Source of the DNA: an uncultured Porphyromonadaceae bacterium
GTDB taxonomy: Bacteria; Bacteroidota; Bacteroidia; Bacteroidales; Paludibacteraceae
Assembly (NCBI GenBank): GCA_949285425.1
Contig: CASEAJ010000125.1
Span: forward strand, 1-64,000
Reading direction: 5' to 3'
DNA length: 64,000 nt
Positions 1 through 64,000 of the stretch are shown piece by piece. A model generated the notes under the pieces. It worked only from the letters and a program-made list of their open reading frames with translations, made no database searches and was not told the origin of the DNA. The position numbers and the translations under genes were made by a program. Position 1 is the first letter of the stretch; the number at the start of each line of letters is the position of its first letter.

Positions 1-63
1 CAGAGAAGTTAAGCCCTGCCGCGCCGATGGTACTGCGCAAGTGGGAGAGTAGGTCGCCGCCGT
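1..63 (+). rRNA. rrf: 5S ribosomal RNA, 3' part
   Basis: The window opens inside a 5S rRNA. The run CAGAGAAGTTAAGCCC, followed by GATGGTACTGC and the 3' segment GGGAGAGTAGGTCGCCGCC, is the conserved second half of bacterial 5S and resembles Bacteroides 5S closely. The first half, and presumably the rest of an rRNA operon on the plus strand, lie before the window. The 3' end is placed at about base 63, where the terminal helix should close; it could be off by a few bases. Confidence 0.88.
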
Positions 64-72
64 CTTTGGTGT

Positions 73-110
73 TCCCTCCGTACAGGATGCTGTGCGGAGG
101 GATTTTTTTT
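73..110 (+). terminator. Terminator of the rRNA operon
   Basis: An 8-bp perfect stem (TCCCTCCG at 73-80, CGGAGGGA at 95-102) is followed by eight T residues. It sits about ten bases after the 5S 3' end, as expected for an intrinsic terminator closing the rRNA operon. Confidence 0.85.
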
Positions 111-246
111 GCCCTCCCTTCTGCCTCCGGCTCCGCTCCGCTGCCTCAACACTCCACAACGGAAGGAGAAAGTGAAGGGGCAGGCGGTGCTTCCCTTCTC
201 CTTTTTCCTTCTTTCCGGCCCTCCTGCGCCAGCAGGGTGGAGGCTC

Positions 247-1275
247 TCATCGGGCGGATTCCGCGCGCCTGATTTCTTCTTTCGCTTTTTCCAGCCTTGA
301 AATGACGAGGTCGCACCAGGCATCGAATGCCGGGTCTTCACTCTGGCACTCGGGATGTCGGAGTATGTAGTCTACGGTTTCCTTTACTCCCCGTTCGAAG
401 CGGATGGTGGCGCAGAAGCCCGGGACAAGGCGTTTCAGCTTGCTGTTGTCAAAGACTACTGAGTTGGATTTGTCACCTATGAGTGTTCCTCGATAATCAT
501 ACTTGCCACAAGCATCAAGAAATTCGGATGATATGTGTACGGCTTTCAATTCGACCCCCAATGCCCGGGCTATGCAGGCGTATATCTGATTCCAGGTGAG
601 TGTCTCGTCTGAGGTTATCTGTACGGCTTCGCCGATGGCATGTATGTTGCTCATAAGTCCGATGAATCCTCGTGCAAAGTCGCGACTGTGTGTCATGGTC
701 CATAGTGAAGTGCCATCGCCGTGTATGATGACCGGTTTGCCTTCCAGCATGCGTTTTACAACCTGCCAGCTCTTGCCTCCATGTACACCAAGCGGTACGG
801 AACGTTCGCAGTAGGTGTGGCTGGGGCGTACGATGGTGACCGGGAAACCGTTGTTTCTGTATTGCTGCATGAGAAATTCTTCACAAGCAATTTTCTGTCG
901 GGAATATTCCCAATAAGGATTGGCAAGGGAGGTACTCTCGGATATGCGGTAGTCTGACACCGGTTTGTGGTAGGCCGATGCAGAACTGATGAAAATATAT
1001 TGGGCGGTACGTCCGTTGAATAACCGGTAGTCTCGTTGCACATGTTCTGGTGTGAAGGCGATAAAGTTGGCCACGACGTCCCATTCCATTCCTTGTATCA
1101 TGGTTTCTATCTCCGATTCGTTGTTTATGTCGGCCGTGAGCAGCCGGGCTCCGGGTGGCAGACGCTCGTTGTTGTTGCCCCGGTTTATGAGCCATAGTTC
1201 ATGACCTTGTTCAATGAGCAATTGGGATATGGAGGAACTGATGGTACCGGTTCCTCCGACAAACAATACTTTCAT
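247..1275 (-). CDS. NAD(P)-dependent epimerase/dehydratase (extended SDR family)
   Basis: This 342-residue protein is an extended short-chain dehydrogenase/reductase. It has the N-terminal Rossmann glycine motif GGTGTIS (residues 7-13), a Ser-rich segment FISSASAY near residues 95-102, and the catalytic YSRQK (YxxxK) at about 124-128, followed by the family's RPS segment. It probably acts on a nucleotide sugar or related polyol; the substrate cannot be told from sequence. I chose the ATG at 1275; an in-frame TTG two codons upstream is possible. It lies 14 bases after the transaldolase gene and is probably co-transcribed with it, which hints at sugar metabolism but does not prove it. Confidence 0.85.
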   Translation of the reverse strand: MKVLFVGGTGTISSSISQLLIEQGHELWLINRGNNNERLPPGARLLTADINNESEIETMIQGMEWDVVANFIAFTPEHVQRDYRLFNGRTAQYIFISSASAYHKPVSDYRISESTSLANPYWEYSRQKIACEEFLMQQYRNNGFPVTIVRPSHTYCERSVPLGVHGGKSWQVVKRMLEGKPVIIHGDGTSLWTMTHSRDFARGFIGLMSNIHAIGEAVQITSDETLTWNQIYACIARALGVELKAVHISSEFLDACGKYDYRGTLIGDKSNSVVFDNSKLKRLVPGFCATIRFERGVKETVDYILRHPECQSEDPAFDAWCDLVISRLEKAKEEIRRAESAR

Positions 1276-1289
1276 AGGCAAATTCTGTT

Positions 1290-2246
1290 TTATAGCATTT
1301 CTCCAAGCATGGATTCCAGTTTGATGATATCTTTGGTGAAGTTTCGTATGCCCTCGGCCAGTTTTTCGGTGGCCATGGCGTCTTCGTTCATAAGCCAGCG
1401 GAACGATTTTTCGGTGCAGTCTATTCTGCTTATGTGCTGTTTCATGGCATTTTCTTTACTCAGTTTGGGGGTTATTTCTCCTTGTGCTTCTTCAAGTTCC
1501 TTGAGCAGGGCAGGGGATATGGTCAGCAAGTCGCAGCCGGCCAGTTCCGTAATCTCTCCTATGGAGCGGAAGCTGGCCCCCATGACTTGGGTACGATAGC
1601 CGAAATGTTTGTAGTAGTTGTAAATGTCGGTGACCGATTTGACTCCCGGATCGTCACAGGGGGCTATTTCGGAAACTCCCCGGTTTTTCTTGTGCCAGTC
1701 GAGAATGCGCCCTACAAACGGTGATATCAGCGTGACGCCGGCTTCGGCGCAGCAGGCTGCCTGTGCAATGGAAAACAACAGGGTCAGGTTGCAGTGTATG
1801 CCTTCCTGTTCCAATATTTGGGCGGCCTGTATGCCTTCCCAGGTTGAGGCTATTTTGATGAGGATGCGTTCCCGGTCGGCTCCGGCCGCTTCATAAAGTT
1901 CAATGAGGTCGTGTGCCTTTCGGACGGTTCCTTGCGTGTCGAACGAGAGGCGTGCATCAACCTCGGTGGACACCCGCCCAGGAACGATTTCCAGTATCTT
2001 CAGTCCGAAGTTGACGGCTGTTTTGTCCATGGCTTTTTGTATTTGTTCCGTGCGGTCGGCCGCCGATTTCCTGGCATGGTGCAGTGCATCTTCAATAAGC
2101 GGACGATAAGCTTCGTTTTGGGCCGAAGCATAGATGAGTGATGGGTTTGTGGTCGCATCGGTAGGACGGAAAGCCATCATGGAATTGAAGTCGCCGGTGT
2201 CAGCCACAACCAGCGTACTGTTTTTTAATTGTTCGAGCAGGTTCAT
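1290..2246 (-). CDS. tal: Transaldolase
   Basis: A 318-residue class I aldolase of the TalB type, the usual length. It transfers a dihydroxyacetone unit between sugar phosphates in the non-oxidative pentose phosphate pathway. The N-terminal [11 protein letters not shown] segment (residues 28-38) and the Schiff-base lysine in KIASTWEGI (Lys131) are intact. A repeat-borne promoter (−7 at 2282-2289) lies 36 bases upstream of the ATG. The downstream SDR gene follows after 14 bases, so the two form a probable operon. Confidence 0.95.
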
Positions 2247-2281
2247 TGCTTTTGAGATTTAAAGGGTTTTTATTGAGTTCT

Positions 2282-2313
2282 CAAAAATAGCGAAAGGTGA
2301 GCGGAGAAGCAAA
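2282..2313 (-). promoter_or_regulatory. Bacteroidetes-type promoter for tal
   Basis: On the minus strand, TTTG (2310-2313), exactly 20 bp, then TATTTTTG (2282-2289) match the Bacteroides sigma-ABfr consensus. The predicted start of transcription is near 2275, leaving a leader of about 29 bases before the tal ATG. The promoter lies inside the dispersed repeat. Confidence 0.7.
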
Positions 2314-2432
2314 CGAAAACGTAGTTTTCGATTTGAATCTCCCGAACCGCCTCCTATTTTATGGAAAAATAGCGAAAGGTGAGCGGAGAAGCAAATGAAA
2401 ACGCAGTTTTCGATTTGAATCTCTCGAACCGC
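2283..2432 (-). repeat. Dispersed promoter-bearing repeat, two tandem copies
   Basis: Two 68-bp copies (2283-2350 and 2365-2432, offset 82) are nearly identical. Each contains a GAAAAC/GTTTTC mini-hairpin and the block CGAAAGGTGAGCGGAGAAGC. The gene-proximal copy has a consensus promoter. The distal copy has the same layout, but its −7 element ends in C instead of G. A third, more diverged copy lies in front of the UbiA gene at about 47068-47138. Confidence 0.85.
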
Positions 2433-2513
2433 TATTTGCATGATGACCGTTTCATGTTGTGTTGGTGTTGTGTGGCAGGTGGTCTGCCACTGGCTGTTTG
2501 GATAAAAGTGATA

Positions 2514-2553
2514 AAAATACTATAGTTTTTTTCTCATCTTTCTATAGTATTTT
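2514..2553. repeat. Paired CTATAG dyads, 22-bp spacing
   Basis: AAAATACTATAG (2514-2525) and CTATAGTATTTT (2542-2553) form a perfect 12-bp inverted repeat. The two CTATAG hexamers start exactly 22 bp apart, the period seen in the CTATAG array at 63.4-63.6 kb. No T-run follows, so it does not look like a terminator. Confidence 0.6.
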
Positions 2554-2605
2554 CCGGATACCTCGGAAATGTGGTTGTAGGTCGGACTCCTACTCCAAGC
2601 CCTAT

Positions 2606-2645
2606 GAAAAAAGAAACAGGTTCATTTTTTACGTGAACCTGTTTC
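2606..2645 (-). terminator. Terminator of the rlmN-amidase-DUF4837-pdxA group
   Basis: A 12-bp perfect stem (GAAACAGGTTCA 2613-2624, TGAACCTGTTTC 2634-2645) is followed on the minus strand by six T residues. It lies 36 bases after the pdxA stop. Confidence 0.85.
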
Positions 2646-2680
2646 TGAATATGAAGCGTTGGGTTTATACCGTGCAAGTG

Positions 2681-3745
2681 TCATTCATCTTTCCCATTGC
2701 ACACCTTGCCGCTCGGTTTCAGCGGGTTGGCATGAATGGCTATTTCCTGCTGCCGTTTGTGGTATATGTCGTGTGCCATGTACAGGGCTTGCAGGAACGA
2801 CTGTTCCGAGGCGGTGTTCTTTCCGGCAAGGTCATAGGCGGTGCCGTGGGCCGGCGAGGTGCGTACGACGGAAAGTCCCATGGTGACGTTGACGCCGTTT
2901 TCCATGGAAAGGGCCTTGAAGGGGATGAGCCCCTGGTCGTGGTACATGGCCAGTATGGCGTCGAAACTTTTGAATTTGTCTGATCCGAAAAATCCGTCGG
3001 CCGGATAGGGGCCGGTGCATACGATGCCGAGTTCGGCCGCCTTCTTCATGGCCGGAATGATGATTGTTTCTTCTTCGGTGCCGATGACTCCCTCGTCGCC
3101 TGCATGGGGGTTCAGTCCCAGCACGGCAATGCGTGGCTTGTTGATGCCGAAGTCCTGCATCAGGGCTTCGTTGAGCACGGCCAGTTTGCCGACGATGAGT
3201 TCTTCAGACAAGGCGGCAGACACGTCTTTTACCGGAATGTGTCCGGTGACAACGGCTACGCGCATAATGTCGCTGGCAAGCATCATGACGGCATCCTTGC
3301 CCGTGCCGAATTTTTCCTGCAGGTATTCGGTGTGTCCGGGGAAATGAAAATCGTCCGATTGGATGTTCTTCTTGTTTATGGGAGCGGTGACCAGCGCATG
3401 CAGGCTCTGGTTCTGCAAGTCCTCACATGCCCGTTCCAATGCAAGGAAAGCGGCCTGGCCAGCTTCGCGGGTCGAGCGTCCGAATTCGACTTTCATTTCA
3501 TCATCGCAGCAGTTGATGATGTTGATGCGCTTCGGGTTGGCTTCGCTGACCGAGTTTATCACATTCAGGTTCATGTTCTGAATGTCCAGCTGCTTGCGGT
3601 AGAAGGCCGCTATTTTGGATGAACCGTATATGACCGGTGTGCACAGGTCGAAAATGTGGTTGTCGGTCAATGACTTGAGTATGACTTCATAGCCGATGCC
3701 GTTGATGTCGCCTTGCGTGATTCCTATGATGATTTTATCTTCCAT
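2681..3745 (-). CDS. pdxA: 4-hydroxythreonine-4-phosphate dehydrogenase
   Basis: PdxA (354 residues, normal length) oxidises 4-phosphohydroxy-L-threonine with NAD+ in de novo pyridoxal phosphate synthesis. The metal-binding histidines are visible: GHTE (His138), NPHAGDEG (His214) and MYHDQG (His269), with the conserved TGHIP near 168-171. Its ATG almost abuts the stop of the DUF4837 gene (two bases between), so it is translated as the last gene of the rlmN-amidase-DUF4837-pdxA group. The stop is followed by a strong hairpin terminator. Confidence 0.95.
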   Translation of the reverse strand: MEDKIIIGITQGDINGIGYEVILKSLTDNHIFDLCTPVIYGSSKIAAFYRKQLDIQNMNLNVINSVSEANPKRINIINCCDDEMKVEFGRSTREAGQAAFLALERACEDLQNQSLHALVTAPINKKNIQSDDFHFPGHTEYLQEKFGTGKDAVMMLASDIMRVAVVTGHIPVKDVSAALSEELIVGKLAVLNEALMQDFGINKPRIAVLGLNPHAGDEGVIGTEEETIIIPAMKKAAELGIVCTGPYPADGFFGSDKFKSFDAILAMYHDQGLIPFKALSMENGVNVTMGLSVVRTSPAHGTAYDLAGKNTASEQSFLQALYMAHDIYHKRQQEIAIHANPLKPSGKVCNGKDE

Positions 3746-3747
3746 AA

Positions 3748-4821
3748 TTATTGGTTGTTGTTTGATGGTTGTTGCGTTTTCTTGTTCCCCGTGACGTTTA
3801 TTTCGCCGATGACATTCATGTCCTGTGGCAGCTTCATGGAATGAGCCACGGCTTCGAGCGAGCGGATGGCGTTCCGTTTGTTGGTGGCCGGTGCAAACAC
3901 GAACCCTTCAATGGTGACTACCCGTTGGTTCACTTCGTCGAGCCGTGTAAGACTGTAGTACGGGCCTCCCATGGAGCCTCCGTTGAGTATTTTCCACAGT
4001 CCCCTGATTTCAGCGGCGTATTCTCCGTTGACTGTGATTTCGCGCATGATGGGGCGGGCATATTTCCACTCCGTTCCCATGTACGAGCCTTCGACTTCAC
4101 CCGGAATGTTCTGCCGCATGACCGAGTCACGTTTGGCGGTGAGATATTCATAGGTGAAAGTGTTCGGGTCGGTGTAGGGATAGGTGTATATGACCAGGTC
4201 TTGCCGGATATAGCCGCTGTTGTTGGTAATCCAGTAGAAATTGTCCTTTTGGGCCGACTGTTTCAGGTCGACTGGAATGTCCACCTGTATGCCGAATTGT
4301 TCCTGTACTTCTCTGACGGCGTTCTTGTTCAGGTCTTTTTTGTTGAAGGTCATGGTGCGTTCCCGTTCCGAGACCACGAAATATTCTGCAATTTCCTTGC
4401 CGTGTGTGGTTATGGCCTGCATGAAAGCCGAATCGCTGGGAGCGGTGACCCGCACGAAACATTGCGGGTAAGAATAGTAGTCTTTGGCATAGGCTATTTT
4501 GGCCTGCGTGTATTTTTCGGGTGAAACGTCGGCATAGAAAATGTTGCGCGACGGTTTCAGCAAGTCGCCGAAATCGCTTTGCTTGACATGGTTTATCTTG
4601 AACAGCGGTTCGGGTTGTGGCAGTCCGGGTGTGTCCTGGTCGAACAGTTCGAATACGGTTTGTCCGGCCGGAGCCTGCCACAATTCATCGTCCATGACAA
4701 CGAGCAGTTCGAAACGTGCCCCGGTGGCCGATGGCTTGACATTGCCCGAGTTCTTGCACGAAGAGGCGAAAAACGACCAAAGCAGCAAACATGCCGCGCT
4801 TGCAAAGATATGGGTTCTCAT
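3748..4821 (-). CDS. DUF4837 family lipoprotein
   Basis: This 357-residue protein starts with a signal peptide ending in a lipobox-like FFASSCKN, so it is probably an exported, lipid-anchored envelope protein. The body (FELLVVMDDELWQ near residue 37, then a duplicated alpha/beta layout) fits DUF4837, a Bacteroidetes family of unknown function. It sits between the secreted amidase (18 bases upstream) and pdxA (two bases downstream), so it is co-transcribed. No catalytic motif is obvious. Confidence 0.8.
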   Translation of the reverse strand: MRTHIFASAACLLLWSFFASSCKNSGNVKPSATGARFELLVVMDDELWQAPAGQTVFELFDQDTPGLPQPEPLFKINHVKQSDFGDLLKPSRNIFYADVSPEKYTQAKIAYAKDYYSYPQCFVRVTAPSDSAFMQAITTHGKEIAEYFVVSERERTMTFNKKDLNKNAVREVQEQFGIQVDIPVDLKQSAQKDNFYWITNNSGYIRQDLVIYTYPYTDPNTFTYEYLTAKRDSVMRQNIPGEVEGSYMGTEWKYARPIMREITVNGEYAAEIRGLWKILNGGSMGGPYYSLTRLDEVNQRVVTIEGFVFAPATNKRNAIRSLEAVAHSMKLPQDMNVIGEINVTGNKKTQQPSNNNQ

Positions 4822-4839
4822 AGGGTTGTTTTTTTATTG

Positions 4840-7800
4840 TTATCGGTTGTTCGTCGGTTCTTTTCGAACGCTTGGCTGCCCGAAAAAGTTCAGTACCGAC
4901 TCCATTAGTTTATTACGTTCGTTTTCTTCTTTTATTGTCTCAAATGGAAATCCCAGGGCACAAATCTTGTATGTTCCGGCGTCGTGCACTATCCCGGCGC
5001 TTAAATTGTTGTCGGCATAGCGGCAGATGGTGTGCCCGTTCGGTTCGGCCGGCGCTATGGCATCGGGCGATTCCACGTAGTACGAGTCGCTGTTGGGCTT
5101 GCTGTAAAGGTTGAACCTGCTTGCCGTGAAAGCCGTACAGGGCGACTGGGTCACTTTTACTGTTCCGGTCTGGCTGCCGTGTGCGTTCACCAGTTTGTAT
5201 TTCAGCACCTGGTTGGCGAACGCTATGTCATATCCTGTGGTGTCGGTGTTGTGATACAGATCCGATGCAATGTTGGCACCGCTCACCAGAAAATGTCCTC
5301 CTTGCCGGCAATATTCCGTTATTTTTTCCTGCAAAGCTAATGGAAAAGTTTTGAAATCCGGTGCCGAAAGCCTGTTTCCTATGAAAGTTTCACGTTGTTT
5401 TCCCAATATGAGGTCGACAACAGGATAGTCATTCAGGTTGATCAGACCATCGGTCACGGCTTTCCGGCTGCTTGAAACAAACGAATGTCCGGCCTTGAGA
5501 ATGGCCCGGCCGTGTGTGGCCGGATAATCGAAGGTGTTGCCGGCAACGACGACCGTTTCATAACTGCCGTGACTTGCTCCGAATCCGGGGGCATCATCAT
5601 CGGCCCAGGGAATGTCGCGCCTGAACTCATATTGGTCGCCGACAAATGCAATGTCCGACAGGTAGGGCACACCGGCATCGTCGGTGGTGATGAATCCGGC
5701 ATAGGTGCTGTCGACGGCAAAGCTGGCGGGTGCGCTTGTCCGGTCAAATCCGTTTACTACAAGCACGTTTCCCTTGCCTTGCGATGAACGGCCGGCCGAA
5801 AGGGTTTCCGATGGAAAACTTTCGCCACCCTCGTTTACGGCGGTAACCTTGAAGCTGTAGAGGTGGTCCGGGTCAAGTTTGAAACGGCAACGGTTATCGT
5901 CCAGCAGGTAGCCGTTGTCAAATCCGCTGTCATCCATTTGCATGTAGACGATATACTGCTTGGCCTGTGCGGTAGGTTCCAGCGGGTCGGTTGTCGGTTT
6001 CCAGTTCAGTTCTATTTCGCTGTCACTGACAAACCGTATGTTGAAACCTTCGACCGGGAGGGGCTGCACGGTGTAGGAGGTGCCGTCTGCCGATTCGAAA
6101 TACTTCAGCAATCCCTTGTAAATGGCCCTGCACACGGTGAAGCGGAAGCGGGGGTCAAGTCCGTAGCGCATGTCGGCGAAATTCTGGTGCGAAAGCAGTT
6201 CCAGCAACATGCTGGGTACTTCGGGCACACGCGATTCGCTGTACGACTTGTCCCAAATGCTTCGTCTCACCCACTCGGGGGCGTAGGTGAGGCGCAGGTC
6301 CGACACGATTTGTGTCTGGACAATGTCGGCCAGGTCGCGGGCAGCCAGCCGGGATGTACCGTTTTTATATACGTATTTCTTGTCGCTGTTCCGTGTGGTG
6401 CATATGACCAGCGTGCCGATGATGGAGTCGTTGCCGGTAGTTCCGGCATCGGAGTGAAAGCCGAGCGACAAGTCCACCGGCACATTCAGACCTTTGTCGT
6501 CAGGTGCAACGTCCGAGCCTCCGCTGATATAGTTTACCCAAAATCCGCGCGACTGGAAATCGTCCAGGTAGTCGTTCTCGCCACCTGTGCGGCTGTACAC
6601 ACTGTCGGGGGCACCGGCCCATTGCAGCCAGTAACGGGCTCCTTCGGTGAAACGGGGGTAGCCGCTTGTCTCCGGCCGGCAATAGGCGGCCGGAAGCAAC
6701 GCCATGGAGTCGACAGCCGCTTTGCCCTTGACAAACAGTTCCGCTTTGCGTCCGGCAAACATGCTGCGGTGTATGCGTTCGGGTATGAAAGAGTCCAGTC
6801 CGAGCCGGTAGGCCGAGTTGAGCAGGGCATAGCGTTCGTTGGGTATGGAACGGCCTTCGGCCGAAACAACCTGCAGTGTGTCGAGCAGGCGGAAGGTGGT
6901 GTCGCGCCATGTGCGCACGGCCTGCATGGCGAGCGGTGAACGTGCCATGTTGCCCATGCCTCCACCGAACTTGACGGCATCGGCTGTGACAACCTGACTT
7001 TTTTCGGTACCGTAGTTGTCCAGCACCACCTTGCCACGGTCGGAGGTGCCTTGGGCAAAATCGAAATGTCCCAGATAGAGCCAGGTTCCGCCATACATAC
7101 GCTGGTTGACTTCGAAAGAAGTCTTCCCTCCTTTGTGATGCACCGTGTATCGGGCTTTGTCGGTGCTGTTGGGCAGGCTTTTGTATGACACATAAACGGC
7201 ATACCGGCCGGCTTCAGGAATGTCGGGTATCCATTCGGCCTGGCTGGTCTTGTGCAGGTTCCCCACGGTTTCGCACACGCGGTAGGTTCCCATGCCGAAC
7301 GGGTTTTCTCCGAACAGGTAGCTGGATTTCGGATGAGCGAATCCCGCTTCCGTTCCGTCCGACCAGGTTGCACTGTTGTCATGTTCTTGATAGCGTGATG
7401 TGCTGCCGGGGGTGTCATTGTCTACAATCACTTCGTGCCGTTGTGTGTCGCGTTCGCGGGGCAGCAGCACGTTTGCCCCCGCATGTTCAAGCATGGGGAC
7501 CAGAAATGGCAGCACGTATGACTGGGTGTACAGGTCTTCGACCGTGGTGAACAGACGTGCCCGCTGCCATTCCCAACGGGCCAGATTTTGGTCGTAGTGC
7601 AATCCGTGGCTTTGCCACAGGGCAATGTGTTTGCCTTGCAGGCCTTGAGTGGGCCTGTGGGGATGCGAAGTGTTGGTGACCAGCGGCATCACTGCTTTCT
7701 CGTGCCGGAATTGCCGGTCCGCATCGGGTTGGCCGTTTCGGTAATAGTTGGGTATGAGCTGTTCAATGCGGTTATGTCCCACTTTGCATGTCAGTTTGTA

Positions 7801-8079
7801 TTGTCTGCAGGCAGGAGACAGCAGGGAGCGTATGGCACTGTATATTTCATTGACGTTTTCTTCACGGAAAGGCAGGTAACCGAGGTTTTCGTTGGTGGTT
7901 ACGGTTACCGTGCGGTTTTGTGGGTTTACGTACAGACTGCGCACCGTTACATTGCCTACCCATACTTGCCGGTTGGCTATGGCGTTCAGCGTATCACTTA
8001 TCTGCCGTTTCAGTGTGGCTTGCCCGAAGGAAAAGTGAAGTGTGCCGAACAGAAAGAGAAAAACTATGTATTTGTGCAT
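4840..8079 (-). CDS. Secreted Amidase_3-like protein with inserted golvesin-type domain and FnIII domain
   Basis: A 1079-residue exported protein with a signal peptide at 1-19. The N-acetylmuramoyl-L-alanine amidase fold (Amidase_3) appears split. WQSHGLHYD (His158) and the VEDLYTQ helix (Glu181) before LPRERD come first. A golvesin/xanthan-lyase C-terminal-like beta domain (about 238-374) interrupts. GFHSDAGTTG (His542) and PSMLLELLSHQNF (Glu627) complete the zinc and catalytic set. A fibronectin type III domain (about 675-765) and an alpha/beta domain resembling class I glutamine amidotransferases follow. Relatives are often labelled xanthan lyase; the visible motifs favour a cell-wall amidase. 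It starts 29 bases after rlmN. Confidence 0.8.
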   Translation of the reverse strand: MHKYIVFLFLFGTLHFSFGQATLKRQISDTLNAIANRQVWVGNVTVRSLYVNPQNRTVTVTTNENLGYLPFREENVNEIYSAIRSLLSPACRQYKLTCKVGHNRIEQLIPNYYRNGQPDADRQFRHEKAVMPLVTNTSHPHRPTQGLQGKHIALWQSHGLHYDQNLARWEWQRARLFTTVEDLYTQSYVLPFLVPMLEHAGANVLLPRERDTQRHEVIVDNDTPGSTSRYQEHDNSATWSDGTEAGFAHPKSSYLFGENPFGMGTYRVCETVGNLHKTSQAEWIPDIPEAGRYAVYVSYKSLPNSTDKARYTVHHKGGKTSFEVNQRMYGGTWLYLGHFDFAQGTSDRGKVVLDNYGTEKSQVVTADAVKFGGGMGNMARSPLAMQAVRTWRDTTFRLLDTLQVVSAEGRSIPNERYALLNSAYRLGLDSFIPERIHRSMFAGRKAELFVKGKAAVDSMALLPAAYCRPETSGYPRFTEGARYWLQWAGAPDSVYSRTGGENDYLDDFQSRGFWVNYISGGSDVAPDDKGLNVPVDLSLGFHSDAGTTGNDSIIGTLVICTTRNSDKKYVYKNGTSRLAARDLADIVQTQIVSDLRLTYAPEWVRRSIWDKSYSESRVPEVPSMLLELLSHQNFADMRYGLDPRFRFTVCRAIYKGLLKYFESADGTSYTVQPLPVEGFNIRFVSDSEIELNWKPTTDPLEPTAQAKQYIVYMQMDDSGFDNGYLLDDNRCRFKLDPDHLYSFKVTAVNEGGESFPSETLSAGRSSQGKGNVLVVNGFDRTSAPASFAVDSTYAGFITTDDAGVPYLSDIAFVGDQYEFRRDIPWADDDAPGFGASHGSYETVVVAGNTFDYPATHGRAILKAGHSFVSSSRKAVTDGLINLNDYPVVDLILGKQRETFIGNRLSAPDFKTFPLALQEKITEYCRQGGHFLVSGANIASDLYHNTDTTGYDIAFANQVLKYKLVNAHGSQTGTVKVTQSPCTAFTASRFNLYSKPNSDSYYVESPDAIAPAEPNGHTICRYADNNLSAGIVHDAGTYKICALGFPFETIKEENERNKLMESVLNFFGQPSVRKEPTNNR

Positions 8080-8108
8080 GAAATAAAAGTGAAACTATCG
8101 CTTGACAG

Positions 8109-25432: not shown

Positions 25433-26830
25433 TTAGAAATCGGCATTGTTGGGAGTGCGCGGGAACGGTATGACATCTCGGATGTTTGCCATACCGGTCA
25501 CGAACAACAACAGTCGTTCCAACCCCATGCCGAATCCAGCATGAGGGCATGTACCATAGCGTCGGGTGTCTAAGTACCACCACATGTCTTTCATCGGGAT
25601 ATGCAGTTCTTCGATACGTGCCATCAGCTTGTCATAGTTTTCTTCGCGCACACTTCCGCCTATGATTTCACCTATTTGCGGGAAGAGTACGTCGGTGCCT
25701 TGCACGGTTTTTCCGTCTGCGTTTTGTTTCATGTAGAAAGCCTTGATTTCTTTCGGGTAGTCAATCATGATGACGGGTCGTCCGAAATGTTCTTCCACCA
25801 GGTAGCGTTCGTGTTCGCTGGCCAGGTCGCAGCCCCAATATACGGGGAACTCAAACTTACGGCCCTTGGAAACGGCTTCTTCCAATATGCGGATACCTTC
25901 CGTGTATGGCAGGCGTACGAAGTCTGTGGCAACTACTTGTTGCAGGCGTTCTATCAGTCCCTTGTCCACCATGTTGTTGAGGAATTCAAGGTCATCGCGG
26001 CAGTTGTCGAGTGCCCACTGTACAAGGTATTTGATAAAGTCTTCTTCCAGTACCATCAAGTCTTCCAGGTCGGCGAAGGCCACTTCCGGTTCTATCATCC
26101 AGAATTCGGCCAGGTGGCGTGGCGTGTTCGAGTTTTCGGCGCGGAATGTGGGGCCGAATGTATAGATCGCTCCCAGTCCGGTTGCTGCCAGTTCGCCTTC
26201 CAGCTGTCCGGATACGGTGAGGTTGGACTGTTTGCCGAAAAAGTCTTGTGTGTAGTCTATGTCACCGGCCTCGTTGCGTGGAGGGTTCTTCAGGTCGAGT
26301 GTGGTTACCTGGAACATTTGTCCGGCTCCCTCGCAGTCGGAAGCTGTAATCAGCGGAGTGTGGAAATAATAGAATCCATGTTCGTGGAAATATTTATGGA
26401 TGGCGATAGACATGTTGTGCCGGATTCTATATACGGCTCCGAATGTATTCGTACGCGGGCGTAGATGAGCGATCTCGCGTAGAAACTCCATGGAATGTCC
26501 TTTTTTCTGCAGGGGATAGGTTTCCGGGTCGGCCGTACCGTATATTTCAATTTGTTCGGCCTGTATTTCCACAGCTTGTCCCTTGCCCATTGATTCGACA
26601 AGTTTTCCCGTCACGCTGATACAGGCTCCGGTCGTTATCGGTTTCAGAAAATCATCACCGAACTTTTCATTATCAACAACGATTTGAATATTATGGATAG
26701 TAGAACCATCGTTCAGTGCAATGAAACTTACGTTTTTGTTACCCCGGCGGGTACGTACCCAACCTTTAATATTCACATCTGCGCCAAAGTCGGTCCGTTT
26801 CAGCGCATCGATAATAACTGTTCTTTTCAT
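25433..26830 (-). CDS. asnS: Asparagine--tRNA ligase
   Basis: AsnRS (465 residues) charges tRNA-Asn. It has an N-terminal OB-fold anticodon domain ([19 protein letters not shown], about 19-37) and a class II catalytic core: motif 2 around [25 protein letters not shown] and the C-terminal motif 3 [15 protein letters not shown]. It is monocistronic, with a TACTTTTG −7 element at 26862-26869 and a 20-bp hairpin after the stop. Confidence 0.97.
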
Positions 26831-26861
26831 ATTTCTTTTGTTCTAATGATGTTTAGGAATG

Positions 26862-26869
26862 CAAAAGTA
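26862..26869 (-). promoter_or_regulatory. −7 element for asnS
   Basis: TACTTTTG on the minus strand is a perfect TAnnTTTG, 31 bases upstream of the ATG. Confidence 0.55.
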
Positions 26870-26893
26870 GTGTTTTTTACCGGATGATAAATC

Positions 26894-26933
26894 AAAAAAA
26901 GCATTTGTTTCTGTTTGAAACAAATGCTTTTTT
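26894..26933 (-). terminator. Terminator of the GldJ/PorK-like gene
   Basis: AAAAAAAGCATTTGTTTC pairs with GAAACAAATGCTTTTTT around a 5-base loop. T-runs on both strands allow use in either direction. It starts 28 bases after the stop of the minus-strand lipoprotein gene. Confidence 0.85.
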
Positions 26934-26961
26934 ATCTGAACTGCTATAGTATGTCGTACCG

Positions 26962-28476
26962 TTATTTTTTTACCGGAGGATTTTCGTCGCCTATCATGCT
27001 CATGGCGCAGCGGAAACCGATGTCGTTGGCCGACTGGTCCTGATCGAGATAGCGTCTTGTTGAAGGATTCAGCCAAAAAGCGCGGTCTTTCCAAGAGCCT
27101 CCCTTGTACACACGGGTTTTGTCGGTGATTCGGGGAGCGAGCACATCGGTGATGTCAATTTTCACGCCTTCCTGTTGTTGTAGGTTTTCTATGCCGTCAA
27201 AGTAGTTGCTCAGTGCATAGTCGGTTTGAACGGCCGAGGCGGCATCGCCGTCTTTAATGTTTCTCACGTCACCGTTAACGGCAACTTCAGTCTTTATGCG
27301 TCCGAGCGAGTCCAGTGCATAAACCGGATTGCCCAGTTCATCGCGTTCGGCAACGACCGGTTGCAGGTAGACGTTTCCGCGGAATGAATTGTATTCGGCG
27401 ACATCTTCAAACGAAGTCGGACGGTATACATCGAGCACCCATTCGTTCACATTACCCGCCATGTTGTACAGACCGAAGTCATTCGGGTAATACGAGTCAA
27501 CCGGAGCGGTGATGGTAGCGTTGTCGTTCAGGTTGCCGGCGGTACCCATCATGTCGCCTCGTCCACGGATGAAGTTGGCCTGCATCTGACCCATTTCTTT
27601 TTTCGAAGAGTTGCGCATCTGTCCACCGTTCCACGGATAGGAGCGGCCTTGTTCTATGAATCCATCATCTTCTGCCGTAAGTGCATATGCCGCATATTCC
27701 CATTCGGCTTCGGTCGGCAGGCGGAAATCCGGTACCAGGATTCCGTCGCTCATGTCCACCTTGCGTGGATTGCCGTAAAGGTCCAGTTTGGGATTGGGGC
27801 CTGCAGCAGGTTGATATGTGCTTTGCAGAAGGTATTTTTGTGTGTTGAATACAAATTCGCTGGCAATGAAGTCGTAGTCTATTTCTCCTTCCAATGCCCG
27901 GAAGTCGGGAGGCAGAATGGCTCCCGAACGTATCAGTGCCAATTCGTTTACACGGTCCGTACGCCAGGAACAATAGTCCATGGCCTGTTCCCAGGTGATG
28001 CCTACCACCGGATACTGGTCGTATGCCGGGTGGGTGAAATAAAATTCCAGATAGGGTTCGTTGTAGGCCAATTCTTCGCGCCATGTTTCTTTGTTGGGCT
28101 GGGCTTTTTCAACCAGGGCCGGTGCTGTTTGTCCGAATACCAGATTGAGCCAGTGGGTATATTCCCTCCAGTCCACGTTCCGGGTTTCATATTGGTCCAT
28201 ATAGAACGAACTGACCGTGATGCGGCGGCGCTGGTTGTTGCGGGAGGCGGTGACGAATTCTATCTTTTCGCCGATGGTGAATGAACCTCCTTCAATGCGC
28301 GACATGCCGCTCGGGGTTTCGATTTTGAAATTCTGCTTTACTTCAAATCCTGTGCTCTCAGGGTCGTTGTAGTTCCAGCCGGTAGTTCTTGACGTGTTGT
28401 TGTTGCTGCCGCAAGACGCAAGAAAAAGAACCGATAAGGAAAGCACGATAGACCTGTTCCAATTCTTTTTGTTCAT
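26962..28476 (-). CDS. GldJ/PorK-like lipoprotein (formylglycine-generating enzyme fold)
   Basis: A 504-residue lipoprotein with signal peptide and lipobox FLASCGSN, followed by the GWNYNDPESTGFEVK segment typical of GldJ, GldK and PorK. The SUMF1/FGE-like fold comes next, with SRIEGGSFTIGEK near 60, PVVGITWEQAMDYCSWR, RLPTEAEWEYAA, NMAGNVNEWVLDVY and VYKGGSW...GFRCAMS. In gliding or T9SS bacteria such proteins form the outer-membrane ring with PorN or stabilise the motor, but porL, porM and porN are not adjacent here. I chose the ATG at 28476: a TATTTTTG −7 element at 28516 excludes the ATG at 28518. Confidence 0.85.
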   Translation of the reverse strand: MNKKNWNRSIVLSLSVLFLASCGSNNNTSRTTGWNYNDPESTGFEVKQNFKIETPSGMSRIEGGSFTIGEKIEFVTASRNNQRRRITVSSFYMDQYETRNVDWREYTHWLNLVFGQTAPALVEKAQPNKETWREELAYNEPYLEFYFTHPAYDQYPVVGITWEQAMDYCSWRTDRVNELALIRSGAILPPDFRALEGEIDYDFIASEFVFNTQKYLLQSTYQPAAGPNPKLDLYGNPRKVDMSDGILVPDFRLPTEAEWEYAAYALTAEDDGFIEQGRSYPWNGGQMRNSSKKEMGQMQANFIRGRGDMMGTAGNLNDNATITAPVDSYYPNDFGLYNMAGNVNEWVLDVYRPTSFEDVAEYNSFRGNVYLQPVVAERDELGNPVYALDSLGRIKTEVAVNGDVRNIKDGDAASAVQTDYALSNYFDGIENLQQQEGVKIDITDVLAPRITDKTRVYKGGSWKDRAFWLNPSTRRYLDQDQSANDIGFRCAMSMIGDENPPVKK

Positions 28477-28515
28477 AAATCGTTGCAAATAATATGATTC
28501 ACTTTTAAAGTTTTG

Positions 28516-28523
28516 CAAAAATA
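28516..28523 (-). promoter_or_regulatory. −7 element of the GldJ/PorK-like gene
   Basis: TATTTTTG on the minus strand lies 39 bases upstream of the chosen ATG, and its predicted start of transcription (about 28509) decides the start codon. Confidence 0.55.
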
Positions 28524-28650
28524 CAATTTTTTCCGAAGAATAATCTTCTTTGCGTAATATAATAACTCAAATAATCGAAAAAAAGTATATTTCATGGGCG
28601 GATATTTTACAATTTAATACATGTCTGCTGTTATAGTCGTTTTATTTGTT

Positions 28651-28658
28651 TATTTTTG
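28651..28658 (+). promoter_or_regulatory. −7 element for folP
   Basis: TATTTTTG on the plus strand, 44 bases before the folP start. The −33 region is weak. Confidence 0.45.
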
Positions 28659-28702
28659 CGGTTCATAAACAAGCGTTTGTAAAACGAATGTAAATTTTTC
28701 TT

Positions 28703-29539
28703 GTGCAGATAAAATTAAAAAACAGACTTTTTGACCTGTCGCAACCGGTTGTGATGGGCATTGTGAATGTGACTCCTGACTCGTTTTATGAGCACAGCCG
28801 CCGTCAGACCGATGCGGACGTGTTGCATGCCGTAGAGAAAGTGTTGCAGGATGGCGGTCGGATAGTGGATGTGGGAGGATATTCGTCGCGCCCGTCGGCA
28901 GCTGATGTGTCGGCAGCGGAGGAAATACGCCGTTTGTCGTGGGGACTGGATGTCATATTGAAGGAATTTCCGGATGTGTGTCTGTCGGTGGACACGTTCC
29001 GTTCGGCAGTGGCACGCCACGTGGTGGAAAACTACGGGGTGGCCATCATCAATGACATTGGCGGCGGCACCCTGGATGAGGACATGTTTGAAACGGTGGC
29101 CGATTTGCAGGTAGCTTATGTGTTGATGCACATGCGCGGCACGCCGGCTACCATGTCGCAACTTACGGAGTATGACAATGTGACGGCCGAGGTCATTGCG
29201 TTTTTGGAAAAACGCTTGCGACGGCTGTACGAACTGGGCGTGCACGATGTGCTGGTCGATCCCGGTTTCGGCTTCGCGAAAACGCTGGAGCAGAATTATC
29301 AGCTGTTGAGAGACCTGCCGCACTTTGCCTTGCTGGACGCGCCGTTGCTGGTTGGGGTGTCGAGAAAACGGATGATTTACGACCTGTTTGGCACCGATGC
29401 GGAACATGCGCTGAACGGCACCACGGCCGTCAACATGCTGGCATTGCTCGGAGGCGCATCCGTGCTGCGGGTGCACGACGTGAAAGAAGCCGTGGAGGCG
29501 GTGAAGATTTTCCAGGCTTTCGGTCGGAACGGTCTGTGA
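28703..29539 (+). CDS. folP: Dihydropteroate synthase
   Basis: FolP (278 residues) joins p-aminobenzoate to dihydropterin diphosphate in folate synthesis and is the sulfonamide target. Motifs are VVMGIVNVTPDSF (about 17-29), IVDVGGYSSRP (about 53-63), LSVDTFRSAVA, INDIGGG, the LVDPGFGFAKT loop and the C-terminal RVHDV. No ATG fits ahead of the conserved N-terminus, so a GTG start at 28703 is used. It is followed by cdaA in the same direction, but a 193-bp MITE-like element separates the two. Confidence 0.94.
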   Translation: MQIKLKNRLFDLSQPVVMGIVNVTPDSFYEHSRRQTDADVLHAVEKVLQDGGRIVDVGGYSSRPSAADVSAAEEIRRLSWGLDVILKEFPDVCLSVDTFRSAVARHVVENYGVAIINDIGGGTLDEDMFETVADLQVAYVLMHMRGTPATMSQLTEYDNVTAEVIAFLEKRLRRLYELGVHDVLVDPGFGFAKTLEQNYQLLRDLPHFALLDAPLLVGVSRKRMIYDLFGTDAEHALNGTTAVNMLALLGGASVLRVHDVKEAVEAVKIFQAFGRNGL

Positions 29540-29574
29540 TGTGGATGCAGTTTGCGTCCCTTTCTATGTAATAT

Positions 29575-29767
29575 AGGTGGGTTCTATGAATTGCTTTATG
29601 GGTGATTTGTTTTTCAGGCGAGCCGGTTTTGTTTTCCATTAAAAGAGCATAGCGGGCTATGCGATGGAGAATGAAAATACAAAACATGCCGTATGAAAAC
29701 GAAAAGCACTAAAAGCCAACCCACAAAATATAAAATTGTTAGGGCGGGGAATTTATAGAACCCACCT
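29575..29767. repeat. MITE-like element 2, 193 bp with 18-bp terminal inverted repeats
   Basis: AGGTGGGTTCTATGAATT (29575-29592) and AATTTATAGAACCCACCT (29750-29767) are inverted with one mismatch. Near the middle is GCATAGCGGGCTATGC (29647-29662), the same 16-bp core as in the 15.7-kb element. The surrounding GTTTTGT/ACAAAAC segments pair. It sits between folP and cdaA, ending 18 bases before the cdaA ATG, and has no coding capacity. Confidence 0.8.
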
Positions 29768-29785
29768 CTAGTAATAAATGGAACT

Positions 29786-30574
29786 ATGGGATTCAATATA
29801 GGTGTAAAAGACATTATCGATATATTGCTTGTGGCCATATTGCTTTATCAGGCTTACAAGCTGTTGAAAAAGACAGGTGCCGGAAATGTGTTCATTGGCA
29901 TTTTGACATTTGTCATTATATGGTTTCTGGTTTCGTTTGTGTTTAAAATGGAACTTCTGGGAGGCATCATGGACCGGCTGATGAGCGTGGGAGCGTTTGG
30001 CGTTGTGGTGCTGTTTCAGGATGAAATCAAGCGTTTCTTCTCGCGTCTGGGTTCCCGGCAGCACTGGAATTTCATTAACATGGTCAAACGTTTTGTGGCC
30101 AAGACCGAAGCGGAACAAAAAGGCCACGGAGCGGACATAGCACAAATCATACAGGCATGCAAAGGCTTGTCCAAGAGTGGTATGGGAGCTCTCATAGTCA
30201 TAAAGCGCAACGCCGATCTGAATTTGTATGTTCAGTCGGGCGAAGTGATAGACGCAAACATAAATTCCCGCCTGATAGAGAATATTTTTTTCAAGAACAG
30301 TCCGTTGCACGATGGGGCCATGATTATATACGGACATCAAATCAAGGCTGCGGGCTGCATATTGCCGGTCTCGAAAAACCTGTCCATCCCGAAACACCTG
30401 GGCTTGCGCCACCGTGCCGCGCTTGGGGTGACGGAGGCTACGGACGCCATTGTCGTGGTGGTTTCGGAAGAAACGGGCAATATTTCCTGGGCCGTGAACG
30501 GTGAAATCAGCGTCGATGTGAAATGTGAGCAACTGGAACATTTCTTGTCCGTAGCCCTGGCCGACAAGGCATAG
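29786..30574 (+). CDS. cdaA: Diadenylate cyclase CdaA
   Basis: CdaA (262 residues) makes the second messenger c-di-AMP from two ATP. Membrane helices occupy roughly 10-27, 34-54 and 60-78. The DisA_N catalytic domain follows with DGA (176-178, in SPLHDGAMII) and RHRAA (208-212), both intact. c-di-AMP controls cell-wall and potassium homeostasis. Pairing with folP is common in Bacteroidetes. Here the MITE-like element forms the leader region directly upstream. Confidence 0.95.
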   Translation: MGFNIGVKDIIDILLVAILLYQAYKLLKKTGAGNVFIGILTFVIIWFLVSFVFKMELLGGIMDRLMSVGAFGVVVLFQDEIKRFFSRLGSRQHWNFINMVKRFVAKTEAEQKGHGADIAQIIQACKGLSKSGMGALIVIKRNADLNLYVQSGEVIDANINSRLIENIFFKNSPLHDGAMIIYGHQIKAAGCILPVSKNLSIPKHLGLRHRAALGVTEATDAIVVVVSEETGNISWAVNGEISVDVKCEQLEHFLSVALADKA

Positions 30575-30902
30575 ACGGGCTTCCCCGGGGTGCATGACTG
30601 CGGACGGCTTGCTTCCTTTCCTGCCGGGCCGTTTTTACTTTGTGTCGGATTTTCTTTGTCTTTTGCGTCAGGATTGCTTGTTCTGAACCTGTATGTTTTC
30701 CATTTCAACAGCCAATATTCTATGACCCACCCAAGAGAGTTCTATAACCCACTCGGGTGGGTCATAGGAACCATTGGAGAAAAATCAGGAACGTATCCTT
30801 TAGAAATGCAGAATAATTGCATGTGAGAGCAGGGAAACGTCAGTTCCAGCAGAAAGCGGTTGACAATGAACGATTGACAATGAACAATTAATCATTTCTT
30901 CA
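30575..30902. other. 328-bp gene-free interval, cdaA / MBL hydrolase (convergent)
   Basis: Its only notable structure is the CCCACC-type dyad with 22-bp spacing at 30718-30770, plus AATGAACAATT-like simple sequence near 30863-30890. No clear terminator with a T-run is seen for either gene. Confidence 0.6.
30718..30770. repeat. Short palindromic block with 22-bp spacing (array E)
   Basis: TTCTATGACCCACCC (30718-30732) and TTCTATAACCCACTC (30740-30754) are direct copies 22 bp apart. An inverted copy follows at 30755-30770, making CTATGACCCACCC / GGGTGGGTCATAG a perfect 13-bp inverted repeat and ACCCACTCGGGTGGGT a near-palindrome. It looks like a short or decayed member of the periodic-palindrome family. 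Confidence 0.65.
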
Positions 30903-31736
30903 TTAAATTAAAGTGAATTTCTCATCCACCCTGTATTTTCCGTTCACTTCTTTTACGGTGCAGCACTCGGTGTAAGCGTCGTGTTCGAAAAAGAGTACCT
31001 GTTCTTTTGCGGCGGCTTCGTGCAACAGGCGTTCTTTCTCGGTCATCGATTGTAAGGGCTGGGTGTCATAGGCCGATACCCAGGCCAGCGGCAGGGAGGC
31101 GGCCAGTGGTATGATGTCGCCCACGTACACATAAGTCCGTTCGTCGGCATGGATGTAGCAGGCAATTTGCCCGACGGTGTGTCCGTTGAACAGGCGCAGT
31201 TCCACTTCCGGACATAACCACTCGTTGTCATGTACCAGTCTGAGCCGTCCGGCTTGTTCTACGGGAAGCATGTTTTCGGGAAAATAGGAAGCGGCTTCGC
31301 GCACGTTGGGTTTCAGGAAATTTTCCCATTGTGCCGCTCCCACCCAGTGTGTGGCGTTGGGAAATGTGAGTTCAATATCCTTCCGTTCGCTGTCGGTGTA
31401 CCGGGTGCAACCTCCGCAATGGTCAAAGTGCAAATGGGTGAGCACGACATCGGTAATGTCGGAGCAGGCGTATCCGATGCGTCTGAGCTCGTCTTCAAAC
31501 TTGATGCCCTGTTGTATGTCGAAATACTTCAGGTAGTCCAGTTGTTTGTCGCCGCAACCGGTGTCAATCAGTATGCGCCTTTCGCCGGTGTCGACCAACA
31601 GGCAGCGCATGGACAGTGAGCAAAAGTTGTCGCTGTTGCAGGGGTAACGTTTTTCCCATACTTTTTTAGGTACGACTCCGAAAACGGGGCCTCCATCGCA
31701 ATGGAACAGTCCGGCTTCTATTTTGTGCAGTTTCAT
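30903..31736 (-). CDS. MBL-fold metallo-hydrolase
   Basis: A 277-residue metallo-beta-lactamase-fold enzyme. The binuclear zinc motif HLHFDHCGG (His101, His103, Asp105, His106) is intact, with the later NGHTVGQI histidine, YVGDIIP aspartate and FFEHDAY histidine. It most resembles lactonase- or glyoxalase-like hydrolases; the substrate cannot be read from the sequence. It is a single minus-strand gene divergent from mpl. Confidence 0.88.
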   Translation of the reverse strand: MKLHKIEAGLFHCDGGPVFGVVPKKVWEKRYPCNSDNFCSLSMRCLLVDTGERRILIDTGCGDKQLDYLKYFDIQQGIKFEDELRRIGYACSDITDVVLTHLHFDHCGGCTRYTDSERKDIELTFPNATHWVGAAQWENFLKPNVREAASYFPENMLPVEQAGRLRLVHDNEWLCPEVELRLFNGHTVGQIACYIHADERTYVYVGDIIPLAASLPLAWVSAYDTQPLQSMTEKERLLHEAAAKEQVLFFEHDAYTECCTVKEVNGKYRVDEKFTLI

Positions 31737-31848
31737 ATTTATACGGTTTTATATGCAGAAATATCGTTTTTGGGTCGTTTATGCTTGTTTGACAGGCATG
31801 AAACATTAACAATTGATAATTAAAATGTACGTATTGAACAATTCTTAC

Positions 31849-31856
31849 TACATTTG
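31849..31856 (+). promoter_or_regulatory. −7 element for mpl
   Basis: TACATTTG matches TAnnTTTG, 43 bases before the mpl ATG. The −33 position is poor. Confidence 0.5.
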
Positions 31857-31898
31857 TGCAATTGAAAGCAAATGTAAAACATTTATCCTTTTCAACAA

Positions 31899-33269
31899 AT
31901 GCCACGTGTACATTTTATAGCTATTGGAGGAGCGGCCATGCACAGTCTGGCCATAGCACTGTCTAAAAACGATTCTTTCCGGGTGACCGGTTCGGACGAC
32001 GAAATATTTGAGCCATCCCGCAGCCGGTTGAAGGAACGGGGACTTTTACCTGAAAAAATGGGCTGGTTCCCGGAACGTCTGGACAAGCGTATTGATGCCG
32101 TGGTGGTGGGCATGCACGCAACGGAGGACAATCCGGAACTGGTGCGGGCCCGTGAGTTGGGACTGCGTATCTATTCCTTCCCCGAATATCTGTATGAAAA
32201 CACACGGGGCAAGACCCGTGTGGTGGTGGGTGGAAGCCATGGCAAGACAACGACAACGGCCATGATACTTTATGTGCTGAACAAGTTGCATGTTAACGCC
32301 GATTACATGGTGGGTGCGCAGATAGAGGGTTTTGACAACATGGTGAAATTGTCGTATGATGCAAAGATTGCCGTGTTTGAAGGCGATGAATACCTTACTT
32401 CGCCCCTTGACCGCCGTCCGAAATTTCATATATACCGGCCTCATATCGCCGTGCTTACCGGCATAGCGTGGGATCATATCAACGTGTTCCCTACATTTGA
32501 CATTTATGTGGAACAGTTCCGCAAGTTTGCCGACCTGATAGAACACCAGGGACGGCTCATTTATTGCGGGGACGACCGGAACTTGTGCGACATAGCTTCA
32601 CAGGTTCGTCCCGATATTGTTACGTTTGCTTATCATACGCCGGAGTATGAGGTGCGCGATGGGGTGACATATCTTCATACGGCCACAGGCGAAGTGCCTT
32701 TGAAAGTGTTCGGCGAACATAACTTGCAGAACATGGAAGCAGCCCGGCTGGTGTGCCGGCAATTGGGTGTTTCCGACAAGAAGTTCTACGAGGCCATAGC
32801 CGGCTTTTCGGGAGCAAACAACCGGTTGCAACGCGTGGCCGAATCGGCTACGTCGGTGGCATATAAAGACTTTGCCCATTCCCCCTCGAAGTTGCGTGCT
32901 ACGGTTCGGGCCGTTCGGGAACAGTATCCCGACAAGAAACTGGTAGCTTGCATGGAATTGCATACGTTCAGCAGCCTCACGGAAGAATTCTTGCCTCAGT
33001 ATAAAGATTGCATGGCTGAGGCAGATGTGGCGTTCGTTTATTATAATCCGGAAGTGATAAAGCACAAACGGCTGAAAGACATTACTCCGGAACAGGTCAA
33101 GGCGGCCTTCGGAGGCAGCAATCTGACGGTTTTCACCGATTCGGGCTTGTTGGTGAACGAGCTTCGGGGCATGAACATGGACCATACGGCCTTGCTGTTC
33201 ATGACTTCCGGCAATTTCTCGGGAGTTGACCTGGCGGCATTGGCCGGAGAACTCGTAGGTGGCCGGTAG
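31899..33269 (+). CDS. mpl: UDP-N-acetylmuramate:L-alanyl-gamma-D-glutamyl-meso-diaminopimelate ligase
   Basis: A 456-residue Mur ligase of the Mpl type, which reattaches the recycled tripeptide to UDP-MurNAc. It has an N-terminal nucleotide-binding motif (IAIGGAAMHSLA, 8-19), an ATP P-loop GGSHGKTTTT (111-120), FEGDEYLTSPLDRRPKF and IAWDHINVFPT in the central domain, and DFAHSPSKLRAT in the C-terminal domain. It differs from MurC by the GGAAMHS variant near the N-terminus. The dCMP deaminase gene follows after 62 bases. Confidence 0.93.
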   Translation: MPRVHFIAIGGAAMHSLAIALSKNDSFRVTGSDDEIFEPSRSRLKERGLLPEKMGWFPERLDKRIDAVVVGMHATEDNPELVRARELGLRIYSFPEYLYENTRGKTRVVVGGSHGKTTTTAMILYVLNKLHVNADYMVGAQIEGFDNMVKLSYDAKIAVFEGDEYLTSPLDRRPKFHIYRPHIAVLTGIAWDHINVFPTFDIYVEQFRKFADLIEHQGRLIYCGDDRNLCDIASQVRPDIVTFAYHTPEYEVRDGVTYLHTATGEVPLKVFGEHNLQNMEAARLVCRQLGVSDKKFYEAIAGFSGANNRLQRVAESATSVAYKDFAHSPSKLRATVRAVREQYPDKKLVACMELHTFSSLTEEFLPQYKDCMAEADVAFVYYNPEVIKHKRLKDITPEQVKAAFGGSNLTVFTDSGLLVNELRGMNMDHTALLFMTSGNFSGVDLAALAGELVGGR

Positions 33270-33331
33270 GTTGAGGCGTGAAGCCGGTGGACTGTGATTT
33301 CTGTATTTTGAAAACTATATATGGATTGAAT

Positions 33332-33763
33332 ATGGACAAACAATTGTTGTTGGATGAGCGTTATATGCGCATGGCACGGATATGGGCCGAAAACTCATAT
33401 TGTGAAAGACGCAAGGTGGGTGCCTTGCTCGTAAAGGACAAGATGATTATTTCCGATGGATATAACGGCACGCCTTCCGGGTTTGAAAATAAATGCGAGG
33501 ATGAGAATAATGTTTCCAAGTCGTATGTGCTGCATGCCGAGGCCAATGCCATAACCAAAGTGGCCCGGTCCAATAACAGCAGCGATGGGGCGACACTGTA
33601 TGTGACCGCTTCGCCTTGCATTGAATGTGCCAAACTGATTATCCAGGCTGGTATCAAGCGGGTGGTTTACGGAGAAAAATATCGTATTCTGGATGGTCTT
33701 GAACTCTTGGAACGTGCAGGCATAGAGGTGCTGTATGTGCCGGATGCGGGAGAGAAAAAATGA
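33332..33763 (+). CDS. dCMP deaminase family protein
   Basis: This 143-residue zinc enzyme has the deaminase signature LHAEANAI (His68, Glu70) and SPCIECAKLI (Cys96, Cys99), with the N-terminal GYNGTPSGFEN segment characteristic of deoxycytidylate deaminases. It converts dCMP to dUMP, feeding dTMP synthesis. I chose the ATG at 33332 (MDKQLLLDERYM); an in-frame ATG at 33278 would add 18 residues unlike the family. It probably shares a transcript with mpl and the following protease. Confidence 0.92.
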   Translation: MDKQLLLDERYMRMARIWAENSYCERRKVGALLVKDKMIISDGYNGTPSGFENKCEDENNVSKSYVLHAEANAITKVARSNNSSDGATLYVTASPCIECAKLIIQAGIKRVVYGEKYRILDGLELLERAGIEVLYVPDAGEKK

Positions 33764-33822
33764 TTTCCATGTCATATTCGTGACAGAAAAAATAGTCTTT
33801 TAAGAATGTATAAATGCGGATT

Positions 33823-35454
33823 ATGAAAAAGAATAATATATATATAGCACTTGTCTTGTTTTTGTGTATAGCAGGTGGAGTGTTGCTGGGCAATATGCTG
33901 GCTCGGCGGGCCAATTTGCGGAACAATGTGACTTCTTTGTCAACGCTGGTCAAGAAATTCGGACAAGGAAGCAAGGTGGATGAACTCATTCGCCTGATTG
34001 ATGCGCAGTATGTGGATACGGTAGATGTAAACAAGCTGACGGAAGATGCCATGATATCCATAATGGCCGAGCTGGACCCTCATTCCGTCTATATCCCGGC
34101 TGCTGACCTGGAGGCAGTGAACAGCGAACTGGAAGGCAGTTTCAGCGGCATAGGTGTGCAGTTTAACATACAGAACGACACCATTATGGTGGTGGCGGTC
34201 ATTAGCGGGGGACCTTCGGAAAAGGTAGGCTTAATGGCCGGCGACCGGGTGATTGAGGTGAACGATACGTTGTTTGTCGGGAAAGAGATTAATAACGAAA
34301 AGGTGATGAAGAAACTCCGTGGACCGAAAGGTACCGAAGTGAAGCTGGGCATTAAACGGCATGGCACTGCCGAATTGCTTCATTTTACGGTGACGCGCGG
34401 AGAAATTCCGGTTAATTCGGTGGACATAGCCTATATGATTCGTCCGGAGGTTGGTTTTATTCGGGTGAATAAATTTGCGGCGACCACTTACAATGAATTC
34501 TTGAACGGTCTGGCCGAATTGCGCAGTCAAGGGGCGAAGAAATTCATAGTCGATTTAAGGGAAAACAGTGGGGGATTGATGGATCAGGCAGTCATGATGA
34601 TCAATGAGTTCTTGCCGCGCGGACAAATGATTGTTTATTCGGAAGGCAAGTCCTATCCTCGATTCGATTCACGTGCCGATGGCAGTGGCAGTTTCATTCA
34701 GCAGCCTCTTGTTGTACTGATAGATGAATTCTCGGCTTCGGCAAGCGAAATATTTGCCGGTGCCATACAGGACAATGACCGGGGATTGATAGTCGGTCGC
34801 CGTTCTTTTGGTAAGGGACTGGTACAACAGCAGATGGGATTGTCCGATGGTTCGGCCGTTCGCCTGACGGTAGCACGCTATTACACTCCTACCGGCCGCA
34901 GCATTCAGAAACCTTATGAGCGAGGCAAGGGCGAAGAGTATGAGATGGACTTGATTAACCGTTTCATGCATGGAGAGTTTGACAGCCGCGACAGCATTCA
35001 TTTGGCCGATTCCCTGATTTATCATACTCCCAAGGGACGTGTTGTTTATGGTGGAGGAGGCATTATGCCCGATGTGTTTGTGCCCCGTGACACGACAGAC
35101 TATACTCCTTATTTTAACAAAGTGCTGAACTACGGATACACTTATCAGTTCGCTTTCCAGTATGCCGACAAATACAGGGAACAGCTTAACCGCTTCAAGA
35201 CATGGGAGGAAATGGAACGGTATCTTGATGGTCGGAACATAGTAGGCGAATTTGTCGCTTTTGCCGAAACCAAAGGAGTAACGCCCAACTGGAAAGAGAT
35301 AAACAAGTCGAAACGTTTGCTGGAACGTCAGTTGAAAGCTTACGTAACGCGCAACATATTGGGTGAATCGGGATTCTTTCCCTTGTTTTACAAGTATGAC
35401 CCGACTGTGAAGCGCGCTTTGCAGGAGTTGCAGACAAATGAAATGCTGCAATGA
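33823..35454 (+). CDS. S41 family C-terminal processing peptidase (CtpA-type)
   Basis: A 543-residue periplasmic serine protease with an N-terminal signal anchor (about 4-25), a PDZ domain (roughly 95-185) and the S41 catalytic domain. The latter contains DLRENSGGLMDQAV, the nucleophile region SASASEIFAG and, 25 residues later, the general-base lysine in SFGKGLVQ. It cleaves C-termini of envelope proteins in a PDZ-gated manner. The ATG at 33823 gives the simplest signal sequence; the ATG at 33814, three codons upstream, is equally possible. A hairpin with a T-run follows the stop. Confidence 0.93.
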   Translation: MKKNNIYIALVLFLCIAGGVLLGNMLARRANLRNNVTSLSTLVKKFGQGSKVDELIRLIDAQYVDTVDVNKLTEDAMISIMAELDPHSVYIPAADLEAVNSELEGSFSGIGVQFNIQNDTIMVVAVISGGPSEKVGLMAGDRVIEVNDTLFVGKEINNEKVMKKLRGPKGTEVKLGIKRHGTAELLHFTVTRGEIPVNSVDIAYMIRPEVGFIRVNKFAATTYNEFLNGLAELRSQGAKKFIVDLRENSGGLMDQAVMMINEFLPRGQMIVYSEGKSYPRFDSRADGSGSFIQQPLVVLIDEFSASASEIFAGAIQDNDRGLIVGRRSFGKGLVQQQMGLSDGSAVRLTVARYYTPTGRSIQKPYERGKGEEYEMDLINRFMHGEFDSRDSIHLADSLIYHTPKGRVVYGGGGIMPDVFVPRDTTDYTPYFNKVLNYGYTYQFAFQYADKYREQLNRFKTWEEMERYLDGRNIVGEFVAFAETKGVTPNWKEINKSKRLLERQLKAYVTRNILGESGFFPLFYKYDPTVKRALQELQTNEMLQ

Positions 35455-35482
35455 ATTTCCGGATGGTTATTTGAACCCATTA

Positions 35483-35506
35483 AACCCCAATCTAATGATT
35501 TGGGTT
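35483..35506. repeat. Mini version of the MITE-1 edge hairpin
   Basis: AACCCCAAT (35483-35491) and ATTTGGGTT (35498-35506) pair with one mismatch. The sequence resembles the joined ends of the 15.7-kb element without its interior. Confidence 0.5.
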
Positions 35507-35510
35507 AATA

Positions 35511-35550
35511 CAAAAGAGGCCCGCAGGTTGTTTCCTTGAGGGCCTCTTTT
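35511..35550. terminator. Bidirectional terminator, protease / acyltransferase
   Basis: AAAAGAGGCCC (35512-35522) pairs with GGGCCTCTTTT (35540-35550). A- and T-runs in the stem suit both the plus-strand protease and the minus-strand acyltransferase, whose stop is at 35571. Confidence 0.85.
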
Positions 35551-35570
35551 AGTAAGATTGTGTGCAGGCT

Positions 35571-36710
35571 TTACTTGCATGCCAGGTGATTGATCAACGG
35601 GTTGGCATACATTTCAAGTATTTTGGTACGCAGGAAAATAGAATCCCGGTTCTCTATGTCGACTTTGGCTACTTGTCTGGAAACATAGTGCTCGAAGTCA
35701 AACCGTTCGGTTTCGGTGTAGTCGGCAGCGAAGCGGTTTTCCTGCTTCAACAAGTCGTATGCTATTTTGTTTACATTGTATATGACATAGTTGGAGTGGA
35801 TGCGGCGGTCTATGGCTTGTGCAAGCAAGGCAAGCCGCCCTTTGAGTGTGTCCGATTCCCGGACAATCGATTCCAGTTCGTTGCTTATGTCGCCCGATAT
35901 GCGGTAGTTCACTTTTCCACGATATCCCATGATGCCGACGGCCATGTTGTCCAGGTCATCCTGCGGTTGTTTCTTGTAGTTGGGGTTGTCCCGTTTCAGT
36001 TGAAACTCTTTCGCTTTCAGATAATCGGTCGGGTCATATTCGTAGGAAATGGTCAGCGGGCAGAGGTTCAGTTCGAGCAGATTGTCCTTGAAATCTTTTT
36101 CACTGCTCAGCATCAGCATTTTCAGCAGACTTTCCTGTGTGTGGTCGGTAGAGTCCTTCGAGCGTCCTTCCCGTTGTGCTATCCAAATGGAACGCGATTC
36201 CGTAGTGATGAGATGTCTGATGTAGGCAGAAAGCTGTTGTGAAGCCTGCAAGGCTTGGCGTATGTTCACTCCCCGTTTTACGACAAAACTTCTGTTCAGC
36301 CGCACCAGGTCTTCTATCCAAGGATAAATCAGCAGGTTGTCGCCAATGGCAATGCCAACGGTTTTCATGCCGTTGTCAAGCATGGTCAGGCAAAGCAAGA
36401 CTGCATCCATCGTGATGTCGCGATGATTGGATATGTAAAGGTAAGGTTTTGTTTTGTCTATGCTGTCAAGACCGCTGAAGGTGATGCCGCGTGTCTTGTT
36501 TGCCTCCAGGTCTTTAAGGAACGGATAGGCAAAGCGTCGCTGAAAGTCATCGGTTGACTGGATGGTTTTCAGCTGTTGTCTGATAATGTCTTTGGGTAAC
36601 AGCGGAAACAGTGTTGAAAGCAGGTTGATGAACTGTTTGTTTTCTGTAATGCGTTCTATCACTGCCGGAATCTCGCTGTCGTAGTATGAACGAATGTCAT
36701 CAAAGTCCAT
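35571..36710 (-). CDS. PlsC-like 1-acylglycerol-3-phosphate acyltransferase family protein
   Basis: A 379-residue cytoplasmic or peripheral acyltransferase. The catalytic block is NHRDITMD (His96), where the acidic residue is one position further than in the standard HX4D (His96, Asp102, with another Asp at 98). The second block is REGRSKD, the counterpart of FPEGTRS. Motif order and position fit glycerolipid acyltransferases. The long C-terminal half (about 200-379) is specific to this Bacteroidetes subfamily. It lies 60 bases downstream of cdsA, agreeing with a role in phospholipid or other lipid acylation. Confidence 0.8.
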   Translation of the reverse strand: MDFDDIRSYYDSEIPAVIERITENKQFINLLSTLFPLLPKDIIRQQLKTIQSTDDFQRRFAYPFLKDLEANKTRGITFSGLDSIDKTKPYLYISNHRDITMDAVLLCLTMLDNGMKTVGIAIGDNLLIYPWIEDLVRLNRSFVVKRGVNIRQALQASQQLSAYIRHLITTESRSIWIAQREGRSKDSTDHTQESLLKMLMLSSEKDFKDNLLELNLCPLTISYEYDPTDYLKAKEFQLKRDNPNYKKQPQDDLDNMAVGIMGYRGKVNYRISGDISNELESIVRESDTLKGRLALLAQAIDRRIHSNYVIYNVNKIAYDLLKQENRFAADYTETERFDFEHYVSRQVAKVDIENRDSIFLRTKILEMYANPLINHLACK

Positions 36711-36770
36711 AGGAAGATAGTGGTTAAATGATTAATGAAAATAGCTTGAGGCGGATTGTCTCCCGCAGTT

Positions 36771-37586
36771 TTAAAAAAGTATCAGCGTTAAATAAATGAA
36801 TGTCGCCGGAACGGCCAGCATCATACTGTCAAATCGGTCGAGCAACCCTCCGTGTCCCGGAATGGCATTGCCTGAGTCTTTGACCTGTAACGTTCTTTTG
36901 AGGAGGGATTCGTTCAGGTCGCCGAATGTGCCGCACACGACGATGATTTCGGAAAATACCAGCCATTCAATCAGGCTCATTTCCGGGATGAAACGTGAAA
37001 ATATGTATCCGGAGAGCAGGGCAAACAAGGCACCTCCTATAAAGCCTTCCCACGACTTTTTGGGTGAAACGCGTTCAAAAAGCTTGTGTCTGCCGAAGGT
37101 CATGCCCGTGAGATAGGCTCCGGTGTCGTTTACCCAAATGGTGACGAATACGGCCAGCAGAATGAGAGGCTGGTAGGCAGGCATGAACAGGATGAAGTTC
37201 AACAGCGAGAAAGGGAGGGCCACCATGACTTGTCCAAGCAGGAAATAGGCCCAATTGTGTATGGGTTGTATCTGCTTGCGATACAGTTCGGCCACAAAGC
37301 AGCAGATGACAAACAGTGCATAGGCAAAGAAAACCGTGGCGGGAAGCAAGTTCGATGCATACAGATAGGAGCAGACGAACAGCAGTATGCCGGCAACGAT
37401 GGCCGAGGCCTTGTTTACGTTGATTTCGTTGTCTGGCCGGTTGGTCAGTTTGTGGAATTCATGGATGGCCAATGCGGTGACAATGGTGAACACGCAGCCG
37501 AACGCATACGGGTGCCACAATATGGAGCCGACCAGTATGGCAACGAAAACGGCCCCGCTAACAGCGCGTTGAACGAAGTTATTCAT
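36771..37586 (-). CDS. cdsA: Phosphatidate cytidylyltransferase
   Basis: CdsA (271 residues) makes CDP-diacylglycerol from phosphatidic acid and CTP. It is a polytopic membrane protein with about seven to eight helices. The C-terminal signature DLNESLLKRTLQVKDSG...PGHGGLLDRFDSM (about 224-255) is complete. It lies upstream of the acyltransferase and downstream of ftsH on the same strand, but a terminator between ftsH and cdsA suggests separate transcription. Confidence 0.95.
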   Translation of the reverse strand: MNNFVQRAVSGAVFVAILVGSILWHPYAFGCVFTIVTALAIHEFHKLTNRPDNEINVNKASAIVAGILLFVCSYLYASNLLPATVFFAYALFVICCFVAELYRKQIQPIHNWAYFLLGQVMVALPFSLLNFILFMPAYQPLILLAVFVTIWVNDTGAYLTGMTFGRHKLFERVSPKKSWEGFIGGALFALLSGYIFSRFIPEMSLIEWLVFSEIIVVCGTFGDLNESLLKRTLQVKDSGNAIPGHGGLLDRFDSMMLAVPATFIYLTLILF

Positions 37587-37682
37587 GTCTTTTTGTTGTG
37601 AACAAGATAGGTGTCTTATCAGCTACAAAAATAATAAAACTTTATGATTAATTGCTATCCGTGGGCTGAAACATGAAAAAGC

Positions 37683-37739
37683 AAAAAAATCAGTGGTTTC
37701 GGCTGTTCTTCCGTTTCCGATAACCACTGATTTTTTTTT
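37683..37739 (-). terminator. Terminator of rsfS-ftsH
   Basis: ATCAGTGGTT pairs with AACCACTGAT, with an inner CGG/CCG pairing, flanked by seven A residues on the left (T-run for the minus strand) and nine T residues on the right. It lies about 24 bases after the ftsH stop. Confidence 0.85.
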
Positions 37740-37762
37740 GATAGTTGGTATGTTGCTTTCGC

Positions 37763-39820
37763 TTATTCGGCTGTTGTTGTGTTTGAGGCAGCGGTCTGTT
37801 CTTTTTCTTCCGGAACGTCGGTGCCCGCTTCACCTTGGTCGGCCGATTGCTTTTTCGACTGTTCGTTCAGGGCCATGAGTTCATCGCTACGCGAAGTCCA
37901 GGGACGGGGACCGAAGATTTTTTCCAGGTCTTCTGCAAAAATGACTTCCCGTTCTATCAGCAGTTCGGCCAGTCGGTTGTGCCCTTCTGCATTGTCGGCC
38001 AGTATTTGTTTGGCCCGTGCATATTGTTCGGCCACGATGTTTTTGGCTTCCGCATCAATCAGTTCGGCGGTTTTTTCACTGTATGGTTTGGTGAAGCCGT
38101 AGTCCGATTGTCCGGTGGAGTCATAGTAACTCATGTTCGGCAGTTTTTCGCTCATGCCGAAGTAGGCAACCATGGCATAGGCACGTTTCGTCACTCGTTC
38201 CAGGTCGTTGATAGCTCCGGTAGAGGTCTGCTTCAGGAATACTTCCTCAGCGGCACGTCCTCCCAGCGTGGCACACATTTCGTCGAGAATGTGTTCTTTG
38301 TTGGTCAGCTGGCGTTCTTCAGGCAGATACCAGGCGGCACCCAATGCCTCGCCGCGCGGAACAATGGTGACTTTGACCAGCGGGTTGGCGTGTTCCAGTT
38401 TCCAGCTTATGGTGGCATGGCCGGCTTCGTGATAGGCGATGGAACGTTTTTCCGATGCCGTTGTTATCTTGTTTTTCTTTTCCAGTCCGCCGATGATGCG
38501 GTCTACGGCATCGAGAAAGTCTTGTCGGTCGACAAAATCTTTGTTTTTGCGGGCGGCAATCAGGGCAGCTTCGTTGCACACGTTGGCTATGTCGGCACCC
38601 GAAAATCCGGGGGTCTGTTTGGCCAGAAAGTCTACGTCGACCGATTCATCAATTTTGATGGGGCGCAGGTGTACGTTGAATATCTCCTTGCGTTCCTGAA
38701 TGTCGGGCAAGTCTACATGTATCTGACGGTCGAACCGGCCGGCCCGTAACAGCGCCTTGTCAAGAATGTCGGCGCGGTTGGTGGCAGCCAGGATAATCAC
38801 ACCGCTGTTTGTGCCGAATCCGTCCATTTCCGTAAGCAGCTGGTTGAGGGTGTTTTCGCGTTCATCGTTGCTGCCCATGTTCGGGTTTTTGCCGCGGGCA
38901 CGTCCTATGGCATCAATTTCGTCAATGAAGATGATGCACGGTGCTTTTTCCTTTGCCTGGCGGAAGAGGTCGCGTACGCGCGAGGCTCCCACACCAACGA
39001 ACATTTCCACAAAGTCCGACCCCGACATGGAGAAGAACGGTACATCGGCTTCGCCGGCCACAGCTTTGGCAAGCAGGGTCTTACCGGTTCCCGGAGGGCC
39101 TACCAGCAGGGCACCTTTCGGTATCTTTCCTCCCAGTTGGGTATATTTGCTCGGATTTTTCAGAAACGAGACGATTTCTTCCACTTCCTGTTTGGCACCT
39201 TCCAGTCCGGCCACATCCTTGAACGTGACTTTGTTGGCCGATGACTTGTCGAAAAGCTGTGCTTTCGACTTGCCTACGCTGAACACGCCGCCGCCGTTGC
39301 CGGCCTGCGACATCATGCGCCGGTTCATGTACACAATGAAAACAATCAGCAGGATAATGGGGAAGAAACTGTATAAGAACATTTCAAAATAGTTCCTTCC
39401 TTCCGTGTAGTTCACCTCGCCGGTATAGCCGTATTTCTCTCTGGCTTCCTGTATGAACTGGGTGAACGCTTCCACCGACGGGATGCTGACGATAATCATC
39501 TGTCCGTTGTCGCTCATAGGGCTTTCGGCTATCTTGTCGCCGAACACTTCCCGGACGGCATTGCCTGAAATATTTGCTTCCAGCGTGTTTCTGGAAGTGT
39601 AAACCCTGATGCGTTCCACCGAGCCGTTCTTGACGAATTCCTCGAACTTGGTGTAAGACACTTCCTTGGACACGGCCGTGTCCGAAAAGAAGTAGGAACC
39701 GAGCAGGATGATAATGATCAGTCCGTAAATCCACGAGAAGTTGAATTTGAATTTTCCCGGCATCTTTCTGTTTGGCTGACCGGGGAAGCCGGGGTTTTGG
39801 TCTGGTCTTTTATTTTCCAT
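37763..39820 (-). CDS. ftsH: ATP-dependent zinc metalloprotease FtsH
   Basis: FtsH (685 residues) is the membrane-bound AAA+ protease that degrades misfolded membrane and regulatory proteins. It has a membrane helix at about 29-46, a periplasmic domain, a second helix at about 148-166, the Walker A GPPGTGKT with [12 protein letters not shown] and FIDEIDAIG, an arginine-finger region [20 protein letters not shown], and the zinc site HEAGH with a distal acidic ligand. The C-terminus is acidic and low-complexity. rsfS lies 70 bases upstream. Confidence 0.97.
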
Positions 39821-39890
39821 TTTTTTATTCTATTCTATTCTGTTTTTTTGTTGAAACACATTGCAAAAATCTTACCCGAGTGCTTTTACG

Positions 39891-40250
39891 TCAGTCGAGA
39901 TCTTCGATTTCTGTCAATTTGGCATCTTCCCACAGGTGTTCTATGTCATAAAATGCACGTACCGGGCGTTGGAAAACGTGTACGATGATTTGTCCGTAAT
40001 CCAGGGCCACCCATTGGCTGTTTTCTAGCCCATCGATGGCATAGGGTTTCACGTGTATTTCATCGCGCACCCAGTCTCTCACCGAGAGCGCCACCGAGCC
40101 TACGTGTACGCTCGAATCGCCTTCGCAAATGACGAAGTAGCTGCACGGAGCTTCCTGCAAACCGGTCATGTCGACAATGACGATGCCTTTGCCTTTTCTT
40201 TCCTGTATACCTTCAACAATTTTATCAAGTATTTGTTCGGTTTCTGCCAT
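39891..40250 (-). CDS. rsfS: Ribosomal silencing factor RsfS
   Basis: RsfS (119 residues from this start) binds uL14 on the 50S subunit and blocks subunit joining in starvation. The family core is IVIVDMTGLQEAPCSYFVICEG, then KPYAIDGLENSQWVALDYG and IIVHVFQ...RAFYDIEHLWEDA. I used the ATG at 40250 (MAETEQIL); an in-frame ATG at 40289 would add 13 hydrophobic residues absent from the family. It is probably transcribed with ftsH. Confidence 0.93.
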   Translation of the reverse strand: MAETEQILDKIVEGIQERKGKGIVIVDMTGLQEAPCSYFVICEGDSSVHVGSVALSVRDWVRDEIHVKPYAIDGLENSQWVALDYGQIIVHVFQRPVRAFYDIEHLWEDAKLTEIEDLD

Positions 40251-40452
40251 ATGAATATTGTATGTTATGTGAAAATAAATGAGGCACAAAGGTACATTTT
40301 AATTGGCGAACATGAAAATGCACATTCCTTATAAATGTTAACGGCCCTTCCGGCGGCAGTGTGGTGCGGTTGTGGTGAAAGGCTTTGTGGAATGAGATGC
40401 CGTTTTTTTGTGGAAAATAATGTTTTTCCCAATTCTTTCCAGAAACGGTCTG

Positions 40453-40460
40453 TAACTTTG
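40453..40460 (+). promoter_or_regulatory. −7 element of the PepSY-like lipoprotein gene
   Basis: TAACTTTG is a perfect TAnnTTTG, 46 bases before the ATG at 40506. It places the transcription start inside the leader and excludes earlier start codons. Confidence 0.55.
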
Positions 40461-40505
40461 CAACATAAACAACATGTATTAACTTCTAAAAAAAACGACT
40501 GTCTT

Positions 40506-41789
40506 ATGAAAAAGTTTTTTTTATCTGCGGCCGTTGTTGCCGCTTGCTTGTTAGGAACTGTATCGTGCGACAAACATGGAGGCGAACTGGCTCCGGCCAT
40601 TCCCCAAGCCATATTGGATGCGTTTGAAAATGATTATGCTTCGGCTGTAAATGTGTCGTGGAAGCAGAAGTCGGGGCATGCTGTGGCCGACTTCACCCTG
40701 CCCGAAGCCGATGGAACCACTACCCGGAACTCGGCATGGTACAGCCTGCTGGACTATACCTGTGACATGAACGAGAAAGAACTGCTTTACGAGGCTGTGC
40801 CCGAAGCCGTACGCCTGGCTTTTGAGGCTACGGACTATGCCCGCGAACCTTGGCAGAGAGACCGCGAAGTGGACTGTCTGTTGCGCGACGGTTATGAATC
40901 GATTTATGTGATTGGGGTGGAAAAAAAGGAGGCCGGTGTCGAAACCGAGGTCGATCTTTACTACACGGCTGCCGGTGAACTGGTCCGCGAACTGGTCGAT
41001 GCCGACCCTGATGAGGATTATGAAGAATATCTGCCGCAGACGCCCGATGGGTCGGTTGAAGACTGGCTGGCACAACGTTTTCCCAATGCCCGCATCATCG
41101 ATGTGGACCGTGAGCATGATATGACCGAGGTTGAGTTTGTGGCCGATGGGCTGGTACACGAAGTCATTTTCAGGGCTGGTGCATTTGCGTTGCTGAAGAC
41201 CGAATATGAAGGCCGCAGCCTGGAATGGGTAGATGCGGCGGTGCTTGCAGCGGTGCAGGCATTGTATCCCGATGGCATTGTTGAAGAAGTGACACGCTAC
41301 GAGACGGCCGACCGGGTTTATTACAGCGTGGAAGTGCGCAACGGACGGCATGAAGAAGAATGCTATCTGGACGAAAACGGTCAGCAGATAGAACGTCCGG
41401 CCGGTGATGCCGAAGGCGGTGTGTCCGTTGGAGAGGTTTATGAACAGTTCGTGGCCGGACGTTATCCGGGTGCCGTGATTGCCGGCCGCGATGACGATGA
41501 CGGTTATGTGGTGATTGAAATCCGCCATGAAGGGGTGGAAAAGGATGTGCGTTTCAACGGTCGTGGAGAGTGGGTGGATACAACGTGGGATATCGCTTCC
41601 GCTGCATTGCCTCAGGGCATACTTGATGCCTTGGCTACGGATTATGCCGGCTATCGGGTGGACCGTGAAGCCGAAGTGGTGGAAACTTCGGCCGGAATGG
41701 CGTATGCCGTGGAGCTGGAGGGACGCAATGAACTGCTTGTGTTGTTTGATGCGACCGGCAAGGTAATCAAGGAATACACCGACGATTGA
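40506..41789 (+). CDS. Lipoprotein with tandem PepSY-like (BLIP-like) domains
   Basis: A 427-residue lipoprotein: signal peptide with lipobox GTVSCDKHGG, followed by about five or six repeats of one helix-plus-beta-sheet motif, seen in AIPQAILDAFENDYASA, SVEDWLAQRFPNARI, AAVLAAVQALYPDGIV, VYEQFVAGRYPGAVI and ALPQGILDALATDYAGY. Each is followed by strands with the pattern Y-V-V-E-h. This is the PepSY-like putative beta-lactamase-inhibitor-like family of Bacteroidetes; function unknown, possibly protease or ligand binding in the periplasm. The protein is strongly acidic. It is monocistronic with its own −7 element. Confidence 0.8.
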   Translation: MKKFFLSAAVVAACLLGTVSCDKHGGELAPAIPQAILDAFENDYASAVNVSWKQKSGHAVADFTLPEADGTTTRNSAWYSLLDYTCDMNEKELLYEAVPEAVRLAFEATDYAREPWQRDREVDCLLRDGYESIYVIGVEKKEAGVETEVDLYYTAAGELVRELVDADPDEDYEEYLPQTPDGSVEDWLAQRFPNARIIDVDREHDMTEVEFVADGLVHEVIFRAGAFALLKTEYEGRSLEWVDAAVLAAVQALYPDGIVEEVTRYETADRVYYSVEVRNGRHEEECYLDENGQQIERPAGDAEGGVSVGEVYEQFVAGRYPGAVIAGRDDDDGYVVIEIRHEGVEKDVRFNGRGEWVDTTWDIASAALPQGILDALATDYAGYRVDREAEVVETSAGMAYAVELEGRNELLVLFDATGKVIKEYTDD

Positions 41790-41845
41790 CCGTGCTGAAT
41801 GCGGGCAACCTGTTTTTGTCCGTGCTTGTTGAGGGAAATGTTTTC

Positions 41846-41890
41846 GCCCCATGTGCGTGAGTTTGAGGCTCATGTACATGGGGCTTTCTG
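41846..41890 (+). terminator. Terminator of the PepSY-like lipoprotein gene
   Basis: GCCCCATGT (41846-41854) pairs with ACATGGGGC (41876-41884), with an inner GAG/CTC pairing, followed by TTTCTG. It lies 56 bases after the stop. Confidence 0.65.
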
Positions 41891-41948
41891 TTGGCAGTCC
41901 GAAATGAACCCTTTTTCGTTATTCCGGCATTCTGATATTTCGTCGTTT

Positions 41949-42094
41949 GCCTGTCCATTCTTTGAAAATCGCCTGTCTGTTTTTTGAAATATGCCCGTTC
42001 ATTCTTAAAACTACAGTGCAGTTTGTAAAAACTAAACCGTAGTTTTTATAAACTGAACCGTGGTTTTTATAAACCGCACTGTAGTTTTAAGAAT
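41949..42094. repeat. Periodic palindrome array C (four units, 21-bp period) with three degenerate 22-bp units upstream
   Basis: Four 17-bp near-palindromes, AAACYnnAnYGnnGTTT, start at 42008, 42029, 42050 and 42071, an exact 21-bp period. ATTCTTAAAACTACAGTGC (42001-42019) and its exact complement (42076-42094) cap the block. Directly upstream are three degenerate 22-bp units beginning GCCTGTCC, GCCTGTCT and GCCCGTTC at 41949, 41971 and 41993. The unit differs from arrays A, B and D, but the four-unit geometry is the same. Confidence 0.85.
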
Positions 42095-42220
42095 TTGTGC
42101 GCATGTGCGGAATTTTATATGGTGAGAAAAGGACGAATGTGTGCCGGAAAGGGGAAAAATGTGTAGGGCAGGCCGGCGGGGAAAACCGGCAACTCTATGC
42201 TGGCGTATGGATTTTTTCCG

Positions 42221-42228
42221 TACTTTTG
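42221..42228 (+). promoter_or_regulatory. −7 element for dnaG
   Basis: TACTTTTG is a perfect TAnnTTTG, 33 bases before the dnaG ATG, and supports the start at 42261. Confidence 0.55.
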
Positions 42229-42260
42229 CTGTTCGTAAAGGAAACAGGCAAAAAAGGAAG

Positions 42261-44213
42261 ATGATAGATCAGGCAACCATAGACCGCATAAACGACGCGG
42301 CACGCATAGAAGAGGTCGTGGGCGATTACGTCACGCTGAAAAAGCGGGGTGTCAATCTGTTGGGCTTGTGTCCGTTCCACAACGAAAAAACACCCTCGTT
42401 CATCGTGTCGCCGGCCAAAGGCATATTCAAGTGTTTCGGTTGCGGCAAAGGGGGCAACGCGGTGCATTTCATCATGGAACACGAGCAGTTGAATTACTAT
42501 GAGGCGTTGAAGTTCCTGGCCCGGAAATACAACATTGAGGTGGTGGAAAAGGAGCTGACCCCAGAAGAGGCGGCCGCACGCAACGACCGGGAGAGCATGT
42601 TCCTGGTAAACGAGTTTGCACAGAAGTATTTTACCGACACGCTTTACCACCATGTCGATGGTAAGGCGGTGGGCATGGCCTATTTCCGCGAGCGGGGATT
42701 CCGCGACGACATGATTCGGAAATTTCAGCTGGGTTTTTCGCTCGACGAGCGCGATGCTTTCACCCGGGCGGCACAAAAGGCCGGCTACAACAAGGACTAT
42801 CTTGTGAAGACGGGTCTGACGCTTGAGTACGAAAACGGACAGCTGGCTGACCGCTTCCGCGGGCGTGTCATGTTTCCGGTGCATTCGCTTTCGGGCAAGG
42901 TAGTGGCTTTCGGCGGACGTGTGCTGAAAAAAAGCGACAAGACGGCGAAATATGTCAATTCGCCCGAGTCGGAAATATACCACAAAAGCAACGAACTTTA
43001 TGGCATTTATTTCGCCAAGCAGGCCATAGTGCGTGAAGACCGTTGTTTCCTGGTCGAAGGCTACACCGATGTCATATCCATGCACCAGTGCGGCATTGAG
43101 AACGTGGTGGCCTCGTCGGGCACTTCGCTTACCGGGGGGCAGATACGGCTCATTCACCGCTTTACAAACAACGTAACCGTACTTTACGATGGCGATGCGG
43201 CCGGTATCAAGGCTTCGATAAGGGGTATCGACCTGCTGCTTGAAGAGGGGCTGAACATTCAGGTGCTGCTGTTGCCCGATGGAGAAGACCCGGATTCGTA
43301 TGCCCGGACACACAACGCTTCGGATTTCATTGAATTTATCAGGGAAAATTCGACCGACTTCATTCGTTTCAAGACCAAGCTGTTGTTGGAGGATGCGGGG
43401 AACGACCCAATCAAACGCGCGGCACTGGTGGGCGATATCGTGCGGAGCATTGCCATTATCCCCGACCAGATTATCCGTGCGGAATATGTCAAGGAGTGCA
43501 GCATTCTGCTGAACGTGGCCGAAGAGACGCTGTATTATGAGATAAACAAGCTGAAGGGCAGGGAGCGCGAGAAACAGTTTGCGGCGCGCCAGCAGCAGGA
43601 AGCGGTTCAGCAACCTTTGCCGCAGGGCGAAGAGTTGCCGCAGGTGATGGATGTGTCGGCAGTCCGTTTCGAGAAAGAGGAACGGAACATTTTGCAGGTA
43701 TTGATGAAATACGGCAAATTCATCTTGTTCAAGGATGAAGAACAGCAGCAGGAGAAGACCGTCGCCGAATATGTGATAGGTGAACTGGACTATGATGGTC
43801 TGTCGTTTGAAAACCCGTTGCACCAGAAGGTGCTGGCTGAATACCGCCAACACTTGAACGATGCCGATTTTCAGCCGGAACGCTATTTCCTCAATCACAC
43901 GGATGGAAACATGAGCCGCCTGGCTGCCGACCTGATAGCCGACCGGTATGTGCTGAGCAAGGTTCATGCACGGAGCGGCAACCTGGTGCCGGATGAGGAC
44001 CGCTTGCTGGAGCTGGTTCCGCGTATTGTGCTGGAACTGAAAAACAGCGTGGTGCTGGCCGAGATAAAGCAGAAACTGCTTGAAATGAAAGCTGCCTGTG
44101 AAGCTAAAGACAATGTGCGGGTCGATGCGATTATGCGGGAAATGAAACAGCTGGATGAAGTGAAGAAGCAGTTGGCCAAGGCTTTGGGCGAACGGATTAT
44201 AAACAGATTGTAA
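42261..44213 (+). CDS. dnaG: DNA primase
   Basis: DnaG (650 residues) lays RNA primers for replication. The zinc-binding domain has Cys37, His40 (CPFHNEKTPSF) and Cys58, Cys61 (CFGCGKGGN). The catalytic core has the family's SLSGKVVAFGGR and NSPESEIYHKSNELYG, and the TOPRIM fold includes LVEGYTDVISMHQCG and LYDGDAAGIKA. The C-terminal helicase-binding region (about 440-650) is more variable. The ATG at 42261 follows a −7 element at a normal distance. The DUF3267 gene follows after four bases. Confidence 0.96.
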   Translation: MIDQATIDRINDAARIEEVVGDYVTLKKRGVNLLGLCPFHNEKTPSFIVSPAKGIFKCFGCGKGGNAVHFIMEHEQLNYYEALKFLARKYNIEVVEKELTPEEAAARNDRESMFLVNEFAQKYFTDTLYHHVDGKAVGMAYFRERGFRDDMIRKFQLGFSLDERDAFTRAAQKAGYNKDYLVKTGLTLEYENGQLADRFRGRVMFPVHSLSGKVVAFGGRVLKKSDKTAKYVNSPESEIYHKSNELYGIYFAKQAIVREDRCFLVEGYTDVISMHQCGIENVVASSGTSLTGGQIRLIHRFTNNVTVLYDGDAAGIKASIRGIDLLLEEGLNIQVLLLPDGEDPDSYARTHNASDFIEFIRENSTDFIRFKTKLLLEDAGNDPIKRAALVGDIVRSIAIIPDQIIRAEYVKECSILLNVAEETLYYEINKLKGREREKQFAARQQQEAVQQPLPQGEELPQVMDVSAVRFEKEERNILQVLMKYGKFILFKDEEQQQEKTVAEYVIGELDYDGLSFENPLHQKVLAEYRQHLNDADFQPERYFLNHTDGNMSRLAADLIADRYVLSKVHARSGNLVPDEDRLLELVPRIVLELKNSVVLAEIKQKLLEMKAACEAKDNVRVDAIMREMKQLDEVKKQLAKALGERIINRL

Positions 44214-44217
44214 GTAT

Positions 44218-44862
44218 ATGAACAGCAAGGAACTTGTCAATAATCCCGATTATGAGCAGATAGCGGTGCTGGACCACCAGGACATGAAGCCCTTCCTGCT
44301 CAAGGAAATGGCCGATAACCAGGGTTGGGCCAAAGTGTCAAACATGTACCAGCTGTTGGGGTGGTTTACTCTTGTGTTGGGTATATTCAAGGCTTTTATG
44401 CCTTTCTATGCACGTCGTGAGTATATATACCTCATTTATTTGCTGGCAGGGGTGTGCTTCCTGTTTACGGTGGGAGTGTTGTTGCATGAACTTGTGCATG
44501 CGTTGGCCTACCGCTATGTGGGGGCGAGGCACTTGTCTTTCGGCATGAATCTGAAGAAGTTCATGTTCTATGTGCAGGCCGATGGTGAGGTGCTTGACTA
44601 CCGGCAGTTCAAAATCGTGGCCTTGGCTCCGGCTGTTGTGATAGGAGTGTTGTCCTTGCTGGGAATGGCCGTGTTCTACAATCAGCCGCTGTTCTATTTT
44701 TTTCTGGCTATATTGGGCCTTCACAGTATGTGTTGTGCCGGCGATTTCGGCTTGCTGTGCTTTTTTCAGAACCGGGAGCCGGAAGAAATTTTCACCTTCG
44801 ATTGCAAGCAGGAAGGGAAAACCTGTTTTTACAAACGAAGAAGGGAAAAACAGGGTTGTTGA
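44218..44862 (+). CDS. DUF3267 family membrane protein (putative zincin)
   Basis: A 214-residue membrane protein with four likely membrane helices (about 45-62, 68-88, 122-140, 147-165). The zincin motif HELVHAL (His90, Glu91, His94) lies at the end of the second helix, and CCAGDF in the fourth could supply the third zinc ligand. This is the layout of DUF3267, a family of predicted integral-membrane metalloproteases with unknown substrates. It starts four bases after dnaG and is co-transcribed with it. Confidence 0.85.
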   Translation: MNSKELVNNPDYEQIAVLDHQDMKPFLLKEMADNQGWAKVSNMYQLLGWFTLVLGIFKAFMPFYARREYIYLIYLLAGVCFLFTVGVLLHELVHALAYRYVGARHLSFGMNLKKFMFYVQADGEVLDYRQFKIVALAPAVVIGVLSLLGMAVFYNQPLFYFFLAILGLHSMCCAGDFGLLCFFQNREPEEIFTFDCKQEGKTCFYKRRREKQGC

Positions 44863-44939
44863 TGCGTTTTGGCCCGTTTCTGGGCAAAATAAAATTTTGC
44901 TAAAAAGATGTTATAAAAGTTGTTTTTTGTGGGGGTGAA

Positions 44940-44971
44940 CTTGCAGGAATCCCGTGCAAAACGTATATTTG
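44940..44971 (+). promoter_or_regulatory. Orphan promoter ahead of the candidate small RNA
   Basis: CTTG (44940-44943), exactly 20 bp, then TATATTTG (44964-44971): three of four and four of four consensus positions. No coding gene lies downstream on this strand; the next feature is a hairpin terminator at 45062. Confidence 0.6.
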
Positions 44972-44977
44972 CAATGT

Positions 44978-45097
44978 GATTTTTTTCATAGTGTATTAGA
45001 TTTAAGGTTAACGAAGATTGGTTGTCGTGAGACAACCATTTCTTTTTATGAGGAAGTCGAAAAAGAAAGGAAACCGTTCGGTTTCCTTTCTTTGATT
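44978..45097 (+). ncRNA. Candidate small RNA (about 120 nt)
   Basis: From the predicted transcription start the sequence has an AT-rich lead, an 8-bp hairpin TGGTTGTC-GTGA-GACAACCA (45019-45038), a short spacer, and a 14-bp terminal hairpin with TTTCTTTG. It has no ORF longer than 15 codons; the best, ATG at 45049, runs into the terminal stem. The independent promoter plus terminator suggests a transcribed non-coding RNA. The terminal stem also suits the minus-strand radical SAM gene, so the case rests mainly on the promoter. Confidence 0.45.
45062..45093. terminator. Terminator of the radical SAM gene (bidirectional)
   Basis: AAAGAAAGGAAACC (45062-45075) pairs perfectly with GGTTTCCTTTCTTT (45080-45093) around GTTC. 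On the minus strand the stem continues into TTTTTC; on the plus strand TTTG follows. Confidence 0.8.
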
Positions 45098-45123
45098 GTT
45101 GCTATATCGTGGCTTTTGAAGAA

Positions 45124-46026
45124 TTACATTCTCAGTTTCAACCCGGCCAGAATGGTGTCGGGTTTCAAGGTCATGACGCTGTGCATTTCGCCGGCCATGC
45201 AGAAGCCGCACTGGTCACATAATCCCAGTTCGGAGCCACCGCAATCGGGGTGCCTTTTGCCGTCGACGGTGATGAAGTTGGCCATCCAGCAGTATTTTTT
45301 GAACTGGTTGTGTTTCATCAGCTTCAGGCCGGAAATGGAGTTCATGATGGGATATCCCTTCTTTTTGTAGGCGATGACTTTGTCTATCAGTGCCCGACGG
45401 GTGTCCCAGTCTAGCTGGTGCGCTTCAGTACCGGGGTAGGGGGTGAGAAAGTTGATGGAGATGGAGCGTATGTGCGGATTGTTCCGGGCGAACTCGATGG
45501 CCTCGTCGAGCGATTCGTAATTCAACTTGCTTACCACCATGTTGACACTCACGTGGGGATGTCCGCAGGTTTCAATGTTGTGTACCAGTTTGTCGAACAC
45601 GCCTTCTCCGCGCACGCGGTCGTGGTATTTGCCCATGCCGTCCATGCTCACCCAAATGGAGTCGGCTTCAAGGCCGGGAAACGGATTGACTGCATTGGTG
45701 GTGACGGTTGTTGAAAAGAAACCGATTTCCTTTGCCAGACGGATGAGGCTGTTCAGGTCGTGTTCGCCCTCTTTCCACAAGGTGGGTTCGCCTCCTTCAA
45801 AGTCGACGAAGCGTGAACCTAAGCGGTAGGCATATTCCAATTCTTCCCTGATTTGTGCATAACTCTTTTTTGTGACGGTTTTCTGTGCATACACACAGCA
45901 GTGCTTGCAACGTAGGTTGCATTGGTCGGATATGAACAGGACGGTTTGCAAAGGTATCTTTTTGCCGAACAACCGGGTTTTAATGAACCATGTGGGGAGG
46001 TAGAAAAACGACTTGATGGACTTCAT
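45124..46026 (-). CDS. Radical SAM protein with C-terminal cysteine cluster
   Basis: A 300-residue enzyme with the radical-SAM motif CNLRCKHC (Cys36, Cys40, Cys43), then FEGGEPTLW, TTNAVNPF and WVSMDGMGKYHDRVRG, which form the SAM-binding barrel. A C-terminal cluster KYCWMAN...HPDCGGSELGLCDQCGFCMAG suggests an auxiliary iron-sulfur centre (SPASM/DUF3463-like). It resembles HpnH-like and peptide-modifying radical SAM enzymes; the reaction is unknown. It begins seven bases after the UbiA-family prenyltransferase gene ends, so the pair may act on the same lipid or quinone substrate. Confidence 0.82.
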   Translation of the reverse strand: MKSIKSFFYLPTWFIKTRLFGKKIPLQTVLFISDQCNLRCKHCCVYAQKTVTKKSYAQIREELEYAYRLGSRFVDFEGGEPTLWKEGEHDLNSLIRLAKEIGFFSTTVTTNAVNPFPGLEADSIWVSMDGMGKYHDRVRGEGVFDKLVHNIETCGHPHVSVNMVVSKLNYESLDEAIEFARNNPHIRSISINFLTPYPGTEAHQLDWDTRRALIDKVIAYKKKGYPIMNSISGLKLMKHNQFKKYCWMANFITVDGKRHPDCGGSELGLCDQCGFCMAGEMHSVMTLKPDTILAGLKLRM

Positions 46027-46032
46027 AGTCTT

Positions 46033-47034
46033 TTATTTTGAAAAAGTTTGTACGATGTTGATGATGATGATGATGAGACAGAAAAATGACAGCAGGTTGC
46101 GTGCCGAAAGCCATCGTATCATGAACCACTCGATACCGGCAGCCTGAATGCGTTTCCAGCCATTCATGGGTCCCAGCCAAGGTTTGGGCTTGAATGTGCG
46201 GTCGGGGTGTTTGACGTATTCCACCATCATATAAAAGAGGGATATTGCCAGAGGAACGGTCAGAAAGGTTAAGCTGTACCAGGGCGAAATAAGCTGGCTG
46301 GCTATGCCGTAGGCAATGAAGGCAAATGGAGCGAAAATGATGAAGAACAAGACTGTCAGCATAGCCGTGTAGTTGTGCAGAAGGACAGCCAAGGTTTTCT
46401 TCCCTATCTTCTTGTCGGGAATAAAGTCCATGATGGAGTGTACATAGACAATATCCATGACGAGCAAGCCGACAGGTATGGATATCAGTATGATGAAACT
46501 GTTGAATTCGCCGCAGGCCGCATAATAGGTGCCTATCATGTTCAGCGGGCCGAATATGATGCCGATGACAAGTTCCCCCAGACCGTAATAACTAAGGCGA
46601 AGCGGAGGTGCCGAGTAGAAAAGCCCCAGTAGAATAGTGGCGGCAACAATATAGATAATGAAATTATCCCGGAAATAGAGTATGAAAGAGCCGAATAACA
46701 GAGCGATAATGGAAAAAACGATGCATGCTGCAAGCAACTGTTTCAAAGTGGCAGTGCCGGAAGTGAGGTAGGTGCACTTGCCTATACGTGCGCGAAATCC
46801 CTCGTGTTTCAGGTCATCGCGGTAATCGGATTTTTTCTTGATATAGTCGAAGTAATCATCGAATAAGTTTAGTGCCAGGTGGGCGGCCATGACGCCTAAT
46901 ATGGCGCAACAACCTAACCACCATGAGAAGTTGTTGGATGACATGGCGAGGAATACGGCCAAAGTGGATGGCAGTACGCTTTGTGGCAATGATGTGGGGC
47001 GGGCGTTTTTTAACCAGAATTTGATTTTGCTCAT
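46033..47034 (-). CDS. UbiA family prenyltransferase (MenA-like)
   Basis: A 333-residue integral membrane protein with about nine helices and the prenyl-diphosphate motif NLFDDYFDY (Asn56, Asp60, Asp63). Such enzymes attach a prenyl chain to an aromatic or other acceptor. The DYxxD layout resembles MenA (menaquinone), but the second aspartate motif (MDFIPDKKIGKKT) is more typical of other UbiA members, so the acceptor is uncertain. It has a promoter inside a dispersed repeat and is transcribed with the radical SAM gene. Confidence 0.83.
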   Translation of the reverse strand: MSKIKFWLKNARPTSLPQSVLPSTLAVFLAMSSNNFSWWLGCCAILGVMAAHLALNLFDDYFDYIKKKSDYRDDLKHEGFRARIGKCTYLTSGTATLKQLLAACIVFSIIALLFGSFILYFRDNFIIYIVAATILLGLFYSAPPLRLSYYGLGELVIGIIFGPLNMIGTYYAACGEFNSFIILISIPVGLLVMDIVYVHSIMDFIPDKKIGKKTLAVLLHNYTAMLTVLFFIIFAPFAFIAYGIASQLISPWYSLTFLTVPLAISLFYMMVEYVKHPDRTFKPKPWLGPMNGWKRIQAAGIEWFMIRWLSARNLLSFFCLIIIIINIVQTFSK

Positions 47035-47066
47035 TTTTTTGTTTTTGTATTTTGATCAGAGGGTTG

Positions 47067-47098
47067 CAAAAATAATGAAAGGTGAGTGGAGAAACAAA
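47067..47098 (-). promoter_or_regulatory. Repeat-borne promoter for the UbiA-family gene
   Basis: TTTG (47095-47098), exactly 20 bp, then TATTTTTG (47067-47074) on the minus strand match the full consensus. The layout and position relative to the ATG (33 bases) are nearly the same as at tal. Confidence 0.7.
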
Positions 47099-47138
47099 TG
47101 AAAACGCAGTTTTTGATTTGTTTATTCTGAATCGCCTC
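47068..47138 (-). repeat. Third copy of the promoter-bearing repeat
   Basis: The block GAAAGGTGAGTGGAGAAACA, the GAAAACGCAGTTTTT segment and the end AATCGCCTCC align with the two copies at 2283-2432, with about ten changes and a small insertion. Confidence 0.75.
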
Positions 47139-47257
47139 CTGTTCAGTTCAAAAAAACAAGATATGATGAGCCCTAAACCTAATGCCCTATTGGGGTTAAA
47201 TGCGAAATCCCTTTTTTCTGTAAAGTTCAATGCACAAAAGTAGCTGTCACTTGGAAC

Positions 47258-47292
47258 AAAAAAAAGTCCGGCGGAAATGCGCCGGACTTTTT
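47258..47292 (-). terminator. Terminator of the OmpA/TPR lipoprotein gene
   Basis: AGTCCGGCG (47265-47273) pairs with CGCCGGACT (47280-47288), with seven A residues before it (T-run on the minus strand) and TTTTT after. It lies 22 bases after the stop. Confidence 0.88.
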
Positions 47293-47313
47293 GGGGAATA
47301 AAACAATTTTTTA

Positions 47314-49020
47314 TTATTTTACAATAGACTGAAATGCTTCGTCGGCTGCGAATTTGGCAAATTCGATGTCTTTTGAAGCTTTTGCTTTCAAGCTGTTGTC
47401 TTTTGCAACGGCAGCTTTCAAGTTGCTGTATACAGCGTTGCGGTCGTTAGTGCGTGCTCCGACTACGGCTCCCAGGTAAGATGTCATAGCGTTAGGAGTG
47501 GCAACAGCAGCCAATGTGCGGCGTGCACCGTTGTAATCGGCATTCAAAATCTGAATCAAAGCAGCATTGTTGGTAGCTTCCGAACCGAAAGAAGATTTAG
47601 CTTTTGCATAGTCGCCTTTCAAGATGTAGAGTGTACCGAGAGCTTGATTCAAGTCACCGTTTGTACCGGCTGATTTTCCGAAGTATTGTTGAGCTTTGTC
47701 CAAGTTGCCGTTAATCATTGCAACCAAACCTAAGTTGAAGTTGATGTCGGCATTGTTGGCATCTATACGGGCTGCTTTTTCAAAGTTGGCAGAAGCGGCA
47801 GCAACGTTGCCTTGATGCAACTGAACCAATCCGAGGTTGTTGTAACCGCGGGCATCTTTGCCGTATTGGTTGATGACTTTCTGATAAATGGCTGCTTTGG
47901 CGTTCAAGTCTTCAGTCAGTGTGGCGGCATAAAGCAATTCGTCTACTGACAACTCAGCCGGATTGCTGTTGGCCAATGCTGTGATTTCTTCGTCTGATTT
48001 TCCAATTACATTTACGGTCAACAGCATGCGGGCACGACGCAATTGAGGAAGAATTTCATCGGCAATTACAGTGTAAGCTGAAGAAATGTTTTTGATTTCA
48101 CGTTCGCGCTGTTCCGGATCTGAATACATGGAAAGTACGCGCAAAATAAGTTCTTTGTCTTGGATGCTGGATGCTTCCATTAATTTCTGGAAACCATCCC
48201 AGTCTTCCGGAGTAAAGTCTTTGCCAATTTCAACTTTGGCTTTGATTTTTCTCATTTCGCGGTTCAGGAAGTTGGCTGTTGTGTTCAAACGTCTTTCGGC
48301 CAAGTTTTTGTTCAGGCTGAGTGAACCATCCGGAGATGCATAACCAACTACATTCAGGCTTTCGATTTCCTTGTTTTCGGTTTCTTTGGCAGCCTTTACA
48401 GCTTCCTTCAAATCCTTTATTGCTTGTGACTTCGTTTCGCTGCTGCGAAGGTTGGCTTGTTGGATTAAGAATTTGATGTCAGCTTCCTGAGTTTCTTTAA
48501 TGATGCGTTGGAATTTGTCGGGAGTGATGGCCGGAGTAATTTCGCTTGCATCAGTTGCTGCTAACTGAGCGGTAGCTATGGCTCCATCGGCAACTTTCAC
48601 TTGTGGAATTTTTGCGGCTTCTTTGTCCTTGATTACAATGTCGAAGTCGAGGTAAAGTTCTGATTGTGCCATTTCGGGTACATACTTGAATGATGCATCC
48701 AAAGAGAATTTGCCTCCTTCCTTGTTGTTGATAACTTGGTTATTGCCAGTAACCTTTTCTCCCTGGAACTTTTTGGGAGTTCCTTTAACTTCAGTCCCGT
48801 TGTATTTCAATACAGGAGTTACAGTAACCACTGCGTTTTTGTTGAAATACTTTTCGGGGAATGTTCCATCAACTTTAGCATTGATCATTCCGCCTTTTAC
48901 TTCCAACGGACTGGGAGTAACTTTAAATAAATCCGGTGTTAATTCACCCATTTTGTTGCTGCAGGAACTGAAACCCATAGCCAGCACCAAAGAAACTACA
49001 AAAAATAATTGCTTTCTCAT
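47314..49020 (-). CDS. OmpA-like/TPR lipoprotein
   Basis: A 568-residue lipoprotein with signal peptide and lipobox GFSSCSNK. A beta-sandwich region follows (about 30-130, with the KVTPSPLEVKGG strand), then an OmpA-type peptidoglycan-binding segment (SLNVVGYASPDGSLSLNKNLAERRL, about 220-245) and tetratricopeptide repeats (from about 375: RGYNNLGLVQLHQGNVAAASANFEKA and the next repeat). The family is a conserved abundant Bacteroidetes outer-membrane-associated protein; a structural role linking envelope and wall is inferred. Codon use is biased, as in a highly expressed gene. It is monocistronic. Confidence 0.82.
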   Translation of the reverse strand: MRKQLFFVVSLVLAMGFSSCSNKMGELTPDLFKVTPSPLEVKGGMINAKVDGTFPEKYFNKNAVVTVTPVLKYNGTEVKGTPKKFQGEKVTGNNQVINNKEGGKFSLDASFKYVPEMAQSELYLDFDIVIKDKEAAKIPQVKVADGAIATAQLAATDASEITPAITPDKFQRIIKETQEADIKFLIQQANLRSSETKSQAIKDLKEAVKAAKETENKEIESLNVVGYASPDGSLSLNKNLAERRLNTTANFLNREMRKIKAKVEIGKDFTPEDWDGFQKLMEASSIQDKELILRVLSMYSDPEQREREIKNISSAYTVIADEILPQLRRARMLLTVNVIGKSDEEITALANSNPAELSVDELLYAATLTEDLNAKAAIYQKVINQYGKDARGYNNLGLVQLHQGNVAAASANFEKAARIDANNADINFNLGLVAMINGNLDKAQQYFGKSAGTNGDLNQALGTLYILKGDYAKAKSSFGSEATNNAALIQILNADYNGARRTLAAVATPNAMTSYLGAVVGARTNDRNAVYSNLKAAVAKDNSLKAKASKDIEFAKFAADEAFQSIVK

Positions 49021-49082
49021 AAATAAAAGTGTTTTGTTGTGTATAATTATTTCAATTATAATTCTTTTTACAAATTTGAGTA

Positions 49083-49090
49083 CAAAAATA
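49083..49090 (-). promoter_or_regulatory. −7 element of the OmpA/TPR lipoprotein gene
   Basis: TATTTTTG on the minus strand, 62 bases upstream of the ATG, matches the consensus. Confidence 0.5.
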
Positions 49091-49214
49091 GGATTTTTAG
49101 TTATATGTCGTTGTGTTTTGAGACTTTTTTTTGCATTTTTTCTTGTTGTGCACTCAAACTCGACTTATATAACGGTTTATAATAAGAAAAAGTTCTTCAA
49201 ACTTGTGTGTGTTT

Positions 49215-50459
49215 CTATTTTAAAATGCTTTTGGCCCAATACATAACGTTGGCTGGCGGACGCTTGAAATGAAGCTCGTTGGCCATGAATTCCATATAAG
49301 GCATGGCGTGCTTGAAATAGGCTTTGTAACCGGCACACAGATAATTGAGCCCGGCATTGCCATATTTGTCGGTGGCAATACGGTTTTTCGGACATTCTCC
49401 ATTGCAAAGTTTCAAGAATTCGCATTCAAGGCATTGGCGTGGCAGACTGTCTTGCTTGGCATGCCCGAAACGTAACTGACGGTCGGAGAACATCATTTCT
49501 ATAATGCTGTTGGTATGTATGTTTCCTAATTTGTATTCGGGAAAAACGAAGTGGTCGCAGGCGTATACGTCACCGTTGAACTCCATGGCGGCAGCATGGC
49601 CGCATGTTTTCCCGAAAATACATACTCCCGGCATCTCTCCTATGAAATTGGCAAGGGTGGCATCGAATAGTTGCACATAATATTTTCCTACGTCGTTTTG
49701 GACCCATTCGTTGAATATCTGGATGTAGAACTGGCCGAACTCTTCGGGGGTGACGGTCCATTGTGCAAGGGTGGCATCGGTTGCTTTTGTTGGCGGCAAC
49801 AGGGTTAATCCGTCGGTGCGTTCATCGCTTATACGTTCGACAATAGGAGAAAACTGTATGTAATGTGCCCCTATTTCTTTGAAAAAGCGGTATACCTCCA
49901 GCGGATACTGTACGTTGTAGTCGTTGATGACGGACAGTACGTTAAATTCTACATTGTGCTTCTGCAGCAGTTCAATGCCGTGCATGACTTGTTTGAATGT
50001 TCCGTTTCCTCCTCTGTTTTTACGGTACACATCATGGCAGTGTTCCGGTCCGTCAATCGAAATCCCGATCAAGAAATTGTGGTCTTTGAAAAAACGGCAC
50101 CATTCGTCATTCAACAGCACTCCGTTTGTTTGAAGCGTGTTGTCTATCTGTCGTCCCCGTCCGTATTTTCGTTGCAAGGCAATGGCTTTCCGGTAAAAAG
50201 GAATGCCGGCAAGCAGGGTTTCACCTCCATGCCAGGTGAACAAAACTTCGGGCACAGGTTGAGCGTTGATATAGCCTTCAATGTACTTTTCAAGCAAATC
50301 TTCGCTCATTTGCAACTTTTTGCGGTTAGGATAAAGTTTTTCTTTTTCCAGATAGTAGCAATACGAGCAGTTCAGGTTGCAGGTAGATCCGGCAGGTTTG
50401 GCCATGACATAGGTAGGCATGGACAAGGGGTTGAAGGCAATGGTTTTTCCTTTGTTCAT
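49215..50459 (-). CDS. Anaerobic sulfatase-maturating enzyme (radical SAM/SPASM)
   Basis: A 414-residue anSME, the same length as the characterised Bacteroides enzyme. It oxidises an active-site Cys or Ser of sulfatases to formylglycine. The radical-SAM motif CNLNCSYC (Cys27, 31, 34) is followed by FTWHGGETLL, LQTNGVLLNDEW and GISIDGPEHCHD. The SPASM domain holds the auxiliary-cluster cysteines in GKTCGHAAAMEFNGDVYACDHFVFP, CLECEFLKLCNGECPKNR and LNYLCAGY. No sulfatase gene is nearby, so it must serve enzymes encoded elsewhere, typically for host mucin or glycosaminoglycan degradation. Confidence 0.93.
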   Translation of the reverse strand: MNKGKTIAFNPLSMPTYVMAKPAGSTCNLNCSYCYYLEKEKLYPNRKKLQMSEDLLEKYIEGYINAQPVPEVLFTWHGGETLLAGIPFYRKAIALQRKYGRGRQIDNTLQTNGVLLNDEWCRFFKDHNFLIGISIDGPEHCHDVYRKNRGGNGTFKQVMHGIELLQKHNVEFNVLSVINDYNVQYPLEVYRFFKEIGAHYIQFSPIVERISDERTDGLTLLPPTKATDATLAQWTVTPEEFGQFYIQIFNEWVQNDVGKYYVQLFDATLANFIGEMPGVCIFGKTCGHAAAMEFNGDVYACDHFVFPEYKLGNIHTNSIIEMMFSDRQLRFGHAKQDSLPRQCLECEFLKLCNGECPKNRIATDKYGNAGLNYLCAGYKAYFKHAMPYMEFMANELHFKRPPANVMYWAKSILK

Positions 50460-50515
50460 AAATGTTGGGGGTTAAGGCCTGTGATGTTATTCAAAAACGA
50501 GCGGCCGTTTGGAGG

Positions 50516-50878
50516 TTAAAATAACTTTTCCCATTCATCTTCCTTGAATCCGATGGCTTTGAATTGGCCATTGCATAGTAAAACAGGACGTTTGACAAAC
50601 ATTCCGTCGGAGGCCAATATGCTTGTCAGCTTGTCGGAAGACAAGGTTTTCAGTTTTTCCTTGATGTTGTGTTCTCTGTATAATTGACCGCTGGTGTTGA
50701 AAAACTTGGCAATAGGCAAACCACTCGCTTGAATCCATTCGGTCAGTTCGGACTCGGTTGGAGGTTCTTCTTTTATGGGGCGATAGGTGTAGTTGATGCC
50801 TTTGTCCTTTAACCATTTTTCCGCTTTCCGGCAAGTGCCGCATTTGGCATAGCACAGAACTGTGATATTTTCATTCAT
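50516..50878 (-). CDS. ArsC/Spx-family thioredoxin-fold protein
   Basis: A 120-residue protein of the arsenate reductase ArsC/Spx family. It has a CxxC-type site, CGTCRKAEKWL (Cys13, Cys16), an FFNTSGQLYRE segment and the LVKRPVLL-type cis-proline strand (FVKRPVLLCNG). ArsC enzymes need further Arg residues that are not obvious here, and no other arsenic genes are nearby. A general redox role like that of other uncharacterised YffB/ArsC-like proteins is as likely. Confidence 0.85.
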   Translation of the reverse strand: MNENITVLCYAKCGTCRKAEKWLKDKGINYTYRPIKEEPPTESELTEWIQASGLPIAKFFNTSGQLYREHNIKEKLKTLSSDKLTSILASDGMFVKRPVLLCNGQFKAIGFKEDEWEKLF

Positions 50879-50947
50879 GTCGTCTTTTCTTTTTTAGGGG
50901 CCATCCAAGAAATTCCGGTTTCCTGGATGGCGTTTACACTCATTTGC

Positions 50948-52435
50948 CTATTTGAACAGTTTGATAATGTCGTTTCCGTTGGCGTAAAGAACCAATATGA
51001 AAAGTATGGCAATGCCAATGGTCTGTGCATATTCCATGAATTTTTCATTTGGTTTGCGTCGTGTTATCATTTCGTACAGAACAAATACAGCATGACCTCC
51101 ATCCAAAGCCGGAATAGGCAGGATATTCATAAATGCCAGTATGATGGACAGGAATGCGGTCATGAACCAGAACGTGGTCCAGTCCCATTTGGTGGGGAAA
51201 AGCTGTCCGATGGCAGCAAAACCTCCGAGGCTTTGTGCACCTTCTTTGGTGAACACGAGTCTGAACTGTTTGACATAGCTGGTCAGTGTTTCCCAACCGA
51301 ATTGAATGCCTGCCGGGATGGATTGCAGGAATGTATATTGGATGTGTTCCAAGGGGAAGAATACCATGAAAGGCATGGCACTGACTCCCAGTTTGCCGTC
51401 GTCACCTAAGTCTATTTGTGCACTTAAGGCTTGTCCTTTGCGCATGAAGTCGACGGTTACAGATGTGTTTTTTGACTTTTCAAGTTCGGCGGCGATGTCC
51501 TGGAAAATGAACATGCTTTTTCCGTTTATCCCTATAATGCTGTCGCCCGATTGCATTCCGGCTTTGTAGGCGGGTGTTCCGGCAATCACATCGTACACGA
51601 CAAACGGTTGACGTATAGTGAACAGCGTGTTGTCATTGGCGGCCAGCACTAGCTGTGAAAAGTCTTCGGGTAACACGATTTGTATGGTTTCGTTTTCATG
51701 ACGGACGACGGTAACATTTTGTTTGCCTTCTATCAGTATGCGTTCGATGATGTCTGCACGGTCTTGAACTGCAATTCCATCGATAGCAATGATTTTATCC
51801 CCGTTCCGGAATCCGTTGTTTTGCATAAGTTGTGTGTACTCTAGTCCATATCGGGCATTTTCTATCGGGAAGTATTCTTTTCCGTTGTGGAACAATACAC
51901 CTATATATATGATGATGGCTAAAATGAAGTTGAACAGAACCCCTCCGCAAATGATGGGCAGGCGTTGCCATGTCGGACGGGAACGGTATTCCCAAGGTTG
52001 GGGCTCTTGTGTCAGTTGGGTGCTGTCCATCGATTCGTCAACCATGCCGGCTATTTTACAGTATCCGCCCAATGGAACCCAACCGATTCCCCATTCGGTG
52101 CTTTCGGGGTATTTGCGCCAGTCATCGTCCGGTAATTCATGGAGCGGTATCGGTTCGAACACTGTGTTGCCTTTTGAGTCGGTCACCGTGTCGCCATCCA
52201 TGTCTGTTTTGGGACGTTCGTTTGCCGGGACGTTTTTGGAGAAGAAACGAATCTGCCATTTACCGTTGATTTTCTTGGCTCTTACAATGGAACCTTTCGG
52301 ATTGAAAAACAGGTAGAACTTGTCCACTCTTACCTTGAAAAGGCGTGCAAATAAAAAATGTCCCAATTCGTGTATGAACACTAAAATGGATAGACTGAGA
52401 ATGAGTTGCAATGCTCTTATCAAAAACGTTTCCAT
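50948..52435 (-). CDS. rseP: RIP metalloprotease RseP
   Basis: A 495-residue site-2 protease of the inner membrane. The zinc motif HELGHFLFA (His22, Glu23, His26) lies in the first helix. Two tandem PDZ domains occupy the periplasmic middle, including NNGFRNGDKIIAIDG and KAGMQSGDSIIGING. The third zinc ligand is in NILPIPALDGGH in a C-terminal helix. It cleaves membrane-embedded anti-sigma factors or leftover signal peptides. dxr ends 112 bases upstream on the same strand, a common Bacteroidetes arrangement. Confidence 0.95.
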   Translation of the reverse strand: METFLIRALQLILSLSILVFIHELGHFLFARLFKVRVDKFYLFFNPKGSIVRAKKINGKWQIRFFSKNVPANERPKTDMDGDTVTDSKGNTVFEPIPLHELPDDDWRKYPESTEWGIGWVPLGGYCKIAGMVDESMDSTQLTQEPQPWEYRSRPTWQRLPIICGGVLFNFILAIIIYIGVLFHNGKEYFPIENARYGLEYTQLMQNNGFRNGDKIIAIDGIAVQDRADIIERILIEGKQNVTVVRHENETIQIVLPEDFSQLVLAANDNTLFTIRQPFVVYDVIAGTPAYKAGMQSGDSIIGINGKSMFIFQDIAAELEKSKNTSVTVDFMRKGQALSAQIDLGDDGKLGVSAMPFMVFFPLEHIQYTFLQSIPAGIQFGWETLTSYVKQFRLVFTKEGAQSLGGFAAIGQLFPTKWDWTTFWFMTAFLSIILAFMNILPIPALDGGHAVFVLYEMITRRKPNEKFMEYAQTIGIAILFILVLYANGNDIIKLFK

Positions 52436-52546
52436 AATAAAGTATAAACCCGCTTGCTTTCTGGATTGGACAGAAGTTACGGGGTTGGTTTGTTTCTATT
52501 GTTTTGTTTAACTGTTTGTTTGCTGGAATAAGTATCTTGTTTGTTT

Positions 52547-53710
52547 CTATAATGACAATTTCCTTCTGGTCAGTTCCCGTACTTGCCGGTCGGTTTCTAT
52601 GTAGTCTTCATAAGTGGGGTGCGGTATGAAGTGGGCTTGCTGCATGATATCTTCTATGATATCTGACATTTCGAGAAATCTGATTTTGTCCTGCAGGAAT
52701 GCGGAAACGACAATTTCGTTGGCTGCATTCAATATGCATGGCATGTTTCCGCCTTGCCGCATGGCTTGGTAGGCAAACCCCAAATTACGGAAGCGGTTCA
52801 GGTCGGGCTGTTCGAATGTCAGCTGCGTACAGCTGTTGAAGTCGAAGCGTTTGAACTTGGTTTCTACCCGGTCCGGATAGGTAAAGGCGTAGAGTATGGG
52901 CAACTTCATGTCGGGGACTCCCATTTGGGCCTTGATGGCCCCATCGGCAAACTGCACCATGGAGTGAATGATGGATTGGGGGTGCACAACGACTTCTATC
53001 TGTTCCGGTGAAACACCGAAAAGCCATTGGGCTTCTATGACTTCGAAGCCTTTGTTCATCATGCTGGCCGAATCGATGGTTATTTTGGCACCCATGGTCC
53101 AGTTGGGATGTTTCAATGCTTGTGCTGATGTGACGTTTTTTAATTCGTCCAGACTTTTTGTGCGGAACGGTCCTCCGGAAGCGGTCAGAATGACCTTTTC
53201 AATCGCATTGCCACTCTCCCCGGCCAGACATTGGAATATGGCAGAGTGCTCTGAGTCAACTGGGATGATGGCCGCCTTGTATTGGGCGGCGAGTTTTCCT
53301 ATCAGATCGCCGGCAACGACCAGGGTCTCCTTGTTTGCCAGTGCAATCCGTTTTCCTGCCTGGATGGCTTGGATGGTGGGCTTGAGCCCGGCATATCCGA
53401 CCATGGCGGTCAGCACAATGTCGGCTTCGGCCATGCCTGCCACTTGTGCAATGGCTTCCGTTCCGGCAAACACCTTCATAGGCAGGTCGGCCAATGCAGT
53501 TTTTACCTTTTCGTAATGCAGTTCGTTTGCGATGACTACTATTTCCGGATGAAATCGGCGGGCTTGCTCAATGAGCAGGTCGGCCTGGTTGTTGGCCGTG
53601 AGGGCATATACGTCAAAGCGAGTGGAATGCTGTGCTATGACTTCCAGGGCTTGTGTTCCAATGGAACCGGTGGAACCGAGTATGGTGATTGATTGTTTTC
53701 CTTCGTTCAC
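52547..53710 (-). CDS. dxr: 1-deoxy-D-xylulose-5-phosphate reductoisomerase
   Basis: Dxr (387 residues) makes 2-C-methyl-D-erythritol 4-phosphate, the committed step of the MEP isoprenoid pathway. It has the NADPH-binding GSTGSIGTQAL (12-22), LANKETLVVAGD, the metal-site segment PVDSEHSAIFQCL, TASGGPFR, and HPNWTMGAKITIDSASMMNKGFE. It starts 13 bases after the degenerate M23 gene and is probably in one transcript with it and rseP. Confidence 0.96.
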   Translation of the reverse strand: MNEGKQSITILGSTGSIGTQALEVIAQHSTRFDVYALTANNQADLLIEQARRFHPEIVVIANELHYEKVKTALADLPMKVFAGTEAIAQVAGMAEADIVLTAMVGYAGLKPTIQAIQAGKRIALANKETLVVAGDLIGKLAAQYKAAIIPVDSEHSAIFQCLAGESGNAIEKVILTASGGPFRTKSLDELKNVTSAQALKHPNWTMGAKITIDSASMMNKGFEVIEAQWLFGVSPEQIEVVVHPQSIIHSMVQFADGAIKAQMGVPDMKLPILYAFTYPDRVETKFKRFDFNSCTQLTFEQPDLNRFRNLGFAYQAMRQGGNMPCILNAANEIVVSAFLQDKIRFLEMSDIIEDIMQQAHFIPHPTYEDYIETDRQVRELTRRKLSL

Positions 53711-53723
53711 AGTATGCTGGTTG

Positions 53724-54587
53724 TTAAAAAATAATCATGTATTCAGGATTGACTGCATTGCCGTTGTTCCATAATTCGAATTCGAAGAGTTGGTCTTGCT
53801 CCGATGCATTGCCGGCGATGGCAATATTTTCTCCTGCATGTACTATCTCACCTACCTTTTTCAGCAGGCGGATGTTGTTTTTGTATACGGAAATGTAGTT
53901 ACCTTCATGTTGCACCTGGATAATCCAACCGTTGTTGAAGCTGTAGTCGGCATATATGACTGTGCCGTCGAGTACGCTCAGTACCTTTTCATTGGGGGGA
54001 GTCAGAATGGAAATGCCGTATATCTGCTCAATGGCGTTGAAGTGTTGCTGTATTACCCCATTGACCGGTTTGAACAATACATAGCTGTCGTTTTTAGGAC
54101 GGTAACCTAAACTGGACAGGTTGTACTTTTCTTCTTCTTCAAATTGTTCGATGAATTTCCGTTCGCGTTCGGTCTGTTCTATGCCCGGCTCATCTTTCTT
54201 GTCTATAATGACAATCGAATCCAATGGCTTTATATCGGCCGTGTCCAGATTGCCGGCAATGACATCGCGGATGATGTTCATGTAGGCAATTTGTTTGTCC
54301 ATCTGGCTTTGCAGAGAATCGGCGCGCATCGATTCGGAAATGACGGTTTCCCGGTTGCCTTCGTCTCCATAACCGGGCAGGTAGTAGCGCAGGGGAGTGA
54401 TGAATATGAGGATTGCCAGAATGAAAAAGGTAATCAGTACGAATACACATGCGTATAGAAACAAAGACAGGCGCGACAGGCGCACGTGCCAGGACTCTTC
54501 CAATGTGTTTTCATCGAGTACCGAGACACGGTACTTGAACCGCATCTTGTCAAAAAAAGCCTGGTTGTTTTTTTCTTTTTTCCCCAC
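53724..54587 (-). CDS. M23-like membrane protein lacking zinc ligands
   Basis: A 287-residue protein: cytoplasmic tail, one membrane helix (about 45-67), a linker, and a C-terminal LytM fold. The M23 zinc ligands are missing. Where HxxxD is expected there is IYGISI, and the HxH motif is replaced by LFEFELW. It is therefore probably a non-enzymatic regulator of wall hydrolases, like the degenerate LytM factors EnvC and NlpD. A consensus promoter with −7 at 54612-54619 excludes the ATG at 54614, so I use the GTG at 54587 (coding (M)GKKEKNNQ). Confidence 0.85.
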   Translation of the reverse strand: MGKKEKNNQAFFDKMRFKYRVSVLDENTLEESWHVRLSRLSLFLYACVFVLITFFILAILIFITPLRYYLPGYGDEGNRETVISESMRADSLQSQMDKQIAYMNIIRDVIAGNLDTADIKPLDSIVIIDKKDEPGIEQTERERKFIEQFEEEEKYNLSSLGYRPKNDSYVLFKPVNGVIQQHFNAIEQIYGISILTPPNEKVLSVLDGTVIYADYSFNNGWIIQVQHEGNYISVYKNNIRLLKKVGEIVHAGENIAIAGNASEQDQLFEFELWNNGNAVNPEYMIIF

Positions 54588-54611
54588 GTTACCTTGTTTT
54601 GCGTACGTGTG

Positions 54612-54643
54612 CAAAAGTAGCTAATTTCAGCGGAATGCCCAAA
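54612..54643 (-). promoter_or_regulatory. Consensus promoter of the M23-like/dxr/rseP group
   Basis: TTTG (54640-54643), exactly 20 bp, then TACTTTTG (54612-54619) on the minus strand match the Bacteroides consensus fully. The −33 element lies at the edge of the V-ATPase terminator. Transcription would start near 54605. Confidence 0.75.
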
Positions 54644-54682
54644 AAAGAAAGCCCGAACGCCAATGAAACGTCCGGGCTTTTT
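54641..54682 (-). terminator. Terminator of the V-ATPase operon
   Basis: AAAGCCCG (54648-54655) pairs with CGGGCTTT (54673-54680), with an inner ACG/CGT pairing. On the minus strand it is followed by CTTTTTT. It lies 20 bases after the subunit K stop. Confidence 0.85.
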
Positions 54683-54701
54683 AGAAAATTTAGTGCTTGA
54701 A

Positions 54702-55163
<462 letters not shown>

Positions 55164-55275
55164 TTAAATTGTTTGTTATTTGTTTTTGTTTATTTGTTTT
55201 TCTTTTGATTGATTGTTTATGTCGGGCGAAAAAATCATTCGTCCCTACATGTCTACTAGTCACTTGTCACTACCG

Positions 55276-57120
55276 TTACAGTACTTTTGTCTCTTCTTTA
55301 TACGGGGCAAAAGGTTTGTATTTTTTGCCGTTTCCTTCGAATCCTGCGTTTTTGTAGAATTCGACAAAGGTCAGACGCATCGGGTGTACGAAAGCACCCA
55401 GTACGGCGATGAAAATGTTGATGGAGTGGCCGAACAACAGAATGACTACCGTGACCAGCTGGCTTACTACCGGAATGCCAATGCCTCCGCCCATGTCAAG
55501 GGCGAGGTCGTTGAACACCAATCCCATTACCCCGCCTGAAAGGCCGAGTGCAAACAGACGGATGTACGACAGTATGTCGCCCAGCAAACCGGTGACCATG
55601 TTATAGGTTCCCCACAGTCCCGAACCGATATTGATGATAGGGTTACGTTTCACATCGTTGAGTAGTAGGATGCAGAGACCTCCCAAACCTCCGAACACGA
55701 TATACAGCCATTGTGCCGTTTCAGCTGAAATGAGCTGGAAGGTAGACAAGGCCAATGTGCCTCCACAGCCCATGAGCACGAACAGCCAGCCGAGGGTGGA
55801 AAGTGAAGCAAGAAAGCCGAAGCGTTGTACTTCGCCCACCCATTTGATGACCATGCCGAACAGTATTTGTATTACGCCAAGAATGAGGGCATTGTAGAAC
55901 AGCTGGTCGGAGTTGAGCATGACCACCTTGAACTTTTGTATCCACGGGGCGGTCGATTCGAGCAGCGGAATGCCGAAACAGGTGCCGCTGACAATTCCCA
56001 TGACAATGGCTCCACCTCCCAGTACGGCAATCAGGCTCATGACCGATTTCATGACCGGATTGGCCACTTTCTTGCGGGCAACCAAGCCTAATATAAGAAA
56101 CAGCAGTCCGTAGCCGGCATCACCCAGGCACAGTCCGAAGAACAGTACATAGAACGGTGCGAAGAAGGCGGTGAGGTCGCGTTCCCAGTAGTTGGGCAGG
56201 TCATACAACTCGCCGATAAACTCGAACATGCGTGCAAACTTGTTGTTCTTCAGTTTTATTGGCACCCGTTCGCCTGCTTGGGGATCACTGGTTTCGTAAT
56301 AGATGTCGGTCGCATCAAGATAGGCTTTCAAAGGTGCTTCGGCTTCTTCCGGAGTCCAGCCTTCGAGCAACATGACCTTGTTGTCGGCTTCGGCGTTTGT
56401 GTTGAGCAGCACTTTTTCAAATGCGATACCGGTTTGTATGTCGGCTTCGGCAGCTTTCAGTGTGTTGTAGTCGTTGACCGACAGACGTTCTATTTCGGCC
56501 AGGTTGGAGGCCATGTCGTCACGTAGGCGCACCAGTTCGGCATCAAGTTCTTCTGCCGTTTGGTCGGACAGCGTGATGTAGTCGGCATCGATTTCAACCT
56601 TTTCGTCCGGCCGTGTCACCGTGACAAAATAGAGCGTACTGCCTTGCCGGTCTATTTCGAATGCGTTGTATGTCACTTCCCATTCCTGGTCGAATTTGCG
56701 TGTCGGACAGCTGAAGAAGTTCAGCACCCAACCGGCAGCTTTCAGCTCGGCCAGACGTTGGTGGCTGAAGCGTCCCCACACTTCCATGCGGTCGCGTTCT
56801 TTTTCGGTCTGCAACCTTTTTTGCAGCAGGGCATCTTTCCGGCTTAACACCCGTTCCACTTCTTCCAGCACATCGAGCCCTTTGCGCGAGAGGTCGGCCG
56901 GTGCAAGTTCTGCACCTTTCGGGCGGTAGCGTTCCAGCTGTTTCAAGGCGTTTTTCACTCGCGAGGCATTGTGCATTTTGTCGCGTAACGCATCGTTTTC
57001 TGCAATGCCTTCCGGTTTTTCAATGATGTGCAACACACCTATGTCCTTGATTTTTTCAAGAAACTCCAGGTATTGTCTGTGATACACCAGGAAGGTGTAT
57101 TTTTTCATTTTGACTATCAT
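55276..57120 (-). CDS. ntpI: V-type ATP synthase subunit I (stator a-subunit)
   Basis: The 614-residue subunit has a cytoplasmic coiled-coil half (1-330) and a membrane half with about seven to eight helices, including FFAPFYVLFFGLCLGDAGYGLLF and the conserved SYIRLFALGLSGG with the channel arginine. It forms the ion half-channels next to the K ring. Its ATG overlaps the subunit D stop by four bases (ATGA), so translation is probably coupled. Confidence 0.94.
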   Translation of the reverse strand: MIVKMKKYTFLVYHRQYLEFLEKIKDIGVLHIIEKPEGIAENDALRDKMHNASRVKNALKQLERYRPKGAELAPADLSRKGLDVLEEVERVLSRKDALLQKRLQTEKERDRMEVWGRFSHQRLAELKAAGWVLNFFSCPTRKFDQEWEVTYNAFEIDRQGSTLYFVTVTRPDEKVEIDADYITLSDQTAEELDAELVRLRDDMASNLAEIERLSVNDYNTLKAAEADIQTGIAFEKVLLNTNAEADNKVMLLEGWTPEEAEAPLKAYLDATDIYYETSDPQAGERVPIKLKNNKFARMFEFIGELYDLPNYWERDLTAFFAPFYVLFFGLCLGDAGYGLLFLILGLVARKKVANPVMKSVMSLIAVLGGGAIVMGIVSGTCFGIPLLESTAPWIQKFKVVMLNSDQLFYNALILGVIQILFGMVIKWVGEVQRFGFLASLSTLGWLFVLMGCGGTLALSTFQLISAETAQWLYIVFGGLGGLCILLLNDVKRNPIINIGSGLWGTYNMVTGLLGDILSYIRLFALGLSGGVMGLVFNDLALDMGGGIGIPVVSQLVTVVILLFGHSINIFIAVLGAFVHPMRLTFVEFYKNAGFEGNGKKYKPFAPYKEETKVL

Positions 57121-57719
57121 GCTTCTGCCTCCATTCTTTCTTTTCGCGATTTGACTATCTTCTGCGACGATTTGGAAAGGTTCTCTTCGTCTTCCATGAA
57201 GCGCTTTATCTTGCGGATAGCATCTTCGTAGCCGGGAATCTGTACTTTCTCAAAAAGGTTGACTTTCTGGGTCGTCTTTTTGCGGGCATATTCCAGCAGG
57301 TCCAGTTTGCGGGCATAAAATTCACGTTCTATACCCACCTGGGCCAGGTCTTTCAGTTGGGTCAGTCCGTCGGCAAACCAGGCCGGCGAGTTGAACAGGC
57401 TGAATGGTTTCGTGTCGTACACCACTTCTTCCAGCACAGGGATGCGTACGCCGGCTATTTTCCTGACGTTCATTTTCACGTCTTTCACCTGCAGGAGCGA
57501 GGTGTCGAACTCACCCCACAGAGCCAGCATTTTGTCGTATGAAGCAATGCGCCGTTCCAGTTCCTCCTCCAGCTTCTTGATGTCGTCTTTGGCTTTCTTC
57601 ACCTCCAGGCGCAGGGCGCTCTCCTTGTTTTTTATGGTCGGCAAGGTGCGCACGCGCATCTTGAGGTTTTTCTCCAAAAGCTGCAACGAGGTCTTGTTAT
57701 ATTGAAATTGTATTGCCAT
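57117..57719 (-). CDS. atpD: V-type ATP synthase subunit D (central stalk)
   Basis: A 200-residue, mostly helical protein forming the rotating central stalk that joins the A3B3 head to the K ring. It has family-typical long helices at both ends (NKTSLQLLEKNLKMRVRTLPTIKNKESALRLE at the start, KVNLFEKVQIPGYEDAIRKIKRFMEDEE near the end) and normal length. It overlaps subunit I by four bases and follows subunit B after 85 bases of simple repeats. Confidence 0.93.
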   Translation of the reverse strand: MAIQFQYNKTSLQLLEKNLKMRVRTLPTIKNKESALRLEVKKAKDDIKKLEEELERRIASYDKMLALWGEFDTSLLQVKDVKMNVRKIAGVRIPVLEEVVYDTKPFSLFNSPAWFADGLTQLKDLAQVGIEREFYARKLDLLEYARKKTTQKVNLFEKVQIPGYEDAIRKIKRFMEDEENLSKSSQKIVKSRKERMEAEA

Positions 57720-57726
57720 AGTTTTT

Positions 57727-57808
57727 CAATTAACAGTTAACAATGAACAATGAAACATTTATCGTGTCAGATTGGGAAATTGTTCATTGTTCACTGTTCA
57801 TTGTTCAT
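57727..57808. repeat. CAATGAACAATG-type simple repeat within the V-ATPase operon
   Basis: CAATGAACAATGAAAC (57741-57756) and TGTTCATTGTTCACTGTTCA plus TTGTTCAT (57781-57808) form an imperfect inverted repeat of an 8-9-bp motif between subunits B and D. Similar motifs occur near 30863-30890. Confidence 0.65.
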
Positions 57809-59124
57809 TTCTTCCAATATTTGTCCACCAGTTCCTGTTTGATGTTCACTTCCGATGGTTTGAAGTGTTCGGCAAACAAGGTCCATGCCGTGTCGAGCAT
57901 GGCGGTGGTGTCGATGTTGACATCGATGGCCAGCAGTTTGTCCGAGTATTCCTTGGCGAATGCCAGCGTGCGTTCGTCGTAGTCGGTCAGGTCGAAACCG
58001 TTTTCCAGCTTCGTCTTGGCGTTGGCGGCATCCGAATACAGACGTACGGCGGCGTTCATCACCTGCGGATGGTCTTCGCGGGTCTTCTTGCCGGTAACCA
58101 GCTGTTTCAAGCGCGACAGCGAACGGAACGGGTCAACAATGACCTTACCTATGTCCGAGTCACGGCGCAGGAAGAGCTGCCCTTCGGTGATGTATCCGGT
58201 GTTGTCAGGAATGGAGTGGGTAATGTCGCCACCCGAAAGTGTGGTCACTGCTATGATGGTGATAGAACCTCCTTCGGGGAACTGCACCGCTTTTTCGTAT
58301 ATCTTTGCCAGGTCCGAATAGAGCGAACCGGGCATGGAGTCCTTCGACGGAATCTGGTCCATACGGTTCGACACAATGGCGAGCGCATCGGCATATGAGG
58401 TCATGTCGGTGAGCAGCACCAGTACCTTTTCGTTTTTGTCCACGGCGAAATATTCGGCGGCGGTCAGTGCCATGTCGGGAATCAGAAGACGTTCCACCGG
58501 CGGATTTTCCGTGGTGTTTACAAAGCTGACGATGCGGTCGAGCACTCCCGCGTTGCTGAACACGTTTTTGAAGTACAGGTAGTCATCGTTTGTCAGTCCC
58601 ATGCCACCCAGCACAATCTTGTCGGCTTTCGCACGCAGTGCCACGCTGGCCATCACCTGGTTGTAGGGTTGGTCAGGGTCGGCAAAGAACGGTATTTTCT
58701 GTCCCGACACCAGTGTGTTGTTCAAGTCGATACCGGCAATACCCGTAGCAATCAGTTCCGAAGGCTGTTTGCGGCGTACCGGGTTGACCGATGGTCCCCC
58801 GATTTCGCGTTCTTCGCCTTCCACTTCCGGTCCGCCGTCAATAGGGTTTCCGTATGAGTTGAAGAAACGCCCGGCCAGCTGTTCGCTCACTTTCAGTGAC
58901 GGGGCTTTGCCGAGGAAAATGACTTCCGCATTGGTCGGAATACCTTCGGTACCGCCGAATACCTGCAGGGTCACTTCATCGCCCATGATTTTAACTACTT
59001 GCGCCAAAGCTCCGTTTACGGTGGCCAGTTCATCGTTTCCGATGCCGGTAGCACGCAGCGAGCAGGTCGCCTTGTTTATTTGGGTTATTTGGGTGTATAT
59101 TTTTTGAAATGCTTTTGTTGCCAT
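57805..59124 (-). CDS. atpB: V-type ATP synthase subunit B (non-catalytic)
   Basis: A 439-residue nucleotide-site-bearing but non-catalytic head subunit. The family core is visible at LAGRFFNSYGNPIDGGPE, GIDLNNTLVSGQKIPFF (in place of a functional P-loop), VLVLLTDMTSYADALAIVSNR and the arginine region YSDLAKIYEKA. Length is normal. It is encoded 42 bases downstream of subunit A. Confidence 0.95.
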   Translation of the reverse strand: MATKAFQKIYTQITQINKATCSLRATGIGNDELATVNGALAQVVKIMGDEVTLQVFGGTEGIPTNAEVIFLGKAPSLKVSEQLAGRFFNSYGNPIDGGPEVEGEEREIGGPSVNPVRRKQPSELIATGIAGIDLNNTLVSGQKIPFFADPDQPYNQVMASVALRAKADKIVLGGMGLTNDDYLYFKNVFSNAGVLDRIVSFVNTTENPPVERLLIPDMALTAAEYFAVDKNEKVLVLLTDMTSYADALAIVSNRMDQIPSKDSMPGSLYSDLAKIYEKAVQFPEGGSITIIAVTTLSGGDITHSIPDNTGYITEGQLFLRRDSDIGKVIVDPFRSLSRLKQLVTGKKTREDHPQVMNAAVRLYSDAANAKTKLENGFDLTDYDERTLAFAKEYSDKLLAIDVNIDTTAMLDTAWTLFAEHFKPSEVNIKQELVDKYWKK

Positions 59125-59166
59125 AATCTTTTCCTCAATATTTGCCGGCTTGTTCCGGCGTTGCTT

Positions 59167-60921
59167 TTATTTGCGTCTTTCGGCCAATATGTTGTCCAGT
59201 TCTTTGCGGTATCCTTCGAATTTTTCCGAATGGAATTCCGAGTAGTTCATCTGTTTGCAAATGTTGATGATACGTTTGAAGTATTCCATGACTTCCACAA
59301 AGCCGTTGAATTCGAACGTCGAATTGCAAATGTCCATGACCAGGTCGAGGATGTATTGCTGGCGTTCCATGGGGGTTACGGAGTCGATGGGGTCGAACGC
59401 ATCCTGCTGCAGGATGACGAAGTCGATTACTTCCGATTTCCAGAATGTGACATGATATTCTACCGGCACGCCATCGTCACCCAGAATGTTGATTTGTTCC
59501 TGCACTTCCTTGCCGCGTTGCAACATGGTTTTCATGTCGTTCACCTTGCGGGTCCAGTCGGGCGATATGCGTTCGGAAATGTATTCTTCGAATTCGGGAT
59601 ATTCAATGTATTTCGAGTAGCTGTCAATCGGGTTGACGGCCGGATAGCGTTTGCTGTCGGCGCGTGCCTGTTCCAGTGCGAAGAAGCAGCGGGCCACTTT
59701 TTTTGTTCCTTCTGTTACCGGCTCCTTCAAGTTACCTCCGGCAGGCGACACGGTACCGATGAAGGTGATGGAGCCGGTCTTGCCGTTCTTCAGGTAGACG
59801 AATCCCGCACGGCTGTAGAAGTTGCCGATGGTGGCCGAAAGGTCCATTGGGAATGCATCCTGTCCCGGAAGTTCCTCCATGCGGTTACTCATTTCGCGAA
59901 GGGCCTGTGCCCAGCGTGAGGTCGAGTCGGCCATAAGCAGTACCTTCAATCCCATGGCACGGTAGTATTCGGCTATGGTCATGGCCGTGTATACCGATGC
60001 TTCGCGCGAAGCTACCGGCATGCTCGAGGTGTTGGCAATGATAATGGTACGTTCCATGAGGTTGTGCCCGGTGTGCGGGTCAATCAGTTCGGGGAATTCC
60101 ACAAACAGTTCCACCACTTCGTTGGCACGTTCGCCACAGGCTGCCATGATGACGATGTCGGCTTCCGCCTGTTTGGAGATGGCGTGCTGCAACACGGTTT
60201 TTCCGGTACCGAACGGACCGGGGATGAAACCCGTACCGCCTTCGGCTATCGGGTTGGCCGTGTCGATGGTGCGTACGCCCGTTTCCAGCAGTTTGAACGG
60301 ACGGGGCTTTTCCACGTGCACGTTAATCGGTTTCTTGACCGGCCATTTCTGTATCATGTTCACCTCAATGTCTTTGCCGTCGGCATCGGTGAGCACGGCC
60401 ACCGTGTCCATGATGGTGTATTCGCCGGCGGGAACCACGCTTTTCACCGTATATTCGCCTTTGAAGGTGAAGGGTACCATGATTTTGTGCGGCTGGGCGT
60501 TTTCATCCACTTCGCCGAGCCATGAGGCTGCTTCCACCCGGTCGCCCGGCTGGGCAAGCGGGGTGAACTTCCATTTCTTTTCCTTGTCGAGCGGGAAGTT
60601 GTATTCCCCGCGTTTCAGAAACACTCCGGTGAGACGGTTCAGGTCGTTCTGCAATCCGTCGAAGTTGCACGACAGCAGTCCCGGACCCAGTGTCACTTCG
60701 AGCATGTGTCCCATGAACTCCACATCGTTGCCTACTTTCAGTCCGCGTGTGCTTTCGAACACCTGCACGGATACGTTGTTGCCTGTGACCTTCAACACTT
60801 CGGCCATCAGGCGCACACCGTTCAGGTCGATGTAACAAATCTCGTTTTGAGCTACGGGACCATCCGCTTCCACTGTCACGAGGTTGGATATAATCCCTTT
60901 TACTTTTCCTTTTGTTGACAT
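59167..60921 (-). CDS. atpA: V-type ATP synthase subunit A (catalytic)
   Basis: The 584-residue catalytic head subunit has the P-loop GPFGTGKTVLQ (about 235-245), the catalytic glutamate region ACGERANEVVEL, LLMADSTSRWAQALREMSNRMEELPGQDAFP, and a C-terminal helical domain. It hydrolyses or makes ATP at the A/B interface. The order E, DUF2764, small protein, A, B, D, I, K lacks obvious F and G genes, as in other Bacteroidetes V-ATPase operons. Confidence 0.97.
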   Translation of the reverse strand: MSTKGKVKGIISNLVTVEADGPVAQNEICYIDLNGVRLMAEVLKVTGNNVSVQVFESTRGLKVGNDVEFMGHMLEVTLGPGLLSCNFDGLQNDLNRLTGVFLKRGEYNFPLDKEKKWKFTPLAQPGDRVEAASWLGEVDENAQPHKIMVPFTFKGEYTVKSVVPAGEYTIMDTVAVLTDADGKDIEVNMIQKWPVKKPINVHVEKPRPFKLLETGVRTIDTANPIAEGGTGFIPGPFGTGKTVLQHAISKQAEADIVIMAACGERANEVVELFVEFPELIDPHTGHNLMERTIIIANTSSMPVASREASVYTAMTIAEYYRAMGLKVLLMADSTSRWAQALREMSNRMEELPGQDAFPMDLSATIGNFYSRAGFVYLKNGKTGSITFIGTVSPAGGNLKEPVTEGTKKVARCFFALEQARADSKRYPAVNPIDSYSKYIEYPEFEEYISERISPDWTRKVNDMKTMLQRGKEVQEQINILGDDGVPVEYHVTFWKSEVIDFVILQQDAFDPIDSVTPMERQQYILDLVMDICNSTFEFNGFVEVMEYFKRIINICKQMNYSEFHSEKFEGYRKELDNILAERRK

Positions 60922-60955
60922 ATCGTTATGTTGTTCTTGTTATTTCTGTACTTTA

Positions 60956-61180
60956 TTATTCGGCAGTCAATAATATTGCTTGCGCCATAAGCGTAACTCC
61001 TAATATTATAGGTATAAGCGAGTAGCCTGTGAAGTGCAGGGCAAAACCCGCTTTGTCGCCGAATTTCTCTTTCATGGGCTGCAATTTGGAGAAACTTTCC
61101 GGTTTCCTTTTCCGTTGTATAATGGTAAAGATACCATAAGTAAGAGCCAAAATGCCTAATATAAGTTTAAAGTAATTCAT
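60956..61180 (-). CDS. Small two-helix membrane protein in the V-ATPase operon
   Basis: A 74-residue protein with two membrane helices (about 4-20 and 52-71) joined by a basic loop (QRKRKPESFSKLQPMKEKFG). I do not recognise it. It is in the same direction as its neighbours, 34 bases before subunit A and 93 after DUF2764, so it is co-transcribed with the V-ATPase. It could be an assembly or lipid-interface factor, or an unrelated insertion. Confidence 0.7.
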   Translation of the reverse strand: MNYFKLILGILALTYGIFTIIQRKRKPESFSKLQPMKEKFGDKAGFALHFTGYSLIPIILGVTLMAQAILLTAE

Positions 61181-61273
61181 TGTTTTAGAGTAAATTGTTG
61201 CTTTTCAAAATTTATCTTTGCCTCGTAGCGTCTATGTGTACTCTCACAAGGTTTCCTTTAGGGGATTGGGGAC

Positions 61274-62104
61274 TTATTCCTCAAATTCGACTCCCTCTTT
61301 CAGCGTGTCGAGCAGGTTGCGGAACACTTCGGTGCCCTTTTCCTGCGTCAGCGGTTTCCAGCGGTTGATCAGTTCACATTTCAGCACGAGTGCCAGTACC
61401 CGTTCCACGGAGAAGTAGTTGAAGAACGTGTGTTCTTCCAACCATTTCCATCGCAGTTCGTCGAGCATTTTTTCGCGTGTCAGCAGGTTCGGCTCTTCGG
61501 CTATGTTCAGCAGCGTGTCCAGTTCGTCGAACATTCCGGCCAGTCCGAAATCGCGCGCATTGCTTTTGCGCAGGTTTTGCGCTATCTCGTTGTTGCCGAT
61601 GATAAAGCGTTGCGGGTCGAGTCCGTGCTTGCGGCAGGCAATGGCCGACAGCAGGTTGTTGGCGTTGAGGTTGAACTCGAACCAGTCGTGCAGAAAGCGG
61701 TTCTCGCTGTGCATGGCGTATTCATAATAGAGCCCCGCCAGATAGTCTTCGTGCGACATGCCGTCGAACGAGAAATTCTCGTCTTTATATGCGGCGTAAA
61801 ATTGTTGCACGTAAGGTAGCAGACGTTTGTCTCTGGGGTTTTCCACTTCTTCCATCAGGCCGGTCACTTCTTTCCAGTCATCAGTCTGCAGTGTGCCCAG
61901 CGGGTCGAGTGCCGCATCCTTGTCTTTCAGAAAAAGCAGCAGGTTGCGGTTGTCATATTTTGCGTAAATGAGATGCAGCAGCTCCCGGTCGTTGTCCGCG
62001 AGCTGTTCTTCCAGGTCTGTTTTCAACGTCTCCATGGAAGGAACCGCCTTTGTATCGTCCAACTGAATGTCGGGAAAACCGGCTATAAGATAATAGTACT
62101 TCAT
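61274..62104 (-). CDS. DUF2764 family V-ATPase-associated protein
   Basis: A 276-residue, mostly helical protein that begins MKYYYLIAGFPDI, the DUF2764 signature. The family occurs almost only inside Bacteroidetes and Chlamydiales-type V-ATPase operons, at the position of subunit C. I infer that it replaces or is a diverged subunit C, linking rotor and membrane parts. There is a 237-bp gap between it and subunit E in an otherwise compact operon. Confidence 0.88.
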   Translation of the reverse strand: MKYYYLIAGFPDIQLDDTKAVPSMETLKTDLEEQLADNDRELLHLIYAKYDNRNLLLFLKDKDAALDPLGTLQTDDWKEVTGLMEEVENPRDKRLLPYVQQFYAAYKDENFSFDGMSHEDYLAGLYYEYAMHSENRFLHDWFEFNLNANNLLSAIACRKHGLDPQRFIIGNNEIAQNLRKSNARDFGLAGMFDELDTLLNIAEEPNLLTREKMLDELRWKWLEEHTFFNYFSVERVLALVLKCELINRWKPLTQEKGTEVFRNLLDTLKEGVEFEE

Positions 62105-62341
62105 AAAAGACCCCTTTGAAACGGTGTGTCATGACAGGCTGTCAGTTGCATCGTTTTCGACATTTGGCTTCGGTCACATACAGCAGTGTGTGCTCTCGGC
62201 CTTGGTTTCCATGTCTTGCAGCTTGCCTGTGCTGGTGCACCTTGTCGGAAAGTGAACCATGGTGCATGTTGACACACCCTCTTTTGGTTACAAATGTTAT
62301 ATATGTCCTGTGCCGGCTTGTACCGGCTTGTGCAAGGTGGC

Positions 62342-62932
62342 TTAGAACAGCATTTCCACCAGCTTCGGGCGCAGGAATTCCTTGAAGTAGGCCACGAGTT
62401 CTTCTTCTCCGAACGTGATTTTATATCCCTTGTCGGTCGAAGTAATGGCGAAGTCGGTTTTGATGCCGTTGGACTGTTCTATTTTCACGCCTTTGTCGAG
62501 CAGTGCTTTGGCGTTGGCGGTGAAATAGGCTGTCAGGGCTTCTGCGTCTTTCGTTTCGATGACCAGCTGGTCGTTTTTTGCCCATTCCGTTACCAGGGTC
62601 AGAATGACCTGCTGCATGAATGCTTTGTCGGCGGTTGCAGCCTTAACCGAGTCGGCCGTGATGGCACCGCACACAAGGTCGGTGATTTCGGTTTTCAAAG
62701 CGTTGACCGACTGGCGGGCAAAGAGCTGAAGTTCGGCCTGGGTGTTCTTGCTCAGTTCTGCAGCTTTGTTGCGGGCGTCGTCCAACAGTTTTTCGGCTTC
62801 CGTTTTTGCGTTTGACACTATTTCTTCGGCTTTTGCCTGTGCGTTGTCAACGATTCTTTTTGCTTCCGCATTGCCTTTTTCAACTCCTTCCTGGTAAATC
62901 TTGTCGGTAAGTTCTTGCAATTTAGTATTCAT
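62342..62932 (-). CDS. atpE: V-type ATP synthase subunit E (peripheral stalk)
   Basis: The 196-residue peripheral-stalk subunit starts with a long Ala/Lys/Glu-rich helix (residues 1-80, GNAEAKRIVDNAQAKAEEIV) that pairs with a partner helix, followed by the globular head-binding domain (ending AYFKEFLRPKLVEMLF). It opens the operon. A TACTTTTG −7 element lies 36 bases upstream. Confidence 0.92.
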   Translation of the reverse strand: MNTKLQELTDKIYQEGVEKGNAEAKRIVDNAQAKAEEIVSNAKTEAEKLLDDARNKAAELSKNTQAELQLFARQSVNALKTEITDLVCGAITADSVKAATADKAFMQQVILTLVTEWAKNDQLVIETKDAEALTAYFTANAKALLDKGVKIEQSNGIKTDFAITSTDKGYKITFGEEELVAYFKEFLRPKLVEMLF

Positions 62933-62967
62933 AGAAATCTGTTTTTTTGCTGTTTTTTATGCGATAG

Positions 62968-62975
62968 CAAAAGTA
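62968..62975 (-). promoter_or_regulatory. −7 element of the V-ATPase operon
   Basis: TACTTTTG on the minus strand, 36 bases before the subunit E ATG, matches TAnnTTTG. The −33 position is weak. Confidence 0.55.
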
Positions 62976-63212
62976 CGTTTTTTTATTTTCCTGCGGATGT
63001 AAAGTTAGCCTTTTTTATATGTTCTTTAGCAGGTTTTCACGTTAGAAAGAGGATGGTCCAAGGCAATTTATGTCCGGTGGGGTAGGGAATCTTTTTTTTG
63101 CAGACCTTTGTTCCGCTCCGTTCGGCCCCTCTTCCGCCACAACTGCAGTTAAAAACAAGCGTTTGGTCGGAGCAGGTATGATGGTTAATTATAGAAATCA
63201 TCACTCTGTTAT

Positions 63213-63264
63213 CTATTAACTATTAACTGTTAACTATTAACTGTTAACTATTAACTGTTAACTG
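63213..63264. repeat. Tandem 14-bp repeat TAACTGTTAACTAT
   Basis: About three and a half copies of a 14-bp unit rich in GTTAAC palindromes. Non-coding; the same words occur at 57.73 kb. Confidence 0.75.
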
Positions 63265-63274
63265 TCACTCATCA

Positions 63275-63306
63275 CTTGTCGCCGTCTGTTGTTTTTTGTA
63301 TTTTTG
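63275..63306 (+). promoter_or_regulatory. Orphan promoter reading into array D
   Basis: CTTG (63275-63278), exactly 20 bp, then TATTTTTG (63299-63306). Transcription would start near 63313 and run through both CTATAG blocks. No gene lies downstream on this strand within the window. Confidence 0.5.
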
Positions 63307-63381
63307 CATATCCGTTCATGTGCTTTTTTTTTCGGACGTTTTTCCTTGTGTTTTCCACACTTTCCTGCAAGCGGAACGGGA

Positions 63382-63576
63382 CACTTCCTATAGTATCTTT
63401 CCCAACTTCCTATAGTACGTTTTTTAACACTCATTCTTTTGCTCTTGTTATACCTTGGCTGTCAGTCGGTTATTTGCTTGACAGAGTGATAAAACTAACT
63501 ATAGCACGTTGGGCAACTACCTATAGCACATTGAACAACTAACTATAGGAAGTTGAGTAACTGACTATAGGTGGTT
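63382..63576. repeat. Periodic palindrome array D (two plus four CTATAG units, 22-bp period)
   Basis: Near-palindromic 18-mers AACTnnCTATAGnnnGTT have their CTATAG at 63388 and 63410, and again at 63499, 63521, 63543 and 63565. The spacing is exactly 22 bp within each group. The left pair and the right four are 89 bp apart. AACTTCCTATAG in the left pair is the exact complement of CTATAGGAAGTT in the right group. The spacers between units are 4 bp. A pair with the same spacing occurs at 2514-2553. Confidence 0.88.
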
Positions 63577-63635
63577 GGATGGTTGCCTGCGGATGGCTGT
63601 TTGATAATGGCAATTGTGTGTGGAGTGGGGGGCAT

Positions 63636-63670
63636 GAAAAAAGGCGGTGCATTACGTGATACACCGCCTT
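63636..63670 (-). terminator. Terminator of the acyl-CoA synthetase gene
   Basis: AAGGCGGTG (63641-63649) pairs with CACCGCCTT (63662-63670), extended by an AT/AT pairing. On the minus strand it continues into a T-run. It lies 22 bases after the stop. Confidence 0.85.
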
Positions 63671-63692
63671 GCAGACAGGGAATGTGAGAGGT

Positions 63693-64000
63693 TTATATAA
63701 TGTCAATGCCTTGTTCCTTGCACAGTTCCAAGGCCATTTCGCGCAGACGGAACTTCTGTATCTTGCCGCTTCCGGTCAGCGGATATTCCTTGACGGTGAA
63801 TACGTAACGCGGTATTTTGTATCGGGCTATCTTGTCTTTGCAGAAGTCGCGCACGTCTTGTGTGGTGAATTCATACCCTTCGTGCGGGATGATGAACGCG
63901 CCGACATCTTCGCCGTAGCGGGGAGACTTCACGGCAATTACCTGCACGTCTTTTATGCCCGGCATGGTGTACAGGAAGTCTTCCACTTCTTTGGGCGATA
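63693..64000 (-). CDS. AMP-binding acyl-CoA synthetase, C-terminal part (truncated by window edge)
   Basis: The visible 102 residues are the C-terminal lid domain of an ANL-superfamily ligase: SPKEVEDFLYTMPGIKDVQVI, YGEDVGAFII, RDFCKDKIARYKIPRYV and the GSGKIQKFRLREM end. The catalytic lysine is in GSGKIQ. The length of the lid and its motifs fit fatty-acyl-CoA synthetases. The N-terminal adenylation core lies beyond base 64000, so chain-length specificity cannot be judged. A hairpin terminator follows the stop. Confidence 0.9.
   Translation of the reverse strand, partial: SPKEVEDFLYTMPGIKDVQVIAVKSPRYGEDVGAFIIPHEGYEFTTQDVRDFCKDKIARYKIPRYVFTVKEYPLTGSGKIQKFRLREMALELCKEQGIDII

Follow-up and report, generated by a model that had tools for sequence, protein, structure and literature searches.

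Array C, a block of four short palindromes at a strict spacing, stands upstream of a gene that, from its sequence, we take to be the DNA primase gene dnaG. The locus raises the question of what such a block is for, and why blocks of the same layout and other unit sequences occur elsewhere in the window, by which we mean the whole 64,000-nucleotide stretch of DNA analysed here. Arrays of this class are linked to genes for HU-HIG proteins and co-vary with them, and array C, judging from sequence comparison, is very probably a binding array of one such protein (L219); it is a scattered copy, whose founder counterpart stands before the L219 gene. Throughout, G000 denotes the source genome, G001-G004 its relatives, C a contig and L an extracted locus, and an array before an HU-HIG gene is called a founder.

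Layout of array C and of its companions in the window

Array C consists of four AAAC-N9-GTTT units at a period of exactly 21 bp, separated by 4-bp AT-rich linkers (Table 1). The preliminary description had given the unit as AAACYnnAnYGnnGTTT, enclosed by a 19-bp perfect inverted repeat and preceded by three degenerate 22-bp units, and all of this proved exact: the consensus fits 4/4 units at the period given, the inverted repeat is present and sits within a 32-nt pair that is 94% complementary, and the 22-bp units begin at 41949, 41971 and 41993, the second and third being 73% and 68% identical to the first. Missed at that stage was the right arm, where a 22-bp unit (GGACGAATGTGT) at 42131 is followed by an 83% repeat at 42153. 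In both arms the 22-bp period is directed away from the core, and a terminal inverted repeat test found them inverted yet degenerate in the window copy; in the arms of related arrays (n=154) the lag-22 match was 0.384, versus 0.25 in 146 control segments.

That the unit changes between arrays while the geometry is kept, as had also been noted, is seen in the family A arrays of the window, which belong to the same class as array C and are built of other units. A family A counterpart stands before another HU-HIG gene (G000:C97:63553). A protein partner was also looked for in the case of the family D array, and none was identified; a candidate is the long HU-HIG gene at G000:C65:31413, whose upstream sequence is truncated.

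Table 1. Positions of array C, of other features of the window, and of arrays at loci encoding PF18291 proteins in the source genome
Feature	Position	Strand	Remark
Left arm of array C, degenerate 22-bp units	41949..42000	.	similar arms in other copies
19-bp perfect inverted repeat, left half (ATTCTTAAAACTACAGTGC)	42001..42019	.	
Array C unit 1, AAACTACAGTGCAGTTT	42008..42024	.	
Array C unit 2, AAACTAAACCGTAGTTT	42029..42045	.	
Array C unit 3, AAACTGAACCGTGGTTT	42050..42066	.	
Array C unit 4, AAACCGCACTGTAGTTT	42071..42087	.	
19-bp perfect inverted repeat, right half	42076..42094	.	
Right arm of array C, degenerate 22-bp units	42095..42164 (end approximate)	.	inverted orientation
Downstream gene, presumably dnaG	42261..44213	+	
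FopS sRNA (Rfam RF04319)	44976-45049		64.6 bits; 3 kb from array C
Family A array, TTTTCAC-N4-GTGAAAA, 22 bp x4	9519..9601	.	same class as array C
Family A array, second window copy	18952..19034	.	same class as array C
Family D array, AACTAACTATAGCACGTTGAGC, 22 bp x3.5	63493..63570	.	same class as array C
L219 HU-HIG gene	C97:17116-17730	minus	upstream array AAAC..GTTT
PF18291 match in L219	C97:17344-17724		66.8 bits, gathering cut-off 26.2
Family C founder array of L219	C97:17971		
L208			upstream array TTTTCAC..GTGAAAA
L209			upstream array GTCCCAC..GTGGGAC
L211			upstream array GATGCGCATC
L213			upstream array TTCCG..CGGAA
L214			upstream array of TATGACCT type
L216			upstream array AACCCA..TGGGTT
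L217			array on 3' side
L218, short HU-HIG gene (C98)	2010-2287 (upstream)		23-bp, 12-copy, 97% identical minisatellite, runs off contig
L220			array about 525 bp upstream
L207, L212			cut by contig ends

HU-HIG proteins as probable partners of the arrays

With 24 loci dropped by eye as coding-type repeats, a filter that applies to the consensus, mismatch and neighbour-ORF analyses alike, we clustered the ORFs around 112 arrays among the matches listed and found one family adjacent in five loci, namely HU-HIG (PF18291). A PF18291 scan that covered four of these five foreign partners scored them at 39.8-68.3 bits. Other gene clusters near arrays comprised a helicase/UvrD-like ORF and an ORF without Pfam match (7 and 6 loci), followed by an LRR/kinase-like protein and a TonB receptor. 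The source genome has 16 PF18291 matches, L221 and L222 among them, which we read as ordinary HU proteins. For all five of the five foreign proteins beside AAAC..GTTT arrays, L219 was the best match among these 16, and Bacteroides finegoldii (WP_022275387) has the identical pairing; there the array lies 101 bp before the start, itself closely preceded by the motif TACCTTTG.

Other paralogues carry other units (Table 1). No array was found upstream of L210 or L215, several short HU-HIG genes have 23-bp arrays, and a family A array lies 248 bp before L221, which we read as an ordinary HU gene. The preliminary description had likened the changing unit to a site family that paralogous proteins recognise, a suggestion that gains strong support here: the unit type immediately upstream differs between HU-HIG paralogues, and, as far as sequences indicate, the AAAC..GTTT type stays with one clade of proteins in several genera, and units are more alike where the proteins are more alike.

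The L219 protein is predicted to comprise an HU domain and then a C-terminal winged helix. In a low-confidence model of the HU-HIG protein L174 built on a shallow alignment, residues 141-205 reached a mean pLDDT of about 83-92, the rest, including the HU part, being poor, and the C-terminus was arranged as helix-helix-helix-strand-strand (three helices, two strands). Foldseek returned winged-helix and HU structures among its matches to this model, none with E <0.001, and no sequence relative of L174 was found in the PDB.

Dispersal in the genome and across Bacteroidales

Searching the source genome for family C returned 22 rows at E up to 10, the 12 strong ones amounting to six places (on C125, which holds the window, and on C84, C3, C119, C97 and C92); family A occupies several dozen places. 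One family A subfamily joins three GTCCCAC..GTGGGAC units and one TTTTCAC..GTGAAAA unit within one array, which suggests putative joint binding by the paralogues L208 and L209. The C type is present in two of three congeners, both with many more copies than the six of the source genome, and missing from the third (G003); it occurs in 3/61 genomes with the source genome counted, and in 3/250 by exact pattern.

Scanning 84,980 species genomes for the pattern yielded at least 119 stretches, mostly in Bacteroidales (Prevotella, Bacteroides, Parabacteroides, Phocaeicola). Among the matches listed plus five viral stretches (124 arrays), 74 had four units and 26 had three, and the consensus over 80 distinct four-unit arrays among the matches listed was AAACnnMGnCKnnGTTT. 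With run length unconstrained, and counting arrays that scored at least 0.6, the 26 arrays before long HU-HIG genes fell into 16 of four units and 10 of three, with none longer, and 16 genome-sample arrays into 10 of four, 4 of three, 1 of five and 1 of six. We set aside a phage origin: the five viral-contig stretches have identical or near-identical units, and 3/5 lie inside long open frames. Within the order, the exact pattern appeared in four of 393 genomes, two of which (G439 and G052) resemble coding repeats as judged on their sequence; the two true exact-array genomes, G000 and G504, both carry an L219-type protein. The L219-type protein is also present in G021 and G059, where the exact AAAC pattern is absent and the arrays are degenerate or of another unit.

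Tandem Repeats Finder (TRF; period 21-23, at least 2.9 copies) detected 17 arrays in 456 kb of the source genome and 0 after dinucleotide shuffling, so that the excess of 21-22-bp periodicity on which the preliminary description depended is found, over all sequence rather than intergenic DNA only; by extrapolation the genome would hold about 110 arrays. In G003, a 99% complete genome of the same genus, this period range gave 0 arrays over 337 kb, and in G004 one period-21 array over 400 kb, with none in shuffles. A PF18291 search of G003 returned only two matches (40.8 and 38.8 bits), both of which we read as ordinary HU, and G003 accordingly as being without HU-HIG.

Several further observations concern the surroundings of the arrays. 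The hybrid arrays (L063-L080, G000) are part of a conserved element that extends beyond them and has its end near ACGTGAGTTCG. Beside array elements, the genus holds further dispersed intergenic repeats (L163, L196), with many extra matches in both genomes searched, and at several contig ends of the source genome (the starts of C49, C36, C15 and C83; L075, L076, L079, L080) array elements are adjoined or broken by what looks like the end of an insertion sequence (..AGTCAACCTTATTCGTTAAATGACA). Among the B. finegoldii, P. distasonis and P. massiliensis sequences that PLSDB calls plasmids (L373-L377), two contain rpsL/fusA or topA and resemble fragments of a chromosome.

Scattered copies might be non-autonomous, MITE-like elements mobilised by an unrelated transposase that acts on the arms as terminal inverted repeats, with the array as passenger, a reading that is compatible with binding by an HU-HIG protein and to which we give somewhat less than an even chance. 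It would account for six copies in the source genome and many more in two congeners, for the inverted orientation of the arms and for the missing copy before dnaG in four relatives, and the end of the hybrid family A element resembles that of MITE239, as given in the accessible part of the source (PMC4596501). However, movement driven by terminal repeats needs no exactly-four units at a fixed period order-wide despite changing unit sequences, neither a target duplication nor a parent transposase was found, nor a clean filled/empty pair with aligned borders, and some sites are common to different species.

Comparison with relatives also bears on the age of the copies. The array is absent upstream of the dnaG orthologue in G001, G002, G003 and G004, where the upstream gene is not conserved and there is no synteny. 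Upstream of dnaG in G001 and G002 (L312, L313) there are arm-like 22-bp repeats without the four-unit core. One site common to G001 and G002 combines nearly identical flanks with a change that affects all four units jointly, a second has the same units in both, and a third shared site again has different ones; such sharing between species means that copies can be old and that units change in concert. The preliminary description had offered, as its other option, a mechanism of copying by which the spacing is fixed and the sequence is not: for the spacing no such mechanism is needed, whereas concerted turnover of units does occur (one conserved site, two species).

Founder arrays and scattered copies

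The -7 box of Bacteroidetes promoters has the motif TAnnTTT[GA]. It precedes 16/39 founder arrays versus 3.6 expected, at a gap of mostly 15-18 bp with a peak at 16 bp, which locates the array directly downstream of the transcription start. Given that the array lies upstream of the putative binder's own gene, we infer that at an HU-HIG gene it serves as an autoregulatory operator, presumably for repression. For family C itself this operator reading is weakened, since the array of L219 lies farther away (about 237 bp upstream of the gene) and has no -7 box just before it.

It is unlikely that every copy is an operator of its neighbouring gene, the arrays then being ordinary regulons of many HU-HIG regulators. 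Most arrays are indeed intergenic (19/21 scattered ones outside predicted ORFs), but scattered copies have no excess of -7 boxes (3/38 vs 2.4 and 10/158 vs 7.2 expected), and their orientation (14 tandem, 5 divergent, 2 convergent) shows no promoter preference over the local 67/16/17 percent.

Strength and specificity of the link

Applied to the 450 bp upstream, TRF found arrays before 9/9 long HU-HIG genes (those of the winged-helix type) of the genus, and in the source genome before 5/5 versus 17/282 background ORFs (Fisher P 1.7e-6); other backgrounds were 2/214 (G003) and 5/261 (G004), short HU-HIG genes gave 5/19, and genes read as ordinary HU 1/9. Order-wide, TRF alone detected only 7/19. 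Measured against shuffled upstream regions (P <0.01), the signal was found in 11/11 long genes of the genus and 18/20 order-wide, in 15/23 short ones and in 1/9 genes read as ordinary HU. Because coding DNA can yield 21-bp signals, the raw period score was also compared with real genes, and it reached at least 0.6 for 10/11 long genes of the genus, 14/20 long genes order-wide and 12/23 short ones, versus 1/9, 17/309, 2/235 (G003) and 3/286 (G004) comparison genes. L340 has no array upstream, and L346 has a weak period score located in coding-like sequence.

The sequence of the units follows that of the proteins. Across 35 long genes, unit similarity correlated with identity over the last 75 residues (rho 0.253, 0/2000 permutations) and more weakly with the HU part (rho 0.179, P 0.001), founders below the score limit (G000_L207, G001_L248, L342) having been dropped; joint inheritance can contribute to this correlation. 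G059 has five paralogues that are closely similar over their aligned length and have similar promoter flanks and different units. One of them (L334) is shortened by a contig end, and in the four complete ones the residues of a putative recognition helix, delimited by eye as LTGLSK-TV/PM/PM/PA-AS-K/R, are among those that vary; L331 and L332 have equal helix residues, and both have TTTCA..-type units. In six genomes, scattered copies on average fit their own founder best (7.39/9 vs 5.31; best of 720 permutations), with the exception of G002, whose copies score marginally higher with the founder of G000 (6.65) than with their own (6.45).

We consider it very improbable that the link to HU-HIG is accidental or mere joint inheritance. 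Arrays are common in the source genome, a gene is inherited together with its promoter, and joint inheritance could partly account for the array-protein correlation; against this stand arrays at all nine long genes versus a 6 percent background, the different units before different paralogues, the five G059 paralogues, and the match of scattered copies to their founder in trans.

An action of the array as RNA, as a long hairpin or terminator, is extremely improbable and was rejected: as RNA, both strands of the window copy fold well (z -7.5 and -9.5), but Rfam gave no match at the array at the gathering score, only FopS, the A.C mismatches in dyads (144) are as frequent as G.U (127), a balance that would not arise in a transcribed hairpin and that points to DNA rather than RNA dyads, and units 1/4 (6.15/9 vs 5.42 for the reverse complement) and 2/3 (6.25 vs 4.54) are alike directly, so that the dyad symmetry of the single units accounts for the palindrome. 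Dyad mismatches cluster slightly by element (204 vs 191.5, P 0.008), as related units would make them do anyway. FopS itself is a family of paralogous Bacteroidetes sRNAs.

Proposed mode of action and significance

On the preferred reading, in which the L219 protein binds array C, protein dimers would read each 17-bp palindrome via the winged helix, with the HU domain bending the DNA, and four dimers two helical turns apart would come to lie on one DNA face and form a compact complex in which about 84-88 bp are curled up. Before the gene of the protein itself, such a complex would stop transcription shortly after its start (negative autoregulation), and the dispersed copies, array C included, would be bound in trans, where they may serve to titrate the protein or to organise the chromosome, or may be MITE-like elements that the protein recognises. 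As a rather doubtful extension, Bacteroidales may possess a paralogue-addressed chromatin or genome-defence system, in which each HU-HIG protein would have a private four-palindrome address, recognise it by its winged helix and form a nucleosome-like complex on it, the promoter address acting as a sensor, scattered or invading copies titrating the protein and so raising its synthesis, and paralogues and repeats co-evolving in an arms race.

Our results suggest a large set of matched HU-HIG protein-DNA address pairs in gut bacteria, apparently undescribed. If so, a whole expanded HU-like family, for which we found no known targets, would gain a concrete and testable DNA target, and the abundant unexplained intergenic repeats of gut Bacteroidales would become readable protein addresses. 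Dozens of natural paralogue-array pairs would offer a direct route to a winged-helix recognition code, as well as orthogonal operator-repressor pairs for Bacteroides tools.

Comparison with known systems

The HU-HIG clade (PF18291) of the HU superfamily was reportedly described by Burroughs et al. in 2017 as a Bacteroidetes expansion with a proposed role against mobile elements. The proteins beside our arrays are members of it by Pfam score. To our knowledge, neither DNA targets nor arrays have been reported for this clade, and a search of the open-access literature, as far as its texts were accessible, found no report of a link between HU-HIG and arrays.

Among described repeats we compared array C with BrickBuilt of Porphyromonas gingivalis, which the accessible part of its description presents as a minisatellite MITE of dispersed intergenic 23-nt tandem repeats, with 1 to 22.8 repeats and a leader and tail with IS5-like ends GAGACC... 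(PMC4596501). Its smallest member, BrickBuilt_14 (84 nt), adjoins the PF00216 (HU-type) gene PGN_0872, and that part of the text notes no link to a binding protein (PMC4596501). The likeness lies in intergenic tandem repeats of Bacteroidales and in the 23-bp arrays found here at several short HU-HIG genes, above all the 12-copy array of L218, which agrees in period and copy number. Array C differs in its unit of 21 bp rather than 23 nt, in having four units and in its ends, GAGACC... being absent from window positions 41900-42200; on these grounds of unit length, copy number and ends, and apart from any comparison of unit sequences, we rejected its membership of BrickBuilt.

Two further systems share parts of the proposed architecture. 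Lrp/AsnC octamers bind tandem sites about two turns apart, and thus resemble the complex proposed here in that several palindromes share one face of the DNA, which is wrapped, and in autoregulation, whereas their protein fold is unrelated and they usually lack genome-wide private arrays per paralogue. REP/REPIN elements are associated with transposase-like RAYT proteins, unlike the arrays described here, and their units are not four in tandem; what they have in common with our arrays is dispersed short palindromes and one cognate protein gene flanked by founder copies.
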